A DNA stretch of 64,000 nt from Prochlorococcus marinus XMU1404 (lineage in GTDB: Bacteria > Cyanobacteriota > Cyanobacteriia > PCC-6307 > Cyanobiaceae). Of this stretch, positions 1-64,000 are shown in pieces (position 1 is the stretch's first letter; the number at the start of each line of letters is the position of its first letter). Where the stretch lies: assembly GCF_017696175.1 (NCBI RefSeq), contig NZ_JAAORE010000003.1, positions 62,001-126,000 of the forward strand, given 5' to 3'. Below the pieces are notes generated by a model. The model searched no databases. It was not told the origin of the DNA and saw nothing but the letters and a program-made list of their open reading frames with translations. The position numbers were made by a program, and so were the translations under genes.

Positions 1-25
1 TCTCTACTTCTGCTTTTAAAAAGAA

Positions 26-1087
26 ATGTTTGATTTAATAAAAAAAAATATAAATCTAAGAAGTGGAATTATATTGCTTTCTCTAGCTATATTTTTCGTT
101 TTTATAACCAATTCCTTCAAGAAAAATAAGTCAAAAGATATTTCTGATTTTGTAGTTCAAGTCGAAAAGGGAATCCTCTCAGATTCAATTAATACTAGTG
201 GTGAAGTAAAAGCAATAAGGACAAGCAATATAGGGACTCGGAAGCAAGGCGTAATAAAAGAAATCAAAGTAGATGAGGGCGATCTTGTAAAAAAAGATCA
301 GGTTTTAGCTTCTCTTGATGATAAAGACTTTATCTATAAAATTGAAGAACTTGAATTAAATTTAGAAAAACAAAAATCTGAATTTTCAAGAAGGGAATAT
401 TTATATCAAGAAGGTGCGGTAAGTAAAGAAGACTATGAAAGTTATAAAAATAACTACAACATTAGTAGAGCCAAGCTTAATGATGCAAAAGCTGAAAAAA
501 GTTTCTATTTAATTAAAGCTCCTTATGGAGGAAAGATAACTGCAAAATATGCTGAGATAGGATCTTATATCACACCAAGTACAAACTTAAGTACAGACCC
601 TAAAACCAAAAACTTTATTTTTGAACTATCAGAGGGGCTAGAAATTGTTGCTAAAGTTCCTGAGAGTGACATTGGCAGAATAAAAATAGGTCAAGAAGCC
701 TCAGTAAGAATTGAGGCTTATCCCTCAAAAAAATATAGTGCCATAGTTAAAAAAATAGCTACTAGAGCTGTAAAAGATAACAATGTAACCTCATTCGAAG
801 TAACTTTAAATTTTAAAGATATTTCTGAAGAAATTAAAATTGGAATGACAGCAGATCTTGAATTCAGAGTCGAAGGTAATGAAGAAAAAATCTTAGTGCC
901 AACAGTTTCTATTGTCACAGAAAAAGGTGAAAAGGGAATTTTGAAAGTTGATAAAAACAATTCTCCCAAATTTGAAAAAATTGAAATTGGTATTAGTAGT
1001 GGAAATAAAACTTCAGTAATTGATGGATTAGAACCTGGAGAAAAAATCTTTATTGATATTCCACCTTGGGCTAAGAAGAGAAAATGA
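26..1087 (+). CDS. HlyD-type membrane fusion (efflux adaptor) protein
   Basis: Periplasmic adaptor that would link an inner-membrane exporter (MacB-like ABC or similar) to the outer membrane. One N-terminal membrane helix lies at about residues 12-29. A lipoyl/biotinyl-like half domain follows at about 75-99 (GVIKEIKVDEGD), then a coiled-coil hairpin at about 103-160. The returning lipoyl half (IKAPYGGKITA, about 163-173) and beta-barrel region complete the protein. At 353 residues it is normal for the family. Its stop overlaps the polA start by four bases (ATGA). The exporter gene is probably upstream, outside the window. The substrate cannot be told. Confidence 0.85.
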   Translation: MFDLIKKNINLRSGIILLSLAIFFVFITNSFKKNKSKDISDFVVQVEKGILSDSINTSGEVKAIRTSNIGTRKQGVIKEIKVDEGDLVKKDQVLASLDDKDFIYKIEELELNLEKQKSEFSRREYLYQEGAVSKEDYESYKNNYNISRAKLNDAKAEKSFYLIKAPYGGKITAKYAEIGSYITPSTNLSTDPKTKNFIFELSEGLEIVAKVPESDIGRIKIGQEASVRIEAYPSKKYSAIVKKIATRAVKDNNVTSFEVTLNFKDISEEIKIGMTADLEFRVEGNEEKILVPTVSIVTEKGEKGILKVDKNNSPKFEKIEIGISSGNKTSVIDGLEPGEKIFIDIPPWAKKRK

Positions 1088-4014
1088 GCTTAAAATCTGA
1101 AAACTCTAAAAAACCAATTTTACTTTTAGTCGATGGTCATTCACTTGCTTTTAGAAGCTTCTATGCATTTAGCAAAGGGATTGATGGAGGTTTAACAACC
1201 AAAGAGGGATTCCCAACAAGTGTGACTTATGGATTTCTAAAAAGCCTTCTTGATAATTGCAAAAATATTAGTCCTGAGGGTGTTTGTATTACTTTTGATA
1301 CCGAAAAACCTACTTTCAGACATGAATTAGATCCAAATTATAAGGCTAATAGAGATGTAGCACCAGATGTTTTTTTTCAGGATATTGAACAACTAGAAAT
1401 AATTTTAGAAGAAAGCCTTAATTTACCAATTTACAAGTCTCCTGGTTACGAAGCAGATGATCTCTTAGGCACAATTGCAAATGATGCTTCTTCTAAAGGA
1501 TGGTGCGTAAATATTCTTTCTGGGGATCGGGACTTATTTCAATTAGTAGATGATCAAAAAGACATTTATGTACTTTATATGGGTGGTGGTCCATATGCAA
1601 AAAGTGGTAATCCGACTCTTATTAATGAAAATGGAGTAAAAGAAAAATTAGGGGTTGCGCCAGAAAGAGTAGTTGATCTTAAAGCTCTAACTGGTGATAG
1701 TTCTGATAATATTCCTGGTATTAAAGGGGTAGGTCCAAAAACTGCAATTAATCTACTAAAAGAAAACGATACACTTGATGGGATTTATCAGGCTTTGGAC
1801 AAGATTCAGCAGAACAATGATAAAAAACATAAAGGATTCATCAAAGGTTCGGTTATAGAAAAGCTCAGAAACGATAAGCATAATGCTTTTCTTTCCAGGG
1901 ATTTAGCAAAAATAAATACTGAAGTGCCTTTGATATTAAGTGATGGTTATGAATTAAAAAATATAAATCAAGAACTTCTCTCAGAGTCACTGCAAAAACT
2001 TGAATTATCAACACTACTTCGGCAAATTGATATTTTCAATTCAACTTTTAGTAAAGGTGGTTTTGACAAAAATAACGTGGCTAAAGAGGAGGAGAAAGAT
2101 CCAAAGGTCTCTAGTAAAAGTGAGTTAGAAAATAGTGAAAATAAAATCCCTAAAATCAAAGTAACTGTTGTAAATAATTTTGAATTACTTTATAAATTAA
2201 TTCAAAGATTAGAAAAGACCAATGAGATAGTTTCTTTAGATACAGAGACTAATAGTTTAAATCCAATCGATGCGGAACTTGTTGGGATAGGATTATGTCT
2301 TGGAGAAGAAACTGATGATTTATTTTATATACCTCTTGGTCATCAAACAAAAAAAGAGACCCCCAATCAATTATCGATTGAAGATGTTTTCTCAAAACTA
2401 AGAACTTGGATAGAAGATCCAAAAAAAGAAAAAGCACTCCAAAATTCTAAATTTGACAGGCAAATATTTTTAAATCACGGACTTGATCTTAAAGGCGTAA
2501 CCTTTGACACCTTGTTAGCAGACTATCTTCTAAATAATCAGGAGAAGCATGGGTTGAGTGAAATTAGTTTTAGATTATTTGGATTTAAGCCTCCTTCATT
2601 TAAGGAAACAGTTGGGAAAAATAAAGACTTTTCTTTTGTTGATATTGATGAAGCTAGTATTTACTGCGGTTATGATGTATTTCTAACTTTTAAGATTGTC
2701 AAAATTTTTAAAGAAAGATTTTCAACAGAAAAAAATGAATTAATCAAATTGTTCGAAGAAATCGAGCTTCCCTTAGAGCCGGTATTGTCTCAAATGGAAA
2801 TGAATGGAATAACCATCGATATCCCTTATTTAGATAAACTCTCAAGAGAACTAAAAAGTACCTTAGAAGATATTGAAAGTAAAGTTTATGAATTAGCAAA
2901 GGAGACTTTTAATCTATCTTCACCAAAACAACTTGGTGAGATCTTGTTTGAAAAATTAAATTTGGATAAGAAAAAATCACGGAAAACAAAAACGGGATGG
3001 AGTACAGATGCAGTAGTTCTTGAAAGATTAGTCGACGAACATGAAATAATCCAACATTTAATAAAACACAGAACTCTTAGCAAATTACTTAGCACCTATA
3101 TTGATGCTCTTCCAAATCTTATAAACGAAAAGACAGGAAGAGTTCATACAAACTTTAATCAAGCTGCTACAGCGACTGGGAGACTGAGTAGTAGCAATCC
3201 TAATCTTCAAAATATCCCGGTCAGGACTGAATTTAGTAGGAGAATCAGAAAAGCATTCTTGCCTGAAAAAAATTGGAAACTTTTATCAGCTGATTATTCT
3301 CAGATCGAATTAAGAATACTTGCTCACTTAGCGGATGAAGAAATACTAATTAATGCGTTTCATAAAAATGATGACATTCATTCTTTGACTGCAAGATTAA
3401 TTTTCGAGAAAGAAGAAATATCATCTGACGAAAGGAGAGTTGGGAAAACAATAAATTTTGGAGTTATCTATGGTATGGGTATAAAAAAGTTTGCCCGTTC
3501 AACAGGAGTAAGTACTTCAGAGGCAAAAGAATTCCTAATAAAATACAAAGAAAGATATTCAAAAATTTTCAAATTTCTTGAACTCCAAGAAAGGCTCGCC
3601 TTATCAAAAGGTTATGTAAAAACAATTTTTGGTCGAAAAAGAGAATTTAAGTTTGATAAAAATGGACTTGGAAGATTAATAGGGAAAGATCCTTACGAAA
3701 TTGACTTGCAATCTGCAAGAAGGGCTGGCATGGAAGCACAGTCATTAAGAGCCGCAGCTAATGCACCAATTCAGGGTTCAAGTGCAGACATTATTAAGAT
3801 TGCAATGGTTCAACTAAATAAGAAATTCATAGAAATGAATATTCCCGCAAAAATGCTTTTGCAAGTACATGATGAATTATTGTTTGAAGTTGAACCAGAT
3901 TCTTTGGAAATTACAACGAAATTAGTGAAGAAGACTATGGAAGATTGTGTAAAATTAAATGTGCCCCTTTTAGTTGATATTGGTATTGGAGATAATTGGA
4001 TGGAGACAAAATAA
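1084..4014 (+). CDS. polA: DNA polymerase I
   Basis: Gap-filling and repair polymerase that removes Okazaki primers. Three domains are visible: an N-terminal 5' nuclease (starting DGHSLAFRSFYAF), a 3'-5' exonuclease, and a family-A polymerase. The exonuclease keeps LDTETN near residue 386, KFD in motif II and a Y-x3-D motif III, so proofreading looks intact. The polymerase has motif A DYSQIELR (about 737), the O-helix KTINFGVIYG (about 785) and motif C VHDELLFEV (about 927). The 976-residue length is usual. The ATG start overlaps the preceding adaptor gene's stop, suggesting translational coupling. Confidence 0.98.
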   Translation: MSLKSENSKKPILLLVDGHSLAFRSFYAFSKGIDGGLTTKEGFPTSVTYGFLKSLLDNCKNISPEGVCITFDTEKPTFRHELDPNYKANRDVAPDVFFQDIEQLEIILEESLNLPIYKSPGYEADDLLGTIANDASSKGWCVNILSGDRDLFQLVDDQKDIYVLYMGGGPYAKSGNPTLINENGVKEKLGVAPERVVDLKALTGDSSDNIPGIKGVGPKTAINLLKENDTLDGIYQALDKIQQNNDKKHKGFIKGSVIEKLRNDKHNAFLSRDLAKINTEVPLILSDGYELKNINQELLSESLQKLELSTLLRQIDIFNSTFSKGGFDKNNVAKEEEKDPKVSSKSELENSENKIPKIKVTVVNNFELLYKLIQRLEKTNEIVSLDTETNSLNPIDAELVGIGLCLGEETDDLFYIPLGHQTKKETPNQLSIEDVFSKLRTWIEDPKKEKALQNSKFDRQIFLNHGLDLKGVTFDTLLADYLLNNQEKHGLSEISFRLFGFKPPSFKETVGKNKDFSFVDIDEASIYCGYDVFLTFKIVKIFKERFSTEKNELIKLFEEIELPLEPVLSQMEMNGITIDIPYLDKLSRELKSTLEDIESKVYELAKETFNLSSPKQLGEILFEKLNLDKKKSRKTKTGWSTDAVVLERLVDEHEIIQHLIKHRTLSKLLSTYIDALPNLINEKTGRVHTNFNQAATATGRLSSSNPNLQNIPVRTEFSRRIRKAFLPEKNWKLLSADYSQIELRILAHLADEEILINAFHKNDDIHSLTARLIFEKEEISSDERRVGKTINFGVIYGMGIKKFARSTGVSTSEAKEFLIKYKERYSKIFKFLELQERLALSKGYVKTIFGRKREFKFDKNGLGRLIGKDPYEIDLQSARRAGMEAQSLRAAANAPIQGSSADIIKIAMVQLNKKFIEMNIPAKMLLQVHDELLFEVEPDSLEITTKLVKKTMEDCVKLNVPLLVDIGIGDNWMETK

Positions 4015-4038
4015 ACCTTATGAAATACTTAATTTAAG

Positions 4039-5508
4039 ATGATCAAACTTTTTAATACTTTAAGCAAAAGAGTTGAGGTTTTTAAGCCTATTGATGATTT
4101 AGTAAAAATTTATTGTTGTGGAGTAACTGTTTATGATTTATGTCATCTTGGTCATGCAAGAAGTTATATAGCTTGGGATGTATTGAGAAGATTCTTAATT
4201 TACAGTGATTTCAAAGTAAAGTATGTCCAGAATTTTACAGATATTGATGACAAGATCTTAAAAAGGGCGAAAGAAGAAAATAGTTCAATGAAGGCAGTCT
4301 CAGAGAAAAATATTATTGAATTTCACAAAGATATGGATGCTTTAGGAATTATGCGCCCGGATAGTATGCCAAGAGCAACGAGTCATATTTGCAATATTTG
4401 CTCTTTCATAACAATACTTGAGGACAAAGGTTATGCATATTCTAGGGATGGAGATGTTTATTATTCTGTATTTAAAAATAAAAATTATGGAAAACTAAGT
4501 AATCAAAACATACAAGAACAAAATATCAATCAGCAAGGAAGAATGGCTAATGATGAAAATACTAAAAAACTTAATCCGCAGGATTTTGCACTATGGAAAA
4601 AAGCCAAAGATGATGAACCATATTTTGATTCGCCATGGGGTAAAGGTAGGCCAGGATGGCACATTGAATGTTCGGCGATGGTTAAAGATGAATTAGGAGA
4701 TACTATTGATATCCATTTAGGAGGTTCTGATTTAATTTTTCCACATCATGAAAATGAAATCGCCCAATCAGAAGCAGCAAATGGCAAAAAGCTAGCAAAT
4801 TATTGGTTACACAATGGGATGGTCAATGTAAATGGGCAGAAGATGAGTAAATCCCTGAAAAATTTTAAAACAATAAGAGAACTAATTAAGTCAGGCATAA
4901 GTCCAATGACTTTGCGATATTTTGTTATGACTGTAAATTATAGGAAACCACTTGATTTCACTGAAGATGCTTTAAAAAGTGCTTCAGAAGCTTGGAAAAA
5001 CATTAATTTAGCCCTCTCTTTTATGGAGATTACAAAAAATGCTTTTATATCTATTAATAAAAATGAATCTATCGAAGGAAAATATAAAGATACAATAAGT
5101 TTTGAATTATCTCAAAAAAAGCTTAAATTTTCTGAAGCTTTGAGTAATGACCTTAATACAGCAGGAGCTATTGCAATAATTTATGATTTAGCCAAACCAT
5201 TAAAAAACTTTTTAAACCAATTTCAAAGGGTTGAAAGTTTTGAAATAAATCTAAATGAAAAATTTTTTCTACTTGAGAATTTTAAAACCCTTAAAGAGTT
5301 AACTGAGGTACTTGGACTAAAGAAAGAGGATTTAATAATCGAAAGCAAAATAAAAGAAGAAGAAATATCATTGCTTATTAATGAAAGATTAGAAGCAAAA
5401 AAGGGAAAGAATTATGAGAGAGCCGATGAAATTAGGAATTTGTTAAAAGGGAAAGGTATTGAACTTATTGATAATTCTAAGGAGATAACAACATGGATAA
5501 GAGTCTAA
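4039..5508 (+). CDS. cysS: Cysteinyl-tRNA synthetase
   Basis: Charges tRNA-Cys in the cytosol. This class I enzyme shows a HIGH-type motif (HLGH, about residues 36-39) and the KMSKS loop (about 268-272). Likely zinc ligands are visible: the cysteine pair in YCCGVTVYD near the N-terminus, HIEC and HHENE. The 489-residue length is typical, with the usual helical C-terminal anticodon region. It follows polA by 24 bases on the same strand and may be cotranscribed with it. Confidence 0.98.
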   Translation: MIKLFNTLSKRVEVFKPIDDLVKIYCCGVTVYDLCHLGHARSYIAWDVLRRFLIYSDFKVKYVQNFTDIDDKILKRAKEENSSMKAVSEKNIIEFHKDMDALGIMRPDSMPRATSHICNICSFITILEDKGYAYSRDGDVYYSVFKNKNYGKLSNQNIQEQNINQQGRMANDENTKKLNPQDFALWKKAKDDEPYFDSPWGKGRPGWHIECSAMVKDELGDTIDIHLGGSDLIFPHHENEIAQSEAANGKKLANYWLHNGMVNVNGQKMSKSLKNFKTIRELIKSGISPMTLRYFVMTVNYRKPLDFTEDALKSASEAWKNINLALSFMEITKNAFISINKNESIEGKYKDTISFELSQKKLKFSEALSNDLNTAGAIAIIYDLAKPLKNFLNQFQRVESFEINLNEKFFLLENFKTLKELTEVLGLKKEDLIIESKIKEEEISLLINERLEAKKGKNYERADEIRNLLKGKGIELIDNSKEITTWIRV

Positions 5509-5590
5509 ATTTTAAGAAAAAAACCAATTTAAGACTTTTGTTTTTTAAATACACCTTTAAATGGGAAGATATTAGAAATATCAGAGAAAA

Positions 5591-6820
5591 TTGAAATACA
5601 TTACTGTGCTCGGTTCTACTGGTTCAATAGGGACTCAAACTCTCGAAATAGCTAGTGAGAAGCCTGATAAGTTTAAAGCCATAGCTCTTTCGGCAGGAAG
5701 AAATATTAATTTATTAACTGAACAAGTTAAAACACATAAACCAGAAGTAGTTGCAGTTGAGGATGAAAACCTTTTAAAAGATTTAAAAGATAATATTAAT
5801 AACTTAGATTTGGATAGTGCTCCCTTGGTTTTGGGAGGAAAGGAGGGGATTAACACCGTTGCAGCGTGGGATAAGGCAGATACTGTGGTAACCGGGATAG
5901 TAGGCTGTGCAGGCTTAATTCCAACAATGTCAGCGATTAATGCGGGAAAAAATATTGCACTTGCTAACAAAGAAACTTTAATTGCAGCAGGGCCAATTGT
6001 TATTCCTGCATTAAAGAAAAATAATAGTAGGCTTTTACCTGCTGATTCAGAACACTCTGCTATCTTTCAATGTTTACAAGGATTGCCTAATTATGAAAAT
6101 GCAGATTTTTCAACAGGAGAGATGCCTGAGGGGTTAAAAGCCATACATTTAACTGCTTCTGGTGGTGCCTTCAGAGATTGGGCCGTTGAGGATTTAAAGC
6201 ATGTCACAGTGGAAGATGCGACTTCGCATCCTAATTGGGATATGGGAAAAAAAATAACGGTAGATTCTGCAACTCTTATGAACAAGGGATTAGAAGTTAT
6301 AGAAGCTCATTATTTATTTGGGACCCCTTACGAAAATATCGAAATAGTTATCCACCCTCAAAGTATTATTCATTCAATGATTGAGATGGAAGACTCTTCA
6401 GTATTAGCTCAATTAGGTTGGCCAGATATGAAGCTACCTATTTTGTATGCAATGAGTTGGCCTGAAAGATTTAAAACAAATTGGAAAAGATTAAACCTAA
6501 GTAAAATTGGAAAATTAACTTTTAAAGAGCCAGACGAGTTTAAATATCCATGCATGGGACTTGCCTATGCCGCAGGTAAATCTTCTGGGACTATGCCTGC
6601 AGTCTTAAATGCTGCTAATGAAATGGCTGTAGAACAATTCCTTAAAGAAAAAATTTCTTTTCAAGAAATTCCAACATTTATAAGTAAAGCTTGTGAATCA
6701 CATATGGAGAATTTGAATTTGAGTCCTGAATTGGAGGATATTCTTGAAGTAGACAATTGGGCCAGACTTTTTGTTAAGCAAGAAATTAAAAAAGGAAAAA
6801 AATACGTAAGTATTAGATAA
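5591..6820 (+). CDS. dxr: 1-deoxy-D-xylulose 5-phosphate reductoisomerase
   Basis: Second step of the MEP isoprenoid pathway: NADPH-dependent conversion of DXP to MEP, feeding carotenoids, quinones and phytyl chains. The N-terminus has the Rossmann fingerprint [11 protein letters not shown]. The substrate and metal region is seen in [39 protein letters not shown] and NAANE. At 409 residues it is full length. The start is TTG, and the fingerprint begins six codons in, so no longer N-terminus is needed. The next gene begins two bases after its stop. Confidence 0.97.
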
Positions 6821-6822
6821 AA

Positions 6823-7167
6823 GTGAATATTAAAAAGCATCTTCTACTATGCGCAACCCCCACAAAACAGAAATGCTTTAAAGGCAATGAAGGTGAAAAA
6901 ACATGGGAATGTCTGAAAAAGACTTTAAAAAAATTTGAGAATGATCCCTCTACTAAAAACGTTCATATATTAAGATCAAAAGCTGACTGTTTAAGGATAT
7001 GTAAGAATGGCCCAATTCTTCTTATCTGGCCTGACGGTATTTGGTACGAAAAAGTTTCTCCAGAAAAAATTTCAGAAATTTTTACCTCACATATTATTAA
7101 CGGTAAGCCAGTAGAAAAATGGATTTTTAAAAAAACACCATTTTTAAATAGTCCTAGATACTCATAA
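6823..7167 (+). CDS. Thioredoxin-fold [2Fe-2S] ferredoxin-like protein
   Basis: Small protein (114 residues) with Cys10, Cys18, Cys56 and Cys60. The spacing (C-x7-C, then C-x3-C) fits the thioredoxin-like [2Fe-2S] ferredoxin family (NuoE/shethna type). An aromatic WPDGIWY segment follows, as is common in stand-alone cyanobacterial members. The redox partner is unknown. The start is GTG two bases after dxr, so the two genes are likely cotranscribed. Its 3' end overlaps the convergent hydrolase gene by 14 bases. Confidence 0.8.
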   Translation: MNIKKHLLLCATPTKQKCFKGNEGEKTWECLKKTLKKFENDPSTKNVHILRSKADCLRICKNGPILLIWPDGIWYEKVSPEKISEIFTSHIINGKPVEKWIFKKTPFLNSPRYS

Positions 7168-8239
7168 ACCAGTTCTTTACGACTTCATCTGACCAGCAGC
7201 CATTAATCGAGTGGAAACCATTGTGACCTCCTTTTTCAGTTATAAAAATAGTAAATTTATCAATAGATTCTTTTCTTAAATTTAAAGTATCCTTATATGG
7301 AACCCAAGGATCATCCTTGGCATGAATAAAAAGCATTAGAGGTAATTTTTTTATTGAGTTTTGGATTCTAGATATTGGCGAAGCTTTAGCATAATAATCT
7401 TCTAAAGAATTAAATCCCCAACAAGGAGCTGTAAATTTTTGATCAAATTCCCTTATACTTTTTAAATTTCTAATTTTTTTTCTTAATTTCTCGTTATTAA
7501 GAATTTTGCCTTCATCATTATATCCGTCCCATAACTGATTTTTTAAGCGGTGAAGTAACCATTTTTGGTAGACATAATTTCTAGGTTTCTCAATACAGAG
7601 ACTGCATGATGATAAATCTAAAGGACTACTTACGCAGGCTAGGCCGTATAAAAGTTTTTCTCTATTATTTTCATCGTAATCCAAGCAGGCATTTAAAAGA
7701 ATTGTTCCACCTAAAGATAATCCAACTCCGTAAATTGGAAGATTGTTCATTTTAATGAGATCTTTGAACTCTAACTTAATTAGTTTTTTAAAATATTTAA
7801 TTGCTGAAATAACATCACTCGAGCATCTGGCACAATAATTTCCCCTAGCTAAATATCTCGCAGGCCCAGATCCTCTTAGATTTAATTTGAGAACTCCAAA
7901 ACCATTATTTACTAATTTCCTAGAGATTCTTCTTAAACCAAATCGTTTAGTTGAGCCCCCTAACCCATGTGTAACGATAACAAAACCTTTAAGAGAGCTT
8001 AAGTTTTTAGGCAACTCTAAGAATCCCAGGAGATAATCGCATTCAAATTTTTCAGATAGTATTTTATTAATTGGAAAGAATATTTTTTTATTTTTTTTTG
8101 ATTTACCAAAATCAATAACAAAAGTATCTCTCAAAGTTTGTAAGTCGCCACCTATCCAAGGTAAGACTTCCCGAAATGGCTTATTTTTTAAGTAATCTGA
8201 AAAACTTGAAGATATACTATTATTTCTCCCCAACTCCAA
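7154..8239 (-). CDS. Alpha/beta hydrolase, YheT-like
   Basis: Predicted cytosolic esterase/hydrolase of the YheT (EMB8-like) group. The oxyanion region is VTHGLGGSTKRFG, the nucleophile elbow is GVGLSLGG, the acid is in KDDPWVPY and the histidine in EKGGHNGF. At 361 residues it is a little longer than the usual 330-340. The substrate is unknown. Its start lies inside the last 20 bases of pntB on the same strand, so it may be translated from the transhydrogenase message. It overlaps the convergent ferredoxin-like gene at its own 3' end. Confidence 0.85.
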   Translation of the reverse strand: MELGRNNSISSSFSDYLKNKPFREVLPWIGGDLQTLRDTFVIDFGKSKKNKKIFFPINKILSEKFECDYLLGFLELPKNLSSLKGFVIVTHGLGGSTKRFGLRRISRKLVNNGFGVLKLNLRGSGPARYLARGNYCARCSSDVISAIKYFKKLIKLEFKDLIKMNNLPIYGVGLSLGGTILLNACLDYDENNREKLLYGLACVSSPLDLSSCSLCIEKPRNYVYQKWLLHRLKNQLWDGYNDEGKILNNEKLRKKIRNLKSIREFDQKFTAPCWGFNSLEDYYAKASPISRIQNSIKKLPLMLFIHAKDDPWVPYKDTLNLRKESIDKFTIFITEKGGHNGFHSINGCWSDEVVKNWFMSI

Positions 8240-9659
8240 GATCCTTTAATTCTCCAATAAGATCATTTAACACCTTCTTTGCATCACCAAAGACCATAGA
8301 AGTATTTGGTAGATCAAATAAATCATTTTTTATTCCTGAATAACCTGCACTCATACCTCTTTTAATTACAAATACCGTTCTTGCTTCCTGCACATCAAGA
8401 ACTGGCATGCCATATAAAGGAGAAGAACTATCATTTTTCGCCTGAGGATTAACTACATCATTTGCTCCTAAAACTAAAACGACATCCGTTGCTGGAAAAT
8501 CAGGATTTACAACGTCCATCTCTTTAAGTTGTTCGTAAGGAACATCTGCTTCTGCCAAAAGTACATTCATATGTCCCGGCATCCTCCCAGCTACAGGATG
8601 TATTGCATAGACAACTTCAATACCATTTTGTTCTAGTTTTTTTGTTACCTCCCTTAATGTATGTTGGGCTTGAGCTACTGCAAGACCATAGCCAGGAACA
8701 ATTATTACCTTGTTTGCAGCCTCTAAAGTCAATGCACATTCTTCAACACTACAAGAAGTTATATTTGTATATTCTCTTGATCCAGAAGAAGCAGTACTTT
8801 GCGCAGATAAAGAGCCTCCAAAAAGGACTGAAACCAAAGATCTATTCATACCCTTGCACATTACTTGAGTAAGTATTAAACCAGCGGCTCCAACCATTGC
8901 ACCTGCCACTATCAAAAGCTGACTATCTACAACAAAACCTGCTGCTGCTGCTGCTATTCCTGAGTAGCTATTTAATAGCGATATAACAACTGGCATATCA
9001 GCTCCACCAATTGGCAAAGTAACTCCGATACCCAATAAAGAAGAAACTATAACTAAAAGCCAAATAGAAATTGTATTGCCATTTATCAGATCAAAAAAAG
9101 CAATCAATGAAGCAACTGCAAAAACTATATTTACAAAATGTCTAACTTTGCTCTGAGTCCATCCTGGCGTTGACAACCAACCCTGTAACTTTGCCATTGC
9201 GACAATCGAACCAGTGAAAGTTATTGCACCTACAAATATAGAAACAGATATAGAAACTTCGTTAATAAGCGACTTAAAAAAATCAAGATTTTCTACACTA
9301 TTAGATATAGGGAAAATAGCTACTCCCAAGGCGACTAAAAGTGATGACATTCCACCACAACCATTAAACAATGCAACTGTTTCAGGCATGGATGTCATGG
9401 GTACTTTTTTTGCAAGTATTGCTCCGAACAAACTTCCTATGATTGATCCAATTATTATCCAAATCCAAGACTGAATAGGAATTCCAGATGTACCCAAATA
9501 AAAAGATAGTAATCCTATTACTGATAGCGACATTGCAAATGCAGCTAATCTATTAGCATCTCTTGCTGACTTTACTTTTGACAATCCTTTTATTCCCAAA
9601 GCCAGTAAAAGTACAGCTAGAAGGTCAATAATGAATTTAATGATTACAGGTAGATTCAT
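8220..9659 (-). CDS. pntB: NAD(P) transhydrogenase subunit beta
   Basis: Membrane subunit of the proton-translocating transhydrogenase, which uses the proton gradient to drive hydride transfer from NADH to NADP+. The first half is a series of hydrophobic helices (domain II). The C-terminal domain III binds NADP(H), with PGYGLAVAQAQ, IHPVAGRMPGHMNVLLAEA and VLGANDVVNP all clearly present. The 479-residue length is typical. It follows pntA-2 by eight bases, in the order pntA-1, pntA-2, pntB on the minus strand. Confidence 0.97.
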   Translation of the reverse strand: MNLPVIIKFIIDLLAVLLLALGIKGLSKVKSARDANRLAAFAMSLSVIGLLSFYLGTSGIPIQSWIWIIIGSIIGSLFGAILAKKVPMTSMPETVALFNGCGGMSSLLVALGVAIFPISNSVENLDFFKSLINEVSISVSIFVGAITFTGSIVAMAKLQGWLSTPGWTQSKVRHFVNIVFAVASLIAFFDLINGNTISIWLLVIVSSLLGIGVTLPIGGADMPVVISLLNSYSGIAAAAAGFVVDSQLLIVAGAMVGAAGLILTQVMCKGMNRSLVSVLFGGSLSAQSTASSGSREYTNITSCSVEECALTLEAANKVIIVPGYGLAVAQAQHTLREVTKKLEQNGIEVVYAIHPVAGRMPGHMNVLLAEADVPYEQLKEMDVVNPDFPATDVVLVLGANDVVNPQAKNDSSSPLYGMPVLDVQEARTVFVIKRGMSAGYSGIKNDLFDLPNTSMVFGDAKKVLNDLIGELKDLGVGEK

Positions 9660-9667
9660 GCTAATAA

Positions 9668-9961
9668 TTACTTTTTATTTGATGGTTTACGGCTAAACAT
9701 TGCGAGCATTCGATCAGTTACAAAGAAACCTCCCACAACATTGAAAAGAGCGAATCCAAGAGAAACTGAACCAATAATTAAAAGAGGCACATTTTCTCCT
9801 GCTTTTACAATTAAAGTCAAAGCTGCAAGCATTGTTATTCCTGAAATTGCATTTGCTCCACTCATTAAAGGTGTGTGAAGCGTAGGAGGAACTTTCCCAA
9901 TTAACTCGAGACCTAATAAACTACCAAGTAAAAGAACCCAAAGAAGACTTATAAAAGACAT
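9668..9961 (-). CDS. pntA: NAD(P) transhydrogenase subunit alpha, part 2
   Basis: Small membrane protein of 97 residues carrying the transmembrane C-terminal part of the alpha subunit as a separate gene. It has about three hydrophobic helices and the conserved segment TPLMSGANAISGI, found in domain II of all transhydrogenases. It joins pntB and the soluble part-1 protein to form the complex in the thylakoid or plasma membrane. The split alpha subunit is normal in cyanobacteria and several other bacteria, so it is not a broken gene. Confidence 0.95.
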   Translation of the reverse strand: MSFISLLWVLLLGSLLGLELIGKVPPTLHTPLMSGANAISGITMLAALTLIVKAGENVPLLIIGSVSLGFALFNVVGGFFVTDRMLAMFSRKPSNKK

Positions 9962-9973
9962 AATTTTAAGACC

Positions 9974-11104
9974 TCAATTTTCAAAAACTTTATTTTGGAG
10001 AACAACTCCTTCATCGCTTAATAAGCATCCTGAAATGAGTTCATCCTCTTTATCTAATTTAATTACACCATCATTTATAAAAGGTGTAATCAAAGATGTT
10101 AAGTTCTTAGCATAAAGTGAACTTGCATCATAAGGAACTGATGAGGGTAATTCCCCCGCGCCTATAAGTTTTACCCCATCTTTGATAATAGTTTCATTTG
10201 ATTTTGTTCCTTCACAATTGCCTCCCTGAGAAACTGCCAAATCAATCACTACTGCACCAGGCCTCATTTTTTCAATCATAGGAAAATCTATTAAAACAGG
10301 AGCTTTTTTACCTAGAACTTGCGCAGTACATATAGCAACATCAGCTTCAGATAAATATTTAGTTAAAGTAGCTTTCTGTTTTGATAGAAATTCAGGAGTT
10401 ACAGCTTTTGCATAACCTCCAGCCTCTGCTGGTTTTTCGTCCACTTCAGGAAGTTCTATAAATCTTGCTCCGAGGGACTCAACTTGTTCTTTAACAGCAG
10501 GTCTAATATCAGATACAAATACTATTGCACCAAGTCTTTTTGCTGTCGCAACTGCCTGCAATCCTGCAACGCCTCCACCAAGAACAACTACTTTGGCAGG
10601 TTGGACTGTACCTGCTGCAGTCATAAGCATTGGGAAATATCTATCTAACTCACTTGCAGCTAAAAGAACTGCTTTATATCCAGCAATATTGGCCTGTGAA
10701 GAAAGAACATCAGATGATTGAGCTCTACTGATTCTAGGAAGCAACTCTAGTGATAAAGCTGAAATTTTATTACTATTTAAAATCCTAAGGAGTTCTTTAT
10801 TACCATATGGGTTAAGAAGACCCAGAAGAATAGCGCCTTTTTTTAATTTAGTTAAATTATCCTCTGATGGGGTTTGAACACAAAATATTATGTCAGCTTC
10901 ACCCCAAAATTTTTGATCTAAGTTACTTATTATTGTTCCGCCCGATTCTTCATATGATAGGTCACTAAATCCTGATAATTTTCCTGCTGAAGTTTCAATA
11001 TAAACATCACATCCAAGGCTTTTTAATTTCTTTACTGCTTCTGGAGTAGCTGAAACTCTCCTTTCACCAGCGCTTGTTTCGGAAGGAATAAGTATCTTTG
11101 TCAA
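9974..11104 (-). CDS. pntA: NAD(P) transhydrogenase subunit alpha, part 1
   Basis: Soluble NAD(H)-binding domain I of the transhydrogenase, similar in fold to alanine dehydrogenase. It starts MTKILIPSETSAGERRVSATPE. It has the nucleotide-binding loop VVLGGGVAGLQAVATAKRLGA, the RPAVKEQVESLGA region and SQGGNCEGT. At 376 residues it lacks the membrane helices, which the adjacent small gene encodes. It is the first gene of the operon. The 127 bases upstream, shared with the divergent gene at 11232, should hold both promoters. Confidence 0.96.
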   Translation of the reverse strand: MTKILIPSETSAGERRVSATPEAVKKLKSLGCDVYIETSAGKLSGFSDLSYEESGGTIISNLDQKFWGEADIIFCVQTPSEDNLTKLKKGAILLGLLNPYGNKELLRILNSNKISALSLELLPRISRAQSSDVLSSQANIAGYKAVLLAASELDRYFPMLMTAAGTVQPAKVVVLGGGVAGLQAVATAKRLGAIVFVSDIRPAVKEQVESLGARFIELPEVDEKPAEAGGYAKAVTPEFLSKQKATLTKYLSEADVAICTAQVLGKKAPVLIDFPMIEKMRPGAVVIDLAVSQGGNCEGTKSNETIIKDGVKLIGAGELPSSVPYDASSLYAKNLTSLITPFINDGVIKLDKEDELISGCLLSDEGVVLQNKVFEN

Positions 11105-11231
11105 TTTATTTACTTTTTTAACATACTAAATATAAATTGAAGAAAGTCAAAAGTCTTGGATTTTTGTTAAAAATATATTTTCTTTTCTTTAAAAAATAGC
11201 TATCTAGAATATAGATGTACTAAATAATCTA

Positions 11232-11810
11232 ATGAGTATAAAAGCAATCGAATGTCCTGATGGAGTATGCCACAGCCATCATGGTGGTCATGCCGTTCCA
11301 AGGCAAGCTATGCAGAAAAATCTAGAAAAGCATGGAAAAGACTGGTGCGAGAAATTAGCAGAGAGAATTTATGAAATGTCAGTTGACACTTATTCACAGA
11401 CAGTCATGCCCAGTCTCCACTCAGCAGGTTGGCAAAGAAGACATTTAGATTGGGAATTTAAACTTGCAGAAAATGATTCTGAACCTGATGAAGCTCTTGT
11501 TGAAGGAATTATCAATGCCACAGAAAGCTTTCTAAGGAGTAGTGAGGTGCATCGATTATTTATTCAGGAATTAGTCCAGGGGACATTTGAGGAAGCAAAT
11601 GATAAAAAAATAATTTCTAAGGCAATAAAATCTATCATTGAAGAAGAAATTGTTAGTTCACTAAGAGAAAAGAAAGAATCTCTTTTAAAGAAAATTTCCA
11701 CAAAATTAATATCAGAAGAAAAAGTTAGCGAAGAACTTGCAATAAATTCTGCTAAAGAGGGTTTTGAGGAAGTTGAAAGGTTACTTGCAAATCATAGCGA
11801 GGCAGTTTAA
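11232..11810 (+). CDS. Conserved hypothetical protein with Cys/His-rich N-terminus
   Basis: I do not recognise the family with certainty; it resembles a picocyanobacterial conserved protein. The 192 residues begin with a short CPDGVCHSHHGGH segment, two Cys and four His within 13 residues, which could bind a metal. The rest is mostly acidic and helical, with long charged helices in the C-terminal half and no signal peptide or membrane segment. It is divergent from the transhydrogenase operon and stands alone. Confidence 0.75.
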   Translation: MSIKAIECPDGVCHSHHGGHAVPRQAMQKNLEKHGKDWCEKLAERIYEMSVDTYSQTVMPSLHSAGWQRRHLDWEFKLAENDSEPDEALVEGIINATESFLRSSEVHRLFIQELVQGTFEEANDKKIISKAIKSIIEEEIVSSLREKKESLLKKISTKLISEEKVSEELAINSAKEGFEEVERLLANHSEAV

Positions 11811-11965
11811 CTATATTTCTTTATATTTTCTTTATAATTGGCACAAAAAACAGTTCAAATATAAACGAAAGATTAAATTATTGTTTGAAAGTACAAAGTT
11901 GTAACTTATTAGACAATACATCTGTTCTTTGATGTGTTTATCTATATACAACTTTTAAGTGTTCG

Positions 11966-12190
11966 ATGGACAATTTCATTAGAAAAAGAATTGATATTGC
12001 GACCTGTTGGGCTACCAATAGAATATCTGTTATGGATACTCTAGAAAGATATGAAGACAGTTATGCAATAGCAGAAGAATTTAGAGAGTGGATATTGCAT
12101 ATTGGAGAAAAGAACGAAAATTTAAGAAATTCTGTTTTAAACTTTCCAAAAGAATTAAAAGAATTATTAGATCAAAAAGTCAACGACTAA
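11966..12190 (+). CDS. Small conserved hypothetical protein
   Basis: A 74-residue, charged and probably helical protein (MDNFIRKRIDIATCWATNR... ending LLDQKVND) with no signal peptide, membrane helix or known motif. It sits alone between the Cys/His-rich protein and NTRC, with 155 bases upstream and 79 downstream. Amino-acid use looks like a real protein. The function is unknown. Confidence 0.65.
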   Translation: MDNFIRKRIDIATCWATNRISVMDTLERYEDSYAIAEEFREWILHIGEKNENLRNSVLNFPKELKELLDQKVND

Positions 12191-12269
12191 TTAATAAATT
12201 CATTGTTTGAAACCGGACCTTCATTAATTGTGTTTATTTATTATTATTAATAATGAAAATAGTAAATAA

Positions 12270-13646
12270 ATGGAAAATAAAGAGACAAATTCAAACGTAG
12301 AAAATGTTGTAATTATTGGTTCAGGTCCTGCAGGTTATACAGCTGCAATTTATGCAGCAAGGGCAAATCTTCAACCTTTGCTTGTGACAGGATTTAATTC
12401 CGGAGGAATTCCAGGTGGGCAATTAATGACTACAACATTTGTTGAGAACTATCCAGGTTTTCCCGATGGAATACTGGGGCCTGAATTGATGGATCTCATG
12501 AAAGCTCAAGCAGAAAGATGGGGTACAAACTTATACGAGAGTGATGTCGTTTCTATAAATACTGATTCACACCCTTTTGAACTAAAAACTTTAGAAGGAA
12601 CCATAAAAGCTAACTCAATTATTATTGCAACTGGAGCAAGTGCTAATAGATTAGGCGTGATTAATGAAGATAAATTCTGGAGTAAAGGAATAAGTGCTTG
12701 TGCAATATGTGATGGAGCGACCCCACAATTCAGAGATGAAGAATTAGCTGTCATAGGAGGAGGGGACTCTGCATGTGAAGAAGCAGCATACCTTACTAAG
12801 TACGGCAGCAAAGTGCATTTGATTGTTAGATCAGAAAAATTAAGGGCTAGCGCAGCGATGGTTGATAGAGTAAAAGCTAATCCAAAGATAGAAATCCATT
12901 GGAACACAAAAGTTGATAAAGCTGATGGTTCTGAATGGCTTGAAAAGATAGAAACTATTCACTCTCAAGAGGGTAAAGGGGAAATCAATGTAAAGGGTCT
13001 CTTTTACGCGATAGGTCATACACCAAATACGAAGTTTTTAGACAACAAAATTGATTTAGATAATAAAGGATATATTTCTTGCAAATCAGGAAGACCAGAA
13101 ACATCTATCGAAGGTATTTTCGCAGCAGGTGATGTTGTTGATTCAGAGTGGAGACAAGGAGTCACTGCCGCAGGAACAGGATGTATGGCAGCATTAGCTA
13201 CCGAAAGGTGGCTAGCCGAGAAAAACTTAGCAAAAACTATATTAAGAGAAACACCTGAACCAGAAAAAAAACTTAATTCATCGGATTTTAATGAAGACGA
13301 AGTTAATGAAACTACTTTCGATTCAAACTCTGAATGGCAAAAAGGCAGTTATGCATTAAGGAAACTTTATCACGAGAGTAAAAAACCTATCCTAGTAATT
13401 TTTAGTTCACCAAGCTGCGGCCCATGTCATGTTTTGAAACCTCAGTTAAAAAGAGTAATTAAAGAACTTGATGGTGCAGTTTTAGGTGTTGAAATAGATA
13501 TTGATAAAGATCAAGATATTGCAAAACAAGCTGGTATTAACGGCACACCAACAGTTCAACTTTTTAAAGAAAAATTATTAAAAAAGCAATGGCAAGGTGT
13601 TAAACAAAGAAGTGAATTTAAAGAAGCGATAAAAAATATTATCTAA
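12270..13646 (+). CDS. trxB: NADPH thioredoxin reductase with C-terminal thioredoxin domain (NTRC)
   Basis: Bifunctional redox enzyme that passes electrons from NADPH to 2-Cys peroxiredoxin and other targets, important in the dark and under low light. The N-terminal reductase (about 1-320) has the FAD motif GSGPAGYTAA, the redox centre CAIC (about 144-147) and the NADP motif GGGDSACEEA. After a linker, the thioredoxin domain carries CGPC (about 383-386) and the cis-proline motif GTPT. The 458-residue length matches plant and cyanobacterial NTRC, so this is a normal fusion and not an artefact. Confidence 0.97.
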   Translation: MENKETNSNVENVVIIGSGPAGYTAAIYAARANLQPLLVTGFNSGGIPGGQLMTTTFVENYPGFPDGILGPELMDLMKAQAERWGTNLYESDVVSINTDSHPFELKTLEGTIKANSIIIATGASANRLGVINEDKFWSKGISACAICDGATPQFRDEELAVIGGGDSACEEAAYLTKYGSKVHLIVRSEKLRASAAMVDRVKANPKIEIHWNTKVDKADGSEWLEKIETIHSQEGKGEINVKGLFYAIGHTPNTKFLDNKIDLDNKGYISCKSGRPETSIEGIFAAGDVVDSEWRQGVTAAGTGCMAALATERWLAEKNLAKTILRETPEPEKKLNSSDFNEDEVNETTFDSNSEWQKGSYALRKLYHESKKPILVIFSSPSCGPCHVLKPQLKRVIKELDGAVLGVEIDIDKDQDIAKQAGINGTPTVQLFKEKLLKKQWQGVKQRSEFKEAIKNII

Positions 13647-13655
13647 AATAATTGC

Positions 13656-13922
13656 TTACTTATTATTCCTCTTAGGATTATTTTTATTGGTTGTAGGTCT
13701 TCCTCCACCGGCATTCCTTTCTCGATAAGTTATCCTCCCTCTAGAAAGATCATAAGGACTTATCTCAACTAAAACTTTGTCTCCAGCTAATAATTTAATT
13801 CTAAATTTAGTCAATTTACCTGCGGCCCTGCATAAACATTGATGACCTTCAGGCTGCTCTAGGGTAACCAAATAAAAACCATTTCCCTGCTCTTTTTCTA
13901 TTACTCCAGAAGTTTCAATCAT
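13656..13922 (-). CDS. infA: Translation initiation factor IF-1
   Basis: OB-fold factor that binds the A site of the 30S subunit during initiation. The 88 residues include the S1-like core (GVIEKEQGNGFYLVTLE ... LLAGDKVLVEISPYDLSRGRITYR). A basic, glycine- and asparagine-rich tail of about 17 residues makes it longer than the usual 72. It is convergent with NTRC, leaving ten bases between the two stops. Confidence 0.97.
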   Translation of the reverse strand: MIETSGVIEKEQGNGFYLVTLEQPEGHQCLCRAAGKLTKFRIKLLAGDKVLVEISPYDLSRGRITYRERNAGGGRPTTNKNNPKRNNK

Positions 13923-14014
13923 TAAATAATTATTTTTCTAGGTTTATATTATCAGAAAAAGATTGGCCAAAATTGATTTAAGAAAAATTGCATAAGTAAA
14001 ATATAGAATTTAAT

Positions 14015-14227
14015 TTAAACGGAAAATTTGATTTCATTAATTATTTGAAGCTGACCATAGTAGAAATTAGCCTTCGCAATTTTCTCAGAATCTTCTAATT
14101 GATCAAAAAAAACAAAGCCAAGATTTTCCCATAATGAAGATCCACAAACATTATTCAATTCATTTTTTGCTTCTTTTGCAAAAATATCAAGTTTTCGTTC
14201 AAGATTTTTAGATTTGGAAAGGGACAT
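14015..14227 (-). CDS. Small hypothetical protein
   Basis: A 70-residue soluble protein (MSLSKSKNLERKLDIF ... IINEIKFSV) with no recognisable domain. It is helical and charged at the N-terminus, with one Cys and several aromatic residues toward the C-terminus. It lies between infA and ycf39 on the same strand, about 54 bases downstream of the ycf39 stop, and could be the end of that transcription unit. The function is unknown. Confidence 0.6.
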   Translation of the reverse strand: MSLSKSKNLERKLDIFAKEAKNELNNVCGSSLWENLGFVFFDQLEDSEKIAKANFYYGQLQIINEIKFSV

Positions 14228-14281
14228 AACATCACACTAGAATATAGTACAAATTTACTATATAATTTCTGAAATGCAATA

Positions 14282-15244
14282 TTAAAATGGTAATCTCTTT
14301 TTTTCTTCAATATTAAGATCTGCTTCCATCTCTCTTAGTCTTTTAAGTATTTGTTGGTAGTACTCTTTAATGTAGCTCTCTAATGATGTCATATCTTCTT
14401 TTTTAATTTCCAATATTTCATAGGTTTTGCTCATATCAGCATCTAATGATTCTCCACTACTTGTTACTTCTGCGAAAGCCAATCTTTCTGCGACATTTAA
14501 TGAATCTTGGAAAAAAGAAACTACTTTTTGAGTGACACTAATGAGAAAGGGGGAGACTCTAAAAACTTTAGCCTTTTTGTCACTAAATTTTTCACATAGG
14601 GATATAACTTCATTTGAATTCCAGGCTTGGGGACCAACTAGGGGCAATGAGGTTCTATAAGTTTTTGGATTATTAACTGCTGCAACAATAATTTTTGCCA
14701 TGTCTTGAGTATTCATATAAGCAATTTTCGTTGGAGTTCCACTCATCCAGACTGCTTGACTATCTAAGACTGGGATAGCAAATTGTCCTATAACTCCTTG
14801 CATAAAAGCTGCACATTTGAAGATCGTATATTCTAGATCAGAATTCTCAAGAAGTTTCTCAGTACAGTACTTAATGTCCATCAATGGAACATTTCTAAAT
14901 TTTTCTGTTAATAGTATTGAGAGGAATATTACTCTTTTTACTTTTAAAGATTCACAAGCATTGAATAAGTTAAGTTTTCCATCCCAATCTGTTTCATAAA
15001 TACTCTTTGGGTCATCTGGTCTACTAGTGGCTGCATCAATAACAACTTCAATATCTTGCAATGCATATTCAATATCTGGAGAATTTAATAAATTTCCTTT
15101 TGTTAGTTCACAACCCCATTCTTGAAGAAAAGAAGCCTTTCTTGGATTTCTAACAAAGCATCTTACTTCATGCCCATCTTCTATAGCCTGCTTTGCTATT
15201 TGCCTTCCAAGGGTTCCTGTCGCTCCTACCAAAAGAATCTTCAT
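14282..15244 (-). CDS. ycf39: Ycf39-like NmrA/SDR-family protein (photosystem II assembly)
   Basis: Atypical short-chain dehydrogenase-like protein. In cyanobacteria, Ycf39 binds early photosystem II assembly intermediates and helps deliver chlorophyll to D1. The N-terminal NAD(P)-binding loop GATGTLGRQIAKQA is clear, followed by RCFVRNPRKASFLQEWG. The usual catalytic Tyr-x3-Lys is not obvious, as expected for this group. Length (320) is typical. It lies just downstream of petM on the same strand, 57 bases away, and may share its message. Confidence 0.88.
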   Translation of the reverse strand: MKILLVGATGTLGRQIAKQAIEDGHEVRCFVRNPRKASFLQEWGCELTKGNLLNSPDIEYALQDIEVVIDAATSRPDDPKSIYETDWDGKLNLFNACESLKVKRVIFLSILLTEKFRNVPLMDIKYCTEKLLENSDLEYTIFKCAAFMQGVIGQFAIPVLDSQAVWMSGTPTKIAYMNTQDMAKIIVAAVNNPKTYRTSLPLVGPQAWNSNEVISLCEKFSDKKAKVFRVSPFLISVTQKVVSFFQDSLNVAERLAFAEVTSSGESLDADMSKTYEILEIKKEDMTSLESYIKEYYQQILKRLREMEADLNIEEKKRLPF

Positions 15245-15301
15245 ATTTAAGATTTACTTAACCTGTAGACAATAACTCACTTTGTTATCTATTCGTGAGA
15301 A

Positions 15302-15400
15302 TCAATCTCCCTGAAATTTTAATAATAGTGCGCCACCAACGAGTCCTATCGGTATTAATATCCAAAAAACTGCCGCAATACTAAAAATTTCTTTTGCCAT
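15302..15400 (-). CDS. petM: Cytochrome b6f complex subunit VII (PetM)
   Basis: A 32-residue single-helix membrane peptide found by direct translation. It starts [17 protein letters not shown] and ends with the conserved [11 protein letters not shown]. This matches the small PetM subunit that packs at the edge of the cytochrome b6f complex in the thylakoid. It starts with ATG and lies upstream of ycf39 on the same strand. It is too short for most ORF cut-offs and easily missed. Confidence 0.95.
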
Positions 15401-15493
15401 AGTAAAATTTGATCGTTACTATAATTTACATTCAATATACGTTTATTTGTTAAAAAACAAGATAATGCAAATATCTTGAAAATTTTTGAATAT

Positions 15494-16438
15494 ATGAATA
15501 CAAATTTTAAAAAAGAAAAGATTAACTTTTCCAATTACTGGGATTGGAATGGGTTTAAGATTTGTTGGAGTGTAACAGGTGAAGATAATAAAATTCCGAT
15601 TATATTTCTACACGGATTTGGTGCCAACAGGAACCATTGGAGAAACAATTTAGAATATTTTGCAGAAAGGAATTGTGCCTCCTATTCTTTAGATTTAATT
15701 GGATTTGGGGACTCAGATCAACCCGGGATAAGACAAATTGGAAGATTAAATAATGAAATTTGGGGTAATCAAGTGAAAGACTTTATTACACAGATTGTTA
15801 GACCAAAGAATTCTTCTAAAGTCATACTTATTGGCAATTCTCTTGGATCATTAGTGGCTTTAACATGTGCTGTATCATTTGAGGACCAAATTGCATCAGT
15901 AATAGCTTCACCTCTACCAGATCAAATTTATGGGAAAAAAAAGAAAATAATAAATAAAAAGTTATTTAAACAATTTAAAGATAAATTCATATATATATTT
16001 TTTATATTTTTCCCCTTAGAGATAATTTTATTTTTAATAACCAAATTGAATATCATAAGGCTGGGCCTAAATTCTGCCTATTACAAAAAAGAAAATATTA
16101 ATAGTGAACTAATCGATTTAGTAACCAAACCAGTATTAAGAAGAACTTCAGCCAGATCATTAAGAGCAATGTGTATTGGAATGTCTACAAGAGAGGAGAA
16201 ATTTCAAGCATCTTACCTTTTAAGAAAACTAAGTGCCTCAAAAAAAGTTCCTTTTTTATTAATTTGGGGAGATAAAGATAATTTCATACCTTTGTTTATA
16301 GGTAAAAAGATTGCAAAATTTCATAGATGGGTAAAATTAAAAATAGTACCTAATTCAGGGCATTGTATCCATGATGAAGATCCTTCAGTATTCAATAGAA
16401 TCTCTTATAAATGGATTCGAGATTTAAAAACCTTTTAA
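15494..16438 (+). CDS. Alpha/beta hydrolase
   Basis: Predicted soluble hydrolase. It has the HGFGANRNHW oxyanion region, the nucleophile elbow GNSLGS, an acid in WGDKDNFIPL and the histidine in NSGHCIHDEDP, so the triad looks complete. The cap region includes a hydrophobic stretch (IYIFFIFFPLEIILFLI) that could touch membrane. Cyanobacterial relatives are often annotated as putative lipases or pheophytinase-like proteins, but the substrate is unknown. I prefer the ATG at 15494; an in-frame TTG at 15476 would add six residues. The next gene, ilvH, starts eight bases after its stop. Confidence 0.85.
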   Translation: MNTNFKKEKINFSNYWDWNGFKICWSVTGEDNKIPIIFLHGFGANRNHWRNNLEYFAERNCASYSLDLIGFGDSDQPGIRQIGRLNNEIWGNQVKDFITQIVRPKNSSKVILIGNSLGSLVALTCAVSFEDQIASVIASPLPDQIYGKKKKIINKKLFKQFKDKFIYIFFIFFPLEIILFLITKLNIIRLGLNSAYYKKENINSELIDLVTKPVLRRTSARSLRAMCIGMSTREEKFQASYLLRKLSASKKVPFLLIWGDKDNFIPLFIGKKIAKFHRWVKLKIVPNSGHCIHDEDPSVFNRISYKWIRDLKTF

Positions 16439-16445
16439 TTAAAAT

Positions 16446-16970
16446 ATGAAACATACATTATCAGTTCTTGTAGAAGACGAGTCAGGAGCTTTGAGTAGAA
16501 TCTCAGGTCTCTTTGCTAGAAGAGGATTTAATATAGATAGTCTTGCAGTAGGGCCTGCAGAATCAAAAGGTATTTCAAGGTTAACAATGGTTGTAGAAGG
16601 TGACGATGAGACCCTTCAACAAATGACTAAGCAACTTAATAAATTATTTAATGTTCTGGGAGTTGTAGATTTTACTAATCTCGCAGCTGTTGAGAGGGAA
16701 TTGATGCTACTAAAAGTTTCTTCGAAAGAAGATACAAGAAGTAACATCCTAGATATAGTTCAGATTTTCCGCGCAAAAGTTGTTGACGTTTCAGATATAG
16801 CGCTAACTCTTGAAGTAGTAGGAGATCCTGGAAAGTTAGTTGCTTTAGAGAAATTATTAGAACCTTACGGCATTCTTGAAATAGCGAGAACTGGCAAGGT
16901 AGCTTTAAAACGTTCTTCTGGAGTTAATACAGAAATGTTGAAAATCAACAAATATTCTCTTGAAATTTAA
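16446..16970 (+). CDS. ilvH: Acetolactate synthase small (regulatory) subunit
   Basis: Regulatory subunit that binds valine and activates the large subunit in branched-chain amino acid synthesis. The N-terminal ACT domain starts [33 protein letters not shown], a textbook family signature. The C-terminal domain contains RAKVVDVS and the ARTGKVAL ending. At 174 residues it is full length. Its stop overlaps the convergent cyclophilin gene by four bases. Confidence 0.98.
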
Positions 16971-17623
16971 TTTAATATCTGGACTTCATGTATGTAGTCT
17001 TCTAGACCAATTTTTTCAAGTACATCTAATCCTTTTATAATTTTCCCAAAAATTGAATATCTTCCGTCTAGTTCTGGAATCCTATTTGTCACAAAAAAAA
17101 ATTCAGTAGATGAAGAGTCATTTTTACCGCTTTTAACCATTGCGATGGAACCCTCCTCAAAAGTATTTACTAAATTTTCAGTTTCATAAGGATTTTTTAT
17201 TTGATAGTTATATCTTGGCTTAATTTCCTCTTTAAATTTTATCTCTAATGGTATTGAAGGAATTTTTTTATTCAAAGTTTGATTCTTTTTAGTATAAAAT
17301 TCATTATCCGGATTAACTCCTCCATGAATAAATCTTATTTGGGGAAAATTTATTATTTTATAGAACTTTTTATTTAAGTAAATATTATTATTTATATTTT
17401 CTATGAAGTTTGTTACGGTTACTGGATTATCCTTGCCAAATAATTTAACCTCAAAATCACCTTTTGAAGTTTTAAAAGAAACCACTTTATTTTCTTTTAA
17501 ACAACTAAATTCAAATTTTTGACAAAAATAATTTGAATCGATCTCTTTATTGAAACTACAAGCAGGCACCAAAAATAAAACTTGGATTAAAGATATTACT
17601 CTTAAAAAATTTTTTATCTTTAT
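16967..17623 (-). CDS. Cyclophilin-type peptidyl-prolyl isomerase, putative lipoprotein with AUA start
   Basis: Cyclophilin-family fold: [41 protein letters not shown] and [21 protein letters not shown]. Family members catalyse proline isomerisation or act as chaperones. With the first standard start (TTG at 17572) the protein begins abruptly at MVPACS. Reading back in frame adds 17 codons that encode [21 protein letters not shown], a basic n-region, hydrophobic core and lipobox with Cys. That frame opens with ATA at 17623. The ATA overlaps the ycf4 stop as ATAA and is preceded by GGAGGG. I place the start there by inference; the alternative is a shorter cytosolic form. Confidence 0.75.
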
Positions 17624-18177
17624 TTTAAACCCTCCAAATTAACATTCAAAAATTTCGCGAGCCGAGCGCCCTCTTCTTCAACTTGTAGGAGTGGTTTAAG
17701 TTCGCCTGCTCCTGTTAGAGGAAGGGGTTTTTTTCTGCCTTTGAGTACCAAAGCAATCCTTCTTCTAGGATTAAATCCCTCGCTTATATCTAACTTAACT
17801 GATTTAATGTCATCGAAATTTAATTTAACTTCAATATCCTTAAATAAACCTTTTCTTTTAATCTCTACAGATTTTGATGATTTATCAAATAAATTACTTC
17901 CTGACCCAAAATTTATATAAACCAAATACCATAAATAAAAATTTAATAAATTAGCTATTAAACCATAAGCTCCCATTATTATTCCTTGAGGTATAAACAA
18001 TAAAGTCGAAGGGTTACCTAATGGTAATAAATCCCTCCCCGTGTAGCTTGATAAAGAGGCCAATAGAAAACCAATCCCCCCAATCGTAAGCATTCCACCA
18101 ATAATATAATTCGAGATTTTTCTTGATCCACCAATTTTTTGTTCGATTTTATCGAAAGAAGTGAGGTCTGAATTCAT
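17620..18177 (-). CDS. ycf4: Photosystem I assembly protein Ycf4
   Basis: Thylakoid protein that scaffolds photosystem I assembly. The 185 residues include two N-terminal membrane helices (GGMLTIGGIGFLLASLSSY and FIPQGIIMGAYGLIANLLNF). A soluble C-terminal domain has the conserved RRIALVLKGRKKPLPLTGAGEL region. The length matches the family. The last bases form GGAGGG just before its stop and appear to serve as ribosome-binding site for the downstream cyclophilin gene, so the two are probably coupled. Confidence 0.97.
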   Translation of the reverse strand: MNSDLTSFDKIEQKIGGSRKISNYIIGGMLTIGGIGFLLASLSSYTGRDLLPLGNPSTLLFIPQGIIMGAYGLIANLLNFYLWYLVYINFGSGSNLFDKSSKSVEIKRKGLFKDIEVKLNFDDIKSVKLDISEGFNPRRRIALVLKGRKKPLPLTGAGELKPLLQVEEEGARLAKFLNVNLEGLK

Positions 18178-18355
18178 TTTTATTTTTTAGAGCCTAATCC
18201 AGATAATTTAACAAACTAAGGGAGTATTCTTACCTATTTTTTAATAAAAAAGTCAGGAAAGCTTTACAAGGCATTTCAGATATCCAAATATTTCCCCACA
18301 TTACTCTCAATCTTTGTTACAGTCACTGCGTATCCCGAAGCTAAAACGATTTCTC

Positions 18356-19432
18356 ATGACGATCGCAGTTGGTAGCGCCCCACAAAGAGGATGGTTTGAT
18401 GTCCTTGATGATTGGTTGAAGCGCGACCGCTTTGTATTTATTGGTTGGTCCGGATTACTTCTACTTCCTTGTGCATATCTTGCTATAGGTGGTTGGTTCG
18501 TCGGAACAACATTTGTTACCTCTTGGTACACACACGGAGTTGCAAGCTCATACCTTGAAGGTTGTAACTTCTTAACAGCAGCTGTAAGTACCCCTGGTGA
18601 TGCCATGGGACACAGTCTTCTATTTTTATGGGGTCCTGAAGCCCAAGGTAGTTTCGTAAGATGGCTACAACTTGGTGGTCTTTGGAACTTCGTTGCATTA
18701 CATGGAGTATTTGGCCTTATTGGCTTTATGCTTCGTCAGTTTGAAATTGCTGGCCTTGTTGGAATTAGACCATACAACGCATTAGCTTTCTCGGCAGTAA
18801 TTGCAGTATTCACAAGTATTTTCCTTATTTATCCTTTAGGACAGCACAGTTGGTTCTTCGCACCTTCATTTGGTGTTGCAGCGATCTTCCGTTACATCCT
18901 GTTTATTCAAGGTTTTCACAATATCACTTTAAACCCATTTCACATGATGGGTGTTGCTGGTATTCTTGGTGGTGCTCTACTTTGCGCTATCCATGGAGCT
19001 ACAGTTCAAAATACTTTGTATGAAGATACAAGTATCTATACAGATGGAAAAGTTCAAAGTTCTACATTCAGAGCTTTTGATCCAACTCAAGAAGAAGAAA
19101 CTTATTCAATGATTACAGCTAACAGATTCTGGAGTCAAATCTTCGGTATTGCTTTCTCAAACAAGCGTTTCTTACACTTCTTGATGCTATTTGTACCTGT
19201 AATGGGTATGTGGACATCTTCAATTGGTATTGTCGGCTTAGCACTAAACCTAAGAGCTTATGATTTCGTAAGCCAAGAAATCCGTGCAGCAGAAGATCCA
19301 GAATTTGAAACTTTCTATACAAAAAATATACTTTTGAACGAAGGTATGCGAGCATGGATGTCTTCTGTGGATCAACCACACGAAAACTTTGTATTCCCTG
19401 AGGAGGTTCTTCCACGTGGAAACGCCCTTTAA
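18356..19432 (+). CDS. psbD: Photosystem II D2 protein
   Basis: Reaction-centre protein D2, which with D1 binds the PSII cofactors and plastoquinone QA. The ATG at 18356 gives [26 protein letters not shown], the standard N-terminus, and 358 residues. An upstream in-frame extension to 18314 adds a sequence not seen in D2, so I reject it. Five membrane helices are present, with [16 protein letters not shown], the [15 protein letters not shown] iron/QA region and the conserved C-terminus ending [11 protein letters not shown]. The 178-base upstream gap should hold the promoter; I see no Shine-Dalgarno before the ATG. It overlaps psbC by 17 bases. Confidence 0.99.
19401..19406 (+). promoter_or_regulatory. 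Ribosome-binding site of psbC inside psbD
   Basis: AGGAGG lies inside the psbD coding sequence, nine bases before the GTG at 19416. This decides the psbC start, as in the classic psbD-psbC overlap. The longer in-frame reading from 19389 has no such site. Confidence 0.85.
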
Positions 19433-20798
19433 TAACTTATTAAGAGCTCCAAACCAAAGTATTGAGGAAACTGGTTATGCCTGGTATGTAGGCAACGCTA
19501 GATTAATCAATTTATCTGGACGTTTATTAGGAGCTCACATTGCTCACTCTGGACTAATAGTCTTTTGGGCGGGAGCAATGATGCTCTTCGAGGTTAATCA
19601 TTTTACTTTTGATAAACCAATGTGGGAGCAAGGTTTAATCTGTATGCCACACGTCGCAATGTTTGGTTATGGAATAGGCCCAGGTGGTGAAGTTACTGAT
19701 ATCATGCCTTTCTTCCAGGCAGGCGTGGTTCACTTGATAGCTTCTGCTGTTCTTGGTTTTGGTGGTATTTATCATTCATTAGCAGGTCCAGAAAAACTTG
19801 AAGAAGATTTTCCATTTTTCTCTACTGATTGGAGAGACAAAAATCAAATGACAAATATCCTCGGATATCATTTGATTGTTCTAGGTGTAGGTGCATTAGC
19901 ATGGTCAGTAAACTGGTGTTTTATTGGTGGTGCATATGACACATGGGCACCTGGTGGTGGTGAAGTCAGACTTGTTAACCCAACTTTGGATCCAAGAGTT
20001 ATTCTTGGATATCTATTTAGATCTCCTTGGGGTGGAGCTGGTTCAATAATCGGTGTTAACTCCATTGAAGATATTGTCGGTGGACATGTCTATGTGGGTA
20101 TAACTGCAATTATTGGAGGAATATTCCATATCTTTACCAAACCTTTTGGATGGGCGAGAAGAGCATTCATTTGGAATGGTGAAGGACTATTAAGTTATGC
20201 ACTTGGTGGAATTTGTGTAGCAAGTTTTATTGCTTCAACATTCATCTGGTTTAACAATACTGCTTACCCTTCAGAATTTTACGGCCCAACAAATGCTGAA
20301 GCTTCACAGGCCCAAAGCTTTACTTTCCTTGTGAGAGATCAAAGAATTGGAGCTAACGTAGGTTCAACAATGGGACCAACAGGTCTAGGTAAGTATCTCA
20401 TGAGATCTCCTACTGGTGAAATTATATTTGGTGGCGAAACAATGAGATTTTGGGACTTCAGAGGTCCATGGTTAGAGCCTTTAAGAGGTCCTAATGGATT
20501 AAGCCTTGAGAAAATCCAAAATGATATTCAACCTTGGCAAGTTAGAAGAGCTGCTGAATATATGACTCATGCTCCTAACGCTTCTATCAACTCTGTTGGT
20601 GGAATCATTACTGAGCCCAATGCTGTTAACTTCGTTAACCTAAGACAATGGTTAGCTGCAGCTCAATTCTTCCTAGGATGGTTTACATTCATCGGTCACC
20701 TTTGGCATGCTGGACGTGCTAGAGCAGCCGCTGCTGGTTTCGAAAAAGGAATCGACAGAAAGAGTGAACCAGCTCTAGAAATGCCTGATTTAGATTAA
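19416..20798 (+). CDS. psbC: Photosystem II CP43 protein
   Basis: Chlorophyll-binding inner antenna CP43. The GTG start inside psbD gives [30 protein letters not shown] and 460 residues. Six membrane helices are expected. Conserved features include [21 protein letters not shown], histidine-rich chlorophyll sites, the large lumenal loop with [24 protein letters not shown] (which contributes the Arg near the Mn cluster) and the C-terminal [21 protein letters not shown]. It is cotranscribed with psbD and followed by a strong terminator. Confidence 0.99.
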
Positions 20799-20813
20799 TT
20801 TCTATTTCATATG

Positions 20814-20845
20814 AAAAACCCTATCTATAGATAGGGTTTTTTTTT
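20814..20845 (+). terminator. Rho-independent terminator after psbC
   Basis: A perfect 18-base palindrome, CCCTATCTATAGATAGGG (20819-20836), is preceded by A5 and followed by nine T. It lies between psbC and the convergent maf gene and could work in both directions. Confidence 0.9.
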
Positions 20846-20855
20846 GTAAATTTTC

Positions 20856-21467
20856 TTATTTATTTAAATTTTTTCTGAGCCATGGTAAGCTTAATCCCAT
20901 CACATTACTGAAGCAACCCTCTATTTTTTCTATATATTTACCGCCTATACCTTCCAAAGCAAATCCTCCAGCACAATATAAAGGTTCATTTGTATCTACA
21001 TAACTCTTGATTTCCCAATCTTGCAACTTAGAAAAATAAACTCTTGAACTTACTGTTTTTTTTATTATTTCAGTGATTTCAAAGATTTTGGAAGTTGAAT
21101 CAAAATTTCCAATTATTAGAGTATGACCAGTATGTAAAAATCCAAATTCTCCAGACATTTTTTGCCATCTAATAAATGCCTCTTTTTTATTAGATGGTTT
21201 TCCATAAGCTTTTCCTTTAAATTCAAAAATTGAATCACACCCAAGTATTTCCAAAGGACCATAATTAAAATCTTTGGGCAATGGTATTTTATGAATGTTT
21301 ACAAACAGACTATTGGCCTTTTGAAAAGATAATTCCAAAGCTAAATTAAATATGTTTTTTTCTTGAATAGTAGTTTCATCAAAATCACTTGATATCTGGA
21401 TAAATTCAATTTGACAATTTTCAAGTAATTTCTTTCTAGATTGGGAAGCAGAGGCTAGAATTAACAC
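20856..21467 (-). CDS. maf: Maf-family nucleoside triphosphate pyrophosphatase
   Basis: Predicted house-cleaning pyrophosphatase that removes non-canonical or modified NTPs. The start [15 protein letters not shown] is the typical substrate loop. The conserved [15 protein letters not shown] (catalytic Asp), HTGH and GAL-like [10 protein letters not shown] motifs follow. It has 203 residues. In the motif E(P/L)[11 protein letters not shown] the residues read [13 protein letters not shown], as in the dTTP/UTP or m7GTP groups; I cannot assign specificity. Confidence 0.93.
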
Positions 21468-21533
21468 AAATTTTTTACCAAATTATAATTCAATTTACTA
21501 ATTAATAAATTTTAAAATTAATATAAATTACTA

Positions 21534-23063
21534 ATGGAGTCAGAAGCAAAATTACATGAAATAAAGAAACCAATAATGATTTTGGGCACTTCAAGTGGAG
21601 CAGGAAAATCGTTAACGGTTACTGCTATCTGCAGGATTCTTAAAAATTCAGGAGAAGAGCCAATCCCTTTTAAAGGACAAAATATGAGTAACAACGCTTG
21701 GGTTGATTGGAACGGAGGCGAAATGGCGTATTCTCAGGCTCTTCAAGCCTTTGCATGTGGAATTCCTCCCTCTTCAGATATGAATCCTATCCTATTAAAA
21801 CCACAAGGAAATTCAACAAGTGAGGTGATTCACCATGGCAAAAGTATAGGAATCACAACTGCTAAAAATTACTACAAAGATTGGTTTATTCCTGGCTGGG
21901 AAGTAATCAAAAAAAGTTTAAAGTCTATTTACAAACGAAATCCAAATTGTCGTTTAATTATTGAAGGAGCTGGTAGTCCAGTAGAGATGAATTTAATTCA
22001 TAGAGACCTTACTAATTTAAGAATTGCAAAGCATTTGAATGCAAATTGTATTTTAGTTACTGATATTGAGAGGGGAGGCGTATTTGCACAAATAATCGGA
22101 ACCCTTGAATTAATGAAACCTGAAGAGAAAAAACTTATTAAGGGAATTATTATAAATAGATTCAGAGGAGACCTTTCATTATTTTCAGAAGGGAAGAAAT
22201 GGATAGAAAGTAAAACTCAAATTCCTGTTATTGGAATTATTCCATGGCTAAATGATACATTTCCTCCAGAAGATTCACTAGATTTATTAGAAAAAAAATT
22301 AAAATACACTAATCCTGAGATAAAAGTAGGCATTATAAAATTGCCATCTATAAGCAACTTTTCAGATTTTGATCCTTTAGAAAATGAAAAAACAATATTA
22401 ATTGAATGGGTAAGAGAATCCCAAAACTTAAAAAAGTATGATTTTATAATTATTCCTGGAAGTAAACAAACTATTAAAGATCAAATATTTCTTGAAGAAT
22501 GTGGTTTGTCTCGGGATATAAAAGAATATTCAAAAAACAACGGAAATATTATTGGAATTTGTGGAGGTTTACAAATGTTGGGCACAACACTTAAAGATCC
22601 TTATTTGAAAGAGGGTTCCCAAAATCATGCTGAACAAACAATAAAAGGCATTGGATTATTACCATTAAAAACTACTTTCTTTAAAAAGAAATTAACACGT
22701 CAAATTAATTCTGAATCTCTATGGCCATGCCAATCCAAAATAAATGGATTTGAAATTCATAATGGCAAAACTGAATTGGATAATATGCAAAGCTCATTAA
22801 AGATTAAACCTATCTTCAAAGACTTAAATCTAGGATGGTACCTTGAAAATAAAGAAGGTGGGATTATTGCAGGTACATACATTCATGGGATCTTTGAGAA
22901 TGATAACTGGAGAGATCAATATATCAATTTAATTAGGAAGAGCAAAGATTTACCAATAATAAAAACAAAATCCATATCATATAAAAAGAAAAGAGAATCA
23001 ATTATTGATAATCTTGCGAAGGAATTTGAAAAACATTTAAATTTCACATCATTATTAAGTTGA
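21534..23063 (+). CDS. cobQ: Cobyric acid synthase
   Basis: Glutamine-dependent amidation of the side chains of adenosyl-cobyrinic acid a,c-diamide in cobalamin synthesis. The N-terminal synthetase domain has GTSSGAGKS (P-loop-like) and the conserved KGQNMSNNAWV. The C-terminal glutaminase domain has GICGGLQMLG with the nucleophile Cys and HGIFEN with the His. The 509-residue length is standard. The 3' end overlaps a ferredoxin gene (TTGA), so both are likely made together. Confidence 0.97.
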   Translation: MESEAKLHEIKKPIMILGTSSGAGKSLTVTAICRILKNSGEEPIPFKGQNMSNNAWVDWNGGEMAYSQALQAFACGIPPSSDMNPILLKPQGNSTSEVIHHGKSIGITTAKNYYKDWFIPGWEVIKKSLKSIYKRNPNCRLIIEGAGSPVEMNLIHRDLTNLRIAKHLNANCILVTDIERGGVFAQIIGTLELMKPEEKKLIKGIIINRFRGDLSLFSEGKKWIESKTQIPVIGIIPWLNDTFPPEDSLDLLEKKLKYTNPEIKVGIIKLPSISNFSDFDPLENEKTILIEWVRESQNLKKYDFIIIPGSKQTIKDQIFLEECGLSRDIKEYSKNNGNIIGICGGLQMLGTTLKDPYLKEGSQNHAEQTIKGIGLLPLKTTFFKKKLTRQINSESLWPCQSKINGFEIHNGKTELDNMQSSLKIKPIFKDLNLGWYLENKEGGIIAGTYIHGIFENDNWRDQYINLIRKSKDLPIIKTKSISYKKKRESIIDNLAKEFEKHLNFTSLLS

Positions 23064-23311
23064 AAAAAACAAAGATTACAATTAGATGGCCAAATAATAA
23101 GGAAACCTATGCTTCAGAGGGAGATAATTGGTTCTCTACTGCAGAAAAAGCGGGTTTAGAAATTCCGACAGGCTGTCTGACGGGAAGTTGTGGAGCTTGC
23201 GAGATAGATGTAAATGGTCAAACGGTAAGGGCTTGTGTGAGTGGAATTAAAAATAATAAAAAATGTTTGTTAAACGTCTCTTTAATTACTGACCCCTTTT
23301 GGGAGAAATAA
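23060..23311 (+). CDS. Plant-type [2Fe-2S] ferredoxin
   Basis: An 83-residue ferredoxin with Cys39, Cys44, Cys47 and Cys59 (C-x4-C-x2-C-x11-C), fewer residues before the final ligand than in photosynthetic PetF. The sequence CLTGSCGACEIDVNG is typical of the group. The TTG start overlaps the cobQ stop as TTGA, suggesting translational reinitiation. Context hints that it supplies electrons to a cobalamin-related reaction such as Co(II) reduction, but this is only inference from position. Confidence 0.85.
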   Translation: MKKTKITIRWPNNKETYASEGDNWFSTAEKAGLEIPTGCLTGSCGACEIDVNGQTVRACVSGIKNNKKCLLNVSLITDPFWEK

Positions 23312-23318
23312 ATTTTCA

Positions 23319-23867
23319 CTAAACTTTACCAATTAGTAGGAAAAGAAAAATATAATAAAAAAATGATCCTAAAAATGTGTTTACAAGGATAACCTCTTTT
23401 TTAATTTTTGAAGATGCAATAATATAGCTTCCCAAAACATGAGGCAGTATTGGGAAAGATCTAATGATTAAAATATAGAGAGGTTTTAAAGAAACGTTTT
23501 CAAAAAATTTGTAAATATTATTTTTCTCTGGTTTTTTCAAAAACAATCTTTTGCTAGAAAATTTAAATTTAATTTTTCTCAAAATAAGAACTTGAATTAC
23601 ACTTAAGATAGTTAATACAGGAGAAAAAAAGAAGACATAATATAACCCATAAAACTTTACTAGTATAAAATCAAAAATAATTGAAAAAGGAAGGCCTAAA
23701 AATATAGAGACGATATTCAAAGCTATCAAGTATTTATATTGAATATTATTAAGTATGGATTCAAGATCGTAGGTATATTTAAATATATGTGCCAAAAAAT
23801 AAACCATTAAATAAGTAGAAAATATTTTAAAAATTACTGACCTAAAAATCAGATCTTTTCTTTTCAT
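23319..23867 (-). CDS. Polytopic membrane protein, possibly TVP38/VTT-like
   Basis: A 182-residue integral membrane protein with about five hydrophobic helices. The segment IIRSFPILPHVLGSYIIASSKIK, followed by a Gly-containing helix (NTFLGSFFYYIFLFLLIG), resembles the R-x-F-P-x-x-P pattern of VTT/TVP38 (SNARE-associated) proteins, but the match is weak. It is convergent with the ferredoxin gene, eight bases apart. The function is unknown. Confidence 0.6.
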   Translation of the reverse strand: MKRKDLIFRSVIFKIFSTYLMVYFLAHIFKYTYDLESILNNIQYKYLIALNIVSIFLGLPFSIIFDFILVKFYGLYYVFFFSPVLTILSVIQVLILRKIKFKFSSKRLFLKKPEKNNIYKFFENVSLKPLYILIIRSFPILPHVLGSYIIASSKIKKEVILVNTFLGSFFYYIFLFLLIGKV

Positions 23868-23939
23868 ATAAGATCACCTTTCCAAAAGATTATCAAAAAC
23901 TTAGAGTCTAAAAGTTGAATTGAGAATTTATATTCCCAG

Positions 23940-24092
23940 ATGAGATCGATGGGGAATGCTAAATACTTTATAGTCCCACGACACACCACACAACAAATAT
24001 TTTTGTTTAAAGATGCTTCTGAAATCCTTCAAATGATGATTCATTTCAGGAATATTTTAGTTTCTCTTTTTGAAACAAGTCCTAGTTATTGA
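23940..24092 (+). CDS. Possible 50-residue ORF in a 307-base gap
   Basis: The gap 23868-24174 has no clear gene. One open frame, starting MRSMGNAKYFIVPRH and ending LVSLFETSPSY, gives 50 residues. It has no Shine-Dalgarno, no signal peptide and no familiar motif. Codon use is not obviously unlike a gene, but a chance ORF is quite possible. I see no RNA gene or terminator in the rest of the gap. Confidence 0.25.
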   Translation: MRSMGNAKYFIVPRHTTQQIFLFKDASEILQMMIHFRNILVSLFETSPSY

Positions 24093-24174
24093 GAATATCA
24101 GTTAAAGTTCTATAAAAAGATATAAAGAAATGAATAATTAATCATATATTTTAAAAATTGTCTTTGTAGTAAAC

Positions 24175-24786
24175 TCAACATCTTAAAATTCTTATTTTTG
24201 CCTTCTCCTTCTTAAAAATTTTTGTATCCACTATACCTGTTTCACTATTAAAACAACCTAAGACACCTTTCTCATCATCCATAAAAGGAATTGATTGTAT
24301 ATTGAAAACCTCATCCTCGCTATACATCCTTACCCAATAGTTGCGATTTTTAGATTCCCAACTAGTAGCAGTTGAATTATTGCCTAATTTTCTACAGTTT
24401 CTATTTCTATCATTTCTTTTCTGTTTTTGCGTTAAATAACACCCTGACACCTTTGTAAATCTTTGCAAATCTCCTGCTGACTTTGGATAAATTGAATCAG
24501 ACATATAAAGAATTTTAGCGGCATAAAGATATGACCTTATGTTTAATCTTTCATGTAATAACCTAAATTCTTTTGAAACATCTGCGGAGTCTCTTAATGA
24601 ATCAAAGCCAATCTTGGAATAATTCTTAATCCTATCAATAGATTTTCCTACTGGAATTTCAAGTATTGGTAGTGCAATTAATAAGATTAAACTTGAAATT
24701 GTAAGAACGAAAATAATTTCTACTAAGGAAAAACCAGATTGATTTTTATTAAATAATCTTTTTTTAATAGGTAAATAATTTCTCAT
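24175..24786 (-). CDS. Type IV pilin-like / pseudopilin protein
   Basis: The 203 residues have a prepilin leader and methylation site: a basic start, then G18 followed by FSLVEIIFVLTISSLILLIALP, with Glu23 as residue 5 of the mature protein. A long hydrophobic N-terminal helix and a variable C-terminal head with several cysteines follow. It would be cut by a prepilin peptidase and assembled into a pilus- or pseudopilus-like fibre. No pilus machinery lies nearby. It sits next to the tRNA-Ser repeat patch and may be accessory cargo. Confidence 0.8.
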   Translation of the reverse strand: MRNYLPIKKRLFNKNQSGFSLVEIIFVLTISSLILLIALPILEIPVGKSIDRIKNYSKIGFDSLRDSADVSKEFRLLHERLNIRSYLYAAKILYMSDSIYPKSAGDLQRFTKVSGCYLTQKQKRNDRNRNCRKLGNNSTATSWESKNRNYWVRMYSEDEVFNIQSIPFMDDEKGVLGCFNSETGIVDTKIFKKEKAKIRILRC

Positions 24787-24865
24787 TAATTAAATATATT
24801 TAAAGATTTATGCCTCATTTCTTGCCATATAAGAATAAAATACGACAATCATAAAAATATCGCAA

Positions 24866-24881
24866 CGGAGAGGGTGGAATT
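24866..24881. repeat. Truncated tRNA-Ser 3' end, copy 1 (att-like)
   Basis: CGGAGAGGGTGGAATT matches the tRNA-Ser 3' end (25824-25839) at 15 of 16 positions. It is the copy furthest from the tRNA. Confidence 0.75.
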
Positions 24882-24943
24882 AACTTTCAACATCCATAGG
24901 CAAAACTGGACTAAATGGGACTTATTTTTAAGCGATAAAGTAC

Positions 24944-24978
24944 ATACCCACCAACACATTAAAAATACCCACCAACAC
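24944..24978. repeat. Direct repeat ATACCCACCAACAC, two copies
   Basis: Two exact 14-base copies (24944-24957 and 24965-24978), 21 bases apart start to start. The core CCACCAACA recurs at 25647 and 25659 in another segment of the patch. Confidence 0.8.
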
Positions 24979-25091
24979 TCATAAAAATAAACACTAATTA
25001 TACAGAAATTGATATTTCTTAGAACTCTCCTGTATCACTGCAATTTAAATTAGAACTCAAAAAATTAAGAGTGCTAATTTTCCTATTAAAC

Positions 25092-25102
25092 CGGAGAGGG
25101 TG
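25092..25102. repeat. Truncated tRNA-Ser 3' end, copy 2 (att-like)
   Basis: CGGAGAGGGTG is identical to the tRNA 3' terminal bases. The C before it (25091) is also shared with the intact copy. Confidence 0.7.
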
Positions 25103-25160
25103 TATTTCTATTTGACTCTTTGTGGCACTAATTGGCACAAAAACTAAATCGTTTTAGTAA

Positions 25161-25245
25161 TTTTACATGTGTTTTTACATGTGTTTTTACATGTGTTTTT
25201 TACATGTGTTTATTAGTTGTTTTACATGTTTTTTTACATGTTTTT
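25161..25245. repeat. Tandem TTTTTACATGTG repeat
   Basis: Six ACATG units start at 25165, 25177, 25189, 25202, 25224 and 25236, mostly 12-13 bases apart and separated by T runs. The first four carry GTG after ACAT. ACATGT is itself palindromic. The spacers are too short and uniform for a CRISPR array. Confidence 0.9.
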
Positions 25246-25302
25246 AACTTTCTTTCCTCTATTGTTTTTTAATGCTAGATATAGGGAAATTTTTATACCC
25301 TC

Positions 25303-25455
25303 ATGGACAAACAAACCCTTATCAAACTTGCTCAACCTGCTGCTACAGCATTACTTGCACTCTCCATATTAAGCTTTCCTTTCATTGTAAAGGCTTCTGG
25401 AAGCATGACTGTCTACCAAGGTGATTATTCTTGGAAGATTAGTGGTTGCGATTAG
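25303..25455 (+). CDS. Small putative secreted peptide
   Basis: A 50-residue ORF with a convincing signal peptide: a charged start (MDKQTLIK), a hydrophobic run (ATALLALSILSFPFIV) and a KA-S cut site. The predicted mature peptide is only about 19 residues, ending ISGCD with a single Cys. It is the only plausible gene between the tRNA-Ser repeats. There is no clear Shine-Dalgarno. I do not recognise a family. Confidence 0.5.
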   Translation: MDKQTLIKLAQPAATALLALSILSFPFIVKASGSMTVYQGDYSWKISGCD

Positions 25456-25563
25456 TGGTGGCATTTTATAGCAAAACATTGCCTAATTATTTGATATTTT
25501 TTTGTTATGAATAAGAAATATCATCTTAAGGCACTTCATGACAAATTAAGTTACCTGAAAAAA

Positions 25564-25574
25564 CGGAGAGGGTG
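25564..25574. repeat. Truncated tRNA-Ser 3' end, copy 3 (att-like)
   Basis: CGGAGAGGGTG is identical to the tRNA-Ser 3' terminal bases, 260 bases from the intact tRNA. Confidence 0.7.
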
Positions 25575-25595
25575 TTAGTTGAGATGATTTCACTA

Positions 25596-25620
25596 GACAC
25601 TCTCAGACACTTACTGACAC
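25596..25620. repeat. 10-bp-phased GACAC pentamers
   Basis: GACAC starts at 25596, 25606 and 25616, exactly ten bases apart. The first lies 32 bases from the start of core copy 3. GGCAC occurs at 25124 and 25134, again at +32 and +42 from core copy 2. GGACT occurs at 24908 and 24918, at +42 and +52 from core copy 1. Left of the tRNA, GACAC lies at 25799 and 25809. Confidence 0.75.
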
Positions 25621-25646
25621 ACATATTTTTCTAAATCGATCAAATT

Positions 25647-25670
25647 CCACCAACATTTCCACCAACATTT
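25647..25670. repeat. Tandem CCACCAACATTT, two copies
   Basis: Two adjacent exact 12-base units, sharing CCACCAACA with the repeats at 24944-24978. They lie 83 and 95 bases from the start of core copy 3. Confidence 0.85.
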
Positions 25671-25823
25671 TCATTCAAAAAGGTCTGACATTGTCTGAAT
25701 TCACCTGACTTTATAAGACACAATATTCAAGAAAAAAATACAATAATTATTGTTGGTGCAGGCAATTATAAAGATTTTGACTCTAACAGAATGCCTCTGA
25801 CACTATTAGACACTAAGAAAAAC

Positions 25824-25909
25824 CGGAGAGGGTGGGATTCGAACCCACGAATAGTTTGCCTATTAAACGATTTCGAGTCGTTCGCTTTCGACCACTCAGC
25901 CACCTCTCC
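25824..25909 (-). tRNA. tRNA-Ser(CGA)
   Basis: An 86-nucleotide class II tRNA with a long variable arm. The acceptor stem GGAGAGG/CCTCTCC is perfect. The anticodon arm AACGA-CTCGAAA-TCGTT gives anticodon CGA (codon UCG). The T arm CGTGGGTTCGAATCCCACC is canonical. CCA is not encoded. Its 3' end faces the repeat patch, and truncated copies of that end recur three times there. Confidence 0.97.
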
Positions 25910-25973
25910 TACTATTTATAAGTATGCTATTCAAACAAAGATAAGCGAATACTCTATCCCATTATCTTAATTT

Positions 25974-26996
25974 TTAATCCCACCCTGCATCTTTCATCAA
26001 TTTTATTGCGAGAGAATTATTTTCCCCAAGGTCTTCTACAGTTACCTTATCAGCAACAAATTCTCCAAAGTTTTTGACAATTGGATTTTGATTAACCTCT
26101 TTTAAAGGATGTTCAAAAGTAGGAGCAGCAAGGCCTTTACTTCCCTTTGGGGATGCCAAATATTCAAGTAGCTTGATAGCTGCATTTTTATTTGTTGCGT
26201 ATTTAGCTACACCACCAGCACTAATATTTAGGTGAGCAGGATTGGGGGTAATAACCGATGTTCGCCTTGCATATAAGGTATCTCTTCTTCCATTTACACC
26301 AGCTAACATTCTTGCTACATAATAATGATTAACAATCCCTACCCCACATTTTTTCTTAGAAACGGCTCTAATTATTGAAATATCACCTGGAAAGAAAGGT
26401 TGGGAAACGTTAGAAATCATTCCATTCAGCCAAGCTTTAGTTCTTGTTTCACCTTTGTTAACTATTTGATTAGCAACTAAAGATTGATTATATGGACTTT
26501 TTCTATTTCTTAAGCATACTTTACCTTTTAAAGATGGATCAGCTAAATCTGTGTAGTCTTTAATCCTGCTTAGATCAACAACTTTTGGATTGGCAACCAT
26601 AACTCTTACTCTTCTCGTTAATGCATACCATTCCTTATTTTTATCTTTTAGTCCAATGGGAACATCATTTTCTAAAGATTTTGATTCTATACTTTGAAGC
26701 AAGCCAGCTTTAGCTGCATTAGTAATTCTTGCTGCATCGACTAGCAAAATTAAATCTGCTTGAGAATTCTTCCCTTCTCTTTTCAATCTCTCAAGTAAAG
26801 ATATTCCTGCAGCTTCGATAAGCCTAACTTTGATTCCTGTTTCTTCTGCGAACTTTTTATAGACACTTCTATCAGTATTGTAATGCCTACCCGAATAAAC
26901 TTTGACTTCTTTTTCTGTTGAATAAATAGGTATATTAAAATTCAATAAAAATGTACATGTTAGCGCTGAGTAAAGTAGTTTTTTTAGATTTTGCAC
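25974..26996 (-). CDS. futA: Ferric iron ABC transporter substrate-binding protein (FutA/IdiA)
   Basis: Periplasmic Fe(III)-binding protein of the Fut system, induced by iron limitation. A signal peptide covers about residues 1-25 (KKLLYSALTCTFLLNFNIPIYS). The mature protein starts VKVYSGRHYNTD, a family hallmark. The tyrosine pair in NHYYVARML probably helps bind iron. At 340 residues it is normal. The start is GTG. The permease and ATPase genes are not nearby. It is divergent from piuC, also iron-linked. Confidence 0.95.
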   Translation of the reverse strand: MQNLKKLLYSALTCTFLLNFNIPIYSTEKEVKVYSGRHYNTDRSVYKKFAEETGIKVRLIEAAGISLLERLKREGKNSQADLILLVDAARITNAAKAGLLQSIESKSLENDVPIGLKDKNKEWYALTRRVRVMVANPKVVDLSRIKDYTDLADPSLKGKVCLRNRKSPYNQSLVANQIVNKGETRTKAWLNGMISNVSQPFFPGDISIIRAVSKKKCGVGIVNHYYVARMLAGVNGRRDTLYARRTSVITPNPAHLNISAGGVAKYATNKNAAIKLLEYLASPKGSKGLAAPTFEHPLKEVNQNPIVKNFGEFVADKVTVEDLGENNSLAIKLMKDAGWD

Positions 26997-27046
26997 TTTT
27001 TCAAAATAGTATCTATGGTTACTTTATATCTAACTTCCCTACAAGG

Positions 27047-27059
27047 TCTCTTAAAGAGA
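27047..27059. promoter_or_regulatory. Palindrome between divergent iron genes
   Basis: TCTCTTAAAGAGA has six-base arms around one central base, midway between futA and piuC. The dyad is a candidate operator for an iron regulator such as Fur, but it is not a clear match to a known Fur box. Confidence 0.35.
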
Positions 27060-27098
27060 ATTTCTATACATTAGTTTGTATCATTTTTTATATCAGAA

Positions 27099-27764
27099 AT
27101 GAATTATTTAACGCATCAACTATTAAATTCTGAAGAATTAGTAACTCTTAGAAAAGAATTAAGAAAAGAAGAAAGACTCTGGGAAGATGGTAAGCAAACT
27201 GCGGGTAAGCATGCCGCCAAAGTAAAAAATAATTTACAACTTAAAAGAGATTCAGATTTATCAAAAAAATGTTCGGGAATAATCATAAAAAAGATTCTTA
27301 GTAATGATTTAATTAAGAGCTTCGCTTTACCTAAAAGGATTCATGGAACAATCTTCTCAAAATCTACCAGTGGCATGCAATATGGAAGACATATTGATAA
27401 TGCTTATATGTCTTCTGGTAGAGCAGACTTATCTTTTACTATTTTTTTAAATTGCAAAGATAACTATGATGGAGGTGCATTATCAATTGAGAGTTTCAAT
27501 TCAGAAAAAAAATTTAAACTGGATGCTGGGGAAATAATAATCTATCCAAGTACATTTTTACATTCAGTAGAAGAAGTTATTAGTGGTGAAAGATTAGTAT
27601 TTATTGGTTGGATTGAGAGCTATGTGAAAAGTATTGAAGAAAGAGAATATTTATTTGATCTAGATGCCGCAGCCAGATCATTACTAAGTAAGTATGGTAG
27701 ATCTGAGGAAGTTGATCTAATCTTTAAATCATATTCAAATCTCTTAAGAAGGTTAGGTGGTTAA
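27099..27764 (+). CDS. piuC: Fe(II)/2-oxoglutarate-dependent PKHD-type hydroxylase (PiuC/YbiX family)
   Basis: Non-haem iron dioxygenase of the PiuC group, often found with iron-uptake genes; its physiological substrate is not settled. The facial triad is visible as His98-x-Asp100 (YGRHIDNAY) and His155 (STFLHSVEEV), with Arg165 for 2-oxoglutarate. The 221-residue length is typical. It is divergent from futA with 102 bases between, so both may answer to iron status. Confidence 0.93.
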   Translation: MNYLTHQLLNSEELVTLRKELRKEERLWEDGKQTAGKHAAKVKNNLQLKRDSDLSKKCSGIIIKKILSNDLIKSFALPKRIHGTIFSKSTSGMQYGRHIDNAYMSSGRADLSFTIFLNCKDNYDGGALSIESFNSEKKFKLDAGEIIIYPSTFLHSVEEVISGERLVFIGWIESYVKSIEEREYLFDLDAAARSLLSKYGRSEEVDLIFKSYSNLLRRLGG

Positions 27765-27842
27765 TAATGAATCATTTTATACATAAAATAGAAAAACTTT
27801 CTTTAAATACCTAAAATAAACCTATAAATACTTTTATTTTTG

Positions 27843-28082
27843 ATGCAGAAAAAAAGCTCAATTTCAATATTCCTAGCAGCAACAAGTGCTTTAGCTATTT
27901 CAACTGTTGAAAATACAAATCTAAAAGCTGCAGAGAATGATTTAGGAGGTTTAAAAGAATGGAATACTGATATGCCACTAAATGCTGATTTTAAATTAGA
28001 CGCTAGAGCTCAAGAATTAGCTGACGAAGCAGCAGAATCAAGTGTTTGCATACCTATAGGAGAAGGAGAGAATTGTTGGTAA
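27843..28082 (+). CDS. Small secreted protein of unknown function
   Basis: A 79-residue protein starting at ATG 27843; an adjacent in-frame TTG would add one residue. It has an N-terminal signal-like segment (KKSSISIFLAATSALAIS), then an acidic mature part with DLGGLKEWNTDMPLN and a C-terminus SSVCIPIGEGENCW with two Cys that could form a disulfide. It is monocistronic, between piuC and the porin, with its own strong terminator. I do not recognise a family. Confidence 0.7.
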   Translation: MQKKSSISIFLAATSALAISTVENTNLKAAENDLGGLKEWNTDMPLNADFKLDARAQELADEAAESSVCIPIGEGENCW

Positions 28083-28103
28083 ATTTAATTTAAATAGTCA
28101 ATA

Positions 28104-28131
28104 AAAAACACCCTAAAAGGGTGTTTTTTTG
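28104..28131. terminator. Bidirectional rho-independent terminator
   Basis: A6, then the stem CACCC/GGGTG with loop TAAAA, then seven T. It lies between the small secreted protein and the convergent porin gene. Confidence 0.9.
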
Positions 28132-28161
28132 ATTTTATAGTTTTTAAAGTAAAACTAAAAA

Positions 28162-29442
28162 TTAGAATTTGAACTTTGAAGTAACAAGAAGACCAAAGAG
28201 ATCGTCTTGATTATCTGCAAACACATCATTACCTCCAAATATTGCAGGTATTATTTCCATTGAGTCATTTGGTCTAAAGGAATAGTAAGCTTCCCAGACT
28301 TGGGGGTCAACTTCACCAGTGGCTCCTCCACCCTGAACTTCAGTAGCTGCTAAGGGTTGTGTAAATGCAAAACCGATTCTGTCATCAGCTTGGAAAATGT
28401 CTTTCCAAGTAAGTCCAAGCATGTAACTATTTGCTTGTGTAGTGTTACCAGCTACAGATACTCCTCCATAGGATTTAGTATCATAACCAAAAGATATCTC
28501 TGGGATGTTAGTCCCATATTCCTCTGGCATCCAATAAGCTCTTAACGCATAACCAACTGAGTCTCTAGCTTCTTGCGCACCCATTTGAGTTGCGTTGTAA
28601 CTATGAGAAGTCCAGTTTCTAGCCTTTGACATAAATCCTGAGACATGCCATCTGTCCGCAGTATAAGCTACTTGTGTATCCCACTTCAGAGCATTGTCAG
28701 GAGCAAAAATACCATCGGCTCCGTCAGCACCCTTGTCAACCAGATTAGTCGCGAAACCGAATCCATTATCAGTTTCATACTTTAATCCAGTACCTACGTC
28801 TGTACTTGCTCCAAAGTTACTATTTCCTCCAAGTTTAAAAGATTTAAGAGCACCAGGTTTGTAAATTGAAGGAGTTATATACATGTAATAGTTTTCAATC
28901 CTTGGACCTACAAAAGCTGTGATCTTTTCACCTACAGGGAAGGTGTACCACATTTTATCCATCTCAAAGGCATCACTATTATCTTTAGTCTCTATATGGT
29001 ATGTGGATCTATTTTTCCAAATATCACCTTGTTCTCCAGTCTTAAGGCGAACATAAAGATTATCATCACCTGTGAAACTTGTATTCAAGTTCCATGTATA
29101 TGTGTAACCAGTTGAAGTTTTTTCAGATTCACCGATTTCATCGCCACCATCAACAGTACCGATCCACATTACAGCTTTTCCATCGAATGTAGTTGTTTCT
29201 GAGAAACTGCCCGCTTCAAATTTATTATCCTCAAGGTCGACAGAATTACCTTTAAGGTTTGCGGTATTTTCACTAACTTGATTAATGAATGTTTTGTTGT
29301 CGGGTCTAAAAGACTTTTTTTTGCTACGCCTCACGTAGCTACTCATTTCTTCTATATCGACTATGTTGGAAGCCTGAGCAGAAATTGGAGCCAATAACCC
29401 CAAAGATGCACTAGCAACCAACATATGTTGGAAGAGTTTCAT
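28162..29442 (-). CDS. Outer membrane porin
   Basis: Beta-barrel porin of the marine picocyanobacterial (SomA/OprB-like) type, for passive entry of small solutes. A signal peptide ends at about residue 24 (PISAQA). The sequence then alternates polar and aromatic residues, and the last residue is Phe (SKFKF), the outer-membrane assembly signal. Between signal and barrel there is a basic stretch (VRRSKKKSFR) but no recognisable SLH domain. It has 426 residues. The leader carries a Yfr1-complementary site over the ribosome-binding region. Confidence 0.9.
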   Translation of the reverse strand: MKLFQHMLVASASLGLLAPISAQASNIVDIEEMSSYVRRSKKKSFRPDNKTFINQVSENTANLKGNSVDLEDNKFEAGSFSETTTFDGKAVMWIGTVDGGDEIGESEKTSTGYTYTWNLNTSFTGDDNLYVRLKTGEQGDIWKNRSTYHIETKDNSDAFEMDKMWYTFPVGEKITAFVGPRIENYYMYITPSIYKPGALKSFKLGGNSNFGASTDVGTGLKYETDNGFGFATNLVDKGADGADGIFAPDNALKWDTQVAYTADRWHVSGFMSKARNWTSHSYNATQMGAQEARDSVGYALRAYWMPEEYGTNIPEISFGYDTKSYGGVSVAGNTTQANSYMLGLTWKDIFQADDRIGFAFTQPLAATEVQGGGATGEVDPQVWEAYYSFRPNDSMEIIPAIFGGNDVFADNQDDLFGLLVTSKFKF

Positions 29443-29446
29443 TTTA

Positions 29447-29454
29447 CCTCACAC
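29447..29454 (-). promoter_or_regulatory. Predicted Yfr1 sRNA pairing site at the porin start
   Basis: The message reads GUGUGAGG four bases before the AUG. This is the exact complement of CCUCACAC within the conserved single-stranded ACUCCUCACAC motif of the cyanobacterial sRNA Yfr1. It also contains the only Shine-Dalgarno-like bases, so pairing would block initiation. Confidence 0.6.
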
Positions 29455-29566
29455 TAAATGAACCCAAAACATGGGTACTTATATGGTATCGGGACATAAC
29501 AAAATTAAAAGAAATATAAGTTTCTAATTGGTGTAACTTTTGATACAAAAATCTTTTTTAGAAAAA

Positions 29567-30445
29567 TTAATGCAATTTATTTCTTATTAATGGATAATTG
29601 AGTAATTCTCTTTCTGCCACCCATGATGATGCAACTTGTCTAGCTAATTTTCGAATCTTTTCAATATATTGAGCTCGATCTGTAACCGAAATTACTCCCC
29701 TTGCATCAAGTAAATTAAAAGTATGACTACATTTAAGAACAAAATCAAGCGCTGGATAAGTTAGTTGCTTTTGGATTAAAGAATTTGCTTCATCTTGGTA
29801 AATTTCAAATAATTTCCTGAGATTGTCAGCACTCGATTCAGTAAAATTATAAGAGCATTGACTTTTCTCAAATTGAAGCCAAATGTCGCTATATTTCAAA
29901 TCTTTGTTCCAATTTAAGTCCCAGATACTTTCTTTATCCTGCAAAAACATAGCTATCCTCTCTAGTCCGTAAGTGATTTCAATTGGGATTGGATTGCAAT
30001 CTATACCCCCACATTGTTGGAAATAAGTAAATTGAGTAACTTCCATTCCGTCCAACCAAACTTCCCAACCTACACCCCAAGCTCCAAGTGTTGGAGACTC
30101 CCAATTATCTTCCACAAATCTAATATCATGATTTCTAGGATTAATTCCAAGGGATTCTAGAGATGTCAAATATTTTTCTTGGATCCCTTCAGGTGAAGGT
30201 TTAATTATTACCTGATATTGAAAGTAATGTTGGGCCCTATTAGGATTATCACCAAAACGTCCATCTGTAGGTCTTCTGCACGGCTCTGGGTATGCTACAT
30301 TCCAAGGCTCTGGTCCGATAGCCCTTAAAAAGGTATGAGGATTCATTGTTCCAGCACCCTTTTCAGTATCATATGGCTGCATAATCAAACAACCTTCTTC
30401 TGACCAGAAATTATTTAATTTTTGAATTATATCCTGAAAAAACAT
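29567..30445 (-). CDS. glyQ: Glycyl-tRNA synthetase alpha subunit
   Basis: Catalytic subunit of the alpha2beta2 class II enzyme. Characteristic blocks are [84 protein letters not shown] and [10 protein letters not shown]. The 292 residues are full length. The beta subunit gene (glyS) is not in the window, as expected when the two are unlinked. Confidence 0.98.
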
Positions 30446-30604
30446 TAAATTAAAATAGTGAAAAAATTTAGATCAATGCCATTAGACATAATAACAAAGC
30501 TTTAAAGTGAAAAAATATTTTGAAATCCAATTTCGCAAAAATATCATCCTATAAAAAGCCTTCATTAAATTAGATCCTTGCTGAAAAAATAAATGAGAAA
30601 TTAA

Positions 30605-30991
30605 TTATGTAAAAAAGTCTAATGGCAATGGTCCAAAAGTATTAGATTCTTTAGCACCTTCTTCATACTGACATGTTATTAAAATTCCTTCTCCAAGACC
30701 ATTTTCAGATCTGACAAAAACATTACTAGTTTTTTGATTAGCTTTTAAAAAAACACCGCCATCAGCATGAAGGGAACCTAGATTCCCAAATTTAATTGAA
30801 GAATATTTCTTGGAAATTGATTGTAATGCTTCAATAGCTTCATTATCACTAGGTGCCATTATGCCTATTGTTATCCAATCAGCATTAAAAATCTTTACTT
30901 CTAGTTCCTCTAAAAGTTTTTTTTCTTGCCTATTACTTAATTGAGGGGCAGTTCTAAGATTATTTAAATCGAATAAATTATTTATTTCCAT
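30605..30991 (-). CDS. DUF1824 family protein
   Basis: A 128-residue cyanobacterial protein. The pattern of an N-terminal LR..LS..E region, then DGGVFLKANQKT, GEGILITCQ and the C-terminal FGPLPLDFF corresponds to DUF1824. Function is unknown. It has no membrane segment. It lies 40 bases downstream of the MIF-like gene on the same strand and is probably cotranscribed with it. Confidence 0.75.
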   Translation of the reverse strand: MEINNLFDLNNLRTAPQLSNRQEKKLLEELEVKIFNADWITIGIMAPSDNEAIEALQSISKKYSSIKFGNLGSLHADGGVFLKANQKTSNVFVRSENGLGEGILITCQYEEGAKESNTFGPLPLDFFT

Positions 30992-31030
30992 TAGCTTTAT
31001 ATCACCATTAGCTTTATATCAAAATAATTC

Positions 31031-31363
31031 TTAACCAAATGTTCTTCCATTCCAAGCCCATAATGAGGCTGGCACATCCTCAAAAGAAATATAAATCCTA
31101 TCTATTGGGATCCCTATTTTCTCATATAAAAAATCTGATAATAGCTTTGCCATTTCTGAGGGATTTAGAGAACCTATTGATTTGATTTCTAAAAAGCACG
31201 AAGGTGTCTCATCATCAAAATACATTTGGCAATTATCATCTATTTTCGCCATAACAAATCTTCTTGATTTGTTAGTTAAAGATGAAATAAGAATTGAAAT
31301 TTCTTCGAGTAATTTTGCTTTATCATTTACTTTTACCGAAGTCGAAACATTAATATAAGGCAT
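31031..31363 (-). CDS. MIF/phenylpyruvate tautomerase-like protein
   Basis: A 110-residue member of the macrophage migration inhibitory factor family. Pro2 follows the initiator Met (MPYINVST), which would be the catalytic N-terminal proline. The conserved YISFEDVPASLWAWNGRTFG end is typical. Members act as tautomerases on enol/keto substrates; the cellular role in cyanobacteria is unclear. It sits between two small genes on the same strand. Confidence 0.92.
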   Translation of the reverse strand: MPYINVSTSVKVNDKAKLLEEISILISSLTNKSRRFVMAKIDDNCQMYFDDETPSCFLEIKSIGSLNPSEMAKLLSDFLYEKIGIPIDRIYISFEDVPASLWAWNGRTFG

Positions 31364-31365
31364 TT

Positions 31366-31539
31366 CTATGCGGCAAGATAATCTTTATTAGAATTATTTT
31401 CTAGATAAAAAGTTTTATTTTTTGAATATCTTTTTGATGAAAGATATGCCATATCGTATGAACTTATTCCGTTTTTATAGGGATCGAAAAGAGCATTTTT
31501 TGACCTGTTTTTTTTGCTCCTTTTGGACTCCATCATCAT
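31366..31539 (-). CDS. Small basic hypothetical protein
   Basis: A 57-residue ORF found by reading the gap; three ATG codons in a row (31539, 31536, 31533) leave the exact start open. The N-terminus is very basic (ESKRSKKNRSKN) and the middle is FDPYKNGISSYDMAYLSSKRYS. It ends two bases before the MIF-like start, so the two are likely coupled. I do not recognise a family. Confidence 0.5.
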   Translation of the reverse strand: MMMESKRSKKNRSKNALFDPYKNGISSYDMAYLSSKRYSKNKTFYLENNSNKDYLAA

Positions 31540-31688
31540 TATTAAATCATTAATAATAATTTAACTTTTTTTGAATAGATGTCTAGTTTTTTTGAGAATT
31601 TTTAATTTATTAAATGAAAATAAATTCCTAATACACAATTAGAATTTCTTTTTACTAGATTTGCTATGCAGATTCTAAATTAATTATT

Positions 31689-32327
31689 TTGGAAGTTTTA
31701 AATAATTATCAAAGGAAAAAACTTGATGAGAGTAATGATGAAGAATTTTATTCTGATCCAAAATTTGTTTATCATCTAGATGAAAACTTTAGGCAAAACC
31801 TTTCAGATTTATATGAAAGAGAAATTGATAATTATTCAACTGTCCTTGATTTAATGTCCAGTTGGGATAGTTATTTACCTAGAGGTAAAAAATATAAAAA
31901 AGTTATTGGACATGGTTTAAATAAACAAGAACTTGAAAAAAACAAAATTTTTGATTCTTATTGGATACAAAATTTTAATTTAAGTCAACAAATTCCGCTA
32001 GACAAAGAAAGCGTTGATTATTGCTTAATGGTGGCCGCATGGCAATATTTACAATTTCCAGAGAATTTAACCAAAGAAATTGCAAGAATTTTGAGTAGAA
32101 ATGGCAAGATTATTATTGCTTTTTCAAACAGAGCATTTTGGCATAAAGCCCCTAATATATGGACTTCATCTACTGAGGAAGAGAGGGTGAAATATGTAAG
32201 AAAAGTATTAATCTCAAACGGATTTAATGAGCCAAAAATTATCAAAAAGTTTATTGAACCAGCACTAAAAATATTTTATTTTTTAAATAAAGACCCATTT
32301 TATTGTTTAATAGCGACCAAAGAGTAA
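31689..32327 (+). CDS. Class I SAM-dependent methyltransferase-like protein
   Basis: A 212-residue protein with a degenerate motif I (VLDLMSSWDSYLP in place of a Gly-rich loop). It then has SVDYCLMVAAWQYLQFPENLTKEIARILSRNGKIIIAFSNR, the usual motif IV-V region of type-11 methyltransferases. Loss of the glycines may alter SAM binding. The substrate is unknown. The start is TTG. The stop codon lies inside an extended inverted-repeat structure. Confidence 0.75.
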   Translation: MEVLNNYQRKKLDESNDEEFYSDPKFVYHLDENFRQNLSDLYEREIDNYSTVLDLMSSWDSYLPRGKKYKKVIGHGLNKQELEKNKIFDSYWIQNFNLSQQIPLDKESVDYCLMVAAWQYLQFPENLTKEIARILSRNGKIIIAFSNRAFWHKAPNIWTSSTEEERVKYVRKVLISNGFNEPKIIKKFIEPALKIFYFLNKDPFYCLIATKE

Positions 32328-32387
32328 CTTTTTCATTGCGTTGTATTAAAAACAACTCTATGAAAAAGTTTTCAACGATTTTTCATA
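32326..32387 (+). promoter_or_regulatory. Three-arm mutually exclusive RNA hairpin structure
   Basis: Arm A AACTTTTTCAT (32326-32336) pairs perfectly with arm B ATGAAAAAGTT (32360-32370), with an inner GTTGT/ACAAC stem. B, extended as TATGAAAAA (32359-32367), also pairs with arm C TTTTTCATA (32379-32387). A-B and B-C cannot form together. It overlaps the methyltransferase stop and lies ahead of the gene at 32436. It could be a terminator or a switch. Confidence 0.5.
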
Positions 32388-32435
32388 GCCATACTTTTAA
32401 ATTTTTACTAATATTGGATAGTTAAAATTAATCAT

Positions 32436-32681
32436 ATGGGTTCTAAAAGAGAAAAATATCCTGAAAAATGTCCTTGGGATCTCGGCCCTAATCAACATTT
32501 AGCCAAAGAAGAGAACTGGACTTTAAGATTAGGAGAAGCGAATGTATGCTTTAGCAAAAATAAATTAGATAATAATTATTTTCATGTAATTAGTAATGAA
32601 AACGAAGAGCAAATTCTGGCTTTTAGAGCAAGACTCCTATATCAAAAACTACTTGATAAAGGATTTAGATTGGTTGAATAA
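32436..32681 (+). CDS. Small conserved hypothetical protein
   Basis: An 81-residue soluble protein (MGSKREKYPEKCPWDLGPNQHLAKEE... ending LLDKGFRLVE). It looks compact, with two Cys, and aromatic and charged residues spread evenly. I recall no named family. It is preceded by the three-arm inverted repeat and is convergent with the DUF3386 gene six bases away. Confidence 0.7.
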   Translation: MGSKREKYPEKCPWDLGPNQHLAKEENWTLRLGEANVCFSKNKLDNNYFHVISNENEEQILAFRARLLYQKLLDKGFRLVE

Positions 32682-32687
32682 AAAAAC

Positions 32688-33341
32688 CTAATTTATTAAG
32701 CATAGATCTTCGAAAACAAACTTTTGTGTTTCTTCTTCTTGATTTTGGTTTAAGTATTTCATTGTCCGCGATTTTAATATCCAATAATCGTCTTTACCCA
32801 TATTTAGAAATTCATCCTCATATTTAATTTTTTGTGAATTTCTCTCAAGTGTTTCTGGATCAATTTGTTGACTACTGTATTTTTTACTAAGGGAACCTGT
32901 TCCTGTATCAAAAAATTCTTCAACAAAAATTTCAATGATAATTCCATGAATTTTTCTATAAACCATATTAATACATCCATTTTTAACTCTATATTTATCA
33001 CCTTGATTCTTACCTGAAATACTCATTTCAATACCACTTTCAGAATTTTTTAATAAATTAAAATTATTTTCTGAGTGTACTGATTCAAATTCTCTCTTTA
33101 CCCTATGTATACACACTTCAAATAACTGAGAGGCAATAATTTTAACAACTTTCTCATCTTTTATTTTTTGAATTTTAGGTTTAAAGTCTTTACCTAATAC
33201 AAAGTCACCTTTATGAATATTATTATTAGTCAAAAAAATACATTTACCTTGGTAACCATGAAAATCATTCTTCCATGTGTACCGATTTTCATAAGCCTTC
33301 CTGAAAATCTCTTTACAATTAATTTCTTTTAGATTATCCAT
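32688..33341 (-). CDS. DUF3386 family protein
   Basis: A 217-residue cyanobacterial and plant-type protein. The start FRKAYENRYTWKNDFHGYQGKC, the middle VCIHRVKREFESVHSENNF with GDKYRVKNGCINMVYRKIHG, and DTGTGSLSKKY fit DUF3386. Function is unknown; it has no signal peptide or membrane helix. It lies downstream of pcb on the same strand, but a terminator separates them, so it probably has its own promoter. Confidence 0.85.
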   Translation of the reverse strand: MDNLKEINCKEIFRKAYENRYTWKNDFHGYQGKCIFLTNNNIHKGDFVLGKDFKPKIQKIKDEKVVKIIASQLFEVCIHRVKREFESVHSENNFNLLKNSESGIEMSISGKNQGDKYRVKNGCINMVYRKIHGIIIEIFVEEFFDTGTGSLSKKYSSQQIDPETLERNSQKIKYEDEFLNMGKDDYWILKSRTMKYLNQNQEEETQKFVFEDLCLIN

Positions 33342-33370
33342 TAATTTTTTAAAACGTGAAATAATTCTAC

Positions 33371-33405
33371 AAAAAAAAACCTCCCTGTTGATGGGGAGGT
33401 TTTTT
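33371..33405 (-). terminator. Rho-independent terminator of pcb
   Basis: Stem CCTCCC/GGGAGG with loop TGTTGATG between an A9 run and a T6 run. Read on the minus strand it directly follows the pcb stop. Confidence 0.9.
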
Positions 33406-33416
33406 ATAAGATTAAA

Positions 33417-34475
33417 TTAGTTTTGAGTAATTTTTGTATTTTCTATATTGTCAAATGCTTGACCAATTTTCTTAAAGTCAAATCCCATTGCTCTTAACGC
33501 GTGCCAGAGATGACCTTGTAAGAAAAAGAAACCCAAATAGAAATGAGTGTTGGCTAGCCAAGCTCTTGAGCTATAAGCTCCTGAACCTAAATTTACAGTA
33601 TCAGTAAAATAAGGTGCGAATTCAAATTGAAGTTTTAACGGTTCTCCATATAGATCTACAGGATATATGGTTGTATTTGAAGCACACCAAAAAGCTGCTA
33701 CAAATGCCATATAAGAAACACCAACGACTGAGTATGACAAAATAGCCTCAGCACCAAGTAAACCTTTTCCTTTAAATTCTGTATATTCTCCAAATTGTTT
33801 AGTACAAATATGGAAAACTCCACCAATTATTTCGAGGAAGGCTAAGAAAGCATGTCCTCCCATAACATCTTCTAAACTATCTATTTTTAAAAAATCAAAT
33901 TGATGATTCCAAATAGCAGCAATATCTAAATTGTAAACAACTTGCCTTGTAGATCCTATCGCTGGGTCATAAATTCCATGAATGCGAGCCCATTCAACAA
34001 ACATTATTGCCCCAAGACCAAGAAAGATCAGATGATGACCAAGAATAAAAGTTAATTTGTCTGGATCATCCCACTCAAAATCAAATTTTTGTGGCTTACT
34101 ATTCTCTGGATAGTCTCCAAGATCACCTGCAAATTTATTGGAGTGTAATAATCCACCTGCACCTAATACAGCTGAGAAGATTAGATGCAATGTGCAAATA
34201 ACTACAATTCCATATGGTTCTGTAATAACACCATTTTCAATGCCACCAATTCCTATACCCGCTAGGTGAGGTAAAACAATTGCTTTCTGTGCACCCATTG
34301 GAATACTGGCGTCGTAACGTGCCAATTCGAATAATCCAAAAGCTCCTGCCCAGAACATCATTAATCCTGCATGGGCAGCGTGAGCTGCTATGAATTTACC
34401 CGAACGGCCTACAACACCAGAATTTCCTGCGTACCAGTCATAGGTGACATCAGATTTTCCGTAAGTTTGTAACAC
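33417..34475 (-). CDS. pcb: IsiA-like prochlorophyte chlorophyll-binding (Pcb) antenna protein
   Basis: Six-helix chlorophyll antenna of the CP43/IsiA/Pcb family in the thylakoid. The conserved segments are FIAAHAAHAGLMMFWAGAFGLFELAR, the ILGHHLIFLG histidines, DVMGGHAFLAFLEIIGG and FFLQGHLWHALRAMGFDFKK. The 352 residues lack the large lumenal loop of CP43, as expected. The N-terminal half looks closer to IsiA/CP43 than the PcbA I remember from MED4. It lies just downstream of flavodoxin isiB, which suggests an iron-stress role. The start is GTG. Confidence 0.92.
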   Translation of the reverse strand: MLQTYGKSDVTYDWYAGNSGVVGRSGKFIAAHAAHAGLMMFWAGAFGLFELARYDASIPMGAQKAIVLPHLAGIGIGGIENGVITEPYGIVVICTLHLIFSAVLGAGGLLHSNKFAGDLGDYPENSKPQKFDFEWDDPDKLTFILGHHLIFLGLGAIMFVEWARIHGIYDPAIGSTRQVVYNLDIAAIWNHQFDFLKIDSLEDVMGGHAFLAFLEIIGGVFHICTKQFGEYTEFKGKGLLGAEAILSYSVVGVSYMAFVAAFWCASNTTIYPVDLYGEPLKLQFEFAPYFTDTVNLGSGAYSSRAWLANTHFYLGFFFLQGHLWHALRAMGFDFKKIGQAFDNIENTKITQN

Positions 34476-34498
34476 TTGATTTAAGTAAACAGCATGTT

Positions 34499-34523
34499 AA
34501 ACATATTGCTATTCAGTATGTTT
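34499..34523. promoter_or_regulatory. Inverted repeat between isiB and pcb
   Basis: AAACATA and TATGTTT are separated by 11 bases, 24 bases upstream of the pcb start. It could be an operator or mRNA leader hairpin. A 13-base TTTTTTACATGTT follows at 34521-34533, identical to one unit in the repeat array at 25230. Confidence 0.3.
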
Positions 34524-34617
34524 TTTACATGTTCTTTACAGATTTAATTACTTATGTAAAAAAAACATATTTTGAGAGAACAAATGTTACAAATTAGAAA
34601 GTAATATCTTTGAAAGC

Positions 34618-35142
34618 TTACGCCAATGAAGGTATTTCACCTTTTAATTGAGAAGCCCATGCTTCGAGACGTGAATCAGTCAAATCAGACTCACTATCCT
34701 CATCAAGAGGCAATCCACAAAAGCTTTCTCCAATTACGCTTTTAGACTCATCAAATGTATATGATGATTTATCTACGTATCCGACCATTTCAGCACCTGC
34801 TTTTGTGAAGTAGCTATGGAGTTCTTCCATGGCATCACAATAATTTTCTGTATAGGTAGAAGAATCTCCTAAACCAAAAATTGCAACCTTTTTTCCTGAT
34901 AAACTTAGTTCACCAATGTCCTCCAAGATTGAATCCCAAGCAGTTCCTGATCTTTCTTGATCTGCTCCTGTGTTCCATGTAGGTATGCCACAGATAATCC
35001 CATCAAGACCTTCTAATTCTGAAAGATCATCCACATCAGATACATCTTTGGGTGCTTCTGCTGAAGAAATAAAATTGTGAAGACGATCAGCTACGTCTTC
35101 GGTTTTTCCAGTTGTAGTTGCGTAATAAATTCCTACAGTCAT
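34618..35142 (-). CDS. isiB: Flavodoxin
   Basis: FMN electron carrier that replaces ferredoxin under iron limitation. The phosphate loop IYYATTTGKTEDVADRL, the GIPTWNTGADQERSGTAWDSILEDI flavin loop and FGLGDSSTYTENYCDAMEEL are typical of long-chain flavodoxins. At 174 residues it is full length. It lies upstream of pcb on the same strand, giving an isiB-antenna order that echoes the isiAB operon of other cyanobacteria. Confidence 0.97.
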   Translation of the reverse strand: MTVGIYYATTTGKTEDVADRLHNFISSAEAPKDVSDVDDLSELEGLDGIICGIPTWNTGADQERSGTAWDSILEDIGELSLSGKKVAIFGLGDSSTYTENYCDAMEELHSYFTKAGAEMVGYVDKSSYTFDESKSVIGESFCGLPLDEDSESDLTDSRLEAWASQLKGEIPSLA

Positions 35143-35282
35143 AACTTCAAAATGTTTACCTTAAAATAATAAAATCTAAAAACATTAAATTTATTTCTTA
35201 AAAAACTTTTTCATGTAAAATTTTATACTAATTAAGGTTAGAAAAATTTTTTGGGATTAATTTAAAAAAAAATTAAAACATT

Positions 35283-36017
35283 GTGACTGAAAAACTACAA
35301 AATGATATCAATAATCTGGTAAAGGAATTCAAATTTAAAGGGAAGAAATTTTTTAAATTAATTATTTTATTTGGCTTATTGGGAGATTTTGATAGCTTTG
35401 AATACGCAATAAATTTGAAGAATTTTATCAATAACAAGCAAGATGAAAATTTGGATATTTTTGCAATCGCTATTGGGAACCAAAATGGGAAAGAAAAATT
35501 TTGTAAGTTTACTGGCTTTCCTTCAGAAAATTTAATAGTTGTCTCTGATAACCAAGTTCATAATGATTTAAAAGTCTCAAGAGGATTAGATATAGGTTTT
35601 GGAGGTTGGATAAATATGCTCCTTATGTTATCAGGAATAAATTCTTTTAAAACAATAAAGGAAGTTATTAGAGGTTATACAGGTGACCATAAAGCAGAAC
35701 AAATCTATTCAAAATCTGAGAAAATTAAGGTTTTAAAATTCTTGAATTTTTCAGGTGATTCTTTCAGTAAGGTTTTCGGGGATGGTTATTTGAGGCCATT
35801 TGAATTGGCAACATTTAGATTGAATAATATGAATGAAATAATTCAAAATTGGGGTGATTATATCCTTGATGAAAAATATTTACCTCAAAGAGGAGCCTCT
35901 TTTTTATTAGATGAAAAAAATCAAATTGTTTATAAATTTTTTTCAAGTGATGTACTTGGCTATTCTTCAAATATGAGACATCCTTTAGGATTCTTATCTG
36001 ATTTAATAAAAGAATAG
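35283..36017 (+). CDS. Peroxiredoxin-like AhpC/TSA-related protein
   Basis: A 244-residue protein of a cyanobacterial AhpC/TSA-like group. FKLIILFGLLGDFDSFEYA, ENLDIFAIAIGN and the C-terminal RGASFLLDEKNQIVYKFFSSDVLGYSSNM fit a thioredoxin-like fold. The expected N-terminal peroxidatic Cys is missing (FGLLGDFDS); Cys appears only once, in KFCKFTG. It may not be an active peroxidase. The start is GTG. Confidence 0.65.
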   Translation: MTEKLQNDINNLVKEFKFKGKKFFKLIILFGLLGDFDSFEYAINLKNFINNKQDENLDIFAIAIGNQNGKEKFCKFTGFPSENLIVVSDNQVHNDLKVSRGLDIGFGGWINMLLMLSGINSFKTIKEVIRGYTGDHKAEQIYSKSEKIKVLKFLNFSGDSFSKVFGDGYLRPFELATFRLNNMNEIIQNWGDYILDEKYLPQRGASFLLDEKNQIVYKFFSSDVLGYSSNMRHPLGFLSDLIKE

Positions 36018-36023
36018 TTTTTT

Positions 36024-36293
36024 ATGAACATAGACATATTTGGATATTTTGCAGCAATTTTGACAACGGCAGCATTTCTACCTCAATTGATAAAGACTAT
36101 AAAAACCAAAAAGGCAGATGATGTTTCCCTCACAACCTTAATAATGTTTATTATCGGAGTTTTGTCTTGGATTATTTACGGTTATAAAATTTCATCTAAT
36201 CCCATATTGATAGCTAATTCAATTACCTTAATCTTAAATCTCTTGATATTAATCTCAAAAATATATTTCTCAAAAACCTTAAATCAGCAATAA
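36024..36293 (+). CDS. SemiSWEET / PQ-loop small membrane transporter
   Basis: An 89-residue three-helix membrane protein with the PQ motif (Pro20-Gln21, FLPQLIKTIKTKKADDVS). This is the half-unit form of SWEET sugar transporters, which work as dimers. It starts six bases after the peroxiredoxin-like gene and is probably cotranscribed. The sugar is unknown. Confidence 0.88.
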   Translation: MNIDIFGYFAAILTTAAFLPQLIKTIKTKKADDVSLTTLIMFIIGVLSWIIYGYKISSNPILIANSITLILNLLILISKIYFSKTLNQQ

Positions 36294-36366
36294 TTATATT
36301 AATAGCATTAAATTATAGAATTTTTACTTAAATCTTATTTATGATAAAAATAAATTTTTACTTATC

Positions 36367-36591
36367 TTGAAAACTTCAAAATGCTGGGTTTGGTTTAAAG
36401 GAAGCCTAAACAACGGTGGTTTTTGGAAAGAGGGTTTTACATGTACATTTGATGAAAAGCCTGGAGTTTTAATTGAAAGTCCTGCTTTCGTAACTTGTAG
36501 AGTTCCCAATTGGAGAGTTTTGACTAAAGAACCAGAGGATTTAAATAAATCTCCCTTAATCCCTGATAATGCAATTTGGAAAATAATTTAA
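36367..36591 (+). CDS. Small conserved hypothetical protein
   Basis: A 74-residue protein rich in Trp (CWVWFKGSLNNGGFWKEGF, CRVPNWRVL, NAIWKII). It has no signal peptide or membrane helix; three Cys are present. The start is TTG. The context, between a small transporter and an AEC permease, gives no clear function. Confidence 0.65.
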   Translation: MKTSKCWVWFKGSLNNGGFWKEGFTCTFDEKPGVLIESPAFVTCRVPNWRVLTKEPEDLNKSPLIPDNAIWKII

Positions 36592-36653
36592 TTAATTTAT
36601 GCAAGAAAAGTTTTGACTGTCCGATGACAAGTTAATATTGCTTTATTAAATAA

Positions 36654-37577
36654 TTGATTAATACCATTTACTCTCTCTTTACAAGTATTATCCCTTTCTT
36701 AATTTTTGGTTTTTTTCTTGGGAAAAAGAATCCAAAGATTTCCAAGTATATTGCAAGACCTCTTATAAGATTTGGCATTCCATTAAGTGTGATGGGGCTT
36801 TTATTAAAAGAGGGTATAGATATAAACCTTATTAAAAGCGCATTCTTAGCATTCTCCCTAATAGGGATTTTAATAGTTTTGATAAATATATTCTCAATAT
36901 TAAAAAAAAGACTTCCAAATTATAGTGTGCAGCTAGCCGGCCTAATAGGTAATACATCATTTCTCGGAATACCAATTGCAATAGCTCTTCTCCCTTCAAC
37001 AACTATTAACTTCACAATAGGATTTGACTTGGGAACAACACTATTCGCTTGGATATTTGGACCTTTTTTTCTACAAGAAAAATCTCCAATCAAAAAAATC
37101 CCAAATATCAAAGGCTTATTAAATGCTTTAATAAATAGTCCTGCATCAAGAGGGATCATTGGTGTACTTTTGGCATATCTTTTCCAAATAGACGATATAT
37201 TAGGCGATTACCTTTGGATACCTGCAAGAATAGTAATTGCTTTGGCAATAATAATTGTAGGAACAAGATTAGGGATAATAACAAATCAAAAGGGTAAATT
37301 TTTTGATCTAAATGAAGAAATTAAATATTCAGTTTTATTAAAGTTATTTGTTCTTCCTTTTATAGTATTTTTAATGAGCAAATTTTTAAACTTTGACTTT
37401 TATCAGGCATCAGCAGTAATTCTTCAGGCAGGAACCCCAACGGCAATATCCACAATTTTAATGGCTGAAGCTTATGACGTGAAACAAAAAATCGCCTCAA
37501 AAATTCTTTTTACGACAACCATAATTTCAATAGTTACAATTCCTCTTTTAAAAATTTTCATTAATGCGTTTAACTAA
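36654..37577 (+). CDS. AEC (auxin efflux carrier) family permease
   Basis: A 307-residue polytopic membrane protein with about eight to ten helices. The N-terminal FLIFGFFLGKKNPKISKY and the half-repeat GLIGNTSFLGIPIAIALLP and QAGTPTAISTILMAEAYD match the AEC/YfdV permease family, secondary carriers for organic acids and related compounds. The start is TTG. The substrate is unknown. Confidence 0.88.
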   Translation: MINTIYSLFTSIIPFLIFGFFLGKKNPKISKYIARPLIRFGIPLSVMGLLLKEGIDINLIKSAFLAFSLIGILIVLINIFSILKKRLPNYSVQLAGLIGNTSFLGIPIAIALLPSTTINFTIGFDLGTTLFAWIFGPFFLQEKSPIKKIPNIKGLLNALINSPASRGIIGVLLAYLFQIDDILGDYLWIPARIVIALAIIIVGTRLGIITNQKGKFFDLNEEIKYSVLLKLFVLPFIVFLMSKFLNFDFYQASAVILQAGTPTAISTILMAEAYDVKQKIASKILFTTTIISIVTIPLLKIFINAFN

Positions 37578-37660
37578 AAATTCTTAAAGCTTTAAGCATG
37601 ATTAATGTATATTGTAAAGATATTATCCTGAGATATACATAATGTCTTAAGATTTAGGTT

Positions 37661-37912
37661 ATGAAGTATGCAAACCAAGGAAATGAATATATCCCCATAG
37701 ATCTAAGGATTTCTGTGAGAAGAGAAACTCTAAGGCTCATTTCGGAGATGGCTGAAGATATGGGGATAAGCATTAATGAAGTTTTTAGTTTTTTAGCTGA
37801 AGATTCTGTCATCGATCTCGAATTGCTCGAAGACTTGAATGAAATTAAGATACCTAGTAAGTGCAGCCTCGATGACCTAAAAAACGCCATTCTTAAAAAA
37901 AGACTTTCCTAA
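37661..37912 (+). CDS. Small protein, possible ribbon-helix-helix regulator
   Basis: An 83-residue protein with the stretch IPIDLRISVRRETLRLISEMAEDMGISINEVFSFLAED. A beta strand and two helices around a turn resemble a ribbon-helix-helix fold, but this is tentative. The rest is acidic. It is convergent with the glycosyltransferase gene, overlapping by four bases at the stops. No toxin partner is present. Confidence 0.6.
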   Translation: MKYANQGNEYIPIDLRISVRRETLRLISEMAEDMGISINEVFSFLAEDSVIDLELLEDLNEIKIPSKCSLDDLKNAILKKRLS

Positions 37913-39714
37913 AATTTTTCAACTTTTCTATTTTTCCAGTCAGATTTATAACCACTATCAACTAAAAGTTCAGAATACTTATTTAAATCACTTTTCTGAA
38001 TTCGCCATAAATCATAAATACCATATCCACCCAATTTTTGATGATTAATATTTGACCAATGCTTTTGGCGCGAAGAGTATTTATCTATCACTACCAACAA
38101 AGATTTGTATTCATAGTCAGGCTGATCCTCATAATTTTCTCTCCTATCATTATTAAGCCTGTCTGAAAGATTAATTAATCCTTCTTCAGTATTTGCTTCA
38201 TAAAAAACTATTTGTCTCGAATAATAATGTAAAGACGGTTTTCTTATCCCGATCATTGCTAAAGTTTCGTTTCCCTCACGAATACTTAAAATTAATTTCG
38301 AGATATTCCTCAAAGGTAATTGCCTAGAAGTATCTGCTAATTTTCTTATAGGTGACATCAAAAAAGATTGTCCAACTAAAAGAAAAATTTGAAGATAAAG
38401 CAAGATATTTTTTGATTTTAAAGAAAATAAAAGTATTGCAAGAATGGCAAATAAAGAAAAGAACAATTTGGCTTTGAAAATTATCCCTGTAGTTATTAGT
38501 TTTGATGCAAGATCAGGCATTTCTGGATCATTGATTGAACTCAACCAAATATTGGAGAAAAAGAATACTAGTGAAGCGCCAAACAAAATTAAAATATTAA
38601 AAATCCATAAATATGAATAAGTTTTATTTGGGATCTTTAAGCTTACAAAACTATTACTGATTAAAATTGCTGCTGCTGGAATTGCTGGCAACCAATAGCT
38701 CGGCAATTTCGTAGCCGAAATACTAAAAAATACTAAAACTGAGATTAACCAACATATTGAATACGTATAAAGTGTTTGTGAAATCTCGCTACTGCTTTCT
38801 GAACTTTTCAGGAAATCCTTAAAAGCTTTAAAAATACCATGAAATAAAAAAGGGGTGAATGGTAATGAAGCTAACATCATTATGTAGAGAAAATACCACA
38901 ATGGTTCTGCATGATTATTGACGACTGATGTATATCTTTGAAAATTGTGATAACCAAAAAAGTTGTCCCAAAAAGGTTTTCCCTCTTTTATTAGTTCCAA
39001 GATGTACCATGGGATACTTATTAGGATTGTTATAAACAAACCTTTCTTAGGGTTTATCTTGCAAAGCAAGCTTCTCCAATTCCTCTGACAAAATAAAAAA
39101 GATGTAATAGTTAATGTTACTAAAACAAAAGCAACAGGCCCCTTAGTTAAAATTGCAAATCCCAAAAAAACCCATGCTGAAATGCATTGATCGTTATTTT
39201 CACTTGCCATTCTTCTCCAAAACAAAAGCAAGCTAATCCCTAGAGTTCCAGTTAACAAAGCATCACTTACAGCAGCTCTACTCCAGATAATTATCAATGG
39301 AGACAAAGCGAAACCTAAAGATGCAACTATTGGAGTGAGAAATTGCCTATCACCTTTCTGCGGCCAACAAAACAAAGTATCTCCAATCATCAACATTAAA
39401 AGTAATGATCCAAAAGCCGATGGAAGTCTTGCTGATAGTGTCCCTAAACTATCCCAAATTTCATTTTTCGGTAATGAGTAAAGTAAACTCATTAGCCAAT
39501 ATATAAGTGGAGGCTTATCAAAACGGAAAATTCCATTGACTTTTGGAGTTAACCAATCACCAGATTCACTCATTGCTCTTGCAGCAGCTGCGAATAATGG
39601 GGGAGTTTCATCAACCAGTCCTGTTGTCCCTAAATCTAAAATAAATATGATTATCCCTGAAACCAAAACAATCAATGATGTTAAAACTCTTTTCCTTGAG
39701 TTAAGAAGAATCAT
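37909..39714 (-). CDS. Glycosyltransferase family 39-like (ArnT/PMT-type) membrane protein
   Basis: A 601-residue integral membrane glycosyltransferase that uses polyprenyl-phosphate sugars. The first extracytoplasmic loop has DETPPLFAAAARAMSESGDW and FDKPPLIYWL, the hallmark of ArnT/PMT_2 proteins with acidic catalytic residues. About ten to twelve helices follow, then a soluble C-terminal domain. It would move a sugar to a lipid or protein on the outer face of the membrane. It follows the GT4 gene by 16 bases. Confidence 0.9.
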   Translation of the reverse strand: MILLNSRKRVLTSLIVLVSGIIIFILDLGTTGLVDETPPLFAAAARAMSESGDWLTPKVNGIFRFDKPPLIYWLMSLLYSLPKNEIWDSLGTLSARLPSAFGSLLLMLMIGDTLFCWPQKGDRQFLTPIVASLGFALSPLIIIWSRAAVSDALLTGTLGISLLLFWRRMASENNDQCISAWVFLGFAILTKGPVAFVLVTLTITSFLFCQRNWRSLLCKINPKKGLFITILISIPWYILELIKEGKPFWDNFFGYHNFQRYTSVVNNHAEPLWYFLYIMMLASLPFTPFLFHGIFKAFKDFLKSSESSSEISQTLYTYSICWLISVLVFFSISATKLPSYWLPAIPAAAILISNSFVSLKIPNKTYSYLWIFNILILFGASLVFFFSNIWLSSINDPEMPDLASKLITTGIIFKAKLFFSLFAILAILLFSLKSKNILLYLQIFLLVGQSFLMSPIRKLADTSRQLPLRNISKLILSIREGNETLAMIGIRKPSLHYYSRQIVFYEANTEEGLINLSDRLNNDRRENYEDQPDYEYKSLLVVIDKYSSRQKHWSNINHQKLGGYGIYDLWRIQKSDLNKYSELLVDSGYKSDWKNRKVEKF

Positions 39715-39730
39715 TTAATATATAAGCTTA

Positions 39731-40804
39731 CTAATATTCTTTGATTACCTTATTAAGCCAGTTCACAACCTTGTTAGCAAATATATCTGTGGAAGCATTT
39801 TTTTCTACCCATTCTCTACAATTTTCACGCCTTATCTTTTTGACAATCTTTACGTAGGAAAGCAAAGTTTCTTTATCATCAGGATGCGCAAGATATCCTG
39901 TTTCTCCATGCTGAATAATTTCACTTGGGCCTCCCCTTCTGTAAGCTACAACTGGCACCCCACAGGCTAATGCTTCAACAATAACGTTTCCATATGCCTC
40001 ATTCCATTTTGGAGTATTTAACAAAACCCTGCATTTACCAAGTTCTTTTTGTAATTCATAGGTTGTTAAAAACCCCATCCAATTTATAGTTCCTTTAGGA
40101 AATGATTGTTCAATCTTTTTGGCATAGGTCTCATCTTCTATAAATCCCCAAACATTTAGTTTTTCGCCAAGTTTATTTGCCACATAAACTGCATCCTCTA
40201 AACCTTTCTCCTTCGCTACTCTTCCAACCCAAGCCAGTGGTCCATTCACAGAATCTAGAAAATTATAATTTTCTAGCTTAAAACCATTACCAATAATTAT
40301 TGGTTTTTTTATAAATGAATAATCGTTAGCTTGTATTTTCGAATGAAAAGCAAAATTATATGGATATTTAGCATATACCTTTGAGATTAAATTACTTATT
40401 ACTGAGCTTTGAGAACCCATACTAATAATATGTGCAATGGGTATCTCTACATTTAAAGTCATCCAAATAGGAAGCCAATCATAGGACATGTTCAAAATTA
40501 CATCTGCTTGTTTTGCAATATCTATTCCTTTTTCAAGCATTCCTGCTAGAAGGGAATTGTCTGGGATAGTTACAGGAGAATTATAATTTTGATGTTGCCA
40601 ACTAATTTGATCTTCACCTTCTATAAAATATAATTTTGCTTTTTGATTACATTTAAATAACTTAGAGTTTTTGGGAGCTATCACTTCTACCGAATGGCCT
40701 AAAGAAAGCAAACCCGAAACTAAGGAATTCAAAGTCAATTCAACTCCTCCACCTTTGCCGCTTCCAAGGAACCCTATTGGTGTACTAATCAATACAATAT
40801 GCAT
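39731..40804 (-). CDS. Glycosyltransferase family 4
   Basis: A cytosolic GT-B enzyme of 357 residues. The N-terminal GFLGSGKGGGVELTLNSLVSGLLSLGHSVEVIAP is the acceptor-side loop. The C-terminal NEAYGNVIVEALACGVPVVAY contains the E-x7-E motif that binds the sugar nucleotide. Donor and acceptor are unknown. It is upstream of the GT39-like gene on the same strand, so the two may act in one glycosylation step series. Confidence 0.92.
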   Translation of the reverse strand: MHIVLISTPIGFLGSGKGGGVELTLNSLVSGLLSLGHSVEVIAPKNSKLFKCNQKAKLYFIEGEDQISWQHQNYNSPVTIPDNSLLAGMLEKGIDIAKQADVILNMSYDWLPIWMTLNVEIPIAHIISMGSQSSVISNLISKVYAKYPYNFAFHSKIQANDYSFIKKPIIIGNGFKLENYNFLDSVNGPLAWVGRVAKEKGLEDAVYVANKLGEKLNVWGFIEDETYAKKIEQSFPKGTINWMGFLTTYELQKELGKCRVLLNTPKWNEAYGNVIVEALACGVPVVAYRRGGPSEIIQHGETGYLAHPDDKETLLSYVKIVKKIRRENCREWVEKNASTDIFANKVVNWLNKVIKEY

Positions 40805-40832
40805 TATTAGATTTTATTTTCTAAGAAACTAA

Positions 40833-41774
40833 TTAAATAGTAGTATCTGTCTTTCTATTTTCCCACAATGACCTTCTCTGGCTAACAAAAAATACCGAGA
40901 TAAGAACAAATACGACTCCTATCCATTGCAAAATAGTAAGTCTTTCATCTAACCAAATTCCTCCACTAAGAAGAGCAAATACGGGAGTTAAAAAAGCAAG
41001 GGTACTAAATCCTGTTATTTCTTTATTATTAGCGAAATAGAAAAACAATCCATAAGCTATTGCCCCTCCAAATATACTTGCAAATGACATGAGTCCCCAA
41101 TCAAATATTGACCAATTTGGGATAATTTGAGAATTTGATTGTAAGAAATACCTAATAATCAAGGGCAAGCTCCCTAAAACCATATGCCATCCTGTAACCG
41201 CGACTGGATCACTTTTAGTGCAAGTGAACCTAATTAAAATTGTTCCTAGTGCCATAGCTAGAGAAGCTGCAAGCATCCAAAGTTCTCCAAAGTTAAAAGC
41301 CATATCACTAATAGAATTATCAGACATTAACCACCAATTTTCTAAAAATTCTTGCGGAACTCCTAAGAAAACTATTCCTCCCAAGCCAAAAAGTAAGCCT
41401 AACCATCCAATTGGATTAATTAAATTCCCAAATATCGCTCTTGCTAAAATCGCTACCAAAAGAGGCTGAGAATCAATCAATACGGAGCCTAGGCCTGCTC
41501 CAGTTTTTTCAATACCATAAGTTAAAAACAGCTGAAAAAAAGTAGCGTCAACTATCGTAAAAATAAAAAACCACTTCAAGTCGCACTTATAAATTTTTAA
41601 ATCTCTTTTAAACAAATATGTTGTTATAAGAACAAGAATTCCTGCAGGAAGTAACCTTAAAGAAGCGACAAATTCTGGGCCAGCACTAGATACTAAGGGC
41701 GTCATAGCCGCCATTGAAGTCCCCCAAAGTGCAAAAGGGAGTATCATTAAAAACCAATTTAGGATTGAATTCAT
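40833..41774 (-). CDS. DMT/EamA family permease
   Basis: A 313-residue permease with ten predicted helices in two EamA repeats. The first repeat starts LPFALWGTSMAAMTPLVSS and the second MLAASLAMALGTILIRFTC. These drug/metabolite exporters often export amino acids or related compounds; the substrate here is unknown. It is upstream of the GT4 gene, 28 bases away, on the same strand. Confidence 0.9.
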   Translation of the reverse strand: MNSILNWFLMILPFALWGTSMAAMTPLVSSAGPEFVASLRLLPAGILVLITTYLFKRDLKIYKCDLKWFFIFTIVDATFFQLFLTYGIEKTGAGLGSVLIDSQPLLVAILARAIFGNLINPIGWLGLLFGLGGIVFLGVPQEFLENWWLMSDNSISDMAFNFGELWMLAASLAMALGTILIRFTCTKSDPVAVTGWHMVLGSLPLIIRYFLQSNSQIIPNWSIFDWGLMSFASIFGGAIAYGLFFYFANNKEITGFSTLAFLTPVFALLSGGIWLDERLTILQWIGVVFVLISVFFVSQRRSLWENRKTDTTI

Positions 41775-41827
41775 TAGGTCTGCTGATAGTCTTTTTAAAG
41801 TAGTTTTATGTATTTACTTTAAAAAGA

Positions 41828-42637
41828 ATGATTTGGCCTTTTAGACGAAAGTCAAAAAAAAGAATGGCTCGTATCGTAATCGATGAGCCAATTACAAGTT
41901 CAACGAGAATTTCTGTCCTTAAAGCCCTCAAACAAGTTGAGGATAGAGAATTTCCTGCTTTAATCGTGAGGATTGATTCTCCAGGGGGGACTGTAGGCGA
42001 TAGCCAAGAAATATACTCTGCTATTAAAAGACTAAAAGATAAAGGATGTAAAGTTATTGCTAGTTTTGGAAACATATCAGCCTCTGGAGGTGTTTACATA
42101 GGTGTCGCATCTCACAAAATAGTTGCGAATCCTGGCACAATTACAGGGTCTATTGGTGTGATTATAAGAGGAAATAATTTGTCTGAATTATTAGATAAAA
42201 TTGGTATAAAATTTGAAACTGTCAAAAGCGGGGTATTCAAAGATATCCTTTCCCCAGATAAAGCTTTAAGTGAGGAGGGCAGAGAGCTACTCCAAGGCCT
42301 TATAGACGAAAGCTATAAACAATTCACTGAAGCTGTTGCTGAAGGTAGAAATTTACCGATAGAAGAAGTCAGAAAGTTTGCAGATGGAAGAATTTTCACT
42401 GGTACACAAGCAAAAGAATTAGGTCTTATTGATGAGATTGGAGATGAATTTGTTGCAAGGGAACTTGCCGCAAGAATGGTTAATATTGATCCCAAAATAC
42501 AACCTTTGACATTTGGGAAGAAAAAAAAGAAGATACTTGGCCTAATTCCTGGAAGTAAAATTATTGAAGAAGTTATTAATAATATCTTTTTTGAGATTGA
42601 TTCATCCAATAAAATACTTTGGTTATATAAGCCCTAA
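41828..42637 (+). CDS. sppA: Signal peptide peptidase SppA (short form)
   Basis: A Ser/Lys protease that degrades cleaved signal peptides in the membrane. The predicted nucleophile is Ser86 in SASGGVYIGVA and the base is Lys138 in GVFKDILSPDK. The IDSPGGTVG motif is also present. The 269 residues match the short SppA form seen in bacteria and cyanobacteria. The N-terminal helix is weak, with only a short basic start. It is followed six bases later by aroH. Confidence 0.93.
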   Translation: MIWPFRRKSKKRMARIVIDEPITSSTRISVLKALKQVEDREFPALIVRIDSPGGTVGDSQEIYSAIKRLKDKGCKVIASFGNISASGGVYIGVASHKIVANPGTITGSIGVIIRGNNLSELLDKIGIKFETVKSGVFKDILSPDKALSEEGRELLQGLIDESYKQFTEAVAEGRNLPIEEVRKFADGRIFTGTQAKELGLIDEIGDEFVARELAARMVNIDPKIQPLTFGKKKKKILGLIPGSKIIEEVINNIFFEIDSSNKILWLYKP

Positions 42638-42643
42638 ACAAAT

Positions 42644-43027
42644 ATGCATGAAAAAATGAAAGATGATTATAGAATTTCATTTATTCGAGGAGCTACAACA
42701 GCAACTGGGAATTCTGCTAAAGAGATAGAGGATGCCGTAGTGGAATTAATAGATGAATTGATTGCGCGCAACAACCTGCTTAAGACTAACTTATTATCCA
42801 TTACATTCACCGCAACAAAAGACTTAGATGCATGTTTCCCTGCTTCAATTGCCAGGAAATGTAATGGACTTGATTCAGTTGCTTTTCTAGACTGTCAACA
42901 AATGTATGTCGCTAATGATGTAGATTTTTGTATAAGAATAATGGCACAGGTTTTATTACCTTCAAATACTCCTGTAAATCATCCCTATTTAAGAGGAGCC
43001 TCAAAATTAAGGAGCGATAGATGTTAA
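42644..43027 (+). CDS. aroH: Chorismate mutase (AroH type)
   Basis: Converts chorismate to prephenate for Phe/Tyr synthesis. The 127-residue AroH fold, a trimer like the Bacillus enzyme, has the start FIRGATTATGNSAKEIEDAV with the active-site Arg and FTATKDLDACFPASIAR. The end is NHPYLRGASKLRSD. It is probably in an operon with sppA. Confidence 0.95.
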   Translation: MHEKMKDDYRISFIRGATTATGNSAKEIEDAVVELIDELIARNNLLKTNLLSITFTATKDLDACFPASIARKCNGLDSVAFLDCQQMYVANDVDFCIRIMAQVLLPSNTPVNHPYLRGASKLRSDRC

Positions 43028-43096
43028 CCTTAATGCAACAATTTTTCCACTTAAAATTTGTATAGAGTAAATTAATGCTAAAAATCCTTTTAATCA

Positions 43097-43678
43097 ATGT
43101 TTAAAAAAACAAATAATCTTGATTTGAATTTTAAAATTTTAAGATTTCTTCTAATTCCTACAATTTTAGTTTCAACTCCATTCTTCAATAAGATACAAGA
43201 AGCTAAAGCAGGTTTAGAATTGCAATGGGACCAAGACTCTTCATACAGGAGATTAAAGTGGTTTCAAAAAGAGAATAGGAGAAGACTTAAAAATACAATT
43301 TATTTTTTTTTAAGGCCATCTGATAGAAATTCCGAACTCTTAAAAATAAATCTAGCCATCCCTAAACCTTTTAAATCAACCTTAAAAGAGGAAAAAATAA
43401 GTCTTTGCAAGGTAAGAATAGGCGGTTTTGAAAATAGAACTAAATGTTTAGAAAATATTCCTGCTGATATTGAAATTAAAACTGATGAATCTTCATCCTT
43501 ACGTTCAATTAATATTTACCCTTATAGCCCAATCCCTAATAATAAAAATAGTTATGCAATTGTTCTAAAAGTATTTAATCCTAAAAAGTCAGGTTTGTTC
43601 CAATTCCATTCATATGGGCAATCGAAAGGAACATCATTTTCAAGATATTTAGGAAGCTCGACTATAGTGATCGATTAA
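43097..43678 (+). CDS. DUF2808 family secreted protein
   Basis: A 193-residue protein with an N-terminal hydrophobic segment (KILRFLLIPTILVSTPFF), probably a signal peptide cut near EAKAG. The mature part has FFLRPSDRNSELLKINLAIPKPF and the C-terminal FQFHSYGQSKG, which fit DUF2808, a cyanobacterial periplasmic or outer-membrane family. Function is unknown. It lies upstream of rpmH. Confidence 0.8.
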   Translation: MFKKTNNLDLNFKILRFLLIPTILVSTPFFNKIQEAKAGLELQWDQDSSYRRLKWFQKENRRRLKNTIYFFLRPSDRNSELLKINLAIPKPFKSTLKEEKISLCKVRIGGFENRTKCLENIPADIEIKTDESSSLRSINIYPYSPIPNNKNSYAIVLKVFNPKKSGLFQFHSYGQSKGTSFSRYLGSSTIVID

Positions 43679-43709
43679 ATGATAAATTTAATTATGTATA
43701 TTAAAAAAA

Positions 43710-43847
43710 ATGACTAAAAGAACTTTTGGCGGAACTTCAAGAAAAAGAAAACGCGTATCTGGTTTTAGAGTAAGAATGCGTTCTCATACTGGAAGAAGAG
43801 TAATTAAAAGCAGAAGACAAAAAGGTAGAGAACGAATAGCTGTCTAA
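43710..43847 (+). CDS. rpmH: 50S ribosomal protein L34
   Basis: A 45-residue, very basic ribosomal protein found by reading the gap ([19 protein letters not shown] ... [11 protein letters not shown]). It lies directly upstream of rnpA, the classic order in bacteria, and starts 31 bases after the DUF2808 stop. Confidence 0.98.
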
Positions 43848-43860
43848 ATCCATAATAAAA

Positions 43861-44247
43861 ATGGCTTTACCTAAAAATATGCGTTTAAAAGGCTATAGAA
43901 CTTTTAACTATATTCATAAAAATTCAACGAAATATCACGGGAAGTTGATGACATTTAAACTAGTGAGATCAAATCCGAGAATACTCTCATCCCATAAAAT
44001 CAAAAATATATCAGACAATTTGAGGATTGCTATCGCTATAAGTAAAAAAGTTTCAAAAAAAGCTGTTAATAGAAATAGATTAAGAAGAATTTTGCAAGAG
44101 TGGTTGTTAACAAACATAAAAAAAATTAATAACCACAAACCTTATTGGTTACTTGTTAACCTTAAATCTGGGGATTTCTTCAATGATGAAAAGAGACTTT
44201 TGGAGGAATTTCAAAACTTAATGCTCAAATCTCATCTAATTAAATGA
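43861..44247 (+). CDS. rnpA: Ribonuclease P protein component
   Basis: Protein subunit of RNase P, which cuts tRNA 5' leaders. The 128 residues are basic with the signature NLRIAIAISKKVSKKAVNRNRLRRILQEW. It follows rpmH by 13 bases and overlaps the PH-domain gene by four bases (ATGA), consistent with one operon. Confidence 0.97.
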   Translation: MALPKNMRLKGYRTFNYIHKNSTKYHGKLMTFKLVRSNPRILSSHKIKNISDNLRIAIAISKKVSKKAVNRNRLRRILQEWLLTNIKKINNHKPYWLLVNLKSGDFFNDEKRLLEEFQNLMLKSHLIK

Positions 44248-44657
44248 TTAATATGAATGAAGAAACTTTTTACGAAGGTGGTCCCGCAAAGAGTGATTTA
44301 GTTATAAATCTATTAGCTGGACTAACTCTGCTTGGTTTGCCATTTACTTTTGCAGCAATTGTTAGAGCCTTGTGGTTGAGATATAAAATCACAAACAAGA
44401 GGATTACAATAGAAGGTGGTTGGTTTGGTAAAAACAAAACACAAGTTTCATTAAATAACATTGAAGAAATAAGATCTATTCCAAGGGGATTTGGATCATA
44501 TGGTGATATGGTTCTTATTCTTAATGACGGGTCAAAAGTTGAGATGAAATCATTACCTATATTCAGAGACAAGCAAAAATTTATTGAAGAAAATATAAGT
44601 AAGAGATCCCAATCAATAAATCTTAATGAGGTGCAAGGATTTGCTACTAAATCCTAA
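44244..44657 (+). CDS. Bacterial PH-domain membrane protein
   Basis: A 137-residue protein with one or two N-terminal membrane helices (DLVINLLAGLTLLGLPFTFAAIVRAL). A bacterial pleckstrin-like domain follows (YKITNKRITIEGGWFGKNKTQVSLNNIEEIRSI, MVLILNDGSKVEMKSLP). It sits between rnpA and yidC, a place conserved in cyanobacteria, so it may assist membrane protein insertion, but that is inference. Met codons at 44244 and 44253 are both possible starts. Confidence 0.85.
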   Translation: MINMNEETFYEGGPAKSDLVINLLAGLTLLGLPFTFAAIVRALWLRYKITNKRITIEGGWFGKNKTQVSLNNIEEIRSIPRGFGSYGDMVLILNDGSKVEMKSLPIFRDKQKFIEENISKRSQSINLNEVQGFATKS

Positions 44658-44729
44658 ATAAATTAATTACAAAAAACTTTTTTTCTTGTAAAATAAAATG
44701 TCTACTAAAATTTCACTCTTTTTAATATC

Positions 44730-45872
44730 GTGATAGGGTTCATCTCTGAAAAACTACTTATCCCGATTCTAGATTTTTTCTACGGTTTAGTCCCAAGTTA
44801 TGGTTTAGCAATCGTTGCATTAACAGTTGTTATTAGAATTGCACTTTTCCCATTAAGCGCTGGTTCAATTAGAAGCGCTAGAAGGATGAAGATTGCACAA
44901 CCCGTAATGCAAAAAAGGCAAGCAGAAATCAAATCTAAGTTCTCAGGTGATCCAAAAAAACAACAAGAAGAATTAGGAAAATTAATGAATGAGTTTGGGA
45001 GCCCTCTAGCTGGATGCCTTCCATTAATAGTACAAATGCCTGTCCTATTTGCATTATTTGCAACTCTAAGAGGTTCACCGTTCGCTGATGTTCCTTACAA
45101 CATTAATCTTAAGGTAGTTCCTCAAGATCAAATTGCAGCTATCGACCCAAAGCCATATAAATCCCCAAGACACTCTATATTTATTACAGAAAAATCTCAT
45201 TTCCCTGTCGTGGCAACCATCCCTAATGGAACAAAGTTAGGAACAGAAGAATCAATTAAAATAAATTTGCAAACAACAAATGGTAACAGCTATTCGGAAG
45301 TACTATCTAATTACGATAATGGCTCAAAATTCCTCCCTACTTGGAAGGTTTCAAAAGGGTCTGAAAATATTAAGGTTTCTCAAGACGGGACCGTAACAGC
45401 AATTAAACCAGGAGATGCAACAATTGAAGCAAAGATTCCTGGTTTAGCCGCTAAAAGTGGATTTCTTTTTATTAAAGCACTTGGTCAAGTTGGCTTTTAT
45501 GTAGATGGATCAATTAATTGGGATATTGCCACACTTGTAGGTGCCTTTGGATTGACTTTATTACTATCTCAAATTTTGTCTAGCCAAGGAATGCCTGCCA
45601 ACCCTCAGCAATCAACAGCTAACAAAATTACTCCTGTAATGATTACTGGTATGTTTCTGTTTTTCCCGCTCCCTGCAGGAGTATTACTATATATGGTTGT
45701 TGCAAACATATTTCAAGCATTTCAGACTTTCCTTCTTAATAAAGAAGCTCTTCCTGAGAATCTGCAGAAAATTTTGGATCAACAATTATTGGGGAAAAAT
45801 GAAGCCATCACAACTTCTGCTTCAACTATTACTGAGAAACGATTACCTTTTGAACCTAACAATAAAAAATAG
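44730..45872 (+). CDS. yidC: Membrane insertase YidC/Oxa1
   Basis: Inserts membrane proteins, including photosystem subunits, with or without Sec. The first helix and the cytosolic hairpin are clear ([30 protein letters not shown]), as is [22 protein letters not shown] large insert at about residues 125-250 separates the helices; it contains [26 protein letters not shown], resembling a Big_2 bacterial Ig-like domain. The last helices then follow ([22 protein letters not shown]). It starts with GTG. Confidence 0.95.
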
Positions 45873-45887
45873 TCTTAACTTTATATA

Positions 45888-47354
45888 ATGGACTCTTGGT
45901 GTAAGAATTTAGAATTACTAATTAAATCAAGAACTTCATTAATTTGGATAAGAACTAAAGAAGAGGAAAGATTAGAAAAAATAATTAATTTCTCATGTAA
46001 AAGATTAAATATAAAAAGGTACGTTTCCTGGGATTGTGTTAATGGAATTAAAGGATTAGTAAACGAAGAAGGTAAATATTCAAACAATCCATTAGGAATA
46101 CTTAACTGGCTAAAAGAACAAAATTCTGAAGTGCCTACAATATTGTTGGTTAAAGATTTTCACAAATTTTATGATGATCCGTCCATAAATAGAACTATTA
46201 AAGAACTATCTTCTTGTCTTAGGGAAACTAATAATAATTTAATTATTAGTTCACATCTATTTCCATCGTCAGAAGAACTTGATGAACTGATGTCAATAGT
46301 TAACTTACCTTTACCGGATCAAAATGAGTTAAAAAATCTTATAAAAAAAATTGCCATAAACACTAATTCAAATCTTAATGAACAAGACTTAAATGAACTT
46401 TCTATAGCTTCTAGTGGATTAACTGAAATAAAAGTAAAACAAGTTACTGCAAAGGCACTTACTCAAAGAGGGAAAATAAGTAAAGAAGATATCAAAGACA
46501 TTCTTGAAGAGAAAAAACAAGTTATAGCTAGAAGTGAAATTTTAGAATTTTTTGAAGCCAAATCAAGTCAAGATGATATTGGAGGTTTAAATGTTTTAAA
46601 AGTTTGGCTTAATCAAAGATATAGGGCCTTTTCTAAAGAAGCTAGAGAATACGGGCTACCAATTCCAAAAGGAGTATTACTTGTCGGAGCTCAAGGAACG
46701 GGTAAATCACTTACTGCAAAATCAATTTCCAAAAGCTGGTCGATGCCTCTTCTTAGATTAGATGTTGGAAGACTGTTTTCTAGCCTTGTTGGTTCAAGTG
46801 AGGCAAGGACAAGAGAAACAATATCTAGAGCAGAATCCATGTCGCCTTGTATCCTTTGGATTGATGAAATTGATAAAGGCTTTGGTGGAGACGCCCGTAG
46901 TGATGGAGGGACCAGTCAAAGGGTACTGGCAAGTTTGTTAACATGGATGGCTGAAAAAGAATCCGCCGTATTTGTAATTGCCACAGCTAATGCTATAGAA
47001 AAACTTCCTGCTGAATTATTAAGAAAAGGTAGGTTTGATGAGATATTTTTTCTTGATTTACCAAATTCAAAAGAAAGGTTAAGCATTCTTGATTTACACT
47101 TAAAAAAAAGAAGACCAAGTTACAGTTTCCCTCTATCAACAATTGTTGACAGAACAGACGGATATTCAGGAGCAGAACTTGAACAAGCAGTAATTGAGGG
47201 GATGCATATTTCATTCTCTGAAGATAGAGAGCTCACAGAGAAAGATTTAATCAAGGCAGTTTCTGAACTAGTTCCCTTATCCAGAACGGCCAAAGAGCAA
47301 ATTGATTTACTAAAAGAGTGGTCATCTACAGGTCGGGCCCGTTCAGCATCTTAA
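45888..47354 (+). CDS. ycf46: Ycf46-like AAA+ ATPase
   Basis: A 488-residue AAA+ protein conserved in cyanobacteria and some plastids; it has been linked to CO2 uptake or photosynthesis regulation, but the exact role is unsettled. The N-terminal domain is degenerate. The C-terminal ATPase has Walker A GAQGTGKS (about 267-274), Walker B CILWIDEIDKGF (about 321-332) and the arginine-finger region LLRKGRFDEIFFLDLP. It lies 15 bases after yidC. Confidence 0.9.
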   Translation: MDSWCKNLELLIKSRTSLIWIRTKEEERLEKIINFSCKRLNIKRYVSWDCVNGIKGLVNEEGKYSNNPLGILNWLKEQNSEVPTILLVKDFHKFYDDPSINRTIKELSSCLRETNNNLIISSHLFPSSEELDELMSIVNLPLPDQNELKNLIKKIAINTNSNLNEQDLNELSIASSGLTEIKVKQVTAKALTQRGKISKEDIKDILEEKKQVIARSEILEFFEAKSSQDDIGGLNVLKVWLNQRYRAFSKEAREYGLPIPKGVLLVGAQGTGKSLTAKSISKSWSMPLLRLDVGRLFSSLVGSSEARTRETISRAESMSPCILWIDEIDKGFGGDARSDGGTSQRVLASLLTWMAEKESAVFVIATANAIEKLPAELLRKGRFDEIFFLDLPNSKERLSILDLHLKKRRPSYSFPLSTIVDRTDGYSGAELEQAVIEGMHISFSEDRELTEKDLIKAVSELVPLSRTAKEQIDLLKEWSSTGRARSAS

Positions 47355-47478
47355 CTAAATTATAATTTATAAAAGTTATTTCATAAGTTAGGAATCATTA
47401 ATTAAGTTAATTTTTCATCAAAAATACTTAATAATGTATCTAGATTAACTATCTTAATTAAGGTATAGAAAAAAAAGA

Positions 47479-48759
47479 GTGTTAGATCAAAAATTAATAA
47501 GAGAAAATCCAACATTTGTTGAAGAGAGTTTATCCCTAAGAGGAAAAGTTTATAATATATCTCCTTTACATGAATTAACTGTTAAAAAAAAAGAAATTGA
47601 TATAGAAATATCGAGTTTACAATCTGAGAGTAAAAAACTAAGTAAATTAATCGGTCAAGAAATTGGCAAATCTCAAAGTAATAACAATACTATAGAACTG
47701 AAAAATCTGAAGAAAAAGGGAAACGAATACAGAATCAAAATTTCTGAATTTGAAGAAAAACAAAGAATTTTAGATAAACAAATTAATAACGAGATTTGCA
47801 ATTTACCAAATTTCCCAAGCAAAGATGCACCTATCGGGAAAGATGAAAGAAATAATGTCCAAGTTAAAACTTGGGGTGACCCTTTAGCAACAGATAATCT
47901 TAAATCTCACTGGGAAATAGGCGAGAATCTTAATCTTTTTGACTCTGTTAAATCAACAAAAATATCAAAAAGTCGTTTTATTACACTTATTGGGAATGGC
48001 GCAAAATTAGAGAGGGCATTAATTAATTTTATGCTCGATATTCATACTAAAAACGGTTATTTAGAGTTAATGCCTCCAGCTTTAGTAAATTCAGAAAGTC
48101 TAACAGGGTCTGGACAATTACCTAAATTTTCAAATGAAAGTTTTAAGTGTGCTAATGACGATTTATGGCTTTCGCCCACAGCTGAGGTTCCACTAACTGC
48201 TTTTCATAGACATGATATTATTGATCCTAAGCAGTTACCTATTAAGTATGTTGCATATAGCCCGTGTTTTAGGAGAGAAGCTGGAAGTTATGGCAGGGAT
48301 ACTAAAGGATTAATAAGACTTCATCAATTTAATAAGGTAGAGCTTTATTGGTTTTGTGATCCAAATAAATCTCTAGAGGCTCATAAAATGATTACTTCTG
48401 ACGCAGAAAGCATTTTAAAAAAGCTCAACCTTCCTTACAGATTAGTAGATATTTGTACTGGAGACTTAGGATTCTCTTCTAGCAGAACTTTTGATCTTGA
48501 AGTATGGCTACCAAGTAGTCAATCTTATCGAGAAATTTCAAGTTGCAGCAATTGTTTAGACTTTCAAGCGCGGAGATCATCAATTAGAACAAAAATTGAT
48601 AAAAAAAATACTTATTTACATACCTTAAATGGCAGTGGTCTCGCTATTGGAAGGACAATGGCTGCAATTCTCGAGAATGGTCAACAAACTGATGGGAGCG
48701 TTAAGATCCCAGAGGCTCTAGTTCCATATTTTGGATCAAATTTTTTAAAAACTGCTTAA
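47479..48759 (+). CDS. serS: Seryl-tRNA synthetase
   Basis: Charges tRNA-Ser. The N-terminal coiled-coil arm (about 30-105) contacts the long variable arm. The class II core has motif 2 [25 protein letters not shown] and motif 3 [17 protein letters not shown]. The 426 residues are standard. The start is GTG. The 124-base gap before it has no clear feature. rseP begins nine bases after its stop. Confidence 0.98.
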
Positions 48760-48768
48760 TATAAAAAG

Positions 48769-49848
48769 ATGAATGTTTTAACTTCAATAACGGTTCTAGG
48801 ATTTCTCATTTTTTTTCATGAGATGGGTCATTTTCTCGCCGCAATTTTACAAGGTATTTATGTTGATGGATTTTCAATTGGTTTTGGACCTGCCATAATT
48901 CAGAAAAAATATAAACATATCACTTATTCTTTGAGGGCCTTTCCTCTCGGTGGCTTCGTTTCCTTCCCTGACGAAGAGCTAAATAATATTGATTCAAAAG
49001 ATCCTAATCTTTTGAAAAATAGGCCGATAATTCAGAGAGTAATTGTAATCTCCGCAGGAGTATTTGCTAACTTAATTCTTGCATACACTATACTTATTTT
49101 AAATGTAACCACAGTTGGTATTCCATTTGATCCAGAACCAGGTATTTTGGTCTTAGCTACACAGCCTGATAAGGCTGCTTCAATTGCAGGCTTACAACCC
49201 GGTGATAAAATTTTAAAAATTAAAACCAATACTTTAGGAGCTGGTGATCAAGCCGTTTCCACCCTAGTAAAAGAGATCCAAAAATCATCAAATGAAAGAA
49301 TATCTTTAGAAATTGAGAGGAACGGAGTTTTTAAAAATTTAACATTAGTACCAAAAAATGTTGATGGGAAAGGGACAATAGGAGCTCAATTACAGCCAAA
49401 TATAAAGAAAGAAACTAAAAAGACAAAAAATTTTTACGAACTTTTTAAATACACTAATAATGAATTCTCATCACTTTTGGTCAAAACTATTCAAGGTTAT
49501 AAAGGATTAGTAACAAATTTTTCCTCAACAGCGCAACAATTAAGTGGTCCAGTAAAAATCGTTGAAATTGGCGCTCAATTATCACAACAAGGAGGTACAG
49601 GAATACTATTATTTGCGGCTTTAATTTCTATTAATTTAGCAGTTCTAAATTCATTGCCTTTGCCACTATTAGACGGAGGGCAACTTGTTTTTACTTTGAT
49701 TGAAGGGTTAAGAGGAAAACCTGTTCCAGTTAAAGTACAAATGGTTGTTACTCAATCAAGCTTTTTTCTCTTGGTAGGACTAAGTGTGCTTCTAATTATT
49801 AGAGACACTAGTCAGTTATTAATCGTACAAAGATTATTTAACCAATAA
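48769..49848 (+). CDS. rseP: Site-2 (M50) membrane metalloprotease
   Basis: Zinc intramembrane protease of the RseP/S2P group, which cuts regulatory membrane proteins such as anti-sigma factors. The active site is HEMGH (residues 17-21), with the second motif LLDGGQ near residue 301. A PDZ domain lies between (DKAASIAGLQPGDKILKI). It has 359 residues and four expected helices. It is downstream of serS on the same strand. Confidence 0.95.
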   Translation: MNVLTSITVLGFLIFFHEMGHFLAAILQGIYVDGFSIGFGPAIIQKKYKHITYSLRAFPLGGFVSFPDEELNNIDSKDPNLLKNRPIIQRVIVISAGVFANLILAYTILILNVTTVGIPFDPEPGILVLATQPDKAASIAGLQPGDKILKIKTNTLGAGDQAVSTLVKEIQKSSNERISLEIERNGVFKNLTLVPKNVDGKGTIGAQLQPNIKKETKKTKNFYELFKYTNNEFSSLLVKTIQGYKGLVTNFSSTAQQLSGPVKIVEIGAQLSQQGGTGILLFAALISINLAVLNSLPLPLLDGGQLVFTLIEGLRGKPVPVKVQMVVTQSSFFLLVGLSVLLIIRDTSQLLIVQRLFNQ

Positions 49849-49903
49849 AATTGCTAAAATTGAATACCTAGATGTTAGAATACAAAATATTTTAATTTTT
49901 TAA

Positions 49904-50206
49904 ATGGCAAAAAAGTCCATGATTGCGAGAGAAGTTAAGCGCAAAAAGCTCGTGAAAAAATATGCCGCAAAGAGAAAATCATTACTAGATGAATTTAATG
50001 CCGCAAAGGATCCCATGGAAAGGTTAGAAATCCATAGAAAGATTCAAGGGCTTCCAAGAAACTCTGCTCCAAATAGAGTTAGAAATAGATGTTGGGCAAC
50101 TGGCAAACCAAGAGGGGTTTATAGAGATTTTGGCCTATGCAGGAATCAGTTGAGGCAAAGAGCTCACAACGGTGAACTTCCAGGTGTAGTTAAATCCAGT
50201 TGGTAG
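49904..50206 (+). CDS. rpsN: 30S ribosomal protein S14
   Basis: A 100-residue basic protein in the 30S head ([20 protein letters not shown] ... [38 protein letters not shown]). It lacks the CxxC zinc motif of the short type and belongs to the long, zinc-free class seen in cyanobacteria. It lies alone outside the main ribosomal cluster. Confidence 0.98.
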
Positions 50207-50370
50207 TAAAAATTATTTGCTTAATTTTCACTTAGAATTAACAATCTTATAGAGATTAAGAGTTAAATTCTGGGAAGTTTTAAAAATTTTTACAGCTTAT
50301 CTAAATAATTTACTCAATATGTCCCTATAAAATGTAAGAATAAATTATGTATAGATTTATATTTTAAAAA

Positions 50371-52536
50371 GTGGAAGGACAAAATAAGTCGATCACGTTT
50401 GACGGACGAGAGATACGACTAACAACAGGGCTATATGCACCTCAAGCAAACGGTTCAGTAATGATTGAGTGTGGTGACACCTCCTTATTAGTTACAGCAA
50501 CAAAAACAACAAAAAAAGAGGTTTCAGACTTTTTACCTCTAATTTGTGATTACGAGGAAAAACTTTATGCTGCTGGAAGAATTCCTGGCGGTTTCATGAG
50601 AAGGGAGGGTCGTCCTCCGGAAAGAGCAACTTTAGTCTCAAGATTGATAGATAGACCGATGAGGCCTCTTTTCCCTAGTTGGATGAGAGATGAAATTCAG
50701 ATTGTTGCTTCCTGCCTTTCTCTTGATGAAAGAGTACCAGCAGATGTACTTGCTGTTACAGGAGCATCAATTGCTACCTTAGTGGGAGAAATACCATTTT
50801 ATGGGCCAATGGCTGCTGTTAGAGTCGGTCTAATAGGTGATGATTTTATTCTAAATCCAAGCTATAGAGAGATAGAAAAAGGTGATCTAGACATTGTTAT
50901 AGCAGGTTCACCAGATGGTATCGTAATGATTGAAGCTGGTGCCAATCAATTATCCGAGCAAGATACTATTGAAGCAATAGATTTTGGGTATGAGGCTGTT
51001 ACTGAACTTATTAAATCTCAAGAAGATTTACTGAATGATTTAGGGATAAAACAGATTAAGCCAATAGCAAAGGAAGAAGATAAAACATTAGCCACATATT
51101 TGGAAAAAAATTGCACTAAATCTATAAATCTTATTTTAAAGAAATTTGAGCAAACAAAAGATGAAAGGGATCTTGAACTTGAGAAAATAAAACTTGACAC
51201 TCAAAGCAAAATTGATTCCCTAAAAGATGACAACGAAATAAAAGTTTTAATCTCGGAGAATGAAAAGTTAATACACTCAGATTTTAAAAAACTCACTAAG
51301 AAATTAATGAGAGCACAAATTATTTCTGATGGGAAAAGAGTTGATGGGCGCGATCTTGATGAGGTCAGAAAGATATCTGCAAATGCAGGAATATTACCTA
51401 AGAGAGTGCACGGTTCAGCCTTATTTCAGAGAGGGCTTACGCAAGTTTTATCAACTACGACACTAGGCACACCAAGTGACGCACAAGAGATGGACGATCT
51501 TAATCCAAGTACTGAGAAAACTTATCTCCACCATTATAATTTCCCTCCATATTCAGTTGGAGAAACTAGACCGATGAGAACGCCAGGTAGAAGAGAAATT
51601 GGCCATGGCGCTCTAGCTGAAAGAGCAATAATTCCAGTTTTACCAGGCAAAGAGACTTTTCCATATGTACTTCGAGTCGTAAGTGAAGTCTTAAGTTCAA
51701 ATGGATCTACATCAATGGGGTCTGTATGCGGAAGCACACTTTCATTATTAGATGCAGGAGTACCTCTAAAAGCCCCAGTTAGTGGAACAGCAATGGGTTT
51801 AATTAAGGAGGATAAAGAAGTTAGGATACTTACAGACATCCAAGGTATTGAGGATTTCCTAGGGGATATGGATTTCAAAGTTGCAGGGACAGAAAAAGGT
51901 ATCACTGCATTGCAAATGGACATGAAAATAACAGGCTTACCAATATCAGTCATATCTGATGCGATTAAAAAAGCTCGTCCAGCCAGGTTACATATATTAG
52001 AAAAAATGCAAGAAGCCATTGACAAACCTCAAGAAACATTATCACCGCATGCTCCAAGGTTGTTAAGCTTCAGAATAGATCCAGAATTAATCGGAACTGT
52101 AATTGGCCCTGGTGGAAGGACTATTAAAGGAATTACCGAAAGAACTAACACAAAAATAGATATCGAAGACGGCGGGATTGTTACTATTGCATCGCATGAT
52201 GGAGCTGCGGCTGAAGAAGCACAAAAAATTATTGAGGGCCTAACAAGGAAAGTTCACGAAGGTGAAATCTTTTCAGGAGTTGTCACAAGAATAATACCAA
52301 TAGGTGCTTTTGTGGAAATCCTTCCAGGTAAAGAAGGTATGGTACACATTTCTCAGTTATCAGAGGCGAGAGTAGAGAGAGTTGAAGATGTTGTTAGACA
52401 AGGGGATGATGTAACCGTTAGAGTTCGTGAGATTGATAGTAGAGGAAGAATTAATCTTACCCTCAGAGGAGTTGCACAAAATGGAGGGATGTCCTATCCA
52501 CAACCAACTCCTACACCAGTAGCTCCCCTTAATTAA
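50371..52536 (+). CDS. pnp: Polynucleotide phosphorylase
   Basis: Phosphorolytic 3'-5' exoribonuclease. It has two RNase PH domains ([22 protein letters not shown] and [24 protein letters not shown]), with [17 protein letters not shown] and the catalytic loop [33 protein letters not shown] ([15 protein letters not shown]) and S1 ([20 protein letters not shown]) domains follow. The 721 residues are full length. The start is GTG; the 164 bases upstream hold no clear hairpin. Confidence 0.98.
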
Positions 52537-53441
52537 GAATTTAAAGGATATAAATTATTCTGGACAATTATTTCTTTAATTTGTAGGCATATATTTTTAT
52601 GAATGTGCTTATTATTGGATGCGATAATTATTCCTTCTTGTCTAAAATTTGATTTACCATAGGAAAGCTCTTCATTATCTAAATTTGTAATGGAACCACC
52701 AGCTGCTCTTAATATAGCTTCTGGTGCAGCGAAATCCCAATCTTTTGGAGAACTCTCACCTGGCAAACTTAATGAAATATAAATATCGCATTCACCTCTA
52801 ATAATAGATGCTATTTTGCAACCAATACTTCCCATAACATTTACTTTACTGAACCCAACTTTATTAATTAGATTATTTAAAGATGCATTTTTATGATTTT
52901 TACTTGTAACTAATGTCATTTCGCGTAAAGGTTTTTGATTTTGAAATATAGTTTTTATAATTGAACCATCTTTTTTTTCGCACCATACATCTTTACTATC
53001 TGTAATCCAAAGTTCACCTCTCTCTGGAATTAAAACTAACCCAAATAAAGGTTTTGATCTATAATTCAAGGCCAAATGCATTGCATAATTTGGCGTACCT
53101 TGAATAAAGTCCTTTGTTCCGTCTAATGGATCAAGGATCCAAATCCATTTAGAATTGGTAATAAAATTATCAGCTCCTGTTTTCACATTTTCCTCGCTCA
53201 AGATATCCCAATCAACATCATTATAATTCTCACTAATTCTTTGAATTATTAAATCATTTACTTTTATATCTGCAGATGTAACAGGATCTTGCTCATCTTT
53301 ACTTTTAATTATTTTATCTGCGTTAATGGGGTTTTTTAGGATTCTTGAATAATAAAGCAAAATTTCTGAAGCTTCCCAGCTGAAATTCCTTAGATCATCG
53401 ATAAGATTATTAATATCTACCCCAATTGGTAATTTAGACAC
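52533..53441 (-). CDS. cysQ: 3'(2'),5'-bisphosphate nucleotidase / inositol phosphatase family
   Basis: Metal-dependent phosphatase of the CysQ group that removes PAP left over from sulfate assimilation. The metal-binding motif [15 protein letters not shown] is at about residue 107-120, with LSEEN before it and [16 protein letters not shown] near the C-terminus. It has 302 residues. It is convergent with pnp (four-base overlap) and divergent from rsmI, with only three bases between the two starts. Confidence 0.9.
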
Positions 53442-53444
53442 AAA

Positions 53445-54308
53445 ATGAACGTTTATTCCTCATTTTCTCACAGAAGAGAAGAACCTGAAAGTGGCGTTTT
53501 ATATTTAGTTGGAACACCTATCGGTAATTTGAATGATATATCCTTCAGAGCAATAAATATTCTTAAAAATGTCTCTTTAATTGCTTGTGAAGATACGAGA
53601 AAAACAAAAATATTAACCAGCAGGTATGAAATAAGTAATAAACTAATTAGTTTTAATAAGCACAATTCAATAAACCGCATTACTCAAATAGTTAATTATC
53701 TAAAAGAGGGGAAATCAGTTGCACTTGTTAGTGATGCAGGGCTACCAAGTATTTGTGATCCTGGAGAAGATCTCGTAAAGATTGCTAAGAAAAATAATTG
53801 TGAAACCATTTGCATACCAGGTCCGTCTGCACCATTAACAGCCTTAGTTTCAAGTGGCTTCAATTCATCAAAATTTATTTTTGAGGGTTTTCTACCAAAG
53901 AAAAAAATTGAAAGAGAAAAAATACTTGTAGAAATTAGTAAAAATAAAAAAACAACTATAATTTTTGAATCTCCGCATCGTTTTAATAAACTTTTAAAAG
54001 AATTAAAAGAATACTGTGGAGGGCAAAGAGAAATTAGTGTATCACGAGAATTAACAAAAAAATTTGAGGAACAAATTAACAATAATATAGATAATATTAT
54101 AGATGTTTTTAATAATCGAAAAGTAATTGGTGAGATAACGATTGTTATAAAAGGTCTTGAAAAAAGTAATCAATTAGAGTTAAATAAATTTGAATTAAAA
54201 AATGAACTAGAGGAATTAATAAATGCTGGGCTAAGTCTTTCAGCTGCTTCAAAATATTTAGCAAAAAAGAAAAACCTCAGGAAAAATTTGATTTATAATT
54301 TGTATTAA
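53445..54308 (+). CDS. rsmI: 16S rRNA 2'-O-ribose C1402 methyltransferase
   Basis: SAM-dependent methyltransferase of the tetrapyrrole-methylase fold that modifies C1402 in the ribosomal decoding centre. Signatures are LYLVGTPIGNLNDISFRAI, CEDTRKTK, SDAGLPSICDPG, CIPGPSAPLTALVSSG and FIFEGFLP. It has 287 residues. Its start almost abuts that of cysQ on the other strand, so both promoters must lie inside the neighbouring genes. Confidence 0.97.
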   Translation: MNVYSSFSHRREEPESGVLYLVGTPIGNLNDISFRAINILKNVSLIACEDTRKTKILTSRYEISNKLISFNKHNSINRITQIVNYLKEGKSVALVSDAGLPSICDPGEDLVKIAKKNNCETICIPGPSAPLTALVSSGFNSSKFIFEGFLPKKKIEREKILVEISKNKKTTIIFESPHRFNKLLKELKEYCGGQREISVSRELTKKFEEQINNNIDNIIDVFNNRKVIGEITIVIKGLEKSNQLELNKFELKNELEELINAGLSLSAASKYLAKKKNLRKNLIYNLY

Positions 54309-54332
54309 TATTGACTTCCAAGATTACTAAAA

Positions 54333-54563
54333 ATGTTTTCCAAATTCAAAGGTATTTTATTTAACACTACTTTAAATATAAGTTTCTTTTTTTTATTAAT
54401 TATTGGTATTCAAAATAGTTCAAATAAAGTAAAAGTGAATTTATTAATTAATGAAACTATTAAATTACCAATAAGCTTCATTATAGGAACAAGCTTTATT
54501 AGTGGCTCCTTACTTGGAGGTTTTATATCCTTAAATTTTATTAAACCAAGTAAATCTTCATAG
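54333..54563 (+). CDS. LapA-domain-like small membrane protein
   Basis: A 76-residue protein with two hydrophobic helices (LFNTTLNISFFFLLIIGIQNSSNKVKVN and ISFIIGTSFISGSLLGGFISL). The GIQNSS...VNLL...PISFIIGTSFISGSLLGG pattern is like the LapA/DUF1049 domain. In E. coli, LapA helps control lipopolysaccharide assembly; any such role here is unproven. It lies just downstream of rsmI. Confidence 0.7.
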   Translation: MFSKFKGILFNTTLNISFFFLLIIGIQNSSNKVKVNLLINETIKLPISFIIGTSFISGSLLGGFISLNFIKPSKSS

Positions 54564-55211
54564 GGCTATTAAAGCATCTGAACTAACTATTCTGGATATT
54601 CCACGAGATAACAAAATTGGTGCTGCAATTCTAAATACATCGCTATTAGGAACCTTTAAAATTTTTTGCTCTTTTTTTATTGATCTTTTTGCAGTTTTCA
54701 AGTCATAAAATATTTCGATAGTATTCCTTCTTAGATCATTTTCAGATAAGAAATTCCACTCAACATATTCTTTCAATAATTTTGTTTTTAATTCAATTTG
54801 CTTGTCAACAATCATATAAACAACTTTAGGTAGTTCAACTTCCTTTATTGATACTGAAGATAAATCTATCTGAGGCTTATTATCTATTTCTAAATTTAAA
54901 GGGGCAATTTCAAGAAATGTATCTTCTGGGAACGAATCCTGACTTATAGCTATAGCCTCCTCAGGTACTTTTTCTAAACTTTCATCAGAAGCCTTAGGGT
55001 AATTTAAATTTTGATGATGTCCGTATTTTTTGGAACTTTTAGTAAGTTTATTGAGTTCAGTAAATTTATCTTCTCCAAGGCTTAACTTCAAGTGTTTTGT
55101 TATTGTTACTTTCGTAAAATCAAATTTTTCGGCTATTTCTTCTAAAGTTTTATTTTTAATGAAATCATTAATTATTTCTGTTTTTTCATCTTCAGAAATT
55201 CTTTTAGCCAA
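54558..55211 (-). CDS. Cyanobacterial conserved protein with N-terminal helix-turn-helix
   Basis: A 217-residue protein. The first 50 residues (KTEIINDFIKNKTLEEIAEKFDFTKVTITKHLK) look like a helix-turn-helix of the resolvase/sigma type, which may bind DNA. A low-complexity acidic linker follows, then a C-terminal domain (PKVVYMIVDKQIELKTK ... VFRIAAPILLSRGISRIV). The family is conserved in cyanobacteria but of unknown function. It is the last gene before the tRNA-Arg boundary. Confidence 0.75.
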   Translation of the reverse strand: MAKRISEDEKTEIINDFIKNKTLEEIAEKFDFTKVTITKHLKLSLGEDKFTELNKLTKSSKKYGHHQNLNYPKASDESLEKVPEEAIAISQDSFPEDTFLEIAPLNLEIDNKPQIDLSSVSIKEVELPKVVYMIVDKQIELKTKLLKEYVEWNFLSENDLRRNTIEIFYDLKTAKRSIKKEQKILKVPNSDVFRIAAPILLSRGISRIVSSDALIAL

Positions 55212-55314
55212 AGTTAAACTTACATTGCACCACTACTATAGTCAAACAAGAGGAGGAAAAGAAGTAAAACTTTTTTTTCTTTAGTATTATAAATATTTAC
55301 AGAATAAATTTTAA

Positions 55315-55343
55315 TTGTTTAGTACTTACCTCTCAGATATAAT
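55315..55343 (+). promoter_or_regulatory. Sigma-70-type promoter of tRNA-Arg
   Basis: TTGTTT (55315-55320) and a perfect TATAAT (55338-55343) are separated by exactly 17 bases. The tRNA begins nine bases after the -10 element. Confidence 0.75.
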
Positions 55344-55351
55344 AGTTAAAT

Positions 55352-55425
<74 letters not shown>

Positions 55426-55573
55426 TAAAACAAAGATAATTTAAAATATTAGATTAATAAAAGTCATAACTATTAAGATTAAAATTTAAACATAACTAAT
55501 TAAATCTAAAAATTACAAAACAAGTATCGATTATAATAAATGCAGTTGGAAATTAACTAGATTATTAATATTA

Positions 55574-56926
55574 ATGAGAATTATTGAAAAATTAAAGAGC
55601 TCGGTTTTTCATGACTACTATTCGAAGCAATCATTTTTATTCCAAATTGGTTTAAGGTTATTTCAGACAGGCATCCTATTTTTAGCTGCAGCACCAGTTA
55701 TAGCTTTTTTTCTTTTACTTGTATCATCTATTTTTGGTGGATTAATTAGAGAAGAAAATTATTTTAGTGATAAATATAATTTCGCCTTTGTTTTAGTGAC
55801 ATTACTAATGTTACTAAATTGTTTATTTTTAACTTTTAATACGGGCAAAGCTTATTCACCAGAAGCCTCAAATATATGGATTGGTCTATCAAATTGGATT
55901 CCTTTCTTTTGGTGTTTTTGGGGGTTTCAAACTTTTTTAAAAAGTTATAAATTAAGATTGCAAGCTGCGAAAATATTAATATTTGGATCCTTACCAGTTC
56001 TGGTAAGCGGCTTTTGCCAATATTTTCTTAAAATCTATGGTCCTTATAAATTCTTTAATAGTTTAATAGTTTGGTACCAGCGACCACTTGGCGATGATAA
56101 TGGAGTTACAGGAATATTTAATAATCAAAACTATGCAGGTGCATGGCTAAGTATAATTCTGCCTCTGTGTTTATTATTTTTAATTAAAAAAAATAGAACA
56201 AAAATTACTTCTCTATTTATATTATTTAATTCTTTGAGTTTTATGTATATGATCGTTCTCACTAGTTCAAGAGGTGCTATTTTATCCATTTTCACAAGTA
56301 TTTTCTTAATTACTAAGTCATTAAGAAATAAAGTTTATATTCTACTTTCATTATTTTCAATCCCTTTTATTTTAAATTTGATACCACTATTTTCAATAAA
56401 TTTACAATCTAAAATCTATAATTTTTTACCTTTTGAACTAATTAAAAAAGCTTCAATAACAAAATTCTCCAGTTTAGATTTTTTTCCAAGAATTGAAATT
56501 TGGAGCAAATCATTCAATCTCATAAAATCTAATTTAATAACTGGTTACGGTGCAGGATCTTTTAAAGATTTATATAGTCTTTCAGAGGGAAGGTTTGGTG
56601 ATATTCAACATAGCCATAACATTTTTTTAGAAATAGCGATAAATCATGGGCTACCATCATCATTACTAATTTTCATGATGATGATTTTTATAACTATTAT
56701 TTGCTGGATTAAAAATTCAAATAAAGATTTGCATACATCATTTAATATTGATATTGAGATGATGAAGTTTAATAATGCTTGGATTATTTCGTTTATAGTG
56801 TTTTTTATAATTCATATTTTTGATATCACATATTTTGATGGAAGGATTAGTACTTTAGCTTGGATATTATTATCAGGAATGCGATCAATTATTAGGGAAA
56901 ATTCAGTTTCTAAAAAAATTGATTAA
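55574..56926 (+). CDS. O-antigen ligase/polymerase-like (Wzy/WaaL) membrane protein
   Basis: A 450-residue integral membrane protein with about ten to twelve helices. The Wzy_C signature is visible in the large periplasmic loop: NQNYAGAWLSIILPLCL, then TGYGAGSF and QHSHNIFLEIAINHGLP. Such proteins join or transfer undecaprenyl-linked glycan chains at the outer face of the inner membrane. It is the first island gene, alone on the plus strand. Confidence 0.85.
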   Translation: MRIIEKLKSSVFHDYYSKQSFLFQIGLRLFQTGILFLAAAPVIAFFLLLVSSIFGGLIREENYFSDKYNFAFVLVTLLMLLNCLFLTFNTGKAYSPEASNIWIGLSNWIPFFWCFWGFQTFLKSYKLRLQAAKILIFGSLPVLVSGFCQYFLKIYGPYKFFNSLIVWYQRPLGDDNGVTGIFNNQNYAGAWLSIILPLCLLFLIKKNRTKITSLFILFNSLSFMYMIVLTSSRGAILSIFTSIFLITKSLRNKVYILLSLFSIPFILNLIPLFSINLQSKIYNFLPFELIKKASITKFSSLDFFPRIEIWSKSFNLIKSNLITGYGAGSFKDLYSLSEGRFGDIQHSHNIFLEIAINHGLPSSLLIFMMMIFITIICWIKNSNKDLHTSFNIDIEMMKFNNAWIISFIVFFIIHIFDITYFDGRISTLAWILLSGMRSIIRENSVSKKID

Positions 56927-56928
56927 AT

Positions 56929-58341
56929 CTAATTCATGCTGCCGTTACCTAATTGCCATATATTAAGCCCGAGATTTTGAATATTTTTAGCTTTTACTAA
57001 GGATCTTGTATCAAATAGCCAAAAAGGTTTTCTGACATTTTTAGAGACCCAATCCCAGTCAATATCTTTGTAAACTTCCCATTCAGTCAACAATACAACT
57101 GCATCTGAATTTTTGATTGCATCATATAAATTTGATTGGAATTCCCAATTAGATTTATTTAATTTCAGATTTTCATTTAGAATTGAAGGATTTTTAAAGA
57201 GATTTTTCTTAATTATATCTTCTGTAACTTTTACATCATGTATAGAGATAAAGGCACCTTCATTTAAAAGATTTTTACAAATTTCAATTGATGGAGACTC
57301 CCTTGTATCATTTGTATTTTTTTTAAAAGCAAATCCAAGAATTGCAATTTTTTTATTTGCCAAATTTCCAAATAGTTTTTTCACTATAACTTCATAAACT
57401 CTTGTTTGCTGCCAAGAATTTATTTCAACTACACTCCTCCAATAATCTGCTACTTCGTTTAAGCCATAATATTTAGAAAGATAAACTAGATTTAATATAT
57501 CTTTTTTAAAACAACTTCCACCAAATCCCGGTCCTGATTGAAGAAATTTAGATCCTATTCTTAAGTCTTTACCAATTGCATTTGCAACTTCATTTATATC
57601 TGCGCCAGTTGCTTCACAAATAGCTGAAACTGAGTTTATTGAACTAATTCTTTGAGCCAAAAAAGCATTTGCAGTTAACTTAGATAATTCACTACTCCAC
57701 AAATTTGTAAAAATTAATTTTTCTTGTGGAATCCAATTTAAATAAATATCATTAAGGGCCTTCATTGCATGATTGTCATCTCCACCAATTAATACTCTAT
57801 CTGGTGCTTCTAAATCACTTATAGCGGTCCCTTCCGCTAAAAATTCTGGATTAGATAGCACAGAGAAACTTTTATTTTTAATTCCGCATTCAGAAGATAA
57901 AAGAATATCTTTAATTGTTTGCGCAGTTTTAACTGGCAAAGTACTTTTTTCAACTACTATTGTATGATTTTCTGCAATTTGACCAATCTGCCTCGCACAA
58001 GATTCGACCCACCTTAGATCACTTGTCTCGCCTGCTCCCAATCCAGTTTTTTTAATTGGCGTATTTACAGAGATAAAAATCATATCTGCTTTTCTAATAG
58101 AATTTTTTAAATTAGTTGAAAAGATAAGATTTCTGCCTCTTACAAGTTCAATGATTTCTGATAAACCAGGCTCAAAAACTGGCAATTTACTCAAGTCTTT
58201 ACTATTCCATGCAACTATTCTCTCTTCATTTATATCAACAACTTCAAATTTAATATCTGGGCAATTCTTAGCAAAGACCGCCATAGTTGGTCCACCAACA
58301 TATCCAGCCCCTATACAACAAATATTTTTTATTGAGTACAA
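56929..58341 (-). CDS. ugd: UDP-glucose 6-dehydrogenase
   Basis: Oxidises UDP-glucose to UDP-glucuronate in two NAD+-dependent steps. The N-terminus CCIGAGYVGGPTMAVFAKNCP and the middle ISVNTPIKKTGLGAGETSDLRWVE, VVEKSTLPVKTA are strikingly like the animal-type enzyme. The catalytic Cys is in GFGGSCFKKDI (about residue 277). At 470 residues it is longer than many bacterial forms. UDP-GlcA would feed the decarboxylase encoded next to it on the same strand. Confidence 0.96.
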   Translation of the reverse strand: MYSIKNICCIGAGYVGGPTMAVFAKNCPDIKFEVVDINEERIVAWNSKDLSKLPVFEPGLSEIIELVRGRNLIFSTNLKNSIRKADMIFISVNTPIKKTGLGAGETSDLRWVESCARQIGQIAENHTIVVEKSTLPVKTAQTIKDILLSSECGIKNKSFSVLSNPEFLAEGTAISDLEAPDRVLIGGDDNHAMKALNDIYLNWIPQEKLIFTNLWSSELSKLTANAFLAQRISSINSVSAICEATGADINEVANAIGKDLRIGSKFLQSGPGFGGSCFKKDILNLVYLSKYYGLNEVADYWRSVVEINSWQQTRVYEVIVKKLFGNLANKKIAILGFAFKKNTNDTRESPSIEICKNLLNEGAFISIHDVKVTEDIIKKNLFKNPSILNENLKLNKSNWEFQSNLYDAIKNSDAVVLLTEWEVYKDIDWDWVSKNVRKPFWLFDTRSLVKAKNIQNLGLNIWQLGNGSMN

Positions 58342-58379
58342 ATGATTTTATAAATTTTATTTACTTTAACATCTTGCTA

Positions 58380-59357
58380 TTAATTTTTCTTATCATACTT
58401 TTCAAGATAAAAACTAATGGTTTTATTTAAACCCTCTGATAAGTAAATCTTAGGATACCAATTAAAAATTTTTTTTATTTTATCAAGAGATGGCTTTCTA
58501 AATTTAGGATCATCAAATGGTAAATCACAAAATTCAAAACCTATTTTTTTATTTATTTTACTTTTTATTAAATTAGCTAATTCAATAATAGATATTTCTT
58601 GATCATTGCCAATATTAATAGGATAACAATAATCACTATCCATTAATTTGATAAGCCCTTCAATTATATCACTTACGTAGCAAAAGGACCTTGTCTGAGA
58701 ACCATCGCCATAAATGGTCAAATTTTCCTTACTCCTGCATTGTTTTATAAAATTTCCTATGACTCTTCCATCATTAATATTTAATCTTGGACCATAAGCA
58801 TTAAAAACCCTAGCAATTCTTGTATCTAATTGATTTACTTCTCTAAAAGTGGAAATTAAAGTTTCTGCTATCCTTTTACCTTCTGAATAACAAGCTCTTG
58901 GACTGAATGTAGATAAATTTACAGGCATACTTTCAAATTGTGGGTTAGTTGATGTTATTCCGTAAATTTCGCTTGTACTTGTAAATAGAATTTTTGAATT
59001 ATGTCTTTTAGCTAAATTTAAAATATTTATGGTACCTTCATAATTAATTCTGATTGTTCTTAATGGGTCATTTTGATAAATTTTAGGAGAGGCAGGACAA
59101 GCCAAATGCCAAATTTTTTCAATTTTTTTTTTAAAAAAAATTGGTTCAAGAATATCATGTTTTAGGAACATGAATTCTTTGTAATTCATTGCAAGACTTA
59201 GATTACTTAAATTACCGGAGGATAAATCATCAATGCATAAAACATTTTCACCGCTTTTTAGGAGACTATCTATTAAATGAGAACCTAAGAACCCCGCCCC
59301 ACCAAAAACAATATTATTAATGACATCAAAATGAGTAAAATCTTTTAAATTAAGCAT
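58380..59357 (-). CDS. UDP-glucuronate decarboxylase (UDP-xylose synthase)
   Basis: An extended SDR that converts UDP-GlcA to UDP-xylose. The NAD loop FGGAGFLGSHLIDSLL is followed by HDILEPIFFKK and LACPASPKIYQNDP (the family's ASP motif). Then come STSEIYG, RACYSEGKRIAETL (catalytic Tyr/Lys) and FNAYGPRLNINDGRVIGNFI. At 325 residues it lacks the membrane anchor of the animal form. It is followed by ugd, giving a Glc to GlcA to Xyl route. Confidence 0.92.
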   Translation of the reverse strand: MLNLKDFTHFDVINNIVFGGAGFLGSHLIDSLLKSGENVLCIDDLSSGNLSNLSLAMNYKEFMFLKHDILEPIFFKKKIEKIWHLACPASPKIYQNDPLRTIRINYEGTINILNLAKRHNSKILFTSTSEIYGITSTNPQFESMPVNLSTFSPRACYSEGKRIAETLISTFREVNQLDTRIARVFNAYGPRLNINDGRVIGNFIKQCRSKENLTIYGDGSQTRSFCYVSDIIEGLIKLMDSDYCYPINIGNDQEISIIELANLIKSKINKKIGFEFCDLPFDDPKFRKPSLDKIKKIFNWYPKIYLSEGLNKTISFYLEKYDKKN

Positions 59358-59921
59358 CTATTGCATCAATTTTTTCTTAACTCTATCTCCAAATCCACTT
59401 CCAAAAAATGTACTAACCAAATAGTAGAAATATTTATATAAATTTAGATTCTTCATCATTCTTGAATCTAATTGTGAAAGCAAAATAGGGTCAGACATGT
59501 CAATACCTTTTATTTGTGCGAGACCTGTAATGCCAGGTAAATAATTATAAACATTGTGCCTATTTCTCATATCAATCAATTCAAATTGCGATGGTAAGCA
59601 TGGTCTAGGACCAACTAAACTCATATCACCTTTTATGACATTCAGAAGCTGCGGTAATTCGTCTAACTTTGTTTTTCTTAAAAACTTCCCAAGATTGGTA
59701 ATTTCAGAATCGTCAATTAAATGAGTCGCACATGATTTAGTCCCTATCGACATAGTTCTAAATTTAATAAGGGTAAATTGATTCATATTTTTCCCTATTC
59801 TTTTTTGAAAAAATAATGGCGACTTATTTTCAAAATAAATAATAAAAAATATAAAGACTAATATTGGTAAAAATATCAAAAAAGCAAAGGAAGCAAGCAA
59901 AATATCAAAAGTTCGTATCAT
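59358..59921 (-). CDS. Undecaprenyl-phosphate sugar phosphotransferase (PglC/WbaP type)
   Basis: The initiating enzyme of glycan assembly, which moves a sugar-1-phosphate to the lipid carrier at the inner membrane. One N-terminal hydrophobic segment (ILLASFAFLIFLPILVFIFF) is followed by FFQKRIGKNMNQFTLIKFRTM, KTKLDELPQLLNVIKGDMSLVGPRP and YLPGITGLAQ. It has 187 residues, the small monotopic form. Its stop directly abuts the start of the decarboxylase gene. Confidence 0.95.
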   Translation of the reverse strand: MIRTFDILLASFAFLIFLPILVFIFFIIYFENKSPLFFQKRIGKNMNQFTLIKFRTMSIGTKSCATHLIDDSEITNLGKFLRKTKLDELPQLLNVIKGDMSLVGPRPCLPSQFELIDMRNRHNVYNYLPGITGLAQIKGIDMSDPILLSQLDSRMMKNLNLYKYFYYLVSTFFGSGFGDRVKKKLMQ

Positions 59922-59968
59922 TTACTTTTCTTGTATATTATCACAATCTTTATAGGGAAATAATCTAC

Positions 59969-61117
59969 TCAAAAATGACTTTCAAAAAACAATTCATCAT
60001 ATAATTTTAAAGTTTCAGAATTAATAATTGATGAAGAAAATTTTGATAAGGCAATTTTATGGCTCTCTTTACCCATCTTTTCTCTAAGAGTTTTATTTTT
60101 TATTAATTCAGATAACCTATTAGCAAGTTTGTCAATATTTTTAATTGGCACTAAAAAACCATTTACACCATCCTCAACTACATCGCGGCAACCAACTGTA
60201 TCAGTAGTAACTATAGGCAAGCCAAATGCAGCTCCTTCTATTAATGCCTTTGGTAAACCTTCTCTATAGGATGGTAAACATAAAATATCTGTTTCTTTTA
60301 AAACTCCTTCAATATTGTTTACCCATCCCAACCAGTTAATTATTCTTTCATCATTCCATTTTTTCAAAGTTGATTTTTCTAAAGATGAAGGATTATATGG
60401 ATCAATATCTCCTACTAATAAAAATCTAGCGTTTATTTTATTAGCCTTTAATTGTCTTGCGGCACTTACAAATTCTAATACTCCTTTATCTTTTAACATT
60501 CTTGCTACTAGTGTAATTGTAGGCTTATTTCTAATTTTTTTAGATTCCAAAATTTTCTTTACTTTAACTCCTGCACCTTTTATTACACAGCCATATTTTG
60601 GATTAACTGCTCCCATTTCAATAAAATAATTTAGATCATCATAATTTTCAAATACAACCTTATTTCTCATGTTCTCGCCAATATGAGAATTAATAAATTT
60701 TTTTAGTAGAAACTTTAGAATAGGCCTAAGAATTCTTGCCTTTATGCTCCCTGAAGAGAATACAAATCCCAGTCCTACAGGGGCATTTAATACTGACTTA
60801 ATTTTATTCAATTTAGCAGCTATTGATCCATAAATAATAGGTTTAGCTGCAACGTGATGAACGATATCAGGTTGAATCTTTTTATACAGTCTAATGATTC
60901 GGAATAAAATAGAAAACTCATATATTGGATTAATACTTTTCCTGTTATAAGGTACAGGATAAAAACTTATTCCATTATTTTCAATTAATTTTTTATGATT
61001 ATTTTCTTTGGAAATAACCGCAATAGAATATCCTTTTTTTTTTGCAGCTAAAGCCCTTTCCAAAAAATGAGAGCAGAAAAACCAATCTTCTGTGATATTA
61101 AAAAGAATTTTTTTCAT
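59969..61117 (-). CDS. Glycosyltransferase family 4 (group 1)
   Basis: A GT-B glycosyltransferase of 382 residues. The N-terminal domain has FCSHFLERALAAKKKGYSIAVIS. The C-terminal domain has the E-x7-E motif in YREGLPKALIEGAAFGLPIVTTD. Donor and acceptor are unknown; it likely adds a second sugar to the lipid-linked chain. Its start overlaps the stop of the GT2 gene (TAATG), so the two are coupled. Confidence 0.93.
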   Translation of the reverse strand: MKKILFNITEDWFFCSHFLERALAAKKKGYSIAVISKENNHKKLIENNGISFYPVPYNRKSINPIYEFSILFRIIRLYKKIQPDIVHHVAAKPIIYGSIAAKLNKIKSVLNAPVGLGFVFSSGSIKARILRPILKFLLKKFINSHIGENMRNKVVFENYDDLNYFIEMGAVNPKYGCVIKGAGVKVKKILESKKIRNKPTITLVARMLKDKGVLEFVSAARQLKANKINARFLLVGDIDPYNPSSLEKSTLKKWNDERIINWLGWVNNIEGVLKETDILCLPSYREGLPKALIEGAAFGLPIVTTDTVGCRDVVEDGVNGFLVPIKNIDKLANRLSELIKNKTLREKMGKESHKIALSKFSSSIINSETLKLYDELFFESHF

Positions 61118-62025
61118 TAGGTAGTTTTATTTGAAAACTTTTTCATCAAATTAAGAAATTTTTTTCTACTAAAAAACCATTTAAAGTTTCTTAAAATTAT
61201 AAAGATCATTGAGATCCAACTATCTGGTAATAATTTAAACAAAAAATACCATCCAAAAAAAAGAAATAAAGGATATGAAGATGGTTTAGATCGCCATCCT
61301 TTCCATAATGTAATAAGTTTTTTAAATCTAAATAAGTTTTTGTTTTTTGAAATTATATATCTCCATATTTTACTATGTTTTTTACTTGTCTTGGATATAA
61401 GCATTCCAGAGTTACTTACGTTGTAGTGGAATAATGGTTCTGAGAATCTTTTGCCATGAATATCATGCGATCCAAGCCTAATATTAAACTCCCAATCTTC
61501 GTATCCAGATCTCATCATTTTATCGTAACACCCATATTTCAGACATATTTCCTTACTGATAAAAATACTATAAGGTAGCTGATTTAAGAATAATTGTTCA
61601 AAAAAATTATATTCTTTTTTAACAATTTTATTAACTTCGCCCTCCAATATTATATCTGCAAAAATATATGATGCATCTTTAAAACTTTTTAGAAAAAAAT
61701 ACATTTTTTCTAGAGTTTCAGGCTCGATCCAATCATCTGAATCTAAAAAAAACAGATAATTTCCTTTAGCATTTTTTATTCCCATATTACGTGCATAAGG
61801 TAAGCCTCTATTTATTTGTTCTACAGTATTTATGCTTGGAAAATTTTTATATTTTTGAATCATTTCAATTGTATATTGATTATTAGATCCATCATTCACT
61901 AATACTATTTCTGTATTCTTCCAAGTTTGATTTATTACAGAATTCAGACATCTTTCCAATAAGATCCCTTCATTAAAACAAGGGATAATTACAGAGATTA
62001 ATTCGTTATTAGTTTTACTGATCAT
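61117..62025 (-). CDS. Glycosyltransferase family 2
   Basis: A GT-A inverting glycosyltransferase of 302 residues. The N-terminus VIIPCFNEGILLERCLNSVINQTWKNTEIVLVNDGS and the metal motif FLDSDDWIEPETL are typical. A hydrophobic C-terminal stretch (LFLFFGWYFLFKLL) may hold it to the membrane. It overlaps the methyltransferase gene by 11 bases and the GT4 gene by one. Confidence 0.93.
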   Translation of the reverse strand: MISKTNNELISVIIPCFNEGILLERCLNSVINQTWKNTEIVLVNDGSNNQYTIEMIQKYKNFPSINTVEQINRGLPYARNMGIKNAKGNYLFFLDSDDWIEPETLEKMYFFLKSFKDASYIFADIILEGEVNKIVKKEYNFFEQLFLNQLPYSIFISKEICLKYGCYDKMMRSGYEDWEFNIRLGSHDIHGKRFSEPLFHYNVSNSGMLISKTSKKHSKIWRYIISKNKNLFRFKKLITLWKGWRSKPSSYPLFLFFGWYFLFKLLPDSWISMIFIILRNFKWFFSRKKFLNLMKKFSNKTT

Positions 62026-62782
62026 TTACACAAGTTGCCCAAATCTCGCCCCATATTGTGAATATTTCTGTAATTTTTAATTTTGATAAAAGAATTTCAT
62101 TTTTAAATTCTTCTAAAGTATGTTCTATTTTATGATCTTGATCTGAGAAGTAATAACTACCTATTTCTTTTCTAAAAGCAATCTGCCAATCTCTTTCAAA
62201 TAATGGTACCCTGATTAAAAATTTTTTTGCTGAAGTTTTTAAAATTATATTTTCCAAAAACTCTTTCCTTTTATTGATGTGTTCTAAAATATTAGAAAGA
62301 ATCACAACATCAGAATTAATATTTGTTTGAGAAGAAATATCTCCAAAAATAAAATTTATATTACTAACCGAATTTTTAATTTTTTGTTTATTTGCAGCTT
62401 CTATATTTTTAACGTTTATATCTACACCAATAACGAAACTTTTAGGTCTTTGTGAAGCAATATCAATAGCAACGGTTCCATTGCCACATCCTACATCGAG
62501 AACAATTTCTCCATCACAAACTCTATCAATAAAAAATTTATGATAAGTAGTAACTTTATGTTTTGGATGGATACCATTTCCATATATGATTGCTCGTTCA
62601 TTAATAATCCAATCTAAATTATCTTTTATTTTAAAAATTCTCTTTAAACCCGCCTTTGTATTTTTACCTCTCGATTCGATAATAAACAAACTAGTAAATA
62701 AAAACTTTCTTAATTTAAATGGTAATAAACACCAAAAAATTGAAATAAAGTTTGCGATAGATAATATTATTTTTTTTTTCAT
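62015..62782 (-). CDS. SAM-dependent methyltransferase of the polysaccharide cluster
   Basis: A 255-residue class I methyltransferase with motif I VLDVGCGNGTVAIDIA near residue 95, DVVILSNILEHINKR and a C-terminal region typical of type-12/25 families. Hydrophobic residues near the start may anchor it to the membrane (ILSIANFISIFWCLLPF). It likely methylates a sugar or glycan end in this cluster, but the substrate is unknown. Confidence 0.85.
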   Translation of the reverse strand: MKKKIILSIANFISIFWCLLPFKLRKFLFTSLFIIESRGKNTKAGLKRIFKIKDNLDWIINERAIIYGNGIHPKHKVTTYHKFFIDRVCDGEIVLDVGCGNGTVAIDIASQRPKSFVIGVDINVKNIEAANKQKIKNSVSNINFIFGDISSQTNINSDVVILSNILEHINKRKEFLENIILKTSAKKFLIRVPLFERDWQIAFRKEIGSYYFSDQDHKIEHTLEEFKNEILLSKLKITEIFTIWGEIWATCVNDQ

Positions 62783-62788
62783 GTTTAA

Positions 62789-63793
62789 CTATTCATTCAT
62801 TATTGAAAAATTATAAGCACTTAAGCACATTTCATTCAAATCCCTTTTAGTTTTCCATTTAAGAGTATTTTTAGCTTTAGAGGGGTCTGCATAACAATAA
62901 GCTACATCTCCTGATCTTCTTTTTTTTATAATTATCGGAAGTTTAGAATTTGTTACTTTTTCAAAAGTATTTATTAACTCAAGAACAGTAATACCTTTAC
63001 CGGTTCCAATATTAAAAATATTAAGTCCATCGCAACCCATCAAATAATCTAATGACATAACATGAGCCTCAGCTAAATCCATTATATGAATATAGTCCCT
63101 AACTCCAGTACCATCTTTGGTATCATAATCATTTCCAAAAACTTCAAGATTGGGTTTAATCCCCTTATATACTTCTATAATTGAAGGCATTAAATTTTCT
63201 GTTTTCCCTCTAAGTGGATCATCGCCTATTAAACCTAAAGGATGTGCTCCTATTGGATTGAAATATCTTAAAGAAGTAATTGACCAATCTTTTTCTGCCA
63301 TTACAAGATCTCTAAGAATCCTCTCAACTATTAATTTCGTCTGTCCATATGGATTAATAGCCCTTAATGGGTGATTTTCATCGATAGGTAGGTATTCTGG
63401 GTCTCCATATATTGTAGCGCTGCTACTAAAAAGTAATTTTTTAATATTTGTTTTTTTCATCGCTCTTATTAGGCTTAAAGTACCTCCGACATTTATCTCG
63501 TAATACTTTATTGGATCTATTATTGACTCTCTTACAGATTTCAAAGCAGCAAAATGAATTACAGAATTAATATTATTTTTACTGAATACTTCGATTAACC
63601 TTTCAGTATCTTTAATATCCGCATCAACATAATTAATCTTTTTACCAATCGTTTTTTCTAATCTCTCTAAAACTGAATATTTAGAGGTTGAAAAATTATC
63701 GTATATCAAAAAATCTACATTTTTTTCAGAAAGTAATGAGGCAGTATGGGAACCTATGTAACCAAAACCACCTGTCAGTAAAATCTTGCTCAT
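62789..63793 (-). CDS. galE: UDP-glucose 4-epimerase
   Basis: Interconverts UDP-glucose and UDP-galactose. The NAD loop LTGGFGYIGSHTASLL, SSSATIYGDPEYLPIDE, the catalytic YGQTK and SLRYFNPIGAHPLGLIGDDP are all present. The 334 residues are standard. It would supply UDP-Gal to the transferases encoded beside it. It is upstream of the methyltransferase on the same strand. Confidence 0.97.
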   Translation of the reverse strand: MSKILLTGGFGYIGSHTASLLSEKNVDFLIYDNFSTSKYSVLERLEKTIGKKINYVDADIKDTERLIEVFSKNNINSVIHFAALKSVRESIIDPIKYYEINVGGTLSLIRAMKKTNIKKLLFSSSATIYGDPEYLPIDENHPLRAINPYGQTKLIVERILRDLVMAEKDWSITSLRYFNPIGAHPLGLIGDDPLRGKTENLMPSIIEVYKGIKPNLEVFGNDYDTKDGTGVRDYIHIMDLAEAHVMSLDYLMGCDGLNIFNIGTGKGITVLELINTFEKVTNSKLPIIIKKRRSGDVAYCYADPSKAKNTLKWKTKRDLNEMCLSAYNFSIMNE

Positions 63794-63828
63794 AAATAAA
63801 ATTTGTTAATAAAATTGCACATATCTTT

Positions 63829-64000
63829 TTAATTTGAAGAATCTCTTTTTAGTTTTTCACTAAATATATAATCTACTATTTCTCCTGAAGGCTTATATCC
63901 ATCAACTAAATTTTCTAAAATTAATACAATTTCCTCTAGATCATTAGAACTTAAGGCATTTTCAAGTCTGATTATTTCCTTTTCTAATTTAACCCAAGGT
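63829..64000 (-). CDS. Polysaccharide biosynthesis protein (CapD/FlaA1-like), C-terminal part
   Basis: Only the last 56 residues are in the window (PWVKLEKEIIRLENALSS ... VDGYKPSGEIVDYIFSEKL, ending DSSN). The helix pair and Y-x-PSGEIVD-type end resemble the C-terminus of CapD/FlaA1-like nucleotide-sugar dehydratase or epimerase proteins. The start is beyond the window, on the minus strand. It is upstream of galE, 35 bases away. Confidence 0.7.
   Translation of the reverse strand, partial: PWVKLEKEIIRLENALSSNDLEEIVLILENLVDGYKPSGEIVDYIFSEKLKRDSSN

Follow-up and report, generated by a model that had tools for sequence, protein, structure and literature searches.

Stacked attachment-like units at tRNA-Ser(CGA) in Prochlorococcus suggest serial integration of mostly integrase-less elements

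The stretch beside tRNA-Ser(CGA) in Prochlorococcus marinus XMU1404 probably consists of stacked attachment sites produced by serial one-sided integration, mostly of units without an integrase that would be served in trans by autonomous elements. Small units would insert one after another at the 3' end of the tRNA gene, each bearing two arms of phased repeats and an 11-bp core that matches the tRNA end exactly, like a lambda- or P4-type attP. The core of a presumably circular unit would recombine with the tRNA end, which would restore the tRNA and push older units away from it, so that distance from the tRNA would reflect the order of insertion. The helper integrase would be provided in trans by less common autonomous elements that have matching arms and are located at this tRNA gene or a sister one; action in trans appears most likely because most units carry cargo or nothing, and no integrase, and we infer it as the simplest reading. 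The observations from which this model is drawn are core copies in a shared orientation, paired ends, phasing and copy-free sites, together with near-identical units between dissimilar flanks and integrase-bearing elements at the same tRNA.

Throughout the window (the whole 64,000-nucleotide stretch analyzed), the first 11 bases of the tRNA 3' end in plus-strand reading, CGGAGAGGGTG, were found exactly at 24866, 25092 and 25564 and, within the intact gene, at 25824, all in identical orientation, which confirms the three partial tRNA 3' ends described by the sequence-only reading. The tRNA is on the minus strand and its 3' end therefore faces left. The longer pattern CGGAGAGGGTGGGATT, with up to three mismatches, matched at 24866 (one mismatch), 25092 (three), 25564 (three), 25824 (none) and 52164 (three), compared with a mean of 0.15 matches and a largest value of one in 100 shuffles of the window. 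In the whole genome (1.67 Mb, three contigs) the exact 11-mer occurs five times, four of them at tRNA-Ser(CGA) and one at C1:375849, and the same pattern read backwards does not occur at all. The fifth copy was followed as a candidate and set aside, as it lies inside an ORF on another contig. The partial copies beside tRNA-Ser(CGA) are real and beyond chance. Two outcomes named beforehand as fatal to the idea of an integration site were a random scatter of partial copies elsewhere in the genome and the lack of any element at this tRNA in relatives; four of the five copies are at this tRNA, and elements were found there in relatives.

Table 1. Features of the tRNA-Ser(CGA) region and of related recombinase genes. 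Positions are those of the window unless a locus (L) or contig (C) is named.
Feature	Position	Strand	Basis or detail
Left anchor, cobQ	21534-23063	+	Pfam; 68 of 77 parsed loci
Left anchor, 2Fe-2S ferredoxin-like gene	23060-23311	+	Pfam; 68 of 77 parsed loci
Remainder of variable stretch	23870-24865		
Pilin-like gene with N_methyl motif, within variable stretch	24175-24786	-	Pfam
Unit 1, 226 bp, gene-less	24866-25091	+	Core 24866-24876
Unit 2, family K, 472 bp	25092-25563	+	Core 25092-25102, phased repeats, small peptide gene
GGCAC-type repeats of unit 2, 10-bp-phased	about 25113-25142	+	
ACATG(TG) repeats of unit 2, 12-bp-spaced	25165-25241	+	
50-aa ORF in unit 2	25303-25455	+	50 codons
Unit 3, family A, 260 bp, gene-less mini-unit	25564-25823	+	Core 25564-25574, right arm, left arm up to tRNA core
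Right-arm triple repeat of unit 3, 10-bp-phased (AGACACT, AGACACT, TGACACA)	25595-25621	+	Read from sequence
Two CCACCAACA repeats of unit 3, 12-bp spacing	25647-25667	+	
tRNA-Ser(CGA), putative integration target (attB)	25824-25909	-	ARAGORN and pattern match
11-bp core common to tRNA and partial copies	25824-25834		Inside tRNA-Ser(CGA)
Right anchor, solute-binding protein gene	25974-26996	-	Pfam; 75 of 77 parsed loci
Right anchor, 2OG-Fe(II) oxygenase gene	27099-27764	+	Pfam; 62 of 77 parsed loci
Recombinase-like gene by tRNA-Ser(TGA)	L058:11421-12638		
Recombinase-like gene by tRNA-Ser(TGA)	L094:1537-2751		
Recombinase-like gene by tRNA-Ser(TGA)	L109: about 1568-2704		
Recombinase-like gene by tRNA-Ser(TGA)	L111: about 6855-7841		
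Recombinase-like gene by tRNA-Ser(TGA)	L066:8642-9817		
Resident 389-aa tyrosine recombinase	L001:1426-2595 (own genome, C1:506403-507569)		Beside cobO-like gene; Phage_integrase match at C1:506475

The three copies and the tRNA delimit three units (Table 1), and the conserved genes on the right are presumably futA (solute-binding) and piuC (oxygenase). The pilin-like gene of the variable stretch has a relative, 83% identical, at the same tRNA in L036. The longest ORF of unit 3 is 27 aa (shuffled mean 36), and the unit is 83-84% identical to a mini-unit of L041. Its 12-bp-spaced repeats occupy the position where cargo sits in cargo-bearing family A units; CCNCCAACANNNCCNCCAACA has its single occurrence in the whole genome at this position, and the CCNCCAACA pair at 12-bp spacing likewise occurs once in the genome, in this unit. 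In unit 1 (longest ORF 36 aa, shuffled mean 33) the right arm follows family C by eye, with CCACCAACA at 24948-24956 and 24969-24977, 21 bp apart and not 12; the type of its left arm resembles, again by eye, the outer copies of L012, L023 and L041, and both ends remained ungrouped at the clustering cut-off. The left end of unit 2 had no cluster match, and its first ACATGTG is at unit position 74, as in the integrase-bearing element of L081.

Unit 2 encodes a peptide that starts MDKETLIKLAQPAAT, with a hydrophobic N-terminus that looks signal-peptide-like by eye, a variable C-terminal part and one invariant Cys. Relatives of 50-60 codons are present in all six family K units examined, the window's included, and the peptide had no match in Pfam or PHROGs; it is possibly a fast-varying secreted peptide moved as a cassette. 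Within the genus, 18 of 266 genomes encode such a peptide, four of them in two to four copies. The only ORFs of at least 50 codons in the window units are this one, frames overlapping it and one frame running from unit 3 through the tRNA, and no integrase was found in these units by a Pfam Phage_integrase search of the genome or with a profile of 27 recombinases. The earlier statement that there are almost no genes between the copies has to be amended for the 472-bp interval with its 50-codon ORF. Similarly, the view of the copies as partial remnants left by elements stands as regards an integration site, but the intervening pieces are mostly two-armed att-like units and not bare scars.

The same site was compared across relatives. 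When 200 genomes of the genus were searched with the 11-mer, 161 had a match, including 65 of the 66 genomes at least 90% complete, and at least 24 of those 66 have an exact partial core 3' of the tRNA, a count made among fetched loci. Eighty loci, mostly with at least two copies, were fetched from relatives and parsed together with the window (81 in total); since copies were the main reason for their choice, the occupied fraction among them does not estimate prevalence. Seventy-seven of the 81 gave tRNA-Ser(CGA), the four without it (L078, L089, L094, L099) being left out, and 54 of the 77 hold 68 core-to-core units of 97-7497 bp: 14 below 300 bp, 11 of 300-1000 bp, 28 of 1-3 kb and 15 of 3 kb or more. 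Counted as 10-mers in the 77 loci, 68 partial cores are oriented like the tRNA's own core and two are reversed (L012, L091), and 65 of the 68 forward ones are exact 11-mers. L096 (G095) has the tRNA and two partial cores with K-like and E-like right arms, and was neither oriented nor counted because its tRNA end lacks the exact motif. A family A mini-unit query matched 95 of 266 genomes, a figure not used as a prevalence since many weak matches are 20-40-base pieces elsewhere.

Repeated integration at one site, as proposed from the sequence alone, is well supported by relatives in which the site has no partial copy or has different units, and no loss by excision was observed directly. When the flanks of occupied loci were joined, they matched a single-copy locus across the junction in 30 of 54 cases, with 72-97% identity, although single-copy loci are not all pristine because some keep an old left arm.

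The unit ends recur with a common layout. Sequences to the right of one core and to the left of the next recur across genomes in families, whose letters were assigned by eye. In most right ends the core is followed, after 10-20 bases, by three repeats spaced 10 bp apart and then by two repeats 12 bp apart, the latter pair near +83 and +95, or near +70 in families K and M. The repeats themselves differ between families, both the 10-bp set (AGACACT, GTCC, GGCAC and others) and the 12-bp set (CCNCCAACA, CCCTRACAC, ACATGTG), whereas spacing varies much less. Across 22 mutually dissimilar right arms, self-identity at lag 10 was 0.430 against 0.258 in shuffled arms (sd 0.017), and distal self-identity at lag 12 was 0.456 against 0.331 (sd 0.018). 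The test was repeated on new arms because the first regions had been picked after viewing the sequences: eight dissimilar right arms, taken from tRNA-Asn and tRNA-Ser(GCT) elements and examined over almost identical regions, gave 0.445 against 0.270 at lag 10 and 0.402 against 0.288 at lag 12.

Left and right ends are also paired, with exceptions that include units 1 and 2 of the window. Of 2133 unit pairs that lack nucleotide similarity in their interiors, 67 have both ends in common at more than 60% identity, compared with a mean of 9.2 and a maximum of 20 in 2000 permutations of the left ends, a statistic that includes protein-level cargo homology and shared ancestry and so is not a clean probability. 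The clustering of ends used 67 of the 68 units, the 97-bp unit being left out. A clear 12-bp repeat is present in 30 of the 48 units over 600 bp, and its mean best match in the unit's own left arm was 10.9 of 12 positions, as opposed to 9.1 on permutation (maximum 9.9 in 5000); the own left arm gave the best match in 20 of these 30 units and that of another unit a better one in 10. As read from sequence, a core with phased repeats on both sides corresponds to the attP of a heterobivalent tyrosine integrase, and the layout of the unit ends agrees with that anticipated for the attP of such an arm-binding enzyme. Two to three stacked partial 3' ends were also seen at tRNA-Ser(GCT) and tRNA-Asn(GTT) in L120, L121 and L126, together with relatives of the L058 integrase, and the right arms there have the same 10-bp and 12-bp spacing.

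In most of the units displayed (families A, B, C, F and H, by eye), cargo lies between two sets of 12-bp repeats. The family A mini-units of the window (260 bp) and L041 (281 bp) equal the ends of the L012 and L045 units with the cargo removed at these repeats. Units below 300 bp have several end types, and their longest ORFs are within the shuffled range; the least clear gene-less case is L083, with a longest ORF of 66 aa and a shuffled maximum of 68. A hand-picked subset of 16 cargo proteins was searched, of which three had no match; the cargo includes type I restriction systems in L022 and L025, a type III restriction system in L017, a type IIG-like protein in L016 and a PD-T4-1/TmtA-like protein in L014, and the other picks comprise HsdR N-terminal-like, DUF805, 2OG oxygenase and polysaccharide lyase proteins. 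A seventeenth protein, a YgjP-like metallopeptidase, adjoins the restriction genes in L022.

Several integrase-less units appear to have moved recently between genomes. L045, L073 and L074 share a 1919-bp unit at 99.6-99.8% identity; in these loci cobQ is 85-88% identical for the two pairs measured, the left flanks of the unit 60-77% (shuffled control: median 61%, maximum 75%) and the sequence to the right of the tRNA 73-93%. A 1921-bp unit is 99.7% identical between left flanks of 54-62%, and a gene-less unit of 257 bp is 97.3% identical between left flanks of 58-61%, with cobQ at 89%; for a unit of 215 bp the identity is 93.5%, with no cobQ yardstick. The high identity of shared units stops at the cores, except for the tRNA itself. 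The mini-units of the window and L041 resemble each other no more closely than their flanking genes do, which gives no basis for claiming a recent event in the window. Used as exact patterns, the right arms of families A, B and C had no match in IMG/VR. Homologous recombination might also have transferred units between cells.

Candidate helpers were found at the same target. The profile of 27 recombinases, run against six frames of the 68 units at E up to 10, detected a recombinase in one unit, that of L081, and integrases unlike those 27 could be missed by it; no Phage_integrase match within a unit was found in 40 genomes. The L081 integrase has an arm-DNA-binding domain (Arm-DNA-bind_3, PF13356, E 2.7e-13) and a catalytic domain match (Phage_integrase, PF00589, E 3.2e-14), its N-terminus matches PDB 3ju0 (E 1.4e-5), and it scored 124 of 434 bits, below the model cut-off, against PRK09692, which we take to be the P4-type integrase. 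An arm-binding integrase is thus present at the target in the L081 element, the window units being devoid of one. L108 has an integrase 85% identical to that of L081 at the same tRNA, and in L107 and L078 an integrase is beside a Ser core on a stretch without the tRNA. Against IMG/VR proteins, the L081 integrase gave one distant match with 22% identity over part of the query. Phage_integrase matches of 300-359 codons (L048-L055) were rejected as candidates, seven of the eight loci having tRNA-Thr(ggt) and L053 no tRNA, with no Ser core.

The arms may indicate which units each enzyme would serve. By eye, the right-end repeats of L107 are those of family H, and the ACATGTG repeat of L081 and L108 has the same position as in family K, including unit 2 of the window. 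Partners from integrase loci were assigned by eye to H, to K with M, and to E (at tRNA-Ser(TGA) only), and the integrase-bearing loci examined offered none for families A, B, C, F, G, I and J. Of 266 genomes, 23 encode relatives of the L058 integrase, and those fetched stretches that include a tRNA have Ser(CGA), Ser(TGA), Ser(GCT) or Asn; the 3' end of the sister tRNA-Ser(TGA) is nearly identical to that of tRNA-Ser(CGA). Recombinase-like genes of about 390-415 codons were observed 5' of tRNA-Ser(TGA), divergent from it (Table 1), that of L058 having no Pfam match and a weak PHROGs integrase match. L094 and L111 also have second copies of the tRNA-Ser(TGA) 3' part (L094:3024/3923 and L111:8308/8874; about 900 and 570 bp apart), which are longer than the 11-base cores at tRNA-Ser(CGA).

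The integrase-less units could instead be dead deletion remnants, cis-mobilizable or fossil islands that no longer move by themselves, derived from autonomous elements that entered and then lost integrase and cargo between short repeats. Gene-less family A units do equal cargo-bearing ones minus the cargo at the 12-bp repeats, the window mini-unit has no sign of recent transfer, and islands without integration modules at ssrA in Dehalococcoides were so interpreted in the available account by their authors (PMC3146451). However, the 1919-, 1921- and 257-bp integrase-less units are far more alike than cobQ or their flanks, and arms in general remain paired, and we consider this explanation rather unlikely for the units in general. 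Its likelihood and that of serial integration are not to be added up, because both may hold for different units, and those of the window are possibly remnants.

It is improbable that the resident chromosomal recombinase beside the cobO-like gene (Table 1) is the acting enzyme, with the tRNA as a fixed, integron-like platform. No other gene of the window's genome has a Pfam Phage_integrase match, and 94 of 95 good genomes sampled from the family give a match at E ≤ 0.001, a few of these matches being weak and perhaps due to other recombinases; nevertheless, a single arm specificity would not account for many arm families, there is no Ser core or tRNA within the surrounding 20 kb (L065), and elements with another integrase class are found at the same tRNA. 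Chance resemblance to the tRNA 3' end, which might be entertained for copies this short (11 exact bases), is already contradicted by the excess in the window (five against 0.15 expected), the absence of the backwards pattern, the single orientation of 68 of 70 cores and the match of joined flanks to copy-free loci, leaving it practically no credence.

At tRNA-Ser(CGA) in Prochlorococcus, different genes, including whole restriction systems, occupy interchangeable units. Prochlorococcus has a very small genome and few known vehicles of gene transfer. The end grammar makes integrase-less units recognizable, pairable end to end and matchable to a possible helper by sequence alone, and island genes without a visible mover therefore gain a testable one. 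More tentatively, and with the balance slightly against it, the gene-less two-armed att-only units of about 215-295 bp might be mobile themselves, as a counterpart of MITEs, with the arm repeats serving as a barcode for the helper and the 12-bp repeats as the place of cargo gain and loss; tRNA-Ser(CGA) in Prochlorococcus would in that case be a cassette platform with changing helpers.

Stacked partial copies with integrase-less islands are already known. CIMEs, which are mobilized in cis along with a neighbouring element and accrete in tandem at a common att site, are att-flanked units that lack genes for integration or transfer and, as here, are stacked at one gene end (PMC5704250, in the part available); the window units carry no such genes, and relatives' units were screened for integrases only. 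Sites resembling attL and attR, with cores at both ends and arms, are recognizable by sequence and clearest for unit 3. The present units differ from CIMEs, as available text presents them, in being two-armed and as small as 213 bp, with many arm families and apparently recent transfer of some integrase-less units. The ssrA islands of Dehalococcoides likewise have tandem direct repeats of an RNA-gene 3' end, with and without an integration module, but the same partial account gives a serine recombinase and a tmRNA target (PMC3146451) where we find tyrosine integrases, a tRNA and phased arms. In the excerpted description of Methylophilaceae fGI-2, the last 20 bases of tRNA-Lys are repeated in variable number with islands from 330 bp, a similarly additive island of tRNA-end repeats for which that excerpt mentions neither arm architecture nor a helper (PMC10872708).

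Tycheposons are, in the same excerpt, tRNA-bordered, cargo-carrying Prochlorococcus elements of 4-200 kbp with their own tyrosine recombinase (PMC10872708). Seven tRNA genes have been described as their targets. The link to them drawn in the sequence-only reading holds for the organism group, the tRNA border and the targeting of a tRNA, but the window units have no recombinase and, at 226, 472 and 260 bp, are far below that size range; they are not classifiable as tycheposons on present evidence, because almost all units at the site are without an integrase. Integron cassette arrays have palindromic attC sites that fold as single strands and an integrase gene next to the insertion site; here such an adjacent integrase gene is absent, and the only Phage_integrase match of the genome is on another contig. 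A picocyanobacterial integrase family is placed near tRNA-Phe and tRNA-Cys in the accessible text, targets other than tRNA-Ser(CGA) (PMC10187409), and five 36-bp copies of a putative phage attachment site are mentioned for a Prochlorococcus strain in a partly available source (PMC2784084).

In a search of open-licence literature for gene-less or nonautonomous att-only elements and for Prochlorococcus tRNA-Ser islands, no title or abstract had this layout, and the two-armed end grammar, the paired-end families and the gene-less units that look mobile thus appear new relative to the literature searched. The closest functional parallel for the last would be MITEs, units of about 300 nt that have no genes and are mobilized by enzymes encoded elsewhere, according to the available text (PMC11389934). 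MITEs have terminal inverted repeats and depend on a transposase, whereas the units at tRNA-Ser(CGA) would combine a two-armed att site, a tyrosine integrase and one fixed target.
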